In this document: positions 1 through 64,000 of the stretch, one piece after another
Layout: each line of letters opens with the position of its first letter
Numbering within the stretch: the stretch's first letter is position 1
Source of the DNA: Acanthamoeba lenticulata
Taxonomy: Eukaryota; Discosea; Longamoebia; Acanthamoebidae
Assembly (NCBI GenBank): GCA_002179805.1
Contig: NAVB01000136.1
Span: forward strand, 1 to 64,000
Length of the DNA stretch: 64,000 bases
Reading direction: 5' to 3'
Made by a program: the position numbers and the translations under genes
The notes under the pieces: model-generated
What the model was told of the DNA's origin: nothing
Databases searched by the model: none
The model's input: the letters and a program-made list of their open reading frames with translations, nothing else

Positions 1-3000
1 CATTTGTGTGAGTAAAGGGTGAGTTAACTTCCCCATGGGGCGTGGTTGGCGTCGTACGGGTTGGAAATCAGCACGTGAGGCGAGACCACGAGGTCCATCA
101 GGCGCGCCTGCGGCCCGCCGCACACAACCACATAGGGCACGCGTTCGCCGTAGCGCGGCTCGGCGCGCGGGTCGACGGCCATCTCCTTCTGGCACACAAG
201 CGCGGCTGGCGGCGCGGGCACCTTTGTGCTGCATGATCATCGGACTCGTCGTCAGACAACACGTTCTTTCATTTAGTGGCGACGAGGTGCTGAGGCCACA
301 AACCTGTAGGTGCCGAGCCTGACTTCCTTGGCAAAGATAAAGTCCTTGAGCGAGACGCGCCCTGCGGCGAGTTTAGTCCATTGCCGCTGTACAAAGGCCT
401 TGATCGTTGAGAGGTCGCCTTGCTCAAACAAGAGCCTGATGAAGCCGCCGTGATGATCAGCTCAGCCACACAACATGCTTGAGCCAAAGCATGAGTACCT
501 AAGGGATTTCTCGAGGATCTTGCTGACGGCGGGGCAGGTGTCGCGCCGCACGGTTTCAATGCCCTTGGCCTCGAACGTGGGCTCCTTCTGGTCTGCGCTC
601 TCGTACTTGTATCCCACGTAGCGCTGCATTCTCATCAGTCAGTCACTCCGGTTGTCATGCACAAACACAGAGAGTGTCGTGCACACACACCTTCTTGGCC
701 AGGAGGATGCACGGGTGGTAGACCTTCTCAAACTGCAGCGTCACTGGCCTGTGGACAAGAGAACATACAACAAATGTTAGCAGACGTTATGCCAAGTGCC
801 GAGGAGGGCCGGACCAGGGGTTGGCTTTGGTGACGGCCTCCGCGATCTCACGGCCCACTTTAAAGGCCTGGTCCCTCGTGGCTCCCGGTACGCACACAAA
901 CAGACTGACTCACAAGCAAGTAGAGTCAGAGTCGGCCTTGAGGCAAGCAAGCAGGTTGCCGCGGGATGGAAAGTCACCTGTCCGTGTCGCCATAGATGAC
1001 GTTGGCGCCCCACTTGCTGGTGTTGTTGACCAGCCGTATGGCGTTCTCGAGTGTCTCGCGCCCCGTTTGCACGATTGAATCGGCGATCTGCAGGCCGACC
1101 CGCAACACATAACGATCAGGTCTTGCTCACTGCTCCGTGAGGCTTGGCGGGATACGTACCTCAACGCAGGGCATGCGGCCTGAGAAATTGGCCGACGTGT
1201 AGCCGTAGGTCACGTTGGCGATCATCTTCAGGCCGTACTGCTGCGCGTTGAGCTTCTTGTACAGCAGCTGCAACAGGCAAACGTTGTGAGACGCAAGGTT
1301 CAGGTCCCATGAATCCGAAGTAGCGGTGCTCTATAGGATCTCGTCTACGAACCTTGTCGTTCTTTGCCAGCTTCATGGCGGCCTTGACGACGATGCGCGT
1401 CTCCAAAATTTCCCGCAGCAGGCGTGGCAACACGCCCTCGCGCACCTCTTTCGTCACGAACATGACCTCGTTGGGCGTCACTGTGCGTGTTTGCCCCAAT
1501 GATCAGCCTTGAGCCCACGCGCGAAGCTGTACAGGGAGCAGAGGGGATGGGTACCAAAGATGTTGTCTTGGAGGTGGGCCAGCAGGCCCTTTGGCAGCGT
1601 CAGGGACGATGTGCCGAGGGGCTTGCTTGTGTTCTTGTGATTGCGCAGCTTGCCCATGCACGTCGAATAGCTGCACACGCACATCACACCATCGGATTGG
1701 ACCGGCCCAGCTGTGAGGACCTTGCAGGACACCACCTCGGTGAAGGACGGACATACCAGTAGTTGTAGGCGATGACAATCGAGGGATAGAGCGACTGGAA
1801 GTCGAGCACGATCACAGGATCTGGATAGAACCGCGAGAGCGGTTCCATCACGAGCGGGATGCACTCGATTGCCGCCTGGGCCGCCACCTGCGGGTCAATG
1901 GCGTGGAAAAGTTAGAGAAAACGAAACCACCAATAATAAAAACAAAAATAATTGAGAAGAGAGCACGAACCTGTTGGCGGGATGGCGAGATGAGGACGTA
2001 GTTGTGCAGCTTTGTCAGGCGAATCATCATAGACTCCACCCGGTACTGCGAGCCACGGGAGAGGACCGAGAAGAAGTCGATCCCGTACACTCGCGCCATT
2101 TCACTGGTCCGCCAGCCACAACACGGGGCCACGTATCAGATTTGCCCTTTGTCCGTCCTTCCTTGGTGACAACCCCACATGGTGAAGGCAGGCACCTTGT
2201 GCGGCCGACGATGTCGAGCTGCGTGAGCATGTCGAGGTAGTGCTGCACGCGTTCGACGTAGTGCTGAAGCACACGCCACCTCTGCACGCCATTGTGGTGC
2301 TTGTACCATCCGGTCATCGTCGCGTACGAGTAGTACGGAATCCTGTGGGCACGCGAGGGTGAGTTCGTCAGTCACATTCAGGGCAGTCGTGAAGACTGCT
2401 TTGGACGAACCGCTTGTGAAGGACGTGGTAGGCCGTGTTCTGGTAGGAGTAAGAGGGCAGCCGTAGCTCCGACCGAAGGATGCGCCATAGGTTGAGAACG
2501 ATGCGGCCGGTGATGTGCACCCCGGACGAGTGCGAATAGCCCCACTCGTCCTGCTTTCGGTCAAAGTGGTTGACCCCGCCCATTGGGCCCGTCAAGTTCA
2601 TCCGCGACAACTCTTCACACAGGTTGAGCCCTAGGGCACGACGACGTTGGGAGTCAGCATCTTCTTGCCGCGCTGATCCAGAATCAGAGAGAGCGGCGTG
2701 AGTACTGAGAGCGTAGCCGCGTTCGATGATGTAGCCGAGGGAGGACATCTGGATCTCGTAGCCCACAAGGATGTCGGGGTCGATCTGCGAGACCAGCTGC
2801 GCAAAGGCCAGCAGCATCGCGCGCTCGTCCTTGAACACGTCGATGCGACAGTCTGCGGCGCGCAGGGCATGAGTGAGTATAACAGGCACGTCGAGCGTCC
2901 TCTTAGGCCACATACCGAGCCCGTGCGTGGTAAACAGGGCGTCCTCCGGCACGGTGACGAGTATGCCCAGCATCTCTCTGGTTAGCGCGTGGTGCGCACA

Positions 3001-6000
3001 TGGCATATCGCACATGGACAGTGAGTGGCAGGTAAAGGGAAACAAGGCCTTGGTCCTGGCGTACGAGTTGTCCTCGGGATCGTCGTCACGAATGCAGTAG
3101 AAAATGGCCGTCAAAGCATCCTGGGCCGGGTTGGGCCGCAGCTCGGCCCGCGTATTGACTGGCCCGTGCCCCACGATGAGAATATGGTACGAAATCAAGC
3201 TTCAAGGAGCATCACACAGACGCACGCACCGTGGATTTCGATGCTCATCAGCGTGACGTGCTGCTGCTCGACGGAGCCCTGCCCTGTTGTGCTGCTCGAC
3301 CTGAAGACAGGCCAAAGGAGATGCTGGCGCACCAATCATGGAATGCAAAACATAAAACTGAACAGCTGGTTACCTATCGCGCCGGAAGCCATTGCCGCTT
3401 ACGGCAAAGCCACAGGTGTCCCCCGGTGCCGGTGTGGGCCGCTCGATTTGCGAGCGATCCTCCTTGGTCGTAGACTGGGCGTTGTAGGCCGTCGCTGCCG
3501 CAGCTGTCACAGTCCAAATAAATGTAAATTGAATAATAATAATAAAAAAACAGCAATTAAATTGTATGCGCAGGCTTAGACAGTACCCTTGGGCATTGTA
3601 GCCGCGGTCATGGCCTGGCCATGGTTGCGTGCGATCTCTTCAAACCGTACTCGCTTGGGTTCTCGCTCTTCGTCTTCGTTCTTTGCCTGTTGGGCCTCGC
3701 TTGGATTGGTCATGATGACTTGGCCATCACCAGTCTGGACCACCTTCAAGTGTTTCCAGGTCTCAGTCGTCATGCGCTGTTGGTCCTGGCCGCGCTCCTT
3801 ACGCTTGCGCTCTGCGGCCTCGGCTGCAAGGTCGAGTTTCTCGTTGGCGGCAAACAGGTTCTCGATATCGAGCAGCCGCTGAACTTCTGCCCGTGTCGGC
3901 GGGGCGCTCACCGGTGTATAAAAGTGCCCAAGCTTCCGTCTGCGTTGCAGGCATTGAACAACACTCAGAACCTGGTCTCATAAGCAGTAAATATTCCTCC
4001 CTCGCAGCACGTACCTCTTGGAAGGCCGCGTCGGCCCTACGCCGGGGTCATTCGCGGCGCTGGTCGTAGTTGTGGTTGTCATCGTCGTCGTGGTGGTGGT
4101 GTGCGTCGGTGCTTGTGGAGAGTCGGCGACGCGGATGGGCATTCGTCGTGCTTGATCGCGCTTGACTTGGGCGTAGTGCGCAAGACCGAGTGGCCAGTCC
4201 CGCCTCTCCGCAAGTGGGCCACTTTCCACACCCTTTTCGTGTGTAAGGATCGACTTCTTAAAGAAGATAAGAACAGAAAAAAGCAGTACCCATTTCTGGG
4301 AGAGCTCGGCCGGATCAAACTCTTTGACGTCGGCCAGCTCGCCAACGGACAGTTTAAGCACCACGCCGCCGATGGTCTGTTCCCCGAAGATCGCGCGTCA
4401 GCATGCCTCCATTGTTGGGCAAGAAAGAAAGAACGCATGGTGAACCTTAGTCTGGCGCGGGGCGTCCTTGGCGTTGGAGAAGAAGGGCGGGTGGTAATCA
4501 AAAGGAAGCATGTTGCCATTGTTGTTCGCAAGCAGCTGCTTCACTTCGGCCCTCGTTGGCGGCGGCTGCAGCAACAAAACGAGTGTGAGGAATGGTGAAA
4601 GTGAACGTAAGTGGAAGCGAGCAAGTACGTGGGCCCATCGGTAAAGTCCAGGGCCAGCCGGAAGAGGGCTAGGCGAAGGCCCGACGGTGACGGGCTGGTC
4701 GAGTGGGTTGGCCGGAGCTGCAACGGGAGCAGGCAATGGAGCGTCGGGCTGCGCCATGGACTTGCTCATGTCGCCGACAACTTGCACTTCAGCATCGTCG
4801 ACGATGGAGATGAGCCGCGCTGGCGCGGGAGGGCCGTCCGCCAGTGGCGGAAGAAAAAGGATCATAGACTGTTGCTGGAGCGACTCTTCCTCGTCGAGCG
4901 GTGCTGCACTCGCATCAGGATATGGCGTGCACGGCGGAAGATGTACCTTAACAGGTCCCTGGATATCAAGTGGCTGGTCCGCCTCGGCGGGCTCGAAGGG
5001 AGTTGTGCTGGTCACGGTTGCCTCGCGCCTCCTCTTCATTCGCTCCCGTATGCAGCGAACTTGCGCAGCTTCGGCCTCATCTTCGCCTGGTGGCACGTTC
5101 TTGTTTGCCTCGGCCTCGCTATCGTCAACAGTGCTGGCCAGCGCGACCGCGGCCGCCGAGGGAGCTGTCGTCGGATCGATGACAAGCTCCTCTGAGAGCT
5201 CCACGACTGGACTCGCCGCCTCCTCGGCATGCGGTGGCGAAGGCTGGACAGCATTTGTGGGTTTGGTCGTATGGTTGGCCTCTGGCTCGTTGACCCTCCG
5301 CGGCGGTCGGATTGGCCGGACATCAGGGACGAGGTCCTTGGTCGGCGACTCGGCCGAGAGCAGCGGAAGCGACAAGAACTCGGACGCCATCGGCAGGCCA
5401 TCCTCGCGGCCGCCGCCAGTCCTTGGGCCAGCCCGGCTGTGACGTGACTTGGCCGTCTGGCGGCGGTGTCCGTCCTCGTCCTCGTGTTGAAAGTGGTGGT
5501 GTGGTGGCAGCACCACAGCGAGGGGCTCCTTGACGGCAAAGGGCTGTGAAGGGGCCGAGGATGGGGAAACCGGCGACCACAGTGAGAGTGAGAAGTGGAG
5601 CGACGGTGACGCTTCAAAGTCGTCCTGGACTCCTTGCGTCGTCGACTTCTGAGCAGGCGTCGTTGGGGCGTTCATGGCTGCGCAAGCGACGACAGCCTTG
5701 GCGCTTGGCGGCCGATCGTCGATCTGTTTCTCGGTGTCGTTTGAGTCTTCACTGTCCCCGACGGCTGACTGCGCGACGACGCCGCAGGTGATGGGCATCG
5801 AAGCGCAGCTGCCCAGCGAGACAGCAGTGAAGTGGTGCGTCGATGTGGACGCAGTGGCTGCAGGCTCGGCCATCGATTGTGCCAGACTTGGGGCCACCGA
5901 GCGTTCGGTCAGCTGCGTCTCCGAGATCACATCCAATCGTTCGTCGAGCTGCACTGGCGGCAGCCGCTTATGCTTCTTCGGTCGCTTCGTGGCGGTCTTC

Positions 6001-9000
6001 TTCACCTCCTCGAACGGCGTTTCGGGGATGATGTCGAGACTCTCTGCCGCGTCCTCCACAACCTTTTGTCGTAGGCCAGCCAAATGCTTCGGTGCTGGTT
6101 TTTGCTGGTCCTTCCTCTGTCGCTCCGCTCGTGCAAGCTCGCTGTCGGGTGTCTGCGGGATCACCGACAGCTGGCTCAGCGATCCTGAATCGCTTCGGGG
6201 TTCTTCGTCAAGCTTGCGTTTCTCGCTGCTCTTGGCCAACCCAGGCGCCCTCACCTCGGCTTGCTTCCGAACCACGTCGCCTTCGCGCCGGCGCAATGTC
6301 GAAGTCTTCTCGGGACTTGCGTCGGGCGTGACGGGGACCAGTGTTGCCATCAGGGCCGCCGCGACAGCCGAGTCTGTCATGTCCTCCGCCTCGGCCTGAA
6401 CCTCAGCATCGGCTCGGCTCTCTGCTTTCCGTTTCTGCTGGCCCGTCTCTCGGGCGTCGTTGCCGCCTCGAGGCACCTTGAAACCACCGGCGCCAGCAAC
6501 GGTCTCTTGTGCCTTCTGCTGTCGACGCGAGACGCTGAACCCGGCCGTCGGCCGACGATCAGCGCTCTGACGTGCGGCACTCGGGAGTGATCGACGCGAC
6601 TCTGCCGACCGCGCCCTCGGTCTTTGCTCCTGAGCTTCGAGGCGCGTGGTGTTGGCCTCCACGGGCCTGCCCTTCTTGGCGTCAAGCATTTCACGGAGCG
6701 TGTCGGGCGACACTCGCTTTTGCCCTTGCTTCAGCCCTTTCTTGCGCGGCGGAGCGGGCGCGTCGTCGGTCCGTGAGCGCCCGCGACCAGCTTCAGTTCT
6801 GCGGCTTTGGGCCACAATATCGTCGCCGCGCTTGGAGTATTGATGATGATCGTCCACCGGGACTTTCTCTTCCCTTGATCGTCTCCGCTCTCGCTCCTTG
6901 TCCTTCTTTCCCTTGTCCTTCTTCTGGTGGCGGCTCTCGTCGCGTTCGCGCCTCTTCTCTTTCTCTTTCTCCCGCTCCTTTTCCTTCTTCCTTTTTTTGT
7001 CCTTTTTGTGGTGATGCCGATCGGACTCGCGATCGGCTCGTCGGGCCGAGGGGTCGGTCGTGGAGGCCCGCATGTTGAAGAGATTACAATAGCGGTCCAG
7101 CTTCTGGAGCTTGGCCTGGTACTTGACCGTCGGTGGCAAGTCCGGTTGCTTGTTCTGCAACGTGAGGTACGAGGTAAGCATGAGTCCATCACCGAACAAC
7201 GGCCAGCCCAGGAGTCGAACTATATAGAAGTACCGGAGAGCGCTTGGGAGCGTCAAGCCCGAGGGCCGTTCGCTTACGGGGTGGTGGAGGCGGCAGATCC
7301 GGCGGCTCGTCATCCGCTCCGTCAAACTGTGGAATATCTCGCAGAAGCGCTCGCAACTCTTCATCGCTGATGTCATCTTCGTCTCCTTGCGCCGCAGCGT
7401 CGTCGGGCAGCTTGTCCTTGCCCTTGTCCTGATGATGTTGTTGCCTCTGCATGGGGCGCTGTGTGTTATGTTGAGAGTAGGGCTCGGCCAACTGCCTGCA
7501 CAGCTTCTTTGCCGCCTGGAGAAGGATCGATCAGTCATGTGGGGGAGCAATCCGAGGCACTCTCACTGCCAAGCCTCGTACCTCTGAATTCTTGCGCGCT
7601 TCTTCCAGCAGCGCGGCGGACTTCTCGAGCAGGCTCTGCTCAGCCTTGGTGACCTCCGACTGCGAGGCCATGCTGTCACGACCAAACTTGTAAGACTGGT
7701 TGCCGCAAGGCAGCAAACATTCAATGGGATTGGGAATACATTTCATCCCGTTCTTTTTGGGAGTTTGTGGCTTCATCCTCGTCCTCAACTTCATCATCGC
7801 CATCTTCATCCTCCGATTCATAGTCGTGCATCCAGTTCAGAATGTCACGCATTTCGCTATCCGAAGACTGGACCCCGCATGTGTTAAAGCACCACTCACA
7901 AGTTGACGCACGTCATCAAGAAGCCGTACCTGCGAGAGGACAAGGTCTACATTGACTTCAGGGGCAACGTCCTTGTTCAGCTGCGTGACCTGGGACAGCT
8001 CGCCGCTCACCGGTGTGTGGTCGGCGAAGATGGCCTCCGGATCGCTCGCACGCGGTGTGTCCTGCAGGTTGGAGGGCAACTCGGTCAGCCAGGTCCAGGA
8101 GACAAAGCAATAAGGCCGGGATGTCCGATGTACCTGAAAGAAGGCCTGCAGCTGCGGCGAGAAGTGCGACAAGTTGCTGGCGGCAGCTGAATTGCCAACA
8201 ATACGCCAGTTGAGATCAGAAAATCAAAAAAGAGGCCACGGTAGCCATACACCGAGCTGAAGAAGGAGCGCTACCACTGGGCTGTTCACGGCCGCCAGTG
8301 GTGGCTCCGGTGCTGGCGCAAGGCACGTCCTCGGCCTTGTCCTGGCTGATGATGCGCTCAAATGCACGTAGGGCATCCTCCACCATCGGGAAGTGAGGAA
8401 TGTCGGCTCGCTCGGGCGTCTGCGCAGGTGATGCCTGCGAGGGCTTCCCCTGGGCCCGTCGGCGCATCCGATCCTCCTGCGGCGCGGGCGAGCATGTCAC
8501 GAAACAGTTTTCTCAAGACCTGAGCGATGCCAGACGAAACAACGCACCTCCCACATGGACGCAAGCGACTTGACGAGCTTGACGTCAGGCTGAACAGAGG
8601 GGTGGATTCGCTGCTGTGACCGCAGCTCTTTCAAGTTGACAATGTCTGCATAGTGGAAGCACAGCACCACACATGAGCAAGGGCTCTTCCATCGTGTCCA
8701 ACTCCCTACCTTTACAGCGGGCATCGATCTCAATCTCACACTTGGAGAGCCGAGGCAGATCAGTGCGAATCATGCTACGCGGGACGTTGTCGAGCGACCA
8801 CACCTTGAATAGCCCATTCTGGCCACTACCTGCAATCCGTCCGATGAGCCTCGGCTGTTGATCAGATCACATCCAAGGCTGACGTACCAGTAGCCGAAGC
8901 CTGGTGCATGGAGACAGCGGCACTGCTTGCCGATGCGGCAGGCGTGGCCTTGTGGCTGTCTGGTGGTGCGGCGCTGAGAGTAGGAAGGGTGCGTGAGGAG

Positions 9001-10170
9001 GGAACGAAAGGAGGAACAAAACAGAAGGGCCTGCAGACCTGCCCGGTGCGCCTGAGCTCACGCCTGAACGCTTGCCTGGCAGAGGCGGGCGGAAGAAGAC
9101 GCCAGAGAGATGAAGCAGCCCCATCCCGTAGAGATTGTGATCAACAAACACTTGCAGCTGGTAGGGGATGTGCGCCTGCGCAAAACAAACACGAGCCAAC
9201 TCTGAGCCGGCCACTTACAAGAGTCGGTCATGCGGGATCCGCAGTACCTCGAAGGGCTGAAACGGTCGATTCATGATGGCCCCGCTCCGGAGGAAGCGCA
9301 ATATGTGCGGCAGGTGATTGGGATTGGTGATGAACACCTGCACACAAGACAAAGCACGTAGCGACGTGTAAGCGAAAGCGAAGAAGCTGTGGACGGAAGG
9401 ACCAAACCTTCAAGAAGATGCCCTCTGCTGGGTGATACCCATAGAAGTTCTTGGCCTTGATGGGCATGATTTTGTAAATGTACTGGCCCTGAAGAGCAAG
9501 GTGGTCATGTCAGTCTTAAATTGGAAGAAGAAGACTGAAGAATCAACAGACAAACCTTGTTTCCGCCCAGTGAGACGTCCATGGCCCGAGTCAAGCTCGT
9601 GGCAAGCCGTGAAATGAAGGTGTCCACTATGAAAACGAGTCAGCACAGGGCACGGAGGCGAACAGATCCCGAGGCTGACGCACCTTGCTCAATGGTCTTG
9701 AGCCCCAGGTCCTCTTCCAACGGCAAGAAGAAGTAGGGAAAGGCCTGATAGGCGTGAGGACATTGCGGGATCCAAGCCAACAAGGGCTGGGCTAGTACCA
9801 TGTGCAGGTGCAAACACACCTTCTGGCCAGCGAGGGTTGTCCCAAAGATGCGCAGCACAGGCACACGGTCGATAGCTGTACCTGTGCTGACGCAAGAACG
9901 TTCATGAAAGAGCGTGAGTAAGGGCGTGGTGCTTGTTTCCCGGATTGGGTGCACACGTGCCTAGAAAGCCGGAGTAGCCAATATCCAGCCCTTCCACAGG
10001 GCGGCTCATGTAGTGGTCCACCTGGCGTCCCGGATTGATGAGAAGAGAAAGCTGCCGGAAAGATCTGAATGTTAACATACCGTGACAATGCGCAGGCTAA
10101 AAACAGAAGCGTCCAGCAACGCCTGCTCCACGCCCGCCCCTGTCTCAGAGGCTGTCAGCTGCGTCCCCAT
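1..10170 (-). CDS. REV3: DNA polymerase zeta catalytic subunit (REV3), 3' end cut by window
   Basis: Family B translesion polymerase that extends past DNA lesions with Rev7 and PolD accessory subunits in the nucleus. The ATG at 10170 opens a short exon ending SLRIVT, followed by VDHYMSRPVEGLD and VPVLRIFG, the Rev3 N-terminal signature; the FVDHNLYGMGLL block lies near 9150. About 7200 to 4620 encodes a long charged, K/R/E/S-rich disordered insert, as in other Rev3 proteins. The exonuclease-like region follows (VTLMSIEIHG near 3240, DPDILVGYEIQM near 2780); the expected catalytic acidic residue of exo I is absent, as is usual for Rev3. Polymerase motif A (DFQSLYPSIVIAYNYWY) is near 1780, motif B (ANVTYGYTSANFSGRMPC) near 1200 and motif C (VIYGDTD) near 985, with catalytic aspartates intact. 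RYGERVPYVVV is near 140. Many short introns interrupt the gene. The C-terminal cysteine clusters would lie before base 1. Confidence 0.95.
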
Positions 10171-10318
10171 CTAGCTCATCGATCATGTAAATTGGTTGTC
10201 GTTTGTGCCACCAAGTATTTCGAAGAAGTATTTGAACAATTCTTCACATTCTAACGAACGAAGCAATTTTGGGGTGCGGGGCAAAACGCTTTCGTTCTTT
10301 TCTTTTCTTCCTCTACAC
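10171..10318. promoter_or_regulatory. Short divergent intergenic region between REV3 and GNAT gene
   Basis: Only 148 bases separate the two divergent start codons, so both 5' UTRs and any core promoter must lie here. The stretch is AT-richer than the flanking exons and ends in a pyrimidine-rich run before the GNAT ATG. No TATA box or other named element was recognised; the promoter assignment is inferred from geometry only. Confidence 0.35.
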
Positions 10319-11082
10319 ATGACGCAGAACACCGCTGGCGGGGTGCGGGTCGGCCTCATCGCAAACCAGCCGCAGTTCATTCCCACTGTTGCCGAATGGT
10401 GGTGGCGGGAGTGGGGCGACTCCTATCAGGTACAGCCAACTTGCGCCGGAAGGCAACAGGTCCTTTTTCTTCTGTATGGTCAACTCTTGTCCTGGCGGGG
10501 GGGGGGGCAAGACAGGACTTGGGTGTACACACACGAGGTGAGGCGGAAGTCTACCTCCGTTCCAACTTTCTGAATGAGGACCGCATTCCGTTGTGCGTTG
10601 TGGCCTGGAGCGGCGACCGAGTGTGCGGCACGGTGTCGCTGGACGTCCAGGATCTGGCCATCCGACCACAGCTGGGCCCCTGGTTGGTCAACACCTTCGT
10701 GCACCCTGACTTCCGAGGCCGCAGTGCGATATCTGTCTCATGATGTGTTTTTTTTGTCATTTTATTATGGTGGTGCCTGACCTTTGCACGATCACACAGG
10801 CATCATGACCCTCATGCTCAACGAAATCACCCAGAGGGCGAAAGACTTTGGCACCAAGGAACTCTACTTGTGGACTCCCGACGCCAAGGTGGTCTCAATG
10901 TACAAGCGTCAGGGCTGGCGAGGTGCGCCTCCTCACCCTCCTGGCCGAACCAAGTGGGGCAACAACCTGACAGGACTCTGTGCACAGTTATTGAGGAAGC
11001 GGACTATCAGAAAGAAAAGATCACTATCATGAAGCTCGAGCTCGCCTCTTGGCCGCCGAAGAGGGAGGCTGCGCGACTTTAA
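10319..11082 (+). CDS. GNAT-family N-acetyltransferase
   Basis: Small acetyl-CoA-dependent acetyltransferase, 169 aa over four exons read as 10319-10429, 10543-10723, 10800-10922 and 10988-11082. All introns are GT..AG and the frame is kept at each join. GNAT features are a beta strand with VCGTVSLDV, then LVNTFVHPDFRGRS, the acetyl-CoA-binding loop before a helix (MTLMLNEITQRAKDFG), then ELYLWTPDAKVVSMYKRQGW, the usual beta5 and YxxxGF-like segment, and a final strand KITIMKLEL. The last acceptor was placed at 10987 rather than 10973 because only that choice gives GWRVIEEADYQKEKITIM, the expected GNAT ending. Intron 1 carries a run of nine or more G near 10500. The substrate (amine, peptide or drug) cannot be told from sequence. 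Confidence 0.85.
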
Positions 11083-11213
11083 AGCGTGACTTGTCCCAAG
11101 CCAATAAGGGGACCCGCAGCGGGCGGAGAAAGGCGAAAGAAAGATACCCGCCGAATTGACAAGCAATAATAAGCTTTCGGGCTGTGCGGCATTTCGTTGT
11201 ACCCAACATAAAC

Positions 11214-12994
11214 ATGCAGCAAGCCACGCTTGCTGTCCTTCTCGTTGTCCTCTTGGCCGTTTCGGCCCTTGCTTCGCGCCGTGCGTCATGTCCCCTTTTG
11301 AACGTCTCTCGTATCTTGTGTACGCTCTTTCCTTACGCAATTGCTCCCCTGCAGAAGTGGCGCCCCTGAACCTGGCTGAAGATGACTCCAAGCGCATCCC
11401 TGGCGAGTACATCGTTATGCTTACGGATGGGCTCTTGCTTTCGCAGTGTACTTCTTCTTCTTTTTTTTTTCGTCGCTTCGATCTTCTTGCCATCTTTTAT
11501 TTCTTCTGGGCAACTTACTGAAACAACGTTGCACAACCAGTCAATGTCCAGGTGGCCGCCATCCGTTCAGCTCTTGCTGCGGCGAAGGACGGCAGCGAGT
11601 TCATCCGCTCGTTTGCCATTGGTGATAACTTCCGTGCCGCCCACCTCAAGCTGTCTCCTGGGTAATTGCTTTTCCCTGCCTTGCAGCAGTGCATTTTGGC
11701 CCCTTTTGTTTGACAATTTGAGGCCTATGCAGCATGCTGGACGTGATTCGTGCCCACCCGTACGTTTCCCTCGTTGAGGAGAACCAGGAAGTGAAGCTCC
11801 ACCAGGCCTGCTACCGCCAGAACGACGTCATCTGGGTATACACGACCAGGCAATAACCTTGACTTTTGGTCGTTCTCACTCTTTTTTTTTCTTTCTTTCT
11901 TTCTTTTGTATCAGAACTTGGCCCGTATCGACACCCACGACATCGACCTGGTCGACGATGACTACAAGTTCGGTGAGACCGCGACCGACGTCGATGCTTA
12001 CATCATCGACACGTACGTTGCTTGTGCTGACCCGATGCCCCTTCGTCCTCCTGGCTCACTCGTGTGCGCGCGTACTAAACAGGGGTATCCTCACCACTCA
12101 CATCGAGTTCGAGGGTCGCGCCAAGTGGGGCAACAGCTTTGCCGACGACGGCGTCGATGCCGACTGCAACGGACACGGCACCCACGTCGCCGGTACTGTT
12201 GGTGGCCGCCTCTATGGCGTTGCCAAGAATGTGACTCTCATCGCTGTACGTCGACTTGGTCCTCCTTCGAGCGTCACACCGTGCGGCTCACCCTTTGGTA
12301 AAACAAAAACAGGTCAAGGTGCTCGACTGCGACGGCTCCGGTACCTACGACGGTGTCATCTCGGGCATCAACTGGACCGCCAACCAGGCCAAGAAGACCG
12401 GGCGCCCCTCGCTCGCCAACATGTCGCTCGGTGGCGGCAAGTCGGCCACCGTCAACGCCGCCGTGGCTGGTACGGAAGCCCTCTTGGTGCCTCAGTTGCG
12501 AGGCCGATGAACTCATCTTCTTGTGCGCAGCGGCCGTGGACGCTGGTGTGACCTTCGTCGTTGCTGCTGGTAACGAGAACACCGACGCCTGCCTGCGCAG
12601 CCCGGCCAGCGAGCCCAAGGCCATCACCGTGGCTGCCACCACCATCACTGAGACGCCTGCGGGCGTCGAGAAGGACAGGCGGGCGAGCTTCTCCAACTTT
12701 GGCAAGTGCGTGGACATGTCCGCGCCGGGCCAGCTCATCAAGGCCGCGTGGATCGACCAGGCTGGCTACCCGCCGAACACGGTCTACAACACCATCTCGG
12801 GCACTTCGATGGCCAGCCCGCACGTGGCCGGTGTCGCCGCCCTCATCTTGAGCAAATCGCCCAAGTCGACGCCCGCTGAGGTCGAGCAGGCCCTCGCCGC
12901 CGTGGCGACCGAGGGTGTCATTGATCTGGCCTGCCCCACCTCTAGCGCCGTGTGCGCCTTCACCCCCAACCGCCTTCTCTACACCAACTGCTGA
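11214..12994 (+). CDS. Secreted subtilisin-like serine protease (S8, proteinase K type)
   Basis: Preproenzyme of an extracellular or lysosomal endopeptidase. The first exon encodes a signal peptide ([20 protein letters not shown]). An I9-type propeptide follows, with IPGEYIVML and later [17 protein letters not shown]. The mature domain has the full triad: Asp in AYIIDTGI near 12010, His in [12 protein letters not shown] near 12180, Ser in [17 protein letters not shown] near 12810; the oxyanion Asn is in [12 protein letters not shown]. Order and spacing match the proteinase K subfamily. The gene is split by several introns of about 50 to 90 bases; the exon 1 donor follows the signal peptide. 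The C terminus ends NRLLYTNC just after the catalytic domain, so no extra domain is present. Acanthamoeba is known to secrete such proteases; a role here in feeding is inference. Confidence 0.93.
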
Positions 12995-13375
12995 GTGCTT
13001 CCGCACTGCCAGCGTTGAGAGTGCCTTGAGAGCGCGCCGGGTTCATGTCTTTGGTCCCTTTTTCAACAAGAAACCCTGTTCTCTGTACGCGGCCCCGATC
13101 TTGTGCCGACTTGTCGGCCAACAGTTGGCTTGGGGAGAGAGTGGTTCCCTTGCGAGCTCACCGCGAGGCTCTTGTCGACCACATTTTGTAAAAGGGCCAA
13201 GAGAAACGTTCGTGTTGTGTTCTAGCCAGCACACGCCTCCCCACTTCAGTTTTCTTTCGATTTATTTGTTATGTCGACCCACACCGAATCGAGCGTTAAG
13301 AGGAGCGTTCGTCGCATTGTCAATTCGTGCATTCTTTCGCCCAACGAGTGCGGTTCTAGCTTAAACAGCAGCAAG
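12995..13375. other. Intergenic / 5' leader before aspartate aminotransferase
   Basis: This stretch holds the protease 3' UTR and the leader of the aminotransferase gene. An in-frame upstream ATG at 13271 with no intervening stop would add 35 residues rich in Ser and Arg/Lys to the aminotransferase. No other coding signal was found. Confidence 0.4.
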
Positions 13376-15027
<1,652 letters not shown>

Positions 15028-15169
15028 TCGCTTGCGTTACGTGACACATTCCAATTTGGTAATTTGTAACCTTTTTTGGAGTTACAACGGTATTTGATAT
15101 AAAAAAACGCCAAGACAGTTGTAGATCACAAAACCGCAGTTCGGAACCATTTCAAGTCGGCTCCAAGAC

Positions 15170-18100
15170 ATGAGCCTCTGCGGCCCAGTCGCCGTGCTGG
15201 CGATGCTGGCTCTACTGCTAGCCGCTGCCGAAGGGGCGGACTACACGCTCACCATCAAAAGCGTGTACACGTCGGGAAGTTGCAAGTATGCGAACCCCCT
15301 CGGGCTCTGTTGTTGTTGTTGTTTATCGTCAGCGCTGACTTGCTGACTTGTAAACACACAACTTACAGCTTCGATGTGGCAGCGAACGAAGAGTTTACTT
15401 GGCTCTTCGACATGGCGTCGCAGTCCAAGTGCATCAACTTCCAGGACATCGATGAGCACATCAACAGAGCAGTTACCTACACGATAGACTTCAGCACCAC
15501 CCGGACTTCAATGGACATGAACATGGATTTCTTCGAGAAGGACGGCTCCAACTTTTGCACACGTGAAGGAAGCGACGTGGCTAGTGATCGAGTGACCTTC
15601 ACGCGCACCTTCAACTTGGGTTCTCTGATCGAGAATGTGGCTTCGGACTGGGACGAGGCCCGATCGGCCCAAGGGTGCACCTTTGGCGCGCGAGGAGACA
15701 TCAAGAAGTGGCCCAGCCCCCCAGCAGCGGTGACGGTAAGGATTTTCCTTGTGGCTTCACTTGCCATCTCGCTCTAACGTTCAGACTCGTTGACAGCCTG
15801 GGGCTCCTCGGATCAGCAGCACGGCGTTGACGCTCGTAGGGACGGAACTTCAACTGGTGATCAACGGCAATGAGCTGGACCCCAACAGCAGTGAGGACCC
15901 GGTGGTGCAGATCTCGGGCGGAACGACGTCCAACTGCATCAGCACCACATTCACTGCCATCGGCAGCCGGATCACATGCACCATCACTCCCCCCGAAACT
16001 GACAAGGTGGCCAATATCGACATGCTGGTCCAGGTGCAGACCACGTATGGCCTGTCTCGGTTAGCCCGAGTCGACTTCCCCACGTGCTCGCCAGCCTGCT
16101 CGGTGAACGGCACTTGCTACTGGTCGAAGGATGTCAAGCGCACCGAGTGTGTATGTCGCAGCTTCCTCAACTACGGCGCACAGTGCCATCTCAGTACGGC
16201 GGCCTCTTCTTGTGTTGCTCTTACTTTCCTTTCTTTTCCTTCTTGAATTTCTCATCTTGTTTCCTCTTCATATGTTGTGGGTGATGTGCAGCATACCCGG
16301 ACGGCGAGCCTATCTTGTCGGCCATCTCGCCTATTGGAGGAGACTACACCCAGCAAATCGTGATTGGTGTCGCTGGTCGTGCATTTACCACCGACTCCAG
16401 CATCACCAGCGTCACTTGCGAACTCAGCTGGAGTGGGTCAAACCAGCGGTATGCATTTTATTCCATAAAAACAAGATGAAATTATATTTTTAATTCTTTG
16501 GCCCGTACAACGACAGGATATCGGCGGCGGGGGACCGCGTCGTAACGGAGCGCAATGTCGTGTGGAGTGGGCCGTTGCTCGCCTACGACAACCGACCCAT
16601 TCCACAGACGGACTCGCTGCAAGTGGCGGGCATGTGCGTCATTCCGGCCGGCACCTTCTCTCGTCCGAGGCCCGACACCAAGAACGCTCTCGTCACCCTC
16701 ATCTGGCGCCGGGGCGCCACTGGCCAAGTCATCGAGTCCCGCGACTCGCGCACCTTTCTCCTCTATGGTGCGTATGTGGTGCGATTCGAACTGTCCCCGC
16801 ACTATGTTGACCCCTCCGCCAACACAGGCCCGTTCGATCCCGCGAGCTCGACCGTCCGTGTGGTGACCAACCCGGCCGACACGGAGATGCGCGTGTTGCG
16901 TGACCAGTACCTGCGCGTGACGGTCATGGACGCCGACGGCAACAACCGTGTCGGTAGCGGAGACGAGGATCTCTTCTTCCTCGAGTGGTTCAACGGACCC
17001 TCCACACAACCACGGGTGCCGCTCAACACTCTTAGCCTCTTCTCACTGTGGCACATTGCTGACGGCGGCGTGGACGTGCAGTTTGGCATCCGAGGAGGCG
17101 ACACAAAGAGTTTCTCGTACTCGGCATGCCGCAGGCGGCCGGACGACACGATGTGCGCCTACTACGAGACTACTCAGTCGTTCGACTTTGGCGGTCAGTA
17201 CATGGCCAATGTATTCTACCCGGATCCGAACACGTTCGCCCTGGTGGCGATCAACAAGGGCGATGTCATCTTTGATGTCAAGGGCCTTGGCTCGGCCACC
17301 TTGCCCGTGCCTGCGCAGCAACCTTCCGGCATCGACTGGGCCGAGTCCCTCCGCTATCGCGAAGAGATCGACCTCTACGACAAGGGCCTTGCCCAGCTGG
17401 TGCGTTCGGCTCTCCAACCCAGAGAAACGTTTGCCCGCTTTGACGACCTTGAGCTCACCCTTGAGGCCGATCGTGCCGCAGATTTCGCCCAACACGGGCG
17501 CCCGGGACCGGACGAACGTGCTCGGTCCGCTCTTCAAGCGGTGGAAAGGCGGATGGTTTACTCAGCGACAGACCATCAGCCTTGGGTTCGAGACGGGCAT
17601 GTCGCGCGTTGCCTTTGGCTCGGTTCACATCATCCGCGACCAGGGCACGAGCACGCCCAACTTCTGCGACACGCAAACGGACGAGCTCGACCCGGGCCCG
17701 CTCACCAACCAGGTGGCGCCGTGGCAGCGGACGGGCAACGTACCCAATCGCTTCCCGATGTCCAGCCTCAACTTTGCCGATAGCGACTGCGTCACGTCGG
17801 TCACGGTCACCGTTCAGCTTAGGCATCTCAACGTCAACAGCGTGGGTCTGACCCTCATTCGCACGGGCCTAGCCGGCACAAGCCCACGCGCCAAGAATAT
17901 CACGACCTCTATCGTGCTCAAGACCGCCAATGTTGGTACGTCAATCAACCCTGATTTCTTTTGCCTCGCTCGCTGCGGCGATGACGGCCTGGCCAATTGA
18001 TTGACATACAACACACACACACACACAGAGGTCAGCCTGCCAGCGACAACGCTGCTGGTGTACAGCAACCTCAACGTGACCCAGCTGGCTCAGCTGCGGG

Positions 18101-21100
18101 GCCTCCCAGCTCGGGCCGACTGGGTGCTGGTCGTGACTTCACCGGTGAGACAGGGCCACCTCAAAGACTGGTACCTTTCCATCAGCTCCGAGTACTGCCT
18201 TCGCAGCGCTGTCGTGGACAATTCCGTGTGCGCCGAGGGCGGCGGCCAGCTGTACGCGCGAGCGGCCAACGTCGAGGACCGCATCCGGCTGGAGTGCCCG
18301 TCCGGCGGCGTCATTTCGTCCATCGTATGGGCCCGCTTTGGCAAGCTCGACGGCTCCTGCGAACAGGACAATGTGCGCGTGTACGACAACTGCGAGGCCA
18401 ACACGACCACCGTTGCGCGTCGCGTCGCGTCGGTGTGCGTCGGCCAGACGTCGTGCGAGCTGCTCGCGCTCGACACGCAGTTTGCCCAGGACATCGGCGA
18501 GCCGTACCTGTGCCCGGGTGAGCTGCCGCCCTGCCCGGACGACGTGTCCTTGCTCACGACCGAGGACAGTTCCTCGGTCCAGAGCCGCCGTTGGGCGGAG
18601 AAGGACGGCGACGGCAGCAACATTGCCGGCGAAAAGCACAAAAGGCAGCACAGCTCGAGTGAGCGCGCCCTGCCGTGGACCTACCCGGGCACCGAGGACC
18701 ACTACTACAAGACCGGCTACGTGCGCCACGCCATCGAGCCCCTCTTCAGGCAGCGGCGTACCAGCGACGCGCCGACGTGCACCTACAGCCAAACGCGCCC
18801 CAAGAAGGCCCTCATGGTCAAAGCTCTGTGCCAAGGTCCGTAGTCCATGCGCCAGGCTGCATGCCTCGTGTGTGGGCAGCATGTGTTGGCTGACTCGGTC
18901 ATGCGCGACATGACAGAGGCTGGTGCGGCCACCGTTTTCACGGATTTGGTGCCCAGTTCGAGGAAAATGTTGCTGGCCAGCGCGAGCGCCGATTTCGACA
19001 ATGACTGGAAGGATGAGACCATCACGCTGTTTGGCTACGTGGGCGGCTCACTTCATGCGGCCATCACCTACGTCCAGAACGGGCGTCCGGTAACTCAGAC
19101 CTATCGCAGCATCCGAGTCTCTGGCGTCGCCATCGTGCTGGGCGACCAGATCGAGGTCCAGACGGGCGACTTTGACGGCGATGGCTACCCGGAGCTGGTC
19201 TTTGCCTTCATCAACTCTGCGGGCGTGCTTCAGGCCTACCTGTGGGACTTGTCCATCAACAGCGCTGCCGTGTGGGGGGCTCGAGCCAAGACCTCACGGA
19301 CCAACTTGCAACCGTGCGGCTGCTTTGCCACGCAGGTGCCCATTCTCAGCCTCTTCAATCAGGTGACGACCGTGCGCGTGCCCGGGAGTCCGCGCTTCCC
19401 GGTTATCTTCAACTCGACCCGAATCGACTCCCAGGGCTTTTCTTTCTCCTTGTCCGCGGGGGATGTGGCTCTCTCGCTGCGGGACTACGTTCGCATTCAT
19501 CACCCTTTGTATCCTCTGACGGACGGTGTGCTGACGTCATCAACCATGTGCCCCAACGACACAGCTGGTGGTGTCCTGGATCGTAGATGCAAGCACGGTC
19601 TCGTGGCAGCTCTACGTGCAGGCGCCGAACCGCACGCTCATCCCAGCGACGGCCAGCCCCAACTCGCTGCGTTCCCTCAACCGGCCCCGAGCGGTTGCGG
19701 TCAATTTGGCCAACTACGAGGTACCCGCGGGCTGGTAAAGCTGGCCCTCGTCGATCTCTAACAGACACTGTGGACGCCCAGGGCTCGGGCACAAGCGAGC
19801 TGTCGCTGGGGGTCATCGACCGCCAGGGCGTGACTGTGTTCCTCTACTCGATCGACCAAGAGGACGACTTTAGCATGAAGCAGGAGAAGGTCATCACGGT
19901 CTACGACGCTAACACCAAGCCTGGTCTCTGGGGCGCTGACTCAGCGTCTTCCTATTCTCGCTCCAAGTAAGGACGGTCCCTTGCCCTGCTCATCATGCAC
20001 GTTTGCCTCATTATGATCTACACGATCATCTTCATTACTTTTGCCCAGTCTGCACATGGTCTCGGGCGATCTTGACGATGATGGAGACGCCGAGATCGTG
20101 GTGGGCTTCACCGCGCGGAGCCAAGCCTACCTGTACCGGATCGATGCACCTGGCTCTGGCACCAAGTGCCGCCGGCTGGACTGCATGGAGCTCTTCAACA
20201 AGCAGGCCTACACGCTCTCGCTGGGCTACACCAGCCCCGACGGCGTGCCGCTGCGGAGCCCCGAGCTCAAGCTGGCCATCGCCAACTTGGACGACAGCTA
20301 CGCCAATGAGCTGATCGTCGCCGCCGAGTACACCTCGACCCGCGACTCCACCGTGGCCAAGGTCATGCTGGCCAGCCTCACCGCGCAGCCCAACGTTGAC
20401 GGCCCCTTCAGCGTCAACGGACGGCACTGCTACAATGGCCCGTACTACCAGCTCGCTGAAGCCTTCGAGGAGTGGGTGGTCAACAACATGGCCCTCACGG
20501 TGGGCAACCTCTACGGCCTTGGCTTCCGCGTGGGCGAGCCCACCACGATCCGCTACGAGGGCGTACCCGACTTGGTGGCCGTCCTGAACGCGCCGCCGAC
20601 GCACTACGACGTCCTGGACGAGCAGGGCGAGGTGGTCGTGAACGCGGACACCTTCACGGGCTCGGGCTCGTTCACGTCGCTGTCCAACATCGAGGGCATC
20701 GTGTCATCCTTTGAAATCACCCGCGAGAAGGCGTCGGCCACGACCTCGACCCACGGCTTCCAGCTGGACTCGCGGATCGCGGTCGTGTTTGGCAACATGG
20801 ACCTCGCCTGGCAGACCTTCACCTCCAACACGGAGAACACGGGCTACGCCAACATAGAGCAGATCGCCGTGTCGCGGGACATGGTCGCGGCGGGCGACGA
20901 CGTCGTGCTGTACATCTCGACCGACAAGGACGTGTGGAAGTACCCCATCGTCGACCAGAGCGGGAATCAGGTGGGCTCGCTGGACATCGTGCTGTCGTCG
21001 AGCTGCGGCGAGAAGTGCGTCCAGAAGGGCGACGGCCGGGACCTGTGGTGGTTCACGCCGGACCACGAGCCCTTCAACATCCTCACCTACTCGTCCCGCG

Positions 21101-24100
21101 CGCCCAAGGACTTCAACCCGGTCAACCGCATCATGGTCGGCGAGAAGGTTACGCTCGGGCCCAACGCCCACGAGCAGTGGGTCGACCAGCAGTCGGGCAA
21201 ATCGCAGAACAAAGTCAGCCTCAACCACACGGCCGACCGGACGGGCAAGGGCGGCTCGGCCGGCGCCAGCGTATCCGTCGACTTCACCTTCTCGGGTGCG
21301 TTCATGGGCGTCGGCCCGCAGATCAAGATGCCGCTGGGCGTGAACGTCGTCGCAGGCTACACGGGTCGGACCGAGACATCGGACCAGGCCCTGGCCACGC
21401 AGTCCCAGTCGGCCTCCATCAACCGCGACGTCTCCGTGCACAGCTTCCTGGAGGCCATCTCGCCGCAGTACGCCTACAAGGTGCAGCCCTTTGTCTACAT
21501 GGCCAGGACGGGCAGCGGGCAGGAGTACCTCAAGGTGGACTACTCCGCCGAGCCGGGCTATTACCCGGGCGTGTCGACCTGGTGGCAGCGCACGTACAAC
21601 AAGCCTGACCCGACGTTCAACATGCCCTGGTGGTGGACGAACTTCAAGCGGGACCGGACCATGCTCACCAAGGAGATCGTCTCGACGCCGCTCTTCCCTC
21701 GGCTGGGCGAAGTCGTGCAGGTCACGGTGACGGTCCGCAACAAGGCCCTCGTGCAGGCCCAGGACGTGAGTCTGGCCCTGTGGCGCGGCAGCCCCGAGAA
21801 CTGCCTCGACCTCACCTGCCTCTTCATCGGCCGCACCCTCATCGGCGCGACCAGAGTCAACATCATCCCAGCGCAGGGCCAGCGCGACGTGGCGTTCCTG
21901 TTCAAGTACGACGGCACCAACAATATCCACGCGACGCTCGACGACAACAACGACATCGAGGAGATGCACGAGGACAACAACGAGGCCTACAGCCTCATGT
22001 TCTACAACCTGCGGGATGAGGGCTACACCATCCAGACCATCCGCTTGGACAAGACCCTCACGCTCAGCCCCGTCATGGGCGGGCCGGGCAAGCGCTGGGT
22101 CAAGGGCTATGACATCTCGGCCACGGTGCTGGGCGACACCTTCAACCGGCAGAACGTGCTGGTCCAATTCTGGCACGGCCAGGTGGGCGGCTCGGGCCGT
22201 CTCATCGCCACGATCAACGTCCCGCGCATCCGGGGCTCGGTGGCGACCACGACGCGCTACACGCTGAGCGCCTACTGGGACACGAGCAACCCGAGCTACT
22301 ACGGGCCGCAGGAGCTCCACGCGGTCATCCTGCACGCTGGCTTCGACACCACGTCGGCCAACGTCATCTCGAGCGTGCATCAGACGGTCACCATCGGGTG
22401 CTATGGCGACGTCGACGTGTGCGGCGTGTGCGGCGGCGACAACAAGGCCTGCATGGGCTGCAACGGCGTCCCGCTGTCGGGCAAGACCGTGGACATGTGC
22501 GGCAAGTGCGGCGGCGACGGCTCCACGTGCTGCATCCGCAAGCCCTCGCAGGCCACCGTGCAGTATGTGCGGCTGCAGCTCAACAGCTACGGCGGCACGA
22601 AGCGCATCAAGGTGGGCGACATGGTCGTGTGGGAGAACCTCCTCGACTGGAATGTCAAGGTCGAGGGCGGGGTGTACGACTACGTGGGCGCTCCGGCGTT
22701 TGAGCTGCGGACGCTCCAGTTCAAGGGCTTCCCCATCCAGGACCAGGTGCCCTTGATGACATTGGACGACGCCACGGTCAGCGCCTACGTGCAGCAGTAC
22801 CTGGCCATGGCCACCCTGAAGGACCACCTCGAGTCGGCCTCCGACCCCCTCACGCCCGACACGCTGGGTCCCCAGTTCCTCAGGCGAGACGACCACCGCG
22901 ACCATCTCTCGGCCGACATGCCCGAGGACTTTTACAACATGGGCCTCGCGCGCTTCCCGGGCTGGCATGTCGATGGGCCCACCGTGGGCCTCGCTGAGGA
23001 CCGCGGGCGCGGTCAGGTGACCCTCCGACGACGCGAGGCTGACGAAGCTGACGACGAAGATGACGGCGACAACGATTACGTGCACGCTGAAGAGGTCATG
23101 GAGGGTGTCTGCTGCGCCGAGCCCGAGCTCGACGATGACGCCAGCGGGTCCAACACTGCCGTGCCCAAGCCGTATACGCTCGGCCATGGCAACACGGAGC
23201 TCGACAAGCACCTCCAGGCAGTGCTTCAGAAGCGCGTCAAGTCACGACCGGTCCACGTGTCGACAGACGAGATGAAGGGCCGCACGTCGGTCGATGTTCG
23301 CGGCGGACCAAGGCCAGCGTTCTCGCTGCGGGCGGTCGCGCTCTTGCTCTTGAAGCACCAGAAGGAGCAACAGGACTTCCTCGCCAGCATCAACGACACC
23401 GCGGTTGTGGACCGGTGGGACGTTCAGGCATTCAGCGAGCGCAAGCGCGAGGCCGCACGTATGCTCTATGACCCCGAGCTGCACGAGTCTGAGAGCGATC
23501 CGGCCCGTCCGCTCCACGTCCGCTGTCTGTGTCCGCCGCGGCACCGTGTCCGGGCTGACGCCCCGACCCCAGGCGGCTCTGGTGGCAGCTCTACGCCGGG
23601 CGGCTCCAGCCCCGGTACGGCGTCCACGATCATGCATCGTGCACACGTTTGTTTGATGTCGCCAGAGCCGAGCTCTGACTGACACATCACCACGCAGGGA
23701 TCTACGTGTGGCATGACGCCCAAAATCCGGCGATCCACGGCACCATTATCGTGGACCCGTCGAACCTGGTCAAGGACGTGTGTGGCGTGTGCGGGGGCAA
23801 CGGCACGTCGTGCCTCGACTGCAAGGGCACGCCGTTTGGCAACGCGCGGCGCGACGTGTGTGGCGTGTGCTACGATCCGCTGGTGGACAGCTACGACGCG
23901 GAGCGGGCCAAGGACTGCGCTGGCGTGTGCAATGGCACGGCTGTCATCGACGACTGCGGCTACTGCGTGGGCGGCTCGACCGGCCGCGTGCCGGGCTTTG
24001 CCAAGGACTGCCGTAACGTCTGCAATGGGGACACGCCCGACCTGTGCGGCGTGTGCGGCGCCACCGAGGCTACCCACCCGCAGCTGCTCGACTGCGCGGG

Positions 24101-26415
24101 CCAGTGCTTCGGCCTCCGCGTCCGCAACTCGTGCGGCTACTGCGTGGGCGGCTCGACCGGTCTGGACCTGAACTACGGGAAGGACTGCGCCGGTGTGTGC
24201 AACGGCACGGCAGTGCGCGACTGTAACAACCAGTGCCAGGGCACCGCCCGTGTCGACTGCGCCGGCGTGTGCGGTGGCGCTGCGCGCACCAACCAGTGCT
24301 CACGTTGCATCGGCGGTTCCACTGGCCTTGACGTACGTCCGGACCCTTGGTGGAATGTGTGCAATGCAAGTTCCTAACTCGTTTGATGCGGGCTTGTAGG
24401 ACGCGATGACCAAGACCTGCGACGGCATCTGTGCGATCCGGCCTGACCTCGTGTGCCGTGGCAATATGTCCCGGCGTGCCCTTCCGGCCGAGGCCGAGCT
24501 GCAGCTTTCGTCCGAAGTCGCTGCCGACAGTGATGACGCTCCCGTGGCGAGCGACTTGGCCGAGCGCGTCACCCAGTGCGCTGGTGGCGCGTTTGATTGC
24601 CGCGGCATGTGTAACGGCACAGCGCGCGTAGACAAGCAGAGCACATGCTGCGCCGCGACGGACCTCGACTGCGCCAACCTGTGCCGCGGCTCGGCGAGGC
24701 TCGACTGCGAGGTGTGCGTGGGCGGTTCGTCGGGCCGGGAGCCGCGGAGCGTGCGCGACTGCCTGGGCGTGTGCAACGGTACCGCGGTGTACAACCCATG
24801 CGGCGTGTGCGTCGTCCCGGAGCGGTATTACAACGGAACGGGCTATCGCGTGGACTGCAACAACGTGTGCAACGGTTCGGCTTACATCGACGACTGCGGC
24901 CGCTGCGTCGAGGGCACCACGAGCAGGCTGCCCAACCTCGACAAGGACTGCTTGGGCAAATGCAACGGCTCGGCCTTGGTGGATGACTGCGGTGTGTGCT
25001 ACACGCCCGGCGGCAACCACACGCCCAACGCCGACAAGGACTGCGCGGACGTGTGCGGCGGCTTGGCCGTGGTCGACGACTGCGGCCAATGCGCGCTGGG
25101 CACGACGAGGCGCGAACTCAACGCCGACAAGGACTGCGCTGGCCAGTGCTTTGGCCAGCACATCATCACCGACCCGGCCTGCTCGTGCCCGCCCGGGCAG
25201 CTGGACCGCTGCTTCGTGTGCGGCGGCAACAACAGCCAGTGCGCCGGGTGCGACGGGCTGCCCTGGTCGGGCAAGGTGCGGGACTACTGCGGCGTGTGCG
25301 GCGGCAACAACACGGACTGCTGCTTTCTGCCGTTCGCGCAGACGACGGCCACCATTCGGGACTTTGAGACGATCATCCTGCGCAACACGCTCGAGACCGG
25401 CGAGACGCTGGCCATCACCAACCTCCACACGGGCCAGGCCTACTCGCTCATCATGTACCGCCTCGACGTGCCGGCCGCCATCGCGCGCGTCAAGCAGATC
25501 CAGACGCGCTGGGACTACGCGGCGCTGCGGCCCGGCAACACGCTGCGCATCGTCGTGTCCGAGCCGGGCACCTACCGCATCACCTCGGTCGAGAGCTCGT
25601 CGGTGAGCTTCGATCTGGACGTCGTCTACAACGCCAAGCAGCCGGACGTCTGCGGCCGCTGCGTGTACCCGCCCTCGAGCACCGACTTCATCCTGTCGAC
25701 AACCGTTGCCAACAACGCCTCGACGTCGGACACGCGCAACGCGAGCGTCGTCGAGTATGCCCACTGCTGCGCGATCATGCCCAGCGACGACGTGCACGAG
25801 TGGTTCGAGACCGTGTACTACCACGACCCGCGCCGCCCGGACGAGGTCACGCGCGTGGTCAACCACACGCGGCGCTACCGGCCAGCAGCCATCGAGCACT
25901 TGATCCGGATCGTGGAGCCTCACGCCATCGCGCGCACCTCGTGGTGGAACGGCAAGCGGCTCGAAGTGGGCGATGTGCTCATCTTTGAAAACGCCGACTC
26001 GGTCGACCATGTGCTGTCCTTCACCGGGCCACAGCCCATGGCCGACATCTACCTGGAGCGCGGCTCGCTGGTCCGCACGCCGGCGTTCGTCAAGCCGGGC
26101 GCCTACCGGGTGGAGTCCAACCGCAACATGATCAACACCACGTTTGCTGTCGAGTTCGCCTTCACATGCTCGCGCTACCTCGCCGAGACCCCGGCGCCCA
26201 AGCCCGACGACGACACGGACCTCATCATCGGGCTGTCGGTCTCGCTCGGCGTTCCCTTCGTGGGGCTCATCGCGCTGGCCCTCCTCGTCGCGGCCGTTCT
26301 TGGCCTCCTTGCTCTTCGCCGAAAGCTCGCCCACAGCAACAACCCGTTTGCCACACCCTACGACCCGGGCTCCACGATTCGTCCGGCCGCAAGCGCAAAG
26401 GCCCCACAGGGCTAA
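15170..26415 (+). CDS. Giant multidomain type I membrane glycoprotein (lectin, FG-GAP-like, Cys-rich repeats)
   Basis: Predicted cell-surface protein of over 3,000 residues; function unknown, adhesion or phagocytic receptor inferred. A signal peptide (MSLCGPVAVLAMLALLLAAA) starts it. In order: IPT/TIG-like Ig fold (15830-16060), EGF-like module (CSPACSVNGTCYW, near 16090), a beta-rich region, a SUEL/galactose-binding-lectin domain (18270-18510; RLECPSGGVISSIVWARFGK), FG-GAP-like repeats (GDFDGDGYPELVF near 19170, GDLDDDGDAEIVVGF near 20060), a CARDB-like domain (21690-22000), ADAMTS-like CGVCGGD cysteines (22420), a cupredoxin-like segment (22560-22700), an acidic stretch, tandem DCAGVCNGTA-type Cys-rich repeats (23780-25320), a further cupredoxin-like segment (25880-26160), one membrane helix (26220-26310) and a short tail with NNPF. 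Introns at 15280, 15740, 16200, 16450, 17940, 18840, 19500, 19730, 19970, 23620 and 24335 join in frame. An apparent one-base frameshift lies near 17460. Confidence 0.85.
17440..17500 (+). other. Apparent frameshift inside the giant membrane protein gene
   Basis: Up to about 17455 the coding frame reads FDDLELTL; downstream the clearly coding frame is the next one, reading PQISPNTGARDRTNVLGP and continuing for about 450 bases. No GT..AG intron fits between them. One extra base in the CCCTTGAGG stretch would explain it. It may be a sequencing or assembly error, or a real allele defect. Confidence 0.6.
23780..25330 (+). repeat. Tandem Cys-rich repeats carrying N-glycosylation sequons
   Basis: Within the giant membrane protein a unit of roughly 25-35 residues recurs with the pattern (K/R)DCAGVCNGTAVxDDCGxCVGGSTG. 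Most copies place an Asn-Gly-Ser/Thr sequon immediately after a cysteine. Copies begin near 23910, 23985, 24060, 24180, 24580, 24755, 24850, 24940 and 25030. CGVCGGN(N/G)T blocks bracket the array near 23790 and 25290. Similar DC..C repeats occur in secreted proteins of several microbial lineages. Confidence 0.75.
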
Positions 26416-26652
26416 CTCCTCTTTTCTGCACTGCAAGCTTTTTTTCTTCTCTTTTTTCCATCATGAGGGCCTTCTTTGATGATTGGTTATGTTTGTGCTT
26501 GTGAAAGTTGTGGCGCTTGCCTGGGGCAGACGAGGACGGCCAGGGCTTTTCGCCTCAGTCTCCTTTTTCACCTTCGCCTCGACGTGCCGTAGAGAAAAAC
26601 AGTGAAAGAAAACAAAAAGAATTAGGCGAGTCGACATAAACTCAAAGAAGAG

Positions 26653-29600
26653 ATGGATGGCGGAGGGAGCAGCAGGAAGCGGAAGGCGGCCCGCGTGCAG
26701 CGCCTCACGCCACGAGAGCAAGAGGCACACTCGTGGGTGGTTGTCCCTGAACAACAAGCCCCCTTGGGTGTGGGAGCTGGGGAGCACGCGAGAGATGCAC
26801 AACCGACACCAACAAAGCGATTCATCTTCGAGCCCCAGCTGATGAACAGCGAAGATGACGCAGATGCATCACCCCAAAAGAAGCGACGGGTCAAGAAGAA
26901 GCTTGGGGGCCGTGCAAGGAGCAACGCACACGCTACAGACCAAGATGAGGCTCTCACGTTCCGGACCCTCAGCGCGCATCCAGACGAGGAAGAGGAAAGT
27001 GAGGAGGATAGTGGCGTCGTCATCGGCACCATCACCCTCCTCGACGAGCTCGGCGAGGTTGCGCACGAGAGTAACCCCAACGACCACGAGGGTCACGTCA
27101 GCATCACCCGCGTCAAGCTGGTGCCATTCCAGTCGCCCATCCTCTCCGACGCTGAGGTCGCCCAAGCCTTGGCAGGCGACGAGGCCAGCAGCACGCATGA
27201 CGATGGTGCATCATCTTCGTCATCTTCATCGGAACAACAAACGCCAGAACGGCCCCAGCTGCGCGCTACGCTGGGCCTCTTCCTCTCAGCCGCGGGCGAC
27301 GTCGTGGCCTGCGCCGCCCTGGACAGCGCCTGCACAGTCCCTGTCGACGGAGGTCAGCCCGTGCCGCAAGAGGTCATCGACGCTGCGCTCTACCTCCTCC
27401 GTTACAAACCGCAGCTCGTGGGCGTTCACGCGGCCGTCGTGGCGCCGTCCCCCAACAGCAAGCGTCCACAGGCCGCGGGCGAGCGCCACATCGTCCTGCG
27501 CCTGGTCCTGCAACCAACCGCGTTTCGTGGCACTAAGCGGGCAGACGAGCTCAAGCGGGAGCAGCCCAGCAAGGCCTTCCACGCCCTGCGCCGGCTCATG
27601 GCCTGGGCCTACCCGGGCACCGTCCACGGTACGTGGCCTTTTTTCCACACTGGTGCTCAGGAATCTCGGCCACTCACACAACCTCTATGGTACAGACCTC
27701 TATGACGAGGAGAAGCCAGCGAGCGAGGTCACGGCTAGCCAGAACGAGTCCGTGGGACCGGCCAAGTCAGCGGCCGACGACGATGACGAGGGCCACCAGT
27801 CCTTTGATCCAATGAACCTCTACCGCGAGCTGTCGCGCTGCAGCGAGACCGGGCGACGCAAGTACAAGCAGGAAGAAGAAAAAGAAGAAGAGGTCAAGAA
27901 CACGACCAGCGACTCTTGTGAGGCCATCCCGGGCCTCGTTGCTTCGCTGCGGCCCTATCAGCAGATGGCCGTGCGCTGGATGAAGCATCGGGAGGAGGCC
28001 CGGCCTCGTCATATCGCGGCCGTCATCGCGCCGGCCGAGACCGACCAGGAGGGCGCCCAAGGCGACGAGAGCGTGATGCCCCTGGACGATGAGGCCGAGG
28101 TCGCGGCCGAGGACAAAGGCAAGGAAAAGGCTGAAACGGTCCTTCCTTCGCGCACCAACGAGGCGCTGCACCCGCTCTGGACCGAGTACCGCGGGGTACG
28201 ACTGGGCGGGACCGACGAGCAGGAGGCCAAGGTGGTGTTTTACTTCAACCAGTTCACGGGCAAGTTCTCGCTGCGGCGCTTCGCTGCACCGACCGACGTA
28301 CGCGGAGGCATCCTGGCCGACGAGATGGGTTCGTTGTCCCTTCGAGGGGAGTCGTGCTCAAGGACATGATCAGCCGCTCATCACCAAACGACACTCGACA
28401 CTTACACCCACAAACCAGGTCTGGGCAAGACCGTCGAGGTGCTGGCGCTCATCCTCGCCCACCCGTGGGCTGGTCCATCCGCCGAGGACGGCTTCAGCAC
28501 GTTGCAGGTCAAGACGGAGCCTGGGGCAGATAAGCAGGGAGCGAGCTCGAGCCTCGGCTCCATCACACGAGCGCGCGGGAGGTTGAGCCGTGCGACCAGT
28601 CAGCGCGACAAGAAGAGGCGGCATGCCGAGGTCGATTCGCCGGAAGTGGAGGAAGACGAGGTACATCACTCTCCTTGAGAATTTGAGATATGCGCACATA
28701 ACTGACATCGGGGTGCTTAGGATCGCGTGTGGTGCTTCTGTGGAGATGATGACCCCGACTACGCTGGGACGTGGGTGCAATGCGAGTGCTGCAAGCGGTG
28801 GCAACACGCCGCTTGCGTCGGCTATGCCGTGCCCTCGACAGCTGCAGCCTCCTCCGCCACGATCGGCCCAGTCGACGCCGCGACTGGAACATCGGCGGAG
28901 GCAGACGAGGCCGCGAGCAAGACGAGCTCAAGGCGGAGGCGAAGCGCAAAGAAGCGGAAAACAACAGCGGACAAGAAGAAGGCGCGCAAGCGGCGCAGCA
29001 AGCCGAGCCGTGAGAGCAGCGCCGAAGACGAGGTCGAGGTCGAGGAGGCCGACGAAAGCGCCGAGCCGACGGTCACCGAGACGCTGACGGGTGATTCCTA
29101 CGAGTGTCCCGAGTGCACGGCCCGCAGCGGGCGCCTGCTCGACTCGCGGGCCACGTTGATCGTGTGCCCTGACTCGATCCTCACCCAGTGGCAGCAGGAG
29201 ATCGGGCGCCACACCCAGCCCGGCGCGCTCAAGGTCAGTCGCCTTGCTTGGTTGTTGATTACAGAGGCTGACGGTATGAGCGATCATGGTCCAGGTGCTG
29301 GTCTACGAGGGCGTGCGCGGAACAGTCTCCAAGCACACGGGCGGGCTGGCCGTCGTGCGCCCGGCCCAGCTGGTGGACCACGACATCATCCTCACGACAT
29401 ACACCACCCTCAGGTAGTACTTGCCACGTCACAAGGGCTTGCGCGCGGCTCGGCTTTGCTCGGCCGGGATGTATGGCTGACCGCGCACCGCGTTCTGTGC
29501 GCACAGGAACGACCTGAGCCACGTCATCAGCCAGACCCCGACCCGCAGCTTCCGGGACAAGAAGCGCTATCGGCCCATCCCGACGCCCCTGCTCGGTACG

Positions 29601-32600
29601 ACGAGCCCACAGCCCCTGGGCTTGGACCTGGGCCTGAATCTGGACCTGATCATTGCTGGCTCACACCGCAACGACAGGAGTGCGATTCTGGCGGACGTGC
29701 TTGGATGAGGTGCAGATGATCGAGACGCCGTCGACCAAGGTGGCCAGCATGGCGCTGCGCCTGGCGACGGTCCACCGGTGGGGCGTGAGCGGGACGCCCA
29801 TCCAGCGGCGCGGGCTCGAGGATCTGCACGGGCTCATCGCCTTTCTCCAGCTGGCGCCCTTTGACAACCGCAGCGTGTGGCGCCAGTGCGTGCAGCTCCC
29901 CTACGAGCGCTGCCCGGAGGCGCGCGCGAGCCTCCACGCCTTCCTGCGCGGCATCATGTGGCGCACGAGCAAGGTCGACGTCCTGGACCAGGTCGACATC
30001 CCGCCGCTCCACGAGCGCACCCGCTTCCTCACCTTTTCGCCCGTCGAGGCCCACTTCTACCGCAAGCGGCTCAACGACACGGTCAAGCGGACTCACGCCA
30101 TCTTCGAGCGCCTGCGGCACAGCCGGGCGATCCACTTTGAGAAGAGCGTGGCCAAGATCTTCACGTCGCTCGTGTCCCTGCGCCAGGCCTGCTGCCACCC
30201 GCAGGTGGGCAGCAAGTCGGGCTTCACGTCGCTGCAGAAGAACACGATGACCATGACCGAGCTGCTGCTCCAGCTGATCGTGCGCGCCAGCCTCGAGTGC
30301 GCCGACAGCCAGCGCAGCCTCGTGGCCGCCCTCAACGGTTTGGCCGGCGTGGCGCTGGTGAACGACGACAAGCGCCAGGCCATCCGCAACTACCGCGAGG
30401 TCCTGGCCATGGAGTTTCGCCCCATCGACGACGAGGGCCGCAAGCAGCTCCCGGCCCACGTCAACGAAGGTGCCATGGCCGCTCGCTCAGGCTCTGGCCT
30501 GGGCCTTTGGGCTAACCGCACACGTGCTCCGTTCACACAGCCGAGATCGTAAGCGTCGACGCCCTGCAGCGCCTGCATGCGCTGGCCAACCTGGCCGAAG
30601 TTTTGCAGGGCCTGACTGACGACGAGCGGGTCGAGCTGGAGCGGACCGAGGGCCACACGCTCAACGACCATCGCCTGGTCGAGGAGGCCGCCAAGCTGCG
30701 CGAGCTCTACGCCAAGAAGGCCGAACTCGAGCAGCTCGTCGTGCAGGACAAATGGAAGGAGGCCACACACAAGATCACCGAGTCCGAGGACGCCGCTCTG
30801 ACCTCTGCCGGCAAGGCCAAGGCTAAAGACGAAGCCGAGGCTGAGGCCGGCGTCGACGCCGAGCGCGAGACCCGGCTTAACGCCTGGTGGGCCGAAGCGC
30901 TGGAGCTCATCCGGGCTGACCCAGCTCAGGAGCGCGAGTTCGTGGCCAAGGTGCGGGATGACCTCCTAGCTCAAGAGGAGCGCGCTCGGGGGCGCCTGCG
31001 CGGCCGCACCAGCGGACGAGCACTGTCGCTTGCCGAGCGGTTCCAGTCCGTCGGGACGCTGCGGATCATCCTCTACAGCGAGCTCCGCGAGCTGGCGCGT
31101 CGCCGCGCGGCGGCGGTCGACGTCCTGCGCCGGCTGGGCGACCGCGAGCCCTCGCAGGCCGACGTCGAGCTCAGCGGCAACTGCCGCCAGTGCCGGACGT
31201 ATCTCAACAAGACCGGCCAGGTGTGCGACCACTGCAAGGCCCACGTCCTCCTCATGAACTACGACGGCTGCCTATACCGCTACCGCATGAAGGCCGCGGG
31301 CGAGGCCGACGATGAGAACCTTGTCGACAACAAGAACAAGAAGGGCCGTGACAAGAAGGGTGCCGACGGCAACGTCGACGGGGAGGGCGACGATGCCGGG
31401 CCGGGCTTTGGCAGCTTCCGCGAGAGCTCTGAGGCCGAGCAAGTCCTGGCCCACCTGGTGCGCCACTTGCGCGCCACCGGCGGCCCCTGTCGCGAGCTGG
31501 CCGAGGAGGGCGCCGACCACCTCAAGCGCCTGCAGCTCATGAAGCACGAGCTCAAGCTGAGCCACGAGGTCTGGACCAAGCAGAAGGAGCGCCTTTCGGC
31601 CCTGGACGAGCTCGAGATGGCCACGGTCCGCATTCGGCTGCGCGTGCCGGGCGAGGTCGTGCCGCCCGAGGAGGAGGTGGTCAAGCTGTGGCCCGTGCAG
31701 GTGGAGGAGGTCCGGCGACGGCTCGAGGCCATGAAGCTCGAGGCCGCCGCCGAGCTGCGCCGCGCGCGGGGCCAGCTGCGCTACCTCAAGACCCTCGCGC
31801 AGAACAAGGCCGCCGTCGAAGCCGAAGCTGGAGCTGGAGCCGAGGCCCAGGCCCAGGCCCAGGCCGGGACCAGCAGCGTCGCGCCCAAGGACACGGCCGA
31901 GGGCGAGGACTCACCGACACCGTCCAAGGAATGTGTCATCTGCCAGGAGACGCTGCAGGACGACAGCGACGTGGCGATGCTGCTGTGCGGCCACGAGTTT
32001 TGCTGCGCGTGCATCATGACGATGGTCGACCGGGCTCAGCACGGGACCATCAAGTGCCCGACCTGCCGCACGCGCATGAACACCAGCGAGCTCACCTTCT
32101 TTGCCGGCGGCGGCACTCGTCTGCAGTCTGGCCAGGCCAACGCCGACGCCGATGAGGCCGAGAGGAGCGACGAGGCCGAGGCCGAGCTCCAGGACGAGGC
32201 CGAGGAGCGGCGGGTGGAGGTGCGGGGCAGCTGGAGCACCAAGATCGAAGCCGTCGTGCGGAGCATCCTTTACGTGCAGCAGGCCGCCAAGCGCGCCCGT
32301 GAGGACAAGGGCAAGGAGCGAGACGGCGAGGACGAGATGGTGCTCGAAGGCGCCGAGTTCCAGGACGAGGCCCAGCAGCTGCGGCTCGACAACAACGGCC
32401 AAGTCAAGTGCCTCGTGTTCAGCCAGTGGGACGACGTGCTGCTCCTGGTCTCCCGGTGCGACTTCCCAGCTTTTCTTGGAATCCCAAGCATGCATCGACC
32501 AACCGGTTGACTGACGACGTGTTGGGACGGCCTCACGACAGGGCCCTGAGCGCCAACGGCGTCAACAACCTGCGCCTGCGGACGTCCAACAAGAAGCACC

Positions 32601-33661
32601 TCCAGCGCGACCTCGATGCCTTCAAGACCCGCGCCGACGTGCCCGTCCTCCTCCTCCCCATCCGGTACGGCCCACCTATGCGTCATCCGCACACACACAC
32701 ACACACACGGCCTCACACGCGTGGCCAGGACGGGCTGCAACGGGCTGAACCTGATCGAGGCCACGCACGTGTTCATCGTCGAGCCCTCCCTCAAGTACCC
32801 ACCAGCCCGCTCGGCCAGCAGCGGTCCTGGTCTGGCTTTAACTGGTGTTTTGTGTGGGGCAGTCTCGGGGCGGAGGCGCAGGCAGTGGGGCGGGTGCACA
32901 GGATCGGACAGGCCAAGCAGACCTTTGTGTACCGCTTCTTCATTCACAACACGATCGAGGCCAAGATCCACGACCACGTCTACCTCAAGGCCGCCTCGCC
33001 CGTGAGGCCGGCAAAGCCAGGCGGCGGCAGCGACGAGAAGACGGCGCTGCAGGCCGCGTCGACAGTTGACGACAAGGCCTCGGCTAAGGCAGAGGACGAG
33101 GCCGGCCACGAGGGGACGCCGTCGGCGGTGAAGCATAACCAGCAGGCCGATGAGGACGACGCCCAGCTATGGGCCGAGAACTTGAGCCACTTCCACCGGA
33201 CCAAGCAGGGCCGCGAGTGCGGCATGAGCCTGGTCGAGGTGGGGGAGCTCCTGGGACTCGACGTCCGACACGATGTCGTGACGGGTGGCCGCCTCTCGGG
33301 CTCGGCCGAGGCGGAGGAGGTGGACCAGCCCGGCAGGCTCCTCGAGGACGGCACCGCAGCGGTGGACGGCCGTGAAAGCGAGCAGGGGCTGCGCAGTGCA
33401 GAGGACGACGCCTACTGGAACGCGCTGGTGCTGCATAACCGACGGGCAGTGCGGCGCGAGGACGCGCTGCACGAGCTTGAGCGTGTGGCGTCATGGGAGA
33501 AACGGTGGCGAGCGTCTTCATCGACATCGTCAGCCACAGAGGAAAGTGGGGAGGTAGAGGCGGACGGAGCGGCTGAACAGGTCGAGCGACGGCGTGGAAG
33601 ACGCGTCGCGCTGCCCGTTTGGCTGCAGCTTGACGCCCTTCCGCTTGCCCCCTCCCCGTGA
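26653..33661 (+). CDS. SHPRH: SHPRH-like SNF2 helicase with PHD and RING fingers (E3 ubiquitin ligase)
   Basis: Homolog of SHPRH, a nuclear ATP-dependent translocase and E3 ligase that polyubiquitinates PCNA in error-free damage tolerance. The N-terminal 350 residues are charged and contain low-complexity acidic and serine runs. SNF2 motifs: Walker A split by an intron (GGILADEMG then LGKTVEVLALIL, near 28310-28450), motif II as CLDEVQMIE near 29700, SGTPIQ near 29790. A PHD finger is inserted after Walker A (CFCGDDDPDYAGTWVQCECC, near 28735), closing with YECPEC near 29100, as in SHPRH. A RING finger (CVICQ..CGHEFCCACI..CPTCRTRM) lies near 31930-32080, then HelC motifs: LVFSQWDD, GCNGLNLIEA and AQAVGRVHRIGQAKQTFVYRF. 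This insertion order is diagnostic. A charged 200-residue tail follows. The ATG at 26653 is the first in frame. Several short introns join in frame. Confidence 0.93.
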
Positions 33662-33784
33662 GCAAACATGTTCATTGTTATCCACACCCAAGGTAGCTGA
33701 GCAAGTGGTTTATATTTATCGTCTTCCATGTACAACACCACAAACACTAAAGTGTAACCACTCAGCATCAACGAGCAACTACGT

Positions 33785-35140
33785 TCACCTCTTCCTCTTC
33801 GTCGTAGAAGACGACTTGCTCATCTTGAGCTTCTTCAGCAGCCGGCCCTTCGCCGTCTTCTCTCCCGTCGATCTCTGCGCCACAGACCGCCTCTTCGCCG
33901 GTGGCGTCGTCTCCTCCTCTTCCTCCTCCTCTTCGTTTTCATCGTCATCATCTACACCGTCATCCTCCGTCTCCGCCTCCGTCACCGCACGGCTGCGCTT
34001 CTTCTTGGGCAGAACAGGCGGCAGGTCATGAGGCTCGTCGAAGAGGCCCGCCAGCCGCTTGCCCACTTCTGTCAGCTCGATCGGCGGCAGCCGCGCCAGA
34101 TGCTCCTCGTAGCGCGCCTTGAACGCGACGGCAGCGTCGGTCGAGTACGTGCGCGGCATCCCGTTGCGCTTGAACCCGCACGCCGCCCAGTGGCTCGACG
34201 TCGCCCGGTCGTTGAAGGCCCGCCGCCGCGAGACAAACTCGCGCTTGAGCACATGCTGCACGCGCGCCATCGAAACGTAGGCCACGATCCGATCGCGCCC
34301 CTGCGCCGTCGGCGCCTCGTTCTGGTGCGCCGTGTCGGAGAACCACACGACGACGTCGCCCGCCTCGGCCTTGACCCGCTTGCGCTTCATCGGCACCGGG
34401 TGCGGCGCCTTCTTTTCCGGGTCGTCGTCGTCCAGGTACCGACGGCCGTCCTTCTCGATCTCGGCGATGAACGGCTGCCGCTCGCTCCGCAGCTTGCTCC
34501 CGCTCTCGCTGACGGCCATGGGGAACAGGTGCCAGTTGTCCTTGCACTCGAGCCCGTTCTCGCGGAAGTAGCCGTCGTGCGCGCGGTGGCTCTTGTCCCA
34601 CACGACGAGGCCGCCGTCGTCAAAGCCCGTGCAGTCCTCCATGATCACAGCCGACTGCAGGCACTGGAAGGGCTTGGGCGCCGTGCCGTGGTCAAAGTGG
34701 CCCCAGTGGCCCTGCGGCCGGCGCGACGTCTGCGCGAGATAGACGCAAAAGGCGTCAAAGGACACGCGCAGGTCGTCGGGATGGCACCCAAAGTAGTCGG
34801 CCCACAGGGCGACGATCTCCTCGCGCTGGCGCAGCTGCCACATGAACCAGGCGTGGCCGCCCACCTTGTTGATGCCGTGGATGGTGCCCGCCGGCAGGTT
34901 GGAGGGCGACCAGGCCTTGGGGTTGTCAAAGGTGAGGCGCTCGTCCCAGAGCTTGTAGTAGGTCTCCACGCCCTGCTTGAACTCGTCGGTGGCGCTCTTG
35001 GGCAGCACACCGCGGATGCGCGCCCACCCGTGCTCCTTCAAGTGCGCCCGCACCTCCTCCGTGAAGTACTTTCTCTTGGCATTTGTCGCCACATCACCAC
35101 CACTACCACCTTCGCGGTTCGAAACAGACGGAGCCTCCAT
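33785..35140 (-). CDS. PhyH-type 2-oxoglutarate/Fe(II) dioxygenase, intronless
   Basis: Single uninterrupted exon of 451 aa. The fold matches phytanoyl-CoA dioxygenase-like 2OG-Fe(II) oxygenases: an N-terminal LKEHGWARIRGVLP segment, the iron-binding HxD in GHWGHFDHG, a core strand GGLVVWDKSHRAHDGYF, the distal iron-binding His in DVVVWFSDTAHQNEAP, and a downstream Arg in DRIVAYVSMARV for 2OG. The substrate is unknown. The C-terminal 90 residues are acidic, then lysine/arginine-rich (KKKRSRAV, KRRSVAQ, KKLKMSKSSSTTKRKR), suggesting nuclear localisation. I start at ATG 35140; the frame is open 81 codons further upstream through AT-rich sequence that looks like leader. Lack of introns contrasts with every large neighbour. 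It converges with SHPRH, 123 bases between stops. Confidence 0.8.
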   Translation of the reverse strand: MEAPSVSNREGGSGGDVATNAKRKYFTEEVRAHLKEHGWARIRGVLPKSATDEFKQGVETYYKLWDERLTFDNPKAWSPSNLPAGTIHGINKVGGHAWFMWQLRQREEIVALWADYFGCHPDDLRVSFDAFCVYLAQTSRRPQGHWGHFDHGTAPKPFQCLQSAVIMEDCTGFDDGGLVVWDKSHRAHDGYFRENGLECKDNWHLFPMAVSESGSKLRSERQPFIAEIEKDGRRYLDDDDPEKKAPHPVPMKRKRVKAEAGDVVVWFSDTAHQNEAPTAQGRDRIVAYVSMARVQHVLKREFVSRRRAFNDRATSSHWAACGFKRNGMPRTYSTDAAVAFKARYEEHLARLPPIELTEVGKRLAGLFDEPHDLPPVLPKKKRSRAVTEAETEDDGVDDDDENEEEEEEEETTPPAKRRSVAQRSTGEKTAKGRLLKKLKMSKSSSTTKRKR

Positions 35141-35626
35141 CTCTATTACTCTTTCTATTGATCTTTTTTTTTTGTTCTTTTGATCTCCAATCAATCTTGT
35201 TTTTATCTTTTGATCTTTCGATCGAACGACGTAGATTCTCGATCCTCGAAGAGCTCTCTTCTTTACAAAGCTCTCCACGAACACACACAACCGTCTGCAA
35301 ACAATGAATGAAGCAGCAGGAAGGGGCTGGAGGCGAAGACAGCTGAAGCCGAGGCGCAGTCGTGAAGAAAAAGACAACAGCACACGTCCGCCGCTCTTTA
35401 TGGCGGGGCGCAGTCGCCAAAAAAGACCACTTCGTAGAAATAATTGCGCGAATTGTTTTCCTATTCTTTTTCGCTTCTCACTATTCGTTTCTTATTCTCA
35501 ATCTTGATTCGTTGTAAAGAATTTGAGAAACGAACGCTATTCCAACAACGCGATAGGCAGCTGGGCTTGTGTACGAGATGAGGGTGAGGGGTACATGTTG
35601 GTGTGGATGACGCACGCTCCTCTTCT
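35141..35626. other. AT-rich intergenic region between dioxygenase and PUF60
   Basis: Holds the upstream region of the intronless dioxygenase (T-rich on the plus strand, with GATC-containing repeats such as TTTTGATCTTTCGATCGA near 35210) and the 3' flank of PUF60. Short open frames here have no coding character. No RNA gene or promoter motif was recognised. Confidence 0.4.
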
Positions 35627-38605
35627 TCAGTCTTCAGAGTAGTCCTCGGCCATGAACTTCTTTTCGTCGTAGAAGGCAGCCTTGATCTGCCGTCCGCCGA
35701 ACCACCGGTTGTTGAGCGCCGTCAACGCCTTCTGCGCCTCTGTTCATGTTGAAGAAGATGGTGAGCCGACCTCATTATCAACTAGTTCATGATGATGGCG
35801 ACATAAGACAAAGTGGAGGGTGTACGGTCGGGGGCCTGGAAGAGAATAAATATCTTGATGACGACATCGCCGGGCTTGTCCGACTGGCGCTCCTGGTAGA
35901 TGACCACTCGCTCGACCATCCCGTACTTGGAGGCCTCGTCGGTGATCTCGCCCTCGAGATCGTCGTCCACGTCCTCCGGCCCGACCATGTTCTTCAGCAC
36001 CATGCATCGCGACGTCTGCGTGCACGCGTCGCCACCATCATCAGCATTCTCATCCGCACCAACCAAATTAAAGAGAAGAAGACGAACCTTGCCGCCGGTG
36101 GCACCGCGCGCCAGCTTCTGCATGAGTGCGTAGCGCTGGTTGGGGGTGCTAACGGTCAGATTCTCCTCATGGCTGAGGGAGTCCTCCGCTCGCTTGGCCG
36201 CGAGGGCCTGCGCCATGGCCGCTGCCGAGTTCATGGCCGCCGCAGCCGCCGCGGCTGCTCCCGGGCCGCCGGCGCCGACCGCCGGGCCACCGAGGCCGAC
36301 GCCAGTCATGTTGGCAAAGCTGTGCATGCCCGGCATGGGGAACGGCGTCCCGAGCAGGCCGCCGCCCAGGGCCGGGTTGAGGAGGCCAGGCATGGGGCCG
36401 CCGGGCGGAGTGGGCAGGATGGGCGGCGCGCTGGAGATGGCGCGGCCCACGCGGATGGGCCGGCCTCCCAGATCAAACCCGTTCATCTGCTGGATGGCCT
36501 CCTCGGCTGGCTTGCTCTCCTCGTACTCGACGAAGCCATAGCCCTTGTGCTTGCCCGTCTCCGGGCTCGGCTGCACACACCACGTCAGGGCCACGTCACG
36601 CGGCACAAAAACCACAGCCAAGAGAGAGGTCGTACCACGAGCACGCAGGACCTGACGGCGCCAAAGGCCTCAAAGATGGATTTAATGTCATCAGCGGTGA
36701 GGTCCGGGTTGATGGAGCCCACGTAGACCCGGTTGCTGACGTTCTCGGTGGCGCTCTTGCCCGTCAGCGCCGCGAATTCCTGCAGCATCTCCGGCGTCGG
36801 CTGCGAGGCAGCCGCCGCAGCTGCCGTGGCGGCGGCCACGGCAGCAGCCTTTTGTGCCGCGTTGTGCTGGAGAAGGATGGCCGGATTCATCACCGGCAGG
36901 CCCGGGGCACCGAGGCCCGGCGTGATCAGGGGCGACGACGCCATGCCGGGCATGATGATCGGCGGCATTCCGGGCACGCCGGCGCCGACCAGACCGTGGG
37001 GGCGGCCCACTTTCAGTTGTCTTGCGGAGCGGAAGAGAGGTGAGCTGGGCTGAATAGAGACATGAATGCACACACGCACACGCACGCACGCACGCACATG
37101 GATTCACACGACGCTAAAGAAAGCCGAGGAGGGAGGAAACCAAATGGACACGCGTGAGGCGGCGCGCGGGCGGCAGCCAAGCAAACAAGCACACGGCGCA
37201 CGGTTTGTGAAGGAGGGAGAGGACATGCGCACCTGCCGGCCAGCATGGTGCCGTTCATGTGCTTGAGCGCGGCGGCCGCAGCGTCAGGATAGGCGTATTC
37301 GACGAAGGCAAATCCTTTCGATTTTTGCGTGATGGGGTCCTGATAGAATCAACAAATTAATATATTACCAAAAAAACACAAAACAAACAAAACAAACAAC
37401 AAAACAAAACAAAAAAGACGCAAAGACGACGACATGCGGGTTTGGGTCATTGCAGAAGAGGAAGACCTTGGTGAGAGACACGGTCTTGATGGGGCCGAAG
37501 GGGGAGAAAGCCTCCTTGATTTGGTCCTCTGTCAAGTCGAAGCTGAGCGAACCTACGTAAATGCGGCAGGCGAGCTGCTGGTTCACTGGCGAGCTGGCCG
37601 CCATCTTGAGCGCCAGCTGCTGCTGTTGGAGGAAGGCCTGCTGCAGCTGCAGCGGGTTCATGATGCCAGGCTTCAACGGGAATGGGTTGGGCATGGGCAT
37701 GGGCATAGGCAGAGTGGGGAGTGTGGGCATGACAGGCGTTGGGGTTGGCTTGGCAGCTGCGTCGCCAGCAGCACCTGCCGGTTACGTAATGTCACACCAC
37801 ACAACCAACATTAATCGAGATGATTGATGGAAAAACCCACTGCCGACTCACGAAATGAGCGACACCCAATTTCATACATACCAGCAGGCTGTCCACTGAC
37901 AGGTTGCGCTGTTCCGGACGCCGCAGTCGCTGCGGCTAGCGCGGGCGCTACTGTGTCCCATCCACTCCTTCGCCGTTTGCGATCGTCATCCTTGCCGTCG
38001 CCGCGGGGACTCTTGCTGCGCGATCGCGTACGGCGTCGCCTTTCTCGATCGCGTTCACGACTGCGGCTGCGAGCGCGGGGACTCTTGCTGCGCGAGCGCG
38101 TACGACGGCGCCTCTCTCGATCGCGTTCGCGACTGCGCCGCTTGTCCCTGCGGTCGCTCCTATCTCGTTCCCTGCTGCGACTTCGTCGGCTACGTCGCCT
38201 ATCTCTGTCCCGATCACGATCCCTGTCCCTGTCTCTATCCCTATCGCGTTCTCGGCTTCTGCTTCGCTTCCGCCGGCTCGAATCCTTATCTCTGTCATTT
38301 CTATCTTTATCTTTTTCTTTACGATCCCTTCGGTCCCGGTCGCGATCTTCTTTGCTTCGTTCTGTTTTTTTGTCCCTCGCCTCTGCTTCGACCCCATTCA
38401 ACTTCTCATTTTTGGTCTCGCCAGGACCGGCAGTGTTGTCGGCCTCCTCATCCGAGGTTTTGCCCATTTTGGCTGCCTCCTTGGGCTCTGAGTTCACTTC
38501 CAAAGCTCCAGCTGCCTCATGGGTGGTTATGGCAGTCTCCATGGCATCTCCGGCCGCATCTGCCTTTACCTCTCGATGGGGGCTGTCCCTCGAAGCCTCC
38601 TCCAT
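35627..38605 (-). CDS. PUF60: PUF60/FIR-like splicing factor (SR-rich, two RRMs, C-terminal UHM)
   Basis: Poly(U)-binding factor that helps U2AF define 3' splice sites in the nucleus. The first exon (38605 to about 37870) encodes an acidic start and a long RS/RD/RE-rich domain, then DRKRRRSGWDTVAPALAAA. RRM1 has CRIYVGSLSFDLTEDQIKEA and KGFAFVEY; RRM2 has RVYVGSINPDLTADDIKSIF and GKHKGYGFVEYE; both are followed by GR(Q/P)(L/I)(K/R)VG(R) as in PUF60. A Gly/Pro/Ala/Met-rich linker leads to a U2AF-homology motif with MVLKNMVGPEDVDDDLEGEI and VIYQERQ, ending ALNNRWFGGRQIKAAFYDEK, the PUF60 hallmark. The RS domain at the N terminus is more extensive than in the human protein and recalls U2AF65 or RBM39. 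Six or more introns; the stop is at 35627. Human PUF60 lacks this RS extension, so annotation as U2AF-related is the alternative. Confidence 0.9.
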
Positions 38606-38739
38606 CGATTCGATCCTCTCTAAATTGTGTTGGCCAATGCCAACGTAAAGTTAGGGAAAAAAAGAAATAGCCACAAAATGATATTTAAGATTAATTCTAC
38701 ACGCAGGGACAATTCCAGACAAAAGTGGTGGAGTGGCCG

Positions 38740-40454
38740 GGAAAGTTCTTCTGCAGTGCCAGGGCCTCAACCAGACCTACGCCCCGCCCTCGCCCGTCTA
38801 CGCCACTGATACGAGGCCCGCGTGGCCGCCGCCCTGCCGCAATCGGCCTGGAACGGCGTGCCCGGCCCGCGGATCTACTCGATCGGAGACGACAATCAAA
38901 AGATGACCCTCACGTACACGAAGGCGGCCGACACGGGAGATCGGGTGCCGGACTACTCGCACGCCGGCTACGGCGGCGGCGGCGTGCCGCTCCCGGTCGA
39001 CAGCCATGGCGCGCCGGTGGTGCATCTCAGCCCGACCGGCGGCGCCGACGATCTGACCCGCATCGCCGCGGCCGTGGCCAACATCAGCAAGCTGCCGCTC
39101 AACAGCTACGGCTTCCGCGGGGTGCTCCAGCTGTCTGCCGGCACGTTCAACCTGACCAACGGCACCTTGACCCTCCGCACCAGCGGCCTCATCATCCGTG
39201 GTGCCGGATCGTAGCTGAGCTCCGGGACCGTTCTACTTGGCGTCGGAAACACCTTGTTCGTGGGCAGCGCCGGCTAGAAGGTGCTGTCCGACCCGGTGGC
39301 CCTCAGTGAGCGCATGGCCGTCGGGGCCTACAGCCTGCCCGTGGCCAACACCGCCGGCTTCGCCGTGGGCGACCGTGCTGGTGCTGGCGCTGGACATCCA
39401 CCGTACCATCACCGCGGTCAACGCCAACACTTTCACGCTCGACGCGCCGACCTACGCGCCGATCTCGGTCGGCACGGGCTACGTGATCAAGATCAACGCC
39501 TCGACCATGACCAACCACGTCGGTTTTGTGGGCCTGCGCGGGATCATGGTGACGGGCAACCCCAACGACGGCTCCTTCATGGAAGTGCACGGCGCGGTCG
39601 AGGACTTTTTCATGAAGGACGTGGTGGCCGAGTACTACGGCCAGCTGTACCAGGGCGCCGGGGCGGGCAGCCGGCGGTTCACCCTCGAGGACGTGGTCAG
39701 CCTGCACCCGCCTTTCTGGTCCACCAACGTGCCCGACAACCGCCACGCCTTTGCGCTCTACGCGGCCGACCTGTTCCTGTGCCACCGCTGCTCGGCCAGC
39801 TACTCCCGGGCCTCCTTCACCTTGATTCAGGTGCTTGTGTGCCGCGCACACATCGCACACACGCCGCACACGCGCACGCCCACTCACGCATGTGTGAAAG
39901 TAGACGTTCGGCGGAAGCGGGGTGGTGTGGACGCACACGACGGACCTGCGCTCGTGGCGACCAAACAACTACTTTGGCGCGTTCTACCCGGGTCAGCTGT
40001 TCGATGTGGCCTATAGCGAGTACGCGATCTCCCTCGGCCGGGGCTTCTCGGGCGAGACCTTCAAGGGCATCGCCTCCACCGTGTGGAACTCGATCGCCGT
40101 GCGCGAGAACCGAGTCTTGTCCGACCTCAACTGCGCGTCGTCCAACTCCTCCGCCATCAACCATTGCATCGGAAACCTCGGCAACTCGGACAGCATCAAC
40201 ACTGCCAGGAGCGGCTGGGCGACGAGGCCGACTCGATCCTGTCGCAGATCTTCTTCCCCTCGCAGCTGGCCGGCAAGTTCCGCCACCCGACGGCGCTGTA
40301 CGCCGACCAGTTCGTCATCAGCGGACTCAACACGGCCGAGACAGACACCAAGTTCAACTCCACCTATGCCCAGTCCCTGTACCACGGCGACCCGTGGGCT
40401 TCGTCCACCAGCCCTGCGTCCACCCTTCGGGCCTGGCTCGCTCTGCTTTTGTGA
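38740..40454 (+). pseudogene. Disrupted secreted beta-helix (pectate-lyase-like) protein gene
   Basis: The conceptual protein reads IPDYSHAGYGGGGVPLP-like (VPDYSHAGYGGGGVPLPV), GGADDLTRIAAAVANI, NSYGFRGVLQLSAGTFNL and LRTSGLIIRGAG, then LLGVGNTLFVG and later NDGSFMEVHGAVEDFFMKDV and PDNRHAFALYAADLF. This matches the right-handed parallel beta-helix family seen mainly in bacteria and fungi, probably acting on polysaccharide. The frame is broken several times: a stop at 38806-38808 or frame change before 38820, TAG at 39212-39214, TAG at 39275-39277, a one-base shift near 39375, and another near 40200. One intron with good signals (about 39830-39908) survives. No signal peptide or ATG could be assigned. 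The breaks argue for a pseudogene; clustered sequence errors are the alternative. Confidence 0.7.
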
Positions 40455-40600
40455 CTTTTTTTAAACTTTTAAAATCAAAATTAAAATGAATTGTAGGATA
40501 GTTTTTTAAATTCACTTGGCCCATGCGCCAGATCTTCTCAGCGTGTTGTACACGCAGAGCGGACATGCCCCCGGATCGTGTTCTTGCTGCCGTTGACCAA

Positions 40601-41279
40601 TCACTGTTGCCTGTTCAGGCGTTGACGCAGGAAGGCGACTAGTTTGTGTTCTGGCGATAGGAAGTGGGCGAGGGTGGCGCAGAAGCGCTCCTGCTCCGTT
40701 GGGGAGTAGGTCGAGAGCCACTCGGCCATGTGCGTCAAGTGGCCTTCTGTCATGGTCTCGCCGAGCGCTTGGCCCACCAAGCGCACAAGCTCTTCGTCTG
40801 TTTCCTCGCTGAACAGTTGGTCGTGTCTCTCGCCCGTCCGCGTGTCCTCCACTTCCTGCTCCATGGCCTCTGGCTCGAGTGCAGGCGCCAGCTCGTTCCC
40901 TTCTCTTTCGCCTTCGCTCTCTTCTTCTTCTTCTTCTTCCTCGACTTCTTCTTCTGCTTCTGCTTCTTCTTCTCTTGCTTCTCCCTCTTCATCTTCATCT
41001 TCATCCTCATCCTCATCACCTTCCTCTCCATCCTCGATCTCTGACCCATCGTCCTCGACGTCCACGTCTTCGTCGCTGCTATCTTCTCTGTCCTCCTCAA
41101 AGCTGAGGCCTTTGATGCGGTTGACGTAGAGGATTAGCTTGAAGAGCATGCTTGCGCCATGTTCCTCGCTGATGGCCACCTCTTCTTCTTCTTCATCGTC
41201 ATCCTCTTCTGCCTTCTCCTCCTCCTCCTCGGCTGCCTTGACCATAGGAACCGTCGAGGCCGAAGTTGAGGCCGAAGTT

Positions 41280-41311
<32 letters not shown>

Positions 41312-44300
41312 AGCGAGGAGGCGCCGGAGCAGCAGCGCCCACGCGATGATGGCTTCGCGCCGCTCATGTGGATTCTCGGCGGCCCGAGGACGCTTCTGCA
41401 GGCACGCGAGGGCGAGCGTGCGATCGACCGAAGAGGCAAAGTGGCGGCCGCACTGCAGAACAGCGTAGACCGTCGCGTCGGTCGGTGGCAGTGCGAGCAT
41501 GAGATACTGGTCCTTGAGCAGAGCTGTCATGTTGCGGACCCACCCGGGCTCGATATGGGACGGCGCATAGAGGGCGACCTTGCCTGTGCGACGGACAACA
41601 GTGAGTCTTAAGGTGGGGTGGGCAAGCCGCGATCTCTCGGCATGTGGCTGTACCAGCGGCCCAGACGGCGTTGTGGAAAAAGTTGGACGTCGGGCTCGGG
41701 GAAAGGGCGTCGAGCGCGTCGGCGAGGATCGTGGGCAGTCGGGCTTGGGCGAGGACGTCAGGCACGTGGACCGCCAGGTTGCCGATCAGGCCGCACACCG
41801 ACAGCGCGAGCCAGTGCACGTGCGGTTCCGTCGTGACAAACTAAAGTCAAGAGTGGACGTTGAGTTGCGCTCCGGCCAATAAGGATGGCGTCAGCCCATA
41901 AGCCGCGTACCTCGAGAATGGCAGCGCACGATTCGGCGAGCACAGCGGGCGACATGCACTCAAACACCGGCAAGCCGACGTCGATCAGTGCATCAACGGT
42001 GCGGACAATGGCGTCCACCTTGTCCAATTCCACATCGGCCCACACTGCTTCTTCCGCGCTGGCGTCGACGTATTCTGCGAGCTTGTCCTTCACAGCCCAC
42101 AGCACCTGCTCGAGCCTCTTCCCGGCTTCCGGCATGAACGGCGCCAGCGCCAGCCGGCCTGTGTGACGACATGCCCCGTGTGTGAGTGTGTTCTGCTCAG
42201 GAGCTGTCGCGGCATGACGTACCTCGGGCGGCGATCTGTTGCAAACTCTCCAACGTGGATGCGAGCAAGCGTGCGGGCGACGCCGGAGTGATCACCGGGA
42301 GCAGGTGGGACATGACGCGAGGCAGGAGCTCTGGGAAATGGGGCAGCCGCAAGGCCATGCCAAAGGTGCCCAGCAGCAGTCCATGCAAGCCAGGCTGTGG
42401 GCCAAATCGTGAGCGGCGGTGCTCCGTTCAGGCAGAGGCAGCACGTACGGGCGGAGGCGGTTGCGTCGCGACGATCGTGAGAAACTTTTCGACGACGTCC
42501 CGGCAGGCGTCCTCGAGTGACGTGGCGCGGCCCCGAACTTCAACGATATGCCAAATGGCCTTCACGGCTGCTTTGCGCACATCGTCGTGCGGGTCGTCGA
42601 CGGCGGTCAAAAGCTGGGCGATGACGTGGGCGCAGCTGGTCGCATTGAGGTGGTCGACCAGAGACCCGAGCGTCGCGCAACTGGTGATCCGGACCTTGGG
42701 CTATCCATGTTCATCAATTGTTTCAGTTGTCCGTGAGCGCAACGCAGTTTGCACAGGTCGGTCGGACATCAGCACCTCAGAGTCTCGAAGGCCCGCAAAC
42801 CCAAGAGCCAGCGTGGCTCTTCGGAGCTTCCGCTCAATCTTGAGTCCTTGGTACTTGACGAATCCGAACAAGAACACCGCTCCTTCTCTGCGCGGCGTGT
42901 TGTACAGCAAGTAGCGGGTGAGGGCACGAGTGTGGATGGACTTGGATCCGTAGATGTGGATCCGGCCACCAAGCAACCTCACCTGTACTGCCACGGCTGG
43001 CTGCGATCGGTGCGTGGCGGGATGACCGACAAGAGAGTCCTGACCCAGGGCGTGCCCAACCAGAAGGAAGCCACCTTGATAGCCTGTGCGGTTATGCGGC
43101 GGACGGTCGTCACATCTTCGGACTCCATGTAGTCCAGCGAGCCGTTCTCCTCTTCGTCATCGCTGTCGTCCTCGTCGCTTTTTCCCAACAGCGCAAGCCG
43201 CTTCTTCTTGTTTTGTTCTGACGGGCAGGCATGAGGCCGATTGACCACTCTTCTTCGCCCCGCGCCCAGGCCGCCCATCTAGGAGAGGATCGTACCTCGA
43301 CTCTGGCTGGCGCGCCAGGCATTGGTGACAAGGCTCTGCAATTCCAGCGGGAGTAGGGACAGCTCGTGCTCGCACTGCTCGTAGTGGCGCACGATGCAGT
43401 TCACTGCGCTAGTGAGCAAGCTCGCCGTGCCTCCCTCGTGCATGAGGTTGTTGGCCAGCATGTCACATAATCGGCTGCGGTTGCATGTGAAGGCGATGAT
43501 CAGACAGTCACCGAACAAATCAGTAATAATTAATAGAAATAATAATAATCATCATAAAAAAAAAATAAAAAAAATAAGACCACACACCTCCTGAGCTCCT
43601 GCGACATAGGGGTCCAGAGGGAGGCGTCGAGTATGTTCATGAGCAGCTTCGTGGCCGCAATCTTGACGCTTGGGGACTCATCCTGTTGCAATGACGATCA
43701 GCAAAAGACTAATGGTGGTGCTATCATCGTCGTCTTTGGGGGGGGGGGCGGTACCTCCAGTCCGAGGAGCACCACCTGCTTGACCTGTTCTTGTCTGCTT
43801 TGGTTCATATTCCGCCCGATCCGCAGCACTCGGAGGAGATACGCACGAAGTTGCGGCTCTTTCAAGTTTGTGTACAGGTACACTAGAGCCTGGACGGTCG
43901 TGAAGTGAGCACAGGGGCTTTGGGTCAGGTTGGGGCATGAGACTGCTGCCATACATCTTCTTTGGCGGCGTGGGAGACCTCGAGCCCGTTGAAGACCAGT
44001 AGAGCCTCCAAAGCAACCAAGTGCCTTCGGTCGAACTCGGCCGAGTCACAGAACCGGTGCATCAACGAAAACTGCCGCTCCAGACTCTTTTCCTGGTCGT
44101 CTCCGCCCTGCCCTACCACTTCAATGAGATTGGGCACCGAGAGCAGTTCAATCAGCTTGCGCGCTGTCCTGGTCCTTTGCACATTGATGGCCAGAAGGAT
44201 GGTGTCCCACAGCGATTGTTGGGGGTGTATGCTCAGCGGTGGCAAGCTCCCGCTCTTGCGCGCCATCAAAACAGCACTGACCAAGAGCAAAAAGATGGCC

Positions 44301-44566
44301 TCTGGCTCAACTGAGGCATCTTGGCGGAGGAAGGCAAGGCCAGCGTGTGGGTCGTCATCGACGAGCCACTCGCACAGCTCCTTGGGGGTGAACTGCTGCT
44401 GCTCGGGCAGAGTCTCTTCTTCGGTTGGGGACAGGACACAGATGCGGCGCAATAGCGCGAGGCTGTACTCCAGTGTCAAGACTTCGGGCTGCGGGAACGA
44501 GTAGTCGCGCACATCTGGAAAGTCAGCCAGCGCAGAGCGGCAGGCCGCCAGCACCCTCGCTTCCAT
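40601..44566 (-). CDS. Large HEAT/ARM-type helical-repeat protein with acidic linker, unidentified
   Basis: Multi-exon gene of about 1,000 residues. The first exon (44566 to about 43940) is alpha-helical (VLTLEYSLALLRRICVL, RKLIELLSVPNLIEVV). Later exons contain HEAT-like helical pairs such as SPSVKIAATKLLMNIL near 43660, QLRAYLLRVLRIGRNMN near 43830, and DPHDDVRKAAVKAIWHIVEV near 42590, followed by DALIDVGLPVFECMSP near 41960. An extremely acidic stretch of Glu/Asp runs (41220-40900) precedes the C-terminal helical end SPEHKLVAFLRQRLNRQQ. Repeat style plus acidic loop recalls importin-beta relatives or other HEAT scaffolds, but no family-defining motif was found. The piece 42720-42990 is hard to assign: no frame is convincingly coding, so it may contain introns. 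Start ATG 44566 is the first in the helical frame. Confidence 0.6.
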
Positions 44567-44868
44567 GTGTCACCACAAGGAGAAAGAAAGAATTGGTCTG
44601 TATTTCTTTTTCGGTTTTCTTTTCCCTTTTTCGCCGTTGGCTGCAGGACCAAGCGGCGTCTGCGATCGTAACCGCTGCCGGGCCTGCTGAGTTGCTTGAC
44701 CACTCGAGTCTGGCTCTGGCTGAGGTTTTAGACAGGATCAGGCTCAAAGAAGATCTCTTTCATCGCTGCAAACCTCCCAGCACAGCGTTTTGCCTGATGA
44801 CCATAAAAGAAGAAATAAAATTTGTATTTTTTCTGTTTTCAATTCAATTCTTTGTTGCGCGAGTTGAA
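44567..44868. promoter_or_regulatory. Divergent intergenic region with an unassigned open stretch
   Basis: Separates the divergent helical-repeat and RRM genes, so it should hold both promoters. A plus-strand stretch at 44647-44770 follows a strong polypyrimidine-AG and reads DQAASAIVTAAGPAELLDH; it could be an unrecognised 5' exon, but no donor was found. No promoter motif was recognised. Confidence 0.3.
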
Positions 44869-45926
44869 ATGGACGGGTCAGACACTCTGGTGGAACATCG
44901 CGTCTTCGTGGGGGGAGTTAGCTGGAAGGTTAGTGTCATGCTTGCTTCAAACGTGAAATTGCTCGTGTTTTTTATGTCGATTTGAGCTTCTTCTTTGTTG
45001 CGATTTGAGCTTCTTCTTTGTTGCGATTTGAAGGTTAATGACGCTATGTTACAAGAGTTCTTTGAGACCAACTACGGTCCCGTGCTTGAATGTAGACTCA
45101 TCATGGACAAACAAACCGGCAAATCGAAAGGGTAGGCCTGGTCTTCAGTCACCACTTCCCAGGATTCACTCATGTTTTATTTACCATCTTATATCCAGGT
45201 ACGGATTCGTGACGTTTGCCAGCCCTGAGACGGCCGCCGTTGTGAAGCGCCTCGGCACCGTCCCTTTCATGGGGAAGAACGTACCGACCCCACTCTTTTG
45301 TATTTGACTACATACTCACACGGTCGCCCGTGCATACACAAACGAAGATGAACGTAGGCGATGCCTTCAGGAAGGAGCCGCCTGCGGGCAGGCCTGGCGT
45401 TACTGGTGGTATGCGCATGTACCAGCAGCAACAACAGCCGTCCATGCAGGGTGGTGTCCGGCCAGGCGGACTGCTCGACCGGCCACCTATGGTGCAGGGC
45501 CAGCTCTCGCCCTACGGCGCGCCCGTGGCCCAGAGCACCTACTCCACAGCACAGCCAGTGGGCGGCTACTACCAGGACCCCTACGGCTACCACTACGGCG
45601 GCCAATGGGCACAACAGCCTGCGGCCGCGGCGGCCCAGCAGGTCCAGTCCGTCTACGGCTACCAAACAACCCAACAGGCCGGCTACGGCGGCTACGCGGG
45701 CGCCTACCAGCAGCCCGTGGCCCAGCAGCAAGCCTATGCCTACACGCCGCAGCAGCAAGCCTGGCCGCAGCAACACACGGTACAGGATTTTATTTCTTTT
45801 CTCATCTCTATTTTTTTTATACTCATGGTGCTAGCGGTGGTGATGGTGGCTCAGCAACAAATGCAGCAGCAAACGAGTCAACAGCAGCCGGCCTATGGAG
45901 CCTACGGAATGTCGGCGCATCAGTAG
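44869..45926 (+). CDS. Single-RRM RNA-binding protein with Q/Y/G-rich tail
   Basis: RNA-binding protein. Exon 1 encodes MDGSDTLVEHRVFVGGVSWK with RNP2 (VFVGGV). Exon 2 (45034 to about 45130) gives VNDAMLQEFFETNYGPVLEC and the MDKQTGKSKG loop; exon 3 (about 45199) gives RNP1 YGFVTF and SPETAAVVKRLGTVPFMGKN. The tail (45350-45925) is low-complexity, rich in Gln, Tyr, Gly, Ala and Pro (YGYQTTQQAGYGGYAGAYQQ), resembling prion-like domains that drive condensates. The RRM layout (HRVFVGG near the N terminus, then KSKGYGFVTF) resembles DAZ/Boule and RBM24/38 proteins; the exact orthologue is not clear. Introns are T-rich; the first has a tandem 23-base repeat. The last intron lies near 45782-45846. 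Stop at 45924-45926. Confidence 0.85.
44978..45030. repeat. 23-base tandem duplication in RRM gene intron
   Basis: The unit CGATTTGAGCTTCTTCTTTG plus TTG occurs at 44978-45000 and again at 45001-45023, followed by the first bases of a third copy (CGATTTGA). It lies at the 3' end of intron 1, duplicating the polypyrimidine and the region just before the acceptor. Confidence 0.9.
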
Positions 45927-46379
45927 TGACCTGCGTCAAGACAAGTGCGTTTCTTCCCTTTCTCCTACTTTTTTCGGGAGTGTTTTTTAACTCTCTCCTT
46001 CTTGTTTTTTGTTCTTGTTGGTTTTATGGCTGTTTGTTCTTCTTCTTCTTCTTCTCTTGCTTCTTCCTGCTCTTCAGCTCAGTTTTGCGCTTTTGGGAGC
46101 ATCCTCTCAAATCCGTCATCTTCCTTTATTTTCTTGTCCTTCCCCCAAATCTCCTCCTCCCCTCTTGTGATATTGCCCGTCACCATCCTCGCCCGTCTTG
46201 TCTGGCAAGGCCGTGTGGACCGGCCCTTGTTTTTTGTAAAGTAGATTGACGATCGTACAGCCATAAACACCCAACATAAACAACTCGACTTTTCATGTGT
46301 GGTGCCTAAAGTAGAAATGGCTCGTTTGTTTATTTTGCAAAAGGTGAGGGTGAGTCGTCCTACTTGTAGATCGTGTACG
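45927..46379. other. T-rich 3' flank, no gene seen
   Basis: Pyrimidine-rich sequence with CTT/TTC runs after the RRM gene stop, probably 3' UTR plus spacer. Open frames are low-complexity Ser/Phe/Leu readings of the T-rich strand and have no support. Confidence 0.5.
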
Positions 46380-46679
46380 ATGCTGATTGCTTTTATTTGC
46401 TGTTGTTTTTTGCTCTGCGCGCCAATTGGCATTGTGATGCTCTGTGCGAGCAAGGCCCGGGCGGTACTCCTCATACCGCGGTGACGTGTGTGACGCTTTC
46501 GTCCGCAGGCCGTCCCCGAGGTCTTCGCGTCGCTCGCTGCTCCCCCACACGAGGCCATGAGCGCGCAGGAAGACCAGCGACGTGTGGATGTTAGCGGCGA
46601 GCGCGAAGACTGGACTCTTCGTCACTGGCTGGACAGTGACTACTTGATGGTGTTTGCATCGTTGTACACGTGCGCCTGA
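46380..46679 (+). CDS. Possible small membrane protein (84 aa), uncertain
   Basis: A two-exon reading, 46380-46463 and 46509-46679, joins in phase 0 across a 45-base intron with donor GTACTC and acceptor CCGCAG. The first exon gives one hydrophobic cysteine-rich segment (MLIAFICCCFLLCAPIGIVM), the second a soluble tail with EDWTLRHWLDSDYLMVF and GC-rich third positions. No family is recognised. The intron is shorter than most here and the opposite strand is also open, so it may be spurious or the end of a longer gene. Confidence 0.3.
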
Positions 46680-46922
46680 TCGTGGGGGATCAACCCACGT
46701 AAGCCACTTGTCCTCCTCATAGCACAACTCACCATCACCCAACGTCTTCAGAACGCTTGGGCTGTTTTGTGTACAGCGGTGCCGCTCTTCCCTGAGACTT
46801 GTGGGTTGCAATGTAACTTCCGCGAAAATCAGGAAACAGAAATCAGTTATTATTTCTCCATTATTCTTTTTGTCATTTCCTAAGTGGCTTGAAAAGAAAT
46901 TAATAGCCTCAAAAGAGACAAG

Positions 46923-49485
46923 ATGGAGGAAGAGGAGGATGTGTTGACGAATCCATTTTTCGTCGCCCTCAAGCAGAAGCACGGAAGTCTCTACCAGCAA
47001 GTGCAGGCCAAATGCTACGTCGTGTGCGTGCCTCAGGCTGCAAGCCTGGCCGGCACCAATCTCACCGACGATTTTTTCCGTATGTAGCCTCACAAATCGT
47101 CCACCGAATAATTCCCTTGAAGGGAACTGGTTATCTCATGTTCTTCATCCATCATGTTCTTCATCCTGCAGGACTACACATTTTGGCTCCATCTCCCTAT
47201 TTTCAAGGAAGCTACACCACCTTATGCGACAAAACTGTTGAGATGGAAAACAACTGTATCACCACAGCACAAGGTTCCCCTTCGCGGCAAATCTCAACGC
47301 TAATGCTGATTATCCTGCCATTTTAATCTAAACAAAATTGTTAAATGCCCACCGTGCCCCCTGCTTACTAAAGGCTTCGAGGAGCAGCGAAAGATCAAAG
47401 TGCTTTCCGAGGAGCTGTTCTACAACGCTCACTCGCAGGGCTTTCGAGTCCTTCTCGTCGAGCGACCCTTCATCGGAGGCACAGAGGTTCGTGCGCCCGC
47501 TTTGGCCCGTTGGGCTGCAGACTCGTTCTTGAGAGTTTGTGCTCGTCCTTGTCGTCCTCGCCCTCGTCTGACGTGTGCTTTGGCATGCGTTGGCATCAGG
47601 TCACCGATGCACCGAGCATTCTCCCCAAGGAGCGAACGGCCACCGCGTGCGTGCCTCCCCTCGCTCCAGATTGATGTTGTCTTTATTGCTCCGGCTTGCG
47701 CTCAACCCTATTCCCTCACACAGAGTCAAATACTTTCTGGACTCGTTTCCGGAGAACGAGATCGTGCTGCAGAAGATCGACGAGATGACGGGCGAGTTCA
47801 ACAAGACCTATGTCATCGTACGTGGCTTCGAGTCGCACGTCGTGCGGAAGGTTCAAGAGCTCTACAACTACGCCGTGGAGGTTCGTTCGTCCTCTTCGTC
47901 AGTTCATCTGCAACCAGTCATCTGACCTGGGTACTAATTTTTTATTTTATTTTTTATTCATTTTTCCAGGCGCTGTTGTGCGCCAACCCTGTCTTCCGCG
48001 AGTTCCACTTAAGGAACCGCAACCTGGCCGAGTTCAAGGAAATCGTGGAGGTTTATGTGCTCAATCGACTACACGCCAAGTTGTGGGACGACTTCACGAC
48101 GCTATTGGCCAAGGAGGACAACGACCTCTTTGCCCTGACTTCCTCTCTCAAGAACCTGAGGCAGAGCGACGTCGGCATCCGACAGGCGCTGCAGTGCAGC
48201 ATGGTGGCGCCCAGCCGCCACTTCAAGTACATCGACACGTGCACGTCCCCGCTCGAGAAGCTTTACTGCCTCAAGGAGACCTGCGACCTCATCATGAAGA
48301 CCGTCGCCTCCAACCTCCCACCAGGTTCAGTTCATTTTACTCCAAGTTATATTTTCAATCAATTTTTAGCATTAATAATGCCTCGTATTTTTCAACTCAG
48401 ATTCGGGAGAAAGCGTGACGACGGACGACCTGATTCCGTTCCTCGTGTACATCATCGTGCTGTCAAAGCCCAAGTATCTGCGAACCAACTTGTTCCTCAT
48501 GGAGAACATGACCTTCGTCAGCCTCTCTACGAATGAGATGGGTTTCAACCTGGTCTCGCTGCAAGCCGCTGTACAGTATCTGCGAAGCAAGGAGCTGGCC
48601 AAGTTTATCGATTCCGATGGCGGCGATGGCATCGCCGCGACCTTCAGGGACCAGTCGCCCCTCAAGTCTCTCGGCAGCGCCATCTTCACGCGCGGCTCCT
48701 TCTTCTCCTCCTCCACTTCATCATCATCATCCTCATCCTCCACTTCATCTTCATCGTCGGCCGCCGAGGCCGCGCCTGAGGGCGGCGACGCCCAGCGAAG
48801 GTCGACCTATCGTATTTCCGAGCTCACCGATAACAGTTCGTTCACTCCATCTTCTTCTTCTTCCTCCTCTCGCGGCATCTCTTCTTACTCACTGACGTCT
48901 GTCTACGGCACGACGCCAACTCCATCAGCATCGTCGTCATCGTCATCCTCTTCATATTCTTCTTTTTCTTCCACCAATCCGTCGGAGGCGTCGCTGCAGC
49001 GGACGAGCAACAAATCGCACTACCGATCGCTGTCGTCCCTCATCCCCTCGTTTGGGCGCGGCGGACGACGTGCCGACAAGAGCGACTCGCTGCCGGCCCC
49101 GGCCATCCCGTCTTCATCGTCCTCGGGCACCACCGAGCGGAGGCCGTACACGAGGATGGCCTCGGAGTCATCTTTCTCCTCGCGCTCCGAGTCGGACACG
49201 TCCTCCCTTAGGTCGTCATCGTCATTCACCAGCAGTCGGTCGACACCGACGTTGTCCTCGTCCACGTCGGCCACCGGTCCGGCACCATCAACATTGTCGT
49301 CGTCAGCAGCGTGGTCGACGCAGCGGCCACCACAGGTCATCACGCTGGACGACGCTGGCCGTGGGGGACCAGGACGACACGCGGGAGGCCGTGGCGCGCC
49401 ACCAAAGGCGAATGACGGGCTGGGGGACTTCCTCACGCAGCTCCAGAACGTGACCGACGATGTCGCGCTCAGCTCCCTCGGCTGA
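46923..49485 (+). CDS. VPS9-domain Rab GEF with VARP/ANKRD27-like N terminus
   Basis: Probable guanine nucleotide exchange factor for Rab5/Rab21-type GTPases on endosomes. The start MEEEEDVLTNPFFVALKQKH and VVCVPQAASLAG parallel the N terminus of ANKRD27 (VARP). Exon pieces continue through EELFYNAHSQGFRVLLVERP, ENEIVLQKIDEMTGEFNKTY and VQELYNYAVE. The VPS9 domain spans 48050-48600: EIVEVYVLNRLHAKLWDD, KNLRQSDVGIRQAL, TSPLEKLYCLKETCDLIM, VTTDDLIPFLVYIIVLSKP with the conserved catalytic Asp region, and FNLVSLQAAVQYL. After the VPS9 domain comes about 290 residues of Ser-rich, disordered sequence without the ankyrin repeats of VARP. About six introns. The stop is at 49483-49485. Length and the VARP-like N terminus make RIN or RABGEF1-type relatives less likely. 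Confidence 0.85.
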
Positions 49486-49802
49486 GACGATTGATTTCTT
49501 TCCATTTTTTAACAAGAGATTATCAGCCACAGTTGTCGTTTTCGTGCTTCCCTTTCCTCAAGGGCAGCCGTTGGCGCGCCCCCTAAAGCTCCCTCGTTCC
49601 TCTTCTAAGGAGCATCAATAGCCTTGGCCGGCCACTTGCGCTGTAGTCGTTGTCTGCCAGGAAGCGTTCTCCAGTTTAAACAAAAAAATTATCTTCTTTT
49701 TCTCACTTGTGGTGCAGGTAAAAGGCCAAGGCCACCTGAGGATGTGCGACTCTCTGAATTCCAACTCACCAGCAGCACGACGAGCGGAGGGAGCGATTAG
49801 GG
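49486..49802. other. Intergenic region, no gene seen
   Basis: Contains the VPS9 gene 3' flank and the upstream region of the TPR-oxygenase gene. A plus-strand frame from 49743 (MCDSLNSN...) is open into the next exon and could extend its N terminus, but the reading from 49803 with an intron fits better. Confidence 0.4.
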
Positions 49803-51664
49803 ATGCAGCAACACCAGCAACACTCGTGCGTGAAGACGCTGCACTTGTGGTGGAGTCCCTTTTTGTTCACTTTTCCTTTGGCGCATGCTGCACAGAGTGG
49901 TATGAACTGGGCAAGGCGGCCGAGAAGGCAGGAGACTTTACCAAGGCGATCGAGCACTACAAGCGCGCTGAGCGCTTAGGCCATTCCCTTACCGACCCGC
50001 GACCGCCAACGGAGTGGCCGACGGTCAACCTTCAAGGTGCCTACGCTTCCCCTCCCCCTCTCCGTCCCCGGCGGGAACAAGAGACGAACGTTTGGATTGG
50101 TGCTGCAGATGAGGTGGAGTTACGGCCCCATTTGAGCAAGGAGGAAAGGGAACAGCTGGCGCAGCATCAGCATGTGTTCGACCGTCCACTTACCCCGGAG
50201 CAGCTGGTTCGCGTCTCTAGCTTGCTCATGTGCGCGCTGCTATTCATGCAAACTCACGCAAGGTATAGGACTTTCTGGACGAGAACGGCTACCTGGTCAT
50301 TCCCAACGCTGTGCCCAAGGAGCTTTGCGAGCGCATGACCCAAGAACTCTTTGAAAAGGCCGAGCGCCTCATGGGCGTCACGCGCTCTAATCCGTCGTCG
50401 TGGAACGTACGTGCAGCTGACTCAGGCCCATCATCGGTCATCGAGGGCGAAGCATAGACACCAACAATGACCACCACCACCACCAACAACAGGAGATCGA
50501 CCCGATTGGCTTCATCGACGTGTGGCACGGAGGAGCCTACAACGAGCTGAGGCAGAGCCCTATACTCTACTCCATCTTTGCGCAGATCCTCAAGTCCCAT
50601 CGCCTCGTTGCTACCCTCGACAGGTGGGACTCCTCCACCCACACCTCATCTTTTACGTCGTCGGTGCTCATCGACGCTTCATCCACGTACATATGTCGGC
50701 GCATGCAGGGCCAACCTGAACCCGCCCGCTTATGTGACCGACCCGGAGACCGGCCAGGTCACCCACAGGTTCAACTCGAGGCGCGACGCCGTCTTCCCGG
50801 TGCACACCGACATGAACTTGTGGTATGCGGCTACTGCCTTGACCCATTTGTGGACTGTGCAGTTTAACACCAAGGCGCGCGTCTGGGCTGTCCAGGGATC
50901 TCGAGCACGGGTGGTGGCAAGGCGGGCTCGCGCTTCAGGACTGCCACGCCGGTGGGTTCCACTGCATCCCTGGTGCGCGCTTTCTCACGCAGCGTCGTCA
51001 TCATCATAGTGTCATTCTGACGGCCAATGAGGGCCACGCCCAGGCTTCCACAAGCTGGAGGCGATACGCAAGTATCGGGAAGAATGTGAGCAAGGCAAGT
51101 TTGGCGAGCTCGACTCGCCGGATCCCTACTTTAATTGGTTTTACGATGAACAGCTCATCAAAGCCCGAGCCACGCGCGTGCCCATGAAGCAGGTGCGTGC
51201 GTGTGCTTGTTCTCATTCCTCACTGAGGCTCACGCGAGCGAGGAAACATGCATGTGTGCGTGTGGATGTTGGCATCATCGCCATACCAACAAAAGGGCGA
51301 CTTCGTGGTGTGGTCCAGCCGTCTGCCACATTCTGCGCTGGCCAACACGTCGGACAAGTGGCGCGTGCACGCCTACCTTCGCTTCCTGCCTGTTGATCAA
51401 TTCGCAGACTACGCCGAAGAGGTTCGGGCATGCATGGAGACTGGTCGCAAGCCGCGTAACTACCCCGCCGGTGGCGTACGTCTGCTCCAACTCGATGAGG
51501 CTCTGTTGTTGTGATGTTCTTGTTGTTGACATCAATCACTGCCCATCGATGGACAGCCAACGTCAGCCGAGCGAGCCGAGTGGGAGAGGCCGTTCCACCA
51601 GGTGCCTGAGATGACGTGGCTCGGGCGGCGCGTGTTTGGGTTCGAGCCATGGGACCAAGCGTGA
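49803..51664 (+). CDS. PhyH-family 2OG/Fe(II) dioxygenase with N-terminal TPR motif
   Basis: Predicted cytosolic or nuclear oxygenase; substrate unknown. Proposed exon 1 (49803-49829, MQQHQQHSC) joins WYELGKAAEKAGDFTKAIEHYKRA, a TPR helix pair. The PhyH domain follows over several exons: DFLDENGYLVIPNAVPKELC near 50270, IDPIGFIDVWHGGAYNEL, the iron-binding HxD in AVFPVHTDMNLWY near 50790, GGLALQDCHAGGFHCIPG near 50950, FHKLEAIRKYREEC near 51045, and the distal His/Arg in VVWSSRLPHSALANTSDKWR near 51310-51360, ending RRVFGFEPWDQA. All ligands are present. It shares only the fold with the intronless oxygenase at 33785-35140; the two are not close paralogues. About seven short introns, at least one GT..AG with CCACCA-rich sequence. 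Exon 1 and the start are the least certain part. Confidence 0.8.
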
Positions 51665-51896
51665 TGAACGCCAAGAGAGGGATGGCTGGCGTTGCCATGT
51701 CCGTCGCGTTGGTTGCTATGTGGGTCCCTGGGAAAGTCCAGATAAAACTGAACTCGCCGGAGAAATTTGAGCAGCAACTTTCACCACAGCTGTGCGTGAC
51801 GCTGGTTGAGGCCGGGACCTGCTGCATTCAATCGTTCTCGCATCTGTTGCTGCCTCTCTCTCTCTCCACAACACGTAGCGAGGATTGAATACACAA

Positions 51897-54363
<2,467 letters not shown>

Positions 54364-54610
54364 AAAGGCCTTTGATTTGACCGTCTCCTCTGTAAACTGG
54401 GGTTCATAAACTTCGAGTCTCCTTTGGGCCCAAAGGAAAATCTCTTCTTTTTTTCTTCAAATACAGCAAAATTTTTGGATCTGGAGAAGCCATTAAAGGC
54501 AGAAGACTTTAATGCAACAGTTGTTTTGCAACCTCCCCTTGGGACACCAAAGCTTTACAGGAAATGGTGTGGATAAAACTGTGTTTGGCCTTTCTCTCCC
54601 CTCCACCCCG

Positions 54611-55340
54611 ATGATGCTCACCCCGAACGTACTGGCCTTGGCGCTTGCAGTTGCTATCCTGGGCGTTTCTGCCTTGGCTCCGACGTCTTATGGTCAACAA
54701 TGTGGCCCTATGATCATCAACAGCAAGCACTACGACCTTTCCCTGCTCTCCCTCGCTCTTATCAACGACACCGTCCAGACCAAGGATAGCCTCGGCCAAG
54801 TGTACACGTACAAGGTGTGCGGCCAGCTCTCCAACTTGTGCCCTACGACCACCGACCCTACCCCGGCCATCTGCATGCTTGACAACAACAACTCCCTCCA
54901 TGACTTGGGAAGCACCCGGGTGGTTTCTTGGGGCCAGCATCCAAAGGACCTTGATGGTTTCACCCTTGGCTTCTACAGCGGGGACAACGACCGTCAATCA
55001 TTCATCGTCTTCACTTGGTACCGGCAGACTCTTTTTTGAGTTGTCTTGTTGTCTTTAAGACTTACTTTGGCACAGCGCCCCAAGCGCAGGAGTTGGCCGC
55101 CTTGAATTCGTCGACGAGAACCCTAGTCTGACCTACAACTTTAAGTGGGAGTCCAAGTACGCATGTCCGACCAAGGGTGCGTACACGTGCTGCCTGTACG
55201 CCGGATCCAGCGGTTGGGCCAGCGAAATGCGCACCGACTGCGTTGCCAAAAGTCTCCCCTGCGAGAAGGTAGACCACTACAAAATGGTCTACAACTGGAC
55301 GACTGTTGGGACTTGTGACAAGTGCAAGCTCTGTAGGTGA
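54611..55340 (+). CDS. Secreted MRH (mannose-6-phosphate receptor homology)-like protein
   Basis: Two exons, 54611-55017 and 55076-55340, give 223 aa. A signal peptide (MMLTPNVLALALAVAILGVS, cut near SYG-QQCG) is followed by an MRH-like core: CGPMIINSKHYDLSLL, YTYKVCGQLSNLCP, SFIVFTCAPSAGVGRLEF and SLTYNFKWESKYACP, the typical closing strand and cysteine of M6P-receptor, OS-9 and GAA1-like MRH domains. A further Cys-rich part (YTCCLYAG, TVGTCDKCKLCR) follows and no membrane helix is present. MRH domains bind N-glycans or act as folds in ER/Golgi and lysosomal proteins; whether the sugar-binding residues are kept cannot be judged by eye. An ATG at 54512 is also in frame, but the later one directly starts the signal peptide. 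Confidence 0.75.
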
Positions 55341-55489
55341 AAGTAAATGTTTTGGATGTGATCAACAAAAGTGCCCCACCCCAAAAACCTTAATTAATTT
55401 CAACCACGAAGTTGCATAGTGTATATATGCATAGTGTAATAACTTGTGCAGATCAATGAGCAAGATGTTGTCTGTGCCTTCGTCTTGTA

Positions 55490-56379
55490 TTACAGCTCGT
55501 CCTTCTTCTTCGTTGGGGCTGGTGTGGAACGCTTGGGGTCGGGAAGGGCGTACTTCTCGAGGAAGCGGAAGATGCGGTGGCCAGTCGGTTGACCACCAAA
55601 GTGGTGCATCGCCCAGTCCTTCCCAATGACCAGCAGCCAGACGCTGTCGTGGGGAATGCCGTAGTGGTCGAACACGGCAGTGTCGTTGCGGCGCACGTAG
55701 CCAACCTTCATGCGGCCCTGGTAAGCCTGCGAGATGGCCTGCACCATGGCGTGTGGCTTGGTGTTGGTGTTACTGAACCAGAACACCTTAGGCATATTGG
55801 GCTCATCGTGGAAGGAGGCTCTGTTGTCAGCAGTAATTCGAACGACGTGGCGATCGTGCAACGGCGACAGTGCAAACGAGGTAAGCTCGGTGGCCTCAAT
55901 AGGGCCACTGTAGTATGTGAACTCCTTGCCTGCAAAGGGCCCTTGCTCTCGAGGAACTTCCTCGCGCTCTGCACAACAAGTGGTAAATCTTGTGGGGTGC
56001 AACGAGAGTGCAATAGAGTACCTGGAGGGAACAAGGCGACAAAAGGGGCTGTGTTTTCCTTGTGGCTGAAGAAGGTGGTGAGCTCCTTCTCCTCCTCCAT
56101 GTTTACCACTCCAACCACCATCAACTCGCCAAAGTCGTAGGCCAGCGCGTCGAAGATTGGGGAAGTGTTGATGGAGGTCGCATCGTTTGAATAAAACTCG
56201 ACAATGGCTGCCTTGTTGCCTTCCACCACCAGCTCTCGGAAGTTGTCCTTGGTCAGGTGCACCACCTTTGACTTGGGCCCGTGAAGGGCATGGCCGAGAG
56301 GCAGCTGCACGCACAGTAGCGCCAGCACAACTGCCAAAGTGACCCGGCTCTCCAACATCCCTCGTCGTTTCTGCTCCAT
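55490..56379 (-). CDS. PDI-like ER-resident thioredoxin-fold protein lacking CxxC, KDEL tail
   Basis: Two exons, 56379-56022 and 55968-55490, give 278 aa. The signal peptide is within MEQKRRGMLESRVTLAVVLA, and the protein ends KKKDEL, an ER retrieval signal. The first domain aligns with PDI a-type domains (VVHLTKDNFRELVVEGNKAA, IVEFYSND), but where PDIs have WCGHC this has NDATSINTS, so no redox cysteines are present. The second half has FWFSNTNTKPHAMVQAISQA and DWAMHHFGGQPTGHRIFRFL, a thioredoxin-like b domain pattern. A non-redox chaperone or client-binding role is inferred; redox isomerase activity is unlikely. ATG 56379 is the best start because it places the hydrophobic stretch at the N terminus. 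Its start is followed by a closely spaced gene at 56600 on the same strand. Confidence 0.85.
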
Positions 56380-56599
56380 AGGTGCCCTGTAGCTCTTCCT
56401 CTCCGGCAGCTTCCACTACTTAGCCTTGGCCTGATGCAGGGCGAAGAGGTGGCGGTTTAGCATTGGGCGTTTGAAAAAAGGAGTGAATTTTTGAAATGTT
56501 TTGTAACTCTTTTGGAATAATGAAAAAGTTTGTAGTTGTACAACTTTGATGAGGATTGCTGACCACCAACAACCCTCACCATCACCCGTCTCTCATCAG

Positions 56600-59276
56600 T
56601 TAGTTGCGGTAAGACTGATGTTGCCCGACGACGTAGCGGAGGTTGTCCTCGCGGTAGTTGTCGCCCCACAACGCTCGGTTCTTCTCCTCGAGCGACATTC
56701 GGAGGATGTCCTCGTCAATACACTCCTCTTCTTGCGCGCGGTTCCGTGCCCTCGCCTCCAGCACCTGTTTGTTGGTTTTGTTTATCCACAACTTTTGTCA
56801 ATACTGCTGGCACGTAAAAGAACGAAAGCGAAGGCGCTTTAGAAAAGCGAAAAACTACCTCGACCATGGCGCGTAGCTGCTCGTATTCTTCGTCGGGCGT
56901 GTCGTCCGCGCTGTCGTCGTCGAGCAGGGCGAGCGGTTCGATCAGCTCATCGTCTGTTCTCTTCTTCGTGCTGCTCCGACTACTGGGGGTCGCTTGTTGA
57001 GGCTCCGTTGCGCGTCGGCTCTTGCCCGCCACGCGTTCTCGAGTCGGCCGGTCGCGCGCCCATCGCCACTCCTTCCTGGCGCGTCTGAACTCCAGTGACG
57101 TCTCATCCTCAATCTCAGCATCTTCACCATCCTCCTTGTCCTGCTCATCATGCTCATCATCTGCTGCTTTGTGTTCTTCATCTTCATGTTCGTCCTCGTC
57201 CTCGTCCTCGTTCTTCTCCTCCCCCTCACTGACAGCCTCTCCCTCCTCTTCAGAGACGTGCAGGCTCGAGTTGAGGACGACGGTGCGGCTCACCTTGCTG
57301 GGAGCCACTTGAAGTGTTGGTTGCACCTCTTCGACCTCTTCATCTTTCTCCTCATCATCGTCGCTGTCGTCACTTGTCTCGCTATCTTGCTCGCTTTCGC
57401 TGCTGTCCGAGTCGTTCTCGCCATCCACGAGGCACCCGTCGTCGAACCGCATGTCCTCCTCCTCATACCCAACGTCTTTTGTCTCGCCTTCATTCTCTTC
57501 ATCATCATCATCATCGTCATCGTCGTCGTCGTCGTCGTCGCTGCTGCTGCTATCGCTGACCACTCGGCGCATTGGTATCTTTTGGGGCGGCTGCATCGCT
57601 TTCTTGTTTACGACCGTCTTTTTCTTGGGTGCCCACGGCGAATCGGTGATGACGATGAGCCCGTCCGCCTGGTCGGCCTCGCCTCCTCGAGACCTCGTGC
57701 GGCGACGGCCCTGCTGGCCCGGCTGGCCGTCCTGTCGGCGCTTAGCCCTCTCCTTGGCAGCGGCTTTCATCGACTCGACCCGCTTGCTGCGCGTGTAGCT
57801 CATGCGCTCGAGGAAATGTTGGTCGCGCCGCAGAGGCGGCAGATACGCCGACGCGCCACTGGCGCCGCCAACGACTTGGCTCCAGCCCGCAGGCAGCAGG
57901 CCGACGTCGACGTCCGTTGCAAGCGTGGCCGGCTGCTTCTTGGCCTTGGCTCGGGGCTTCCGCTTCAGCGCGTCTGCCTTCTCCTGCTTTGTCGCGGCCC
58001 GCTTTTCGCTTGACATCTCCTCTCGCCGACGCCGGTCCGGAACCTCGTTCCTGATTGACACGACCATCGGCTCCTCGCCTCGGCGCTTCTGGGAAGCCGT
58101 CGCAGCTGACGCGACACGCGCGTCCTTCTGCTGCCTCGCCACAGGCTCGACGGCGTCGTTCAGCTCCTTTTTCATCATCGTAACCATCTTGCTGTTGCTG
58201 CTCGTCGTGTGGCGGCGCGCTGCGCTCGTCGTCTCTCCGAGGGATATATTCTCTCTTTCCTGGAGGGCTCTCCGCTTGGCCGCGTCTGCCTCGAGGCCCA
58301 TACGCATGTGCATGCTCGTAGATTGTTTCCTGAGCGTCCGAAGCTGGTTGGTCAGGGACTCGATCTGGGCCTCGTCCTGGCCGCACCGGTCGGCCTTGCG
58401 CAGGAGCGCGATCTGATCAACATAGATGACCATGCTGACGGTCAAGACTCACCCGGTGGTTGGAGAAACAACGCTGCGGACGGCGTACCTGACTCTCTGT
58501 TCTGGCGATGTTGGCCTTGACTTGAGCCAGGGCCAGCTCTTCCTCGTACTGGCGCCGCTTGGCCTGCTTCTCATCCTGCCTCTGCTGCTCCTGTGGTAGG
58601 ACGTGTCAGTCGATCGCTTGGCCAAACATAACAGCGAGAAGGGGGCAGACCTCGATTTGGTGCTTCCTCTGTGCTTGGTAGCGCTCGACGATGTAGGCTA
58701 GATCGGTGGGATCAAGCGACGATGCGCGTCGGCTGGTCATCTTCATGGCCAGTTCATCAAGGGCCTGTTTGTCTATCTCCTCCGCCATGACCGCCGTCCT
58801 CTGCTGCTGCATGGCAGATTGCCCTTTTTCCCCAGTGACGGCGCGACCTGACGCGCGGCGGCCGGCGCTGACGCTCCCCTTCTCTCCGCAGTTCTCCTTG
58901 CCGCTCAGCTTCGTTTCGATCAGATTGAGAAGCGCGGCAATGGCCTCGTTGTTTGCCTGCTGGCAGTCAGCCGCACCCACCTCTCGGGCACGTCCGTGGA
59001 AATGATGCGCCAGGCCGAGGTGCTTCATGTACCTTGCATAGATGCAGAAAAGAAGCAGATGAGCTACCTGTCCAGGTCAGCGGGACAAAATCAAAGCAGT
59101 TGGTACCGCAGGATAGTCGTTTTCCTGTCCTCGCCAACTAGCCACTTACCAACTGCAAGGGAATGATCGTATTTACGGAGAAGAAAGACCAGCACATCCA
59201 TCGGCTCCATTTTCGATTCATTAGACCTGTAGCCCAACTGGCGAAGTCTATCATACGTGCCTCGGCTCGAGGCCAT
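56600..59276 (-). CDS. Acidic, coiled-coil, probably nuclear protein of unknown function
   Basis: Multi-exon gene with no recognised domain. It starts MASSRGTYDRLRQLGYRSNE at 59276 (an in-frame ATG at 59294 is the alternative) and continues RYMKHLGLAHHFHG. The middle has helical, charged segments likely to form coiled coils: LAYIVERYQAQRKHQIE, KQAKRRQYEEELALAQVKA and QDEAQIESLTNQLRTLRKQ. A basic region (KRKPRAKAKKQPATLA) is followed by a very acidic part with a run of about 14 Asp encoded by a GTC/ATC microsatellite (about 57499-57545) and more Glu/Asp blocks. The last exon ends EEKNRALWGDNYREDNLRYV. The mix of NLS-like basic and acidic low-complexity blocks suggests a nuclear or nucleolar factor, but this is inference. 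Confidence 0.65.
57499..57547 (-). repeat. Trinucleotide microsatellite encoding poly-Asp
   Basis: On the plus strand ATC units followed by GTC units run for about 16 codons, reading as an aspartate run on the coding strand of the acidic protein. It may be length-variable between strains. Confidence 0.85.
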
Positions 59277-59396
59277 TTTGAATGTGCAGGACACGGCTGT
59301 TGCGATCGGATCCGATTCAACTACAAACGCTTTGATGCGACCGTTACCATTTCCCGCCCTTTGTGGAAAGCAAATAATTCGAATGCCACGACAAGC

Positions 59397-60815
59397 TCAC
59401 ACCTGGCCTTCCTCTTCCAGCTGCATGTCCTCCTCGAGCTCCTCGACGTCATCATCGCCGTGGTGGCCCTCTCCTCCTTGTAAGAAGTTATGAATTATGT
59501 TGTCGTTATTGCCGCCATCCTCTTCGAACTCTGGCGCGTAGTCGTCACCACTATCCGACGACAGGTCGCTGAGCTCCTCCTCCTCCTCCTCGTCTTGAAG
59601 GAGAGGCAGCGTGATGTCGCCCTTGACGCGCTCGTAGGTCGTGTCAAAGTGCTGAGATGGGTGGATACCATAGAACCATTTGACCACCAAGTTGTCCTTG
59701 TCCTGCGCGACGAGTATCATCAGTCATCCTCTCCTCTGAACGAATGCATGAGCATAGGATGAGACGGCACCTGGACTTCGAGGTAGGCCCGACCCCATCG
59801 GGCCCGCACGTAGCCCGTATCAGCCAGGTGCATTTGGCCCTTGCCCCGGTCGCCCTTGGCTGTGAGGGCCATGCGGAAGGTGGGTTTGCCCGCGGGCACG
59901 TTGACGTCGCCTGCATCCACGAAAGATTAAAACAGAAACATACGATGACGAGAGCGGCCGCACCAGTTATCTTGGTGGCCAGCACGCGGAAGCCCCGGTG
60001 GGCGATTTGAATCAGCTCCTTGCCATGGGAGCCGTAGTGCCCGATCCAACGGCCGTTAATGTCGATACTATTGTGACACTGCTTGTAGAACGCCTTCCAG
60101 TCGTCAATCCCAGCTGGCCGCAGCTCCTTTGTGCTTCCGGGTGGGTTCGCCTCCGAGGTCGGGGCTGAGGGCATCGCCACTGGTTGGTGGTCTACTCCTT
60201 CATCGACGCGCTGGCTCCCTCCGGGAGGCGAGGCAGAGCCAGAGGGTCCGGGCGGCTGCGCCCAGCTCAGCAGAGGCGGGAAGCCAAGGTCATCGGTTGT
60301 GGCCTCCACCTCGCCGGCAGTTTCACCGGATTGGGCGTGAGCCTGCGTGAACTGCTGAATCAGGGTGATGAGACGTAGCAGCACTTGCTCGTTCCCCTGC
60401 CCCGCTGCGTCCTCAAGCTCCTCAAGCGTCACTAACGCCATGTGAGGAAATAAACAACGATAAGAGAAAGAAGCAGGAGATAGGGGCAGTACGTTTGTAG
60501 TTCTTTTCGTCTGGAACGATGCATTCGTCATCTGGCAAAGGTGCGCCCTCAAGATAGAACGGGAATTCACGCTGGCATCTGCAATAAGTAGAATAAGACA
60601 GGGCGGAGAGGCCACGACGACGGGAAGCACACGCACTTGAGTTTCCACATGACTGGCTCTTCTATCATCGCGTGCCAGGTGGTCGAAACTCGCGTAGCGG
60701 CTGCAAGTGTGGGAAGATCGAGCTCCAGAAAGATGAGTGTCTGCAGCTCAGGCGGCAACAGGTCAAACGAAAACAGTGCAACACCGTTCTCTTCGTGTTC
60801 ATCCATTCCGTTCAT
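59397..60815 (-). CDS. F-box protein, FBXO31-like
   Basis: Predicted substrate adaptor of an SCF ubiquitin ligase. The N-terminal F-box is LPPELQTLIFLELDLPTLAA followed by VSTTWHAMIEEPVMWK, from the ATG at 60815. Exon 2 begins CQREFPFYLEGAPLPDDECI and leads to a Pro/Ser/Gly-rich linker. The C-terminal domain reads GRWIGHYGSHGKELIQIAHR, then VLATKITG, DVNVPAGKPTFRMAL, GYVRARWGRAYLEVQ, which matches the beta-sheet substrate domain of FBXO31 and plant relatives. The final exon is Glu/Asp-rich (DDVEELEEDMQLEEEGQV). The apparent stop at 59397-59399 is part of a good donor-like AGGTGTGAG, so the true end could lie in a further exon. About five introns. Its start faces the PAH gene. Confidence 0.8.
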
Positions 60816-61373
60816 CGCCGAACTGAACGAATCACGCCCAGCTGCAATCTTACACTTGATGACGAAGCTTTGGAGGAATATGCCAAGTATGTACGAAAGA
60901 ATTGATCCGCGGAAGGAAACACTCCGCAAGCGAAATTCCGTAGTCTTCGGCCAACCCGAAGGCAAGACGGTTCACCAACCATTTTTCAGACCTCAATCGA
61001 CGCAAGGTTATATCCGGCAGGCAAGAATGGAGTTTGGCGATGTATTGCGCACGTGCGACACGGCTTGACACCGGTCTTTGGGCTGGGGGGAGAACCTTGA
61101 AGAAGGGTCTTCTGTGTGCTCTCGCTCATCCCTAACACGCACCAAACCAAAGCGCTGTCCACTCCTCTCCTCCTTTTTGACGAGCCTCTCGCTTCCTTTG
61201 GTTCCCTTTTCTGTGGCCGCCTGCACCTCGCATCATCTTCTCATCGACGCAACGCGAACAGAACACCTCGCCTTCAGTTTGTTGCTCACTTCAACTACGC
61301 ACCAACGACTGCCGTTTTTTGTCGCAGCCCTGAAGAAAGAACGAAGCAACAAAAGCGAAGCGAAGCAAAGAGG
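60816..61373. promoter_or_regulatory. Divergent intergenic region between F-box and PAH genes
   Basis: 558 bases between divergent starts, holding both upstream regions. Both strands have open frames at 60840-61070 (minus: EKWLVNRLAFGLAEDYGISL; plus: KRNSVVFGQPEGKTVHQPFF) of moderate composition but without introns, a start with good context, or a recognised family, so neither is called. Confidence 0.35.
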
Positions 61374-62013
61374 ATGAGGCAGCCCAAGAGTGTGACGCAG
61401 TTCCGCAGGAACCAGGACCAGGACGGCGAGGGCTTCGAGGGCGGCGCTCCGGCACAGGCGCCCTCGCGCGTGCTCAAGCGAGCGGTTAGCTACCTCGAAC
61501 GAGTCAAGCGCACCTTTGCCGAACGGCCCGAGGTCTACCGGGCTTTCCTTGCCGTCATGCACGCGTTCAAAGAGCAAAGGTGCGTGAGCTTCTTCCTCCC
61601 TTCTGCCCACCGAGACGCTCGCCCGCAGCTGCCTTGTTCTTCTCGTGTGCGTGGTGACTTGCGGGCACTTTCTTTGCGCGTTTTAAAACTCCACCAATTG
61701 GAGCCAGCATTTCTATTTTTACGCGCTTTGCTGTCGACATAGTCTTTGGTTGCTGGGGCTGACCCAACGTGGTTTTTGTGGGCACCATCTTAGGGTGGGG
61801 ATCACGGGTCTGGTGGCGCAAGTGTACCAGCTCTTCGAGGGCCACCCGAATCTGCTTATTGGCTTCAATACGTTCCTGCCGCTGGGTCACGCCGCCGGGG
61901 CCGCGGCGAAGCCCGCGACCAGCGCGCCCCGCCTGGCGCCTCCGAGCAACGTTGTCGAGGAAGAGGCGCAGCAGCAGCTCAACAAGCCTGTCGTCGTCAC
62001 GACGGGTTGGTGA
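61374..62013 (+). CDS. Small single-PAH-domain protein (Sin3-related)
   Basis: Two exons, 61374-61579 and 61794-62013, give 141 aa. The domain is a paired amphipathic helix: LKRAVSYLERVKRTFAERPE, VYRAFLAVMHAFKEQR, then across the intron VGITGLVAQVYQLFEGHPNL, LIGFNTFLP. Spacing and the FEGHPxLIxGFNxFLP ending match Sin3 PAH domains, which bind short helices of repressors. Only one PAH and no histone deacetylase-interacting region are present, so this is not a full Sin3; it may compete with or adapt Sin3-type complexes (inference). After the stop the plus strand stays Arg/Glu-rich and open to about 62520, which could be further exons if the TGA at 62011 lies in an intron starting at GTTGGT. Confidence 0.8.
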
Positions 62014-62574
62014 CCACGACCCCCGTCGCGCCCCCGTTACGTCGTAGAAGAAGCCCTCCGAATCACCGCCGTAGACACGAGAACCCGGAACATTGAGCGC
62101 GAGCCAACTCGAGCGAAGTGGCGCGCGCGAACAAGAAGTAGAAGAAGAAGAGGTGGAGAGAAAAGCAAAACAGGACGAACCGGACGGAACGACGCCAAGA
62201 GCTGGACGATCGAGCCCGCGGGTGGTGGAACAAGGACGATACCGAGGAGAAGAAGAAGAAGAAGAAGACGGAGAAGGAAAAGAGGCAAACAACCGAGAGC
62301 GACACGAACCGGAGGGACGACGAATACATGTCTGCATGCGCTGCGGCCAGGCCGGGAGGAGCTTCCCAACTACGATGATGATGGCCCAACCGTACAGTGC
62401 CGGCCCTCCTCTTCGTCTGCAGAACAAGACGCCACCGTACTTGTGCACTGGAACGATTCGCAGCGAAAGCTTCACCGTGACCGCTCAAACCGGTGTGGCT
62501 CTTTCGCAAGGGACGAATAAAAAATGTATTCATGATCACCTCTTTCCTTCTCCCTCTCCTCCTCTTCCGCTTCT
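62014..62574. other. Intergenic or untranslated region with R/E-rich open frames
   Basis: GA-rich sequence (GAAGAAGAAG runs near 62140 and 62245) after the PAH gene. Plus-strand frames read charged low-complexity residues; one ends near 62520 with VQCRPSSSSAEQDATVLVHW. This may be a missed extension of the PAH gene; no independent gene is supported. Confidence 0.3.
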
Positions 62575-63619
62575 TCACCTCTCCACCTTGGCTGAGGCCT
62601 TGTGTTGCGGCTTGTTCAGGTGCGTCTGGAACCAGTCGCGAGCATGGCGCGCAACCTCCTCCAACTTGCCCGGTTCTTCAAACAGGTGCGTCGCGCCCGG
62701 GATGATCCGGAGCTCTTTCACTGTCGGCATGATGGCAACAGTGTGTTGATGATGACGATGACAATAAAGAGCGTTGGTGAATGCAACATTCCACTTCCCA
62801 TGGCAAAAGGAGAAAGCGCGCACCTTTGGCGGCGAGATGCTCCATGGCCTCTTTGTTCATGTCGATGACCGGCCCGTCCCGGCCGCCGACCAGGAGTAAT
62901 GTTGGCACGACGCAATCCCTCAAGGACCGGCCTGTTTTGCGTGCGCGGCAAGAAGCCAATGAGGTTGATACGGGACAAGACAATAACACGAGGAGGAAGA
63001 CACACACCTGCGAGGTCAGGCCGGCCGCCACGTGAAACCACGGCCTTCACCTGGGGGTCGTGATTGAGCTTGGCGGCCGCCATGATGGCCGCGCCGCCGC
63101 CGGTGCTGGCGCCAAAGTAGCCGACGTTGAGGTCCTTGGTGGCTTCGTTCTTTCTCAGCCAGTTCGTGACTGTCACCATGCGGTCGGCCAGGAAGGGAAT
63201 GTTGAAGCGCAGCTCGCGCGTAACGTCGTCGATCTCCTCTTCGCGAGACGTCAACAAGTCGAAGAGGAAGGTCCCCAAGCCGCCATCTTGCATCACTTTG
63301 GCGACATATCGATTTCGAGGGCTGTTGTAGTTGATCAGTGGTAAGTAACTCTGGCCAAGCCCGTGACAGCTGGCAGGGAGGAGAACCTGAAGCGGCCACT
63401 GCCACTGCCGTGTGCGAACACAACGATGCCTTGGGCGCCAGGCGGCACGTTGAGGTTGCCCGAAAGGAACACGCCCGGCGCTGCTTCTACTCTGACTTCA
63501 TCCGACATTGCCTTGTTCTCTGCTGCTGGTGCGGCCTCTTGTGCTGTAAAGCGTCTGTAATGGAGCACAGCCAGCAGCCAGGAAGCCACGAGAAGAACTG
63601 TCAGGGCTCGCCAGGGCAT
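62575..63619 (-). CDS. Membrane-anchored alpha/beta hydrolase (dienelactone-hydrolase-like)
   Basis: Serine hydrolase of the type common in bacteria as small stand-alone enzymes. MPWRALTVLLVASWLLAVLH at the start is an N-terminal anchor or signal. The catalytic core follows: IVVFAHGSGSGRF (oxyanion loop), SPRNRYVAKVMQDGGLGTFL, TSREEEIDDVTRELRFNI, the nucleophile elbow VGYFGASTGGGAAIMAA, VVSRGGRPDLAG, the acid strand TLLLVGGRDGPVIDMNKEAM, and the catalytic His in IIPGATHLFEEPGKLEEVA. Introns near 63340, 62960 (the PVLEGLRR segment) and 62740 to 62830 interrupt it. ATG 63619 is chosen to start the hydrophobic segment; an acceptor-like TTGCAG near 63755 could mean an additional 5' exon. Substrate is unknown. 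Confidence 0.85.
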
Positions 63620-64000
63620 GAATGCGCCCCACGGCTGGAAGAGGGAGAGCGTGCCTCTGTCTGGTGGAGGCTTGCGGTCTGCTTGTAGCGTGTGCGAGTT
63701 GCTGCGCAAGGATTGCTCGTCTGAGCATTCAAAAGACTTGTTGTTAGCCTGCAAGAACCGTTCCGCGCCTCACGACCCGCTCGCTGCTGGCGATCCCGCT
63801 GAGCAGTTGCCTTCATGCCCCCTGTCCCTCGCTCCCTTGTCGGCGTTCTGTGGTCTGAATTTCGCAGGAGACGAAAGGCACTGGACCGGACGCAAAGGAA
63901 ACAAATGTTTGAAACATGATGTAGAGTACAGTTTGTTTTCTATTTTGTAAATAAAACGAAACAAAAGCGCAAAATTTGAGTTTACAGGAATGTTACAGCA
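63620..64000. other. Window end, 5' flank of the hydrolase, no gene seen
   Basis: Upstream region of the hydrolase with open frames rich in Ser and Pro on both strands. AT-rich sequence with AATAAA near 63952 starts at 63900. No convincing coding exon was found. Confidence 0.4.

What the first reader, a model, noticed from the sequence alone, without database searches (positions are those of the whole stretch)
15170..26415. Giant lectin/FG-GAP/Cys-rich membrane protein: candidate undescribed surface receptor
One gene combines, in a single predicted type I membrane protein, an IPT-like fold, an EGF-like module, a SUEL lectin domain, FG-GAP-like repeats, a CARDB-like domain, ADAMTS-like and tandem Cys-rich repeats, cupredoxin-like folds and a membrane helix. 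Each part is recognisable, but I know of no named protein with this order. The size, the signal peptide and the many sequons suggest a cell-surface molecule that could bind glycans on prey or other cells.
Basis: partly seen in the sequence, partly recalled or inferred. Interest (0 to 1): 0.75.

Follow-up and report, generated by a model that had tools for sequence, protein, structure and literature searches.

The report
Amoeba surface giant with bacterial core
An Acanthamoeba gene predicted to encode a giant single-pass membrane protein holds, in its middle, some 940 residues that align throughout with the main body of a family of bacterial proteins that are predicted to be secreted, so the amoeba likely captured a bacterial protein and likely uses it to grip or recognise prey.

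Summary
The gene is real. It has 13 predicted exons (15170-26415) and 3,436 codons, with a signal peptide, one membrane helix and a 32-residue tail. Two paralogs carry everything from the SUEL domain to the tail in one open frame of 2,670 and 2,654 codons, so it is one gene. It belongs to a multigene family of Acanthamoeba and is under purifying selection.

FG-GAP, CARDB and ADAMTS-like are supported through relatives. IPT, EGF and cupredoxin stay below every threshold. An amoeba-only profile finds them back in 9 of 10 bacterial genomes. Six amoeba rows form one clade, so one capture is the simplest history.

The SUEL domain has lost two of four sugar contacts, so glycan binding by it is doubtful. 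Clarke et al. 2013 already listed Acanthamoeba SUEL proteins as recognition candidates; the architecture and embedded bacterial core appear new. Function (adhesion/recognition) is inferred.

The parts
15170..26415 (+). whole gene, 13 predicted exons, 3,436 codons
   Evidence: single gene shown by the paralog frames
15170..15235 (+). signal peptide (residues 1-22)
   Evidence: hydrophobicity scan; cleavage point by eye
15797..16078 (+). IPT/TIG-like stretch (residues 162-255), below Pfam cut-off
   Evidence: PF01833 E 0.47; 45-52% identical in subfamily A
16079..16192 (+). EGF-like Cys stretch (256-293), below Pfam cut-off
   Evidence: PF23106 E 0.38
16292..18273 (+). residues 294-870 (with introns 16449, 17400, 17936): no known domain found; by eye a second IPT-like start and a P/Homo-B-like end, neither confirmed
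18289..18492 (+). SUEL / rhamnose-binding-lectin domain (879-946)
   Evidence: PF02140 over cut-off; contact residues Tyr63 and Lys120 replaced
18973..22008 (+). bacterial-type core, residues 1080-2018, collinear with positions 101-973 of 1,075 of the bacterial family profile
   Evidence: 258.9 bits
18973..20469 (+). FG-GAP beta-propeller part of the core (1080-1505)
   Evidence: PF13517/PF01839 weak; two of three bacterial homologues over cut-off; PDB propellers (a secreted esterase, integrin alpha chains) matched by the family profile
20485..21669 (+). unnamed domain with the LNAPPTHYD motif (1511-1905); its second part, 1626-1905, is the most conserved large block among subfamily A paralogs (77-81%)
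   Evidence: (no Pfam family)
21670..22008 (+). CARDB domain (1906-2018)
22015..22404 (+). second CARDB-like beta domain (2021-2150)
   Evidence: 66-73% identical in subfamily A; assignment by eye
22405..22530 (+). ADAMTS-like CGVCGG module 1 (2151-2192)
   Evidence: ADAMTS5/13 rows, E 0.8-1, weak; paralogs 81-86%
22531..23614 (+). possible cupredoxin-like half followed by a poorly conserved insert (2193-2553)
   Evidence: fold assignment by eye only
23766..25194 (+). tandem Cys-rich DC.G.C repeats (2577-3030; intron 24333-24399)
   Evidence: matches to four bacterial proteins with a T9SS tail domain and to two eukaryotic ones
25195..25338 (+). ADAMTS-like CGVCGG module 2 (3031-3078)
   Evidence: profile hit to ADAMTS5 9rwm E 3.1e-4
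25339..26169 (+). two beta domains, cupredoxin-like by eye (3079-3180, 3251-3355)
   Evidence: PF02298 E 0.025, below cut-off; 3079-3180 is 75-76% identical in subfamily A
26221..26316 (+). predicted transmembrane helix (3373-3404)
26317..26412 (+). short basic tail, predicted cytosolic, with an NPF tripeptide (3405-3436)
   Evidence: tails differ between subfamilies

Best explanation
The gene is predicted to make a 3,436-residue single-pass membrane protein whose residues 1080-2018 align throughout with the main body (profile positions 101-973 of 1,075) of a bacterial protein family, several members of which carry type IX secretion tails, and it likely works as an adhesion and recognition receptor on the amoeba surface or in the phagosome. 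Shown: one gene, a paralog family with the same order, purifying selection on this copy, the SUEL domain, and collinear homology of the core to stand-alone bacterial proteins. Inferred from these: an ancestor of Acanthamoeba took up one bacterial secreted FG-GAP/CARDB protein, the unit lost its own signal and sorting tail, and it came to lie between a eukaryotic-style N-terminal half (IPT-like, EGF-like, SUEL) and a Cys-rich, membrane-anchored stalk. Inferred mechanism: the Cys-rich stalk holds the head off the membrane; the propeller, the unnamed domain and the N-terminal half meet ligands on bacteria or surfaces; the short tail, with an NPF tripeptide in this copy, would link it to uptake (that NPF binds EH domains is recalled). 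The ligand is unknown and need not be a glycan.
For: Gene model and topology. One open frame from SUEL to tail in C904 (2,670 codons) and C602 (2,654). Same order in four loci and most of it in a fifth. Purifying selection: 28 synonymous against 4 non-synonymous differences over 654 codons between window and C656, dN/dS 0.043. Bacterial family: six hits with the amoeba profile, E 3.6e-19 to 6.1e-7; 55 loci in GTDB genomes; profile of 45 bacterial rows aligns to 1080-2018 with 258.9 bits; the amoeba-only profile finds a match in 9 of 10 bacterial genomes, E 7.1e-23 to 7.8e-10. T9SS tail: in the precomputed domains of 5 of the 6 and by NCBIfam in 3 of 4 scanned. Six amoeba rows form one clade, SH-aLRT 100. 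Clarke et al. name 11 SUEL proteins, about half with EGF, as candidate recognition receptors, and report bacterial-like integrin-domain adhesion proteins (PMC4053784, passages).
Against: No transcript, localisation or binding data were available. The tree is a quick one without bootstrap; the amoeba stem is long (2.78) and the donor lineage is not resolved. The direction of transfer rests on distribution in capped searches: a GTDB pattern scan with the amoeba alignment found nothing, and the protein search scored only the 7,995 candidates that share most words. In one bacterial genome of ten the amoeba profile found no match. The SUEL contact residues are degenerate. In subfamily B the selection signal is weak: dN/dS 0.65 between C101 and C1787 and 0.54 between C101 and C429. 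The tails of the paralogs differ, so a shared uptake signal is not evident.
Confidence: 0.55

Rival explanations
1. It is a structural glycocalyx or stage-specific coat protein: the Cys-rich, glycosylated ectodomain builds the surface layer and carries no specific recognition function.
For: 25 sequons and 123 cysteines; SUEL sugar site degenerate; short tails.
Against: Besides the two ADAMTS-like modules and one beta domain of the stalk, the most conserved parts are in the head: the core block 1626-1905, CARDB and SUEL; the Cys-rich repeats are less conserved at 64-70%. A plain coat protein would not obviously need a conserved head.
Confidence: 0.25
2. The core is a membrane-acting module of the aerolysin-like kind, tethered to the amoeba membrane and acting on engulfed prey.
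For: In the model of the bacterial homologue (pLDDT 77.5) most residues of two stretches, within 59-110 and 227-268, have pLDDT under 50; they are S/T/G/N-rich with alternating hydrophobicity. Among the 50 Foldseek rows shown are four of botulinum haemagglutinin HA-70/HA3, one proaerolysin and one C. perfringens enterotoxin (that these share a fold is recalled).
Against: Those rows have probability 0.14-0.21 and TM about 0.1; CARDB strands in the same protein alternate as strongly; no Pfam pore-former was listed.
Confidence: 0.08
3. The core was not transferred from bacteria but is an old shared domain set lost in most eukaryotes, or passed from an amoeba to bacteria.
For: The tree is unrooted and the amoeba stem is long; the window gene has introns in the propeller part of the core.
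Against: 55 bacterial loci across several phyla.
Confidence: 0.1
4. The reading is a chimera of two or more neighbouring genes or a decayed copy.
For: The window copy lacks a stretch present in frame in its haplotig and in the paralogs near intron 23615.
Against: Single open frames in C904 and C602; dN/dS 0.043 between haplotigs.
Confidence: 0.02

Closest known systems
Acanthamoeba castellanii SUEL-domain proteins (Clarke et al. 2013, PMC4053784)
   Same: SUEL domain, EGF in about half, proposed as pattern-recognition receptors; 11 of the 12 SUEL matches in this genome lie at loci of this family, alleles and fragments counted
   Different: The passages read do not describe the FG-GAP/CARDB core, the Cys-rich stalk or the membrane anchor; the supplement was not read
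Unnamed bacterial FG-GAP / LNAPPTHYD / CARDB proteins (e.g. P0025; loci L053-L107)
   Same: Propeller, unnamed domain and CARDB in the same order over profile positions 101-973
   Different: Stand-alone, profile of 1,075 positions, several with T9SS tail; no SUEL or Cys-rich stalk in the proteins scanned
Integrin alpha chains
   Same: FG-GAP beta-propeller; the family profile matches integrin alpha-4/V/5 at E 0.001-0.3, a secreted esterase better at 2.5e-9
   Different: No integrin leg domain was listed by Pfam; rest of the architecture unlike
Thecamonas protein AMSG_11705 (P0005), named guanylate cyclase domain protein
   Same: Cys-rich CGVCGG repeats
   Different: A cyclase domain (PF00211) on the same chain; no match to the core
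Latrophilin / EVA-1 type receptor RBL domains
   Same: RBL (SUEL) domain in a membrane receptor, often with replaced sugar contacts (PMC2430599, passages and section 7)
   Different: Animal receptors of other build
ADAMTS proteases
   Same: CGVCGG Cys module
   Different: No protease or thrombospondin domain listed

Membership tests
SUEL / rhamnose-binding lectin | Pfam SUEL profile over its cut-off | tested here: met
   31.7 bits against 31.4; 38.1 bits in the genome search
SUEL / rhamnose-binding lectin | Sugar-contact residues Glu42, Tyr63, Gly117, Lys120 (latrophilin-1 numbering) | tested here: not met
   Window: Phe at Tyr63, Gly kept, Pro at Lys120, Glu42 not placeable; subfamily B keeps Tyr63 but has Ser at 117. 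Placed on latrophilin by motif, by eye, from a recalled sequence
Bacterial FG-GAP/LNAPPTHYD/CARDB family | Collinear propeller, unnamed domain and CARDB | tested here: met
   Profile positions 101-973 on residues 1080-2018; reverse search 9 of 10 genomes
Bacterial FG-GAP/LNAPPTHYD/CARDB family | C-terminal T9SS sorting tail | tested here: not met
   Match stops at position 973 of 1,075; no such tail listed for the pieces scanned. It contains the unit and is not a member as a whole protein
Integrin alpha | Seven-bladed FG-GAP propeller | tested here: inconclusive
   Repeats below cut-off in the window; family profile matches integrins weakly; blades not counted
Integrin alpha | Pairing with a beta subunit | not testable with these tools
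   No interaction data
ADAMTS | Metalloprotease and thrombospondin repeats | tested here: not met
   No such Pfam match in the four pieces scanned, which cover nearly the whole protein
Cupredoxin | Cupredoxin profile and copper ligands | tested here: inconclusive
   PF02298 E 0.025, 1 of 7 members; Cys ligand not seen by eye
Aerolysin-like pore formers | Aerolysin fold with insertable hairpin | tested here: inconclusive
   Low-probability Foldseek rows only; the unnamed domain was not modelled alone
Type I membrane protein | Signal peptide, single helix near the C-terminus, basic tail | tested here: met
   Predicted from a hydrophobicity scan of the sequence; no dedicated predictor was run
Acanthamoeba mannose-binding protein | Sequence relation to MBP | not tested
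   No MBP sequence was compared

The most novel reading that the evidence does not exclude
Acanthamoeba swallowed a whole bacterial weapon or adhesin and mounted it on its own membrane: the captured core, with its two S/T-rich alternating stretches, is a membrane-acting module that damages the envelope of engulfed prey, so a predator kills bacteria with a protein taken from bacteria.
Probability: 0.07. Interest if true: 0.88.

Novelty: new variant of a known kind. Interest (0 to 1): 0.58.

Why it matters
How free-living amoebae recognise bacteria is largely open; the passages seen of the review PMC11377244 list SUEL proteins among the candidates without their build. This work gives them an anatomy: a family of giant, predicted membrane-anchored proteins with the body of a bacterial protein built in. 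It also makes an apparently undescribed bacterial family with a strongly conserved motif (LNAPPTHYD) a testable object, since its members are stand-alone proteins of about 1,070 residues. If the core binds bacterial surfaces, a predator would be recognising prey with a part taken from bacteria.

Tried and rejected
Separate genes: rejected by the single frames of two paralogs. Frameshift near 17460: explained by an 82-base intron 17400-17481, whose joined residues run on in the four paralog rows compared. The first gene-finder path used less likely introns in the 5' third; replaced by the model from splice signals, looked at again. The first structure job on the amoeba segment (8 rows, pLDDT 41.2) was too poor and was not searched. 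The second model is of the bacterial homologue L060 with 54 rows, not of the window itself. Foldseek against viral proteins gave nothing convincing. Viral contigs: no relative of the core with amoeba or bacterial queries. GTDB scan with the amoeba alignment: 23 stretches matched, none a relative; with the bacterial alignment 55 loci. N-terminal half: one relative only (P0032). Full-length search: six hits, all with their best stretches on the Cys-rich repeats. P/Homo-B-like reading of residues 735-850: no Pfam support. Bacterial neighbours: of 8 neighbours of 6 loci, TPR families occur at two loci and nothing else is shared. NCBIfam: no match over cut-off in the four exon pieces scanned. The hairpin idea for the unnamed domain: alternation is not specific. 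Papers: ACA1_047930 in no main text of the library; SUEL with FG-GAP in none; CARDB with FG-GAP and 'sorting domain-containing protein' in none; Acanthamoeba with FG-GAP in two, of which one (medusavirus, one passage) lists an FG-GAP virion protein and the other was seen in the listing only. Further searches seen as listings; PMC10880599 was seen in passages.

Rows dropped: the bacterial profile used 45 rows (41 of 55 loci, those with frames of 1,040 aa or more, plus 4 of 6 proteins); the tree added 6 of 12 amoeba rows; the structure alignment used 40 of 55 loci, 7 proteins and 7 amoeba pieces; the reverse search used 10 of 55 loci's genomes.


Full report
What the window is. The window is contig C122 of a 48.5 Mb genome in 1,825 contigs. 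A profilin read from the same genome is nearest to profilins II and I in the PDB; that these entries are from Acanthamoeba castellanii is my recall, and the match is close but not identical. The genome is therefore most likely an Acanthamoeba other than the one those profilins came from.

The gene. Splice signals give 13 exons from 15170 to 26415, 12 GT-AG introns of 61-98 bases and 3,436 codons without a stop. The product has a signal peptide, 25 sequons, 123 cysteines, one hydrophobic helix at 3373-3404 and a basic tail of 32 residues. No transcript data were available. The strongest proof that it is one gene comes from paralogs: in C904 and C602 the SUEL motif, the NAPPTH motif, the CGVCGG modules and the last tail residues lie in single open frames of 2,670 and 2,654 codons. 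At most window junctions the spliced residues run straight into the paralog residues.

The family. Searches of the own genome with three exons find the haplotig C656 (98% identical) and further loci. After modelling, one subfamily holds the window/C656, C904/C602 (94%), C310 and C266, the last three loci at 60-64% to the window; a second holds C101/C1787 (94%), C429, C374 and C458/C1709 at 39-50% over what is held. Several of these are cut by contig ends. Between the window and C656, 654 codons of the core show 28 synonymous and 4 non-synonymous differences, dN/dS 0.043; C904 against C602 gives 0.082. Between paralogs of different loci it is 0.34-0.57. In subfamily B it is high even between near copies: C101 against C1787 0.65 (8 synonymous, 17 non-synonymous), C101 against C429 0.54. 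So the window's gene is kept by selection, while some subfamily B copies may be relaxed or diversifying. Eleven of the 12 SUEL matches in the genome lie at loci of this family, alleles and fragments counted.

Domains. SUEL is just over its Pfam cut-off; FG-GAP, IPT and CARDB are below. ADAMTS-like modules are supported by a profile match to ADAMTS5 at E 3.1e-4. EGF and cupredoxin labels find no support above a cut-off. By block, the parts most alike in subfamily A (C904, C602, C310, C266 to the window) are the ADAMTS-like modules (81-86%), 1626-1905 (77-81%), SUEL (73-78%), the beta domain 3079-3180 (75-76%) and CARDB (72-77%); the N-terminal 138 residues (29-36%) and the insert 2246-2545 (36-46%) vary most.

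The bacterial core. A profile of residues 1500-2153 from eight rows of this genome found 25 proteins: 17 without an informative name at 51-78% identity, two from A. castellanii Neff (P0010, ACA1_047930; P0026, a pro-kumamolisin model with 84 residues of the core), and six of 860-1,081 residues at 22-26% identity over 72-77% of the query. Of the six, two are named as Bacteroidota T9SS proteins, and five carry PF18962, the T9SS tail, in their precomputed domains. Their alignment shares LNAPPTHYD, HEvgNILSY, DPaf.LPW and E.HE.NN. With these six as query, 63 stretches of GTDB genomes matched the patterns, 56 encode relatives, 55 distinct loci: mostly Bacteroidota, Ignavibacteria, KSB1 and Calditrichota, with Balneolota, Rhodothermales, two Verrucomicrobia, one Neomarinimicrobiota and one Chloroflexaceae record. 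The same scan with the amoeba alignment had found none. A profile of 45 bacterial rows aligns from position 101 to 973 of 1,075 to residues 1080-2018 of the window protein as one domain, 258.9 bits; in subfamily B the match breaks into pieces. What is missing from the amoeba is the bacterial N-terminus and the sorting tail; NCBIfam sees that tail in three of four bacterial proteins scanned. In the reverse direction, the amoeba-only profile finds matches in 9 of 10 bacterial genomes, in open frames of 1,083-1,136 aa, at E 7.1e-23 to 7.8e-10; in the tenth it finds none. The tree of 51 rows puts the six amoeba rows on one branch (SH-aLRT 100) with a stem of 2.78; it is a quick tree, unrooted, with long bacterial rows, and does not name the donor. 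One capture from bacteria is the simplest history; it is inferred, not shown.

The Cys-rich stalk. Residues 2580-3104 match P0001, P0002, P0003 and P0006, all with a T9SS tail in their precomputed domains, and the region also matches two eukaryotic proteins, P0004 and P0005. So a second part of the chain also resembles secreted bacterial proteins, though such repeats may be convergent.

Does it bind sugar? The latrophilin-1 study (passages; section 7 read) names Glu42, Tyr63, Gly117 and Lys120 as contacts and argues that RBL domains in membrane receptors recognise non-carbohydrate ligands. In the window and its subfamily the sequence reads ARFGK and CPGELP, so by motif Tyr63 is Phe and Lys120 is Pro. 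The SUEL domain is therefore a poor basis for glycan binding.

What is in print. Clarke et al. 2013 (passages) report 11 SUEL proteins in A. castellanii, about half with EGF, absent from other Amoebozoa, as candidate recognition receptors, and mention bacterial-like integrin and haemagglutinin domain adhesion proteins. A 2024 review repeats the SUEL count (passages). No paper in the library holds SUEL with FG-GAP, and none names ACA1_047930. Supplements could not be read, so the individual genes may be listed there.

Verdict. The finding is real and larger than described: a family, with a likely captured bacterial core. Function is inferred from architecture. The kind (giant protist adhesion/recognition protein) is known; this make-up is a new variant.

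Noticed in passing
window 23600-23700; C656 (L029/L030): Near intron 23615 the haplotig copy is about 400 bases longer, in frame, than the window copy and carries a stretch that the other subfamily A paralogs also have; an allelic difference or an assembly collapse.
   Followed up: partly
P0026 (A. castellanii Neff): A protein named pro-kumamolisin ends with 84 residues 60% identical to residues 1741-1824 of this core: a gene-model fusion or a real recombination.
   Followed up: no
P0013, P0014, P0016-P0021, P0023; C266: Many unnamed relatives start or stop between about residues 1776 and 1790, and C266 is split near residue 1779, which suggests a common exon boundary inside the core.
   Followed up: no
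G000:C458:17913-18149: The strongest SUEL match of the genome (56.9 bits) lies here, apart from the family locus on the same contig.
   Followed up: no
loci L053-L107: An apparently undescribed bacterial family of stand-alone FG-GAP/LNAPPTHYD/CARDB proteins, several with T9SS tails.
   Followed up: partly
C101, C1787, C429 (dN/dS): Near copies of subfamily B differ more at protein than at silent sites would suggest under constraint (dN/dS 0.54-0.65): relaxed or diversifying.
   Followed up: no
P0005 (Thecamonas trahens AMSG_11705): The same CGVCGG Cys-rich repeats sit on a chain with a guanylate cyclase domain.
   Followed up: no
window 13226-15027 and 26626 onward: By eye from the translations: an aspartate aminotransferase gene upstream, ending 142 bases before the start codon, and a SNF2-like helicase downstream; neither was scanned.
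   Followed up: no
tails: Tails differ: NPF in the window and C656...HAPSMYPL or close to it in C904, C602, C310 and C266, Ser/Arg-rich in C429 and C374; C1787 is cut off, and the doubtful C101 model end also shows NPF. This would suit different sorting of alike ectodomains.
   Followed up: no
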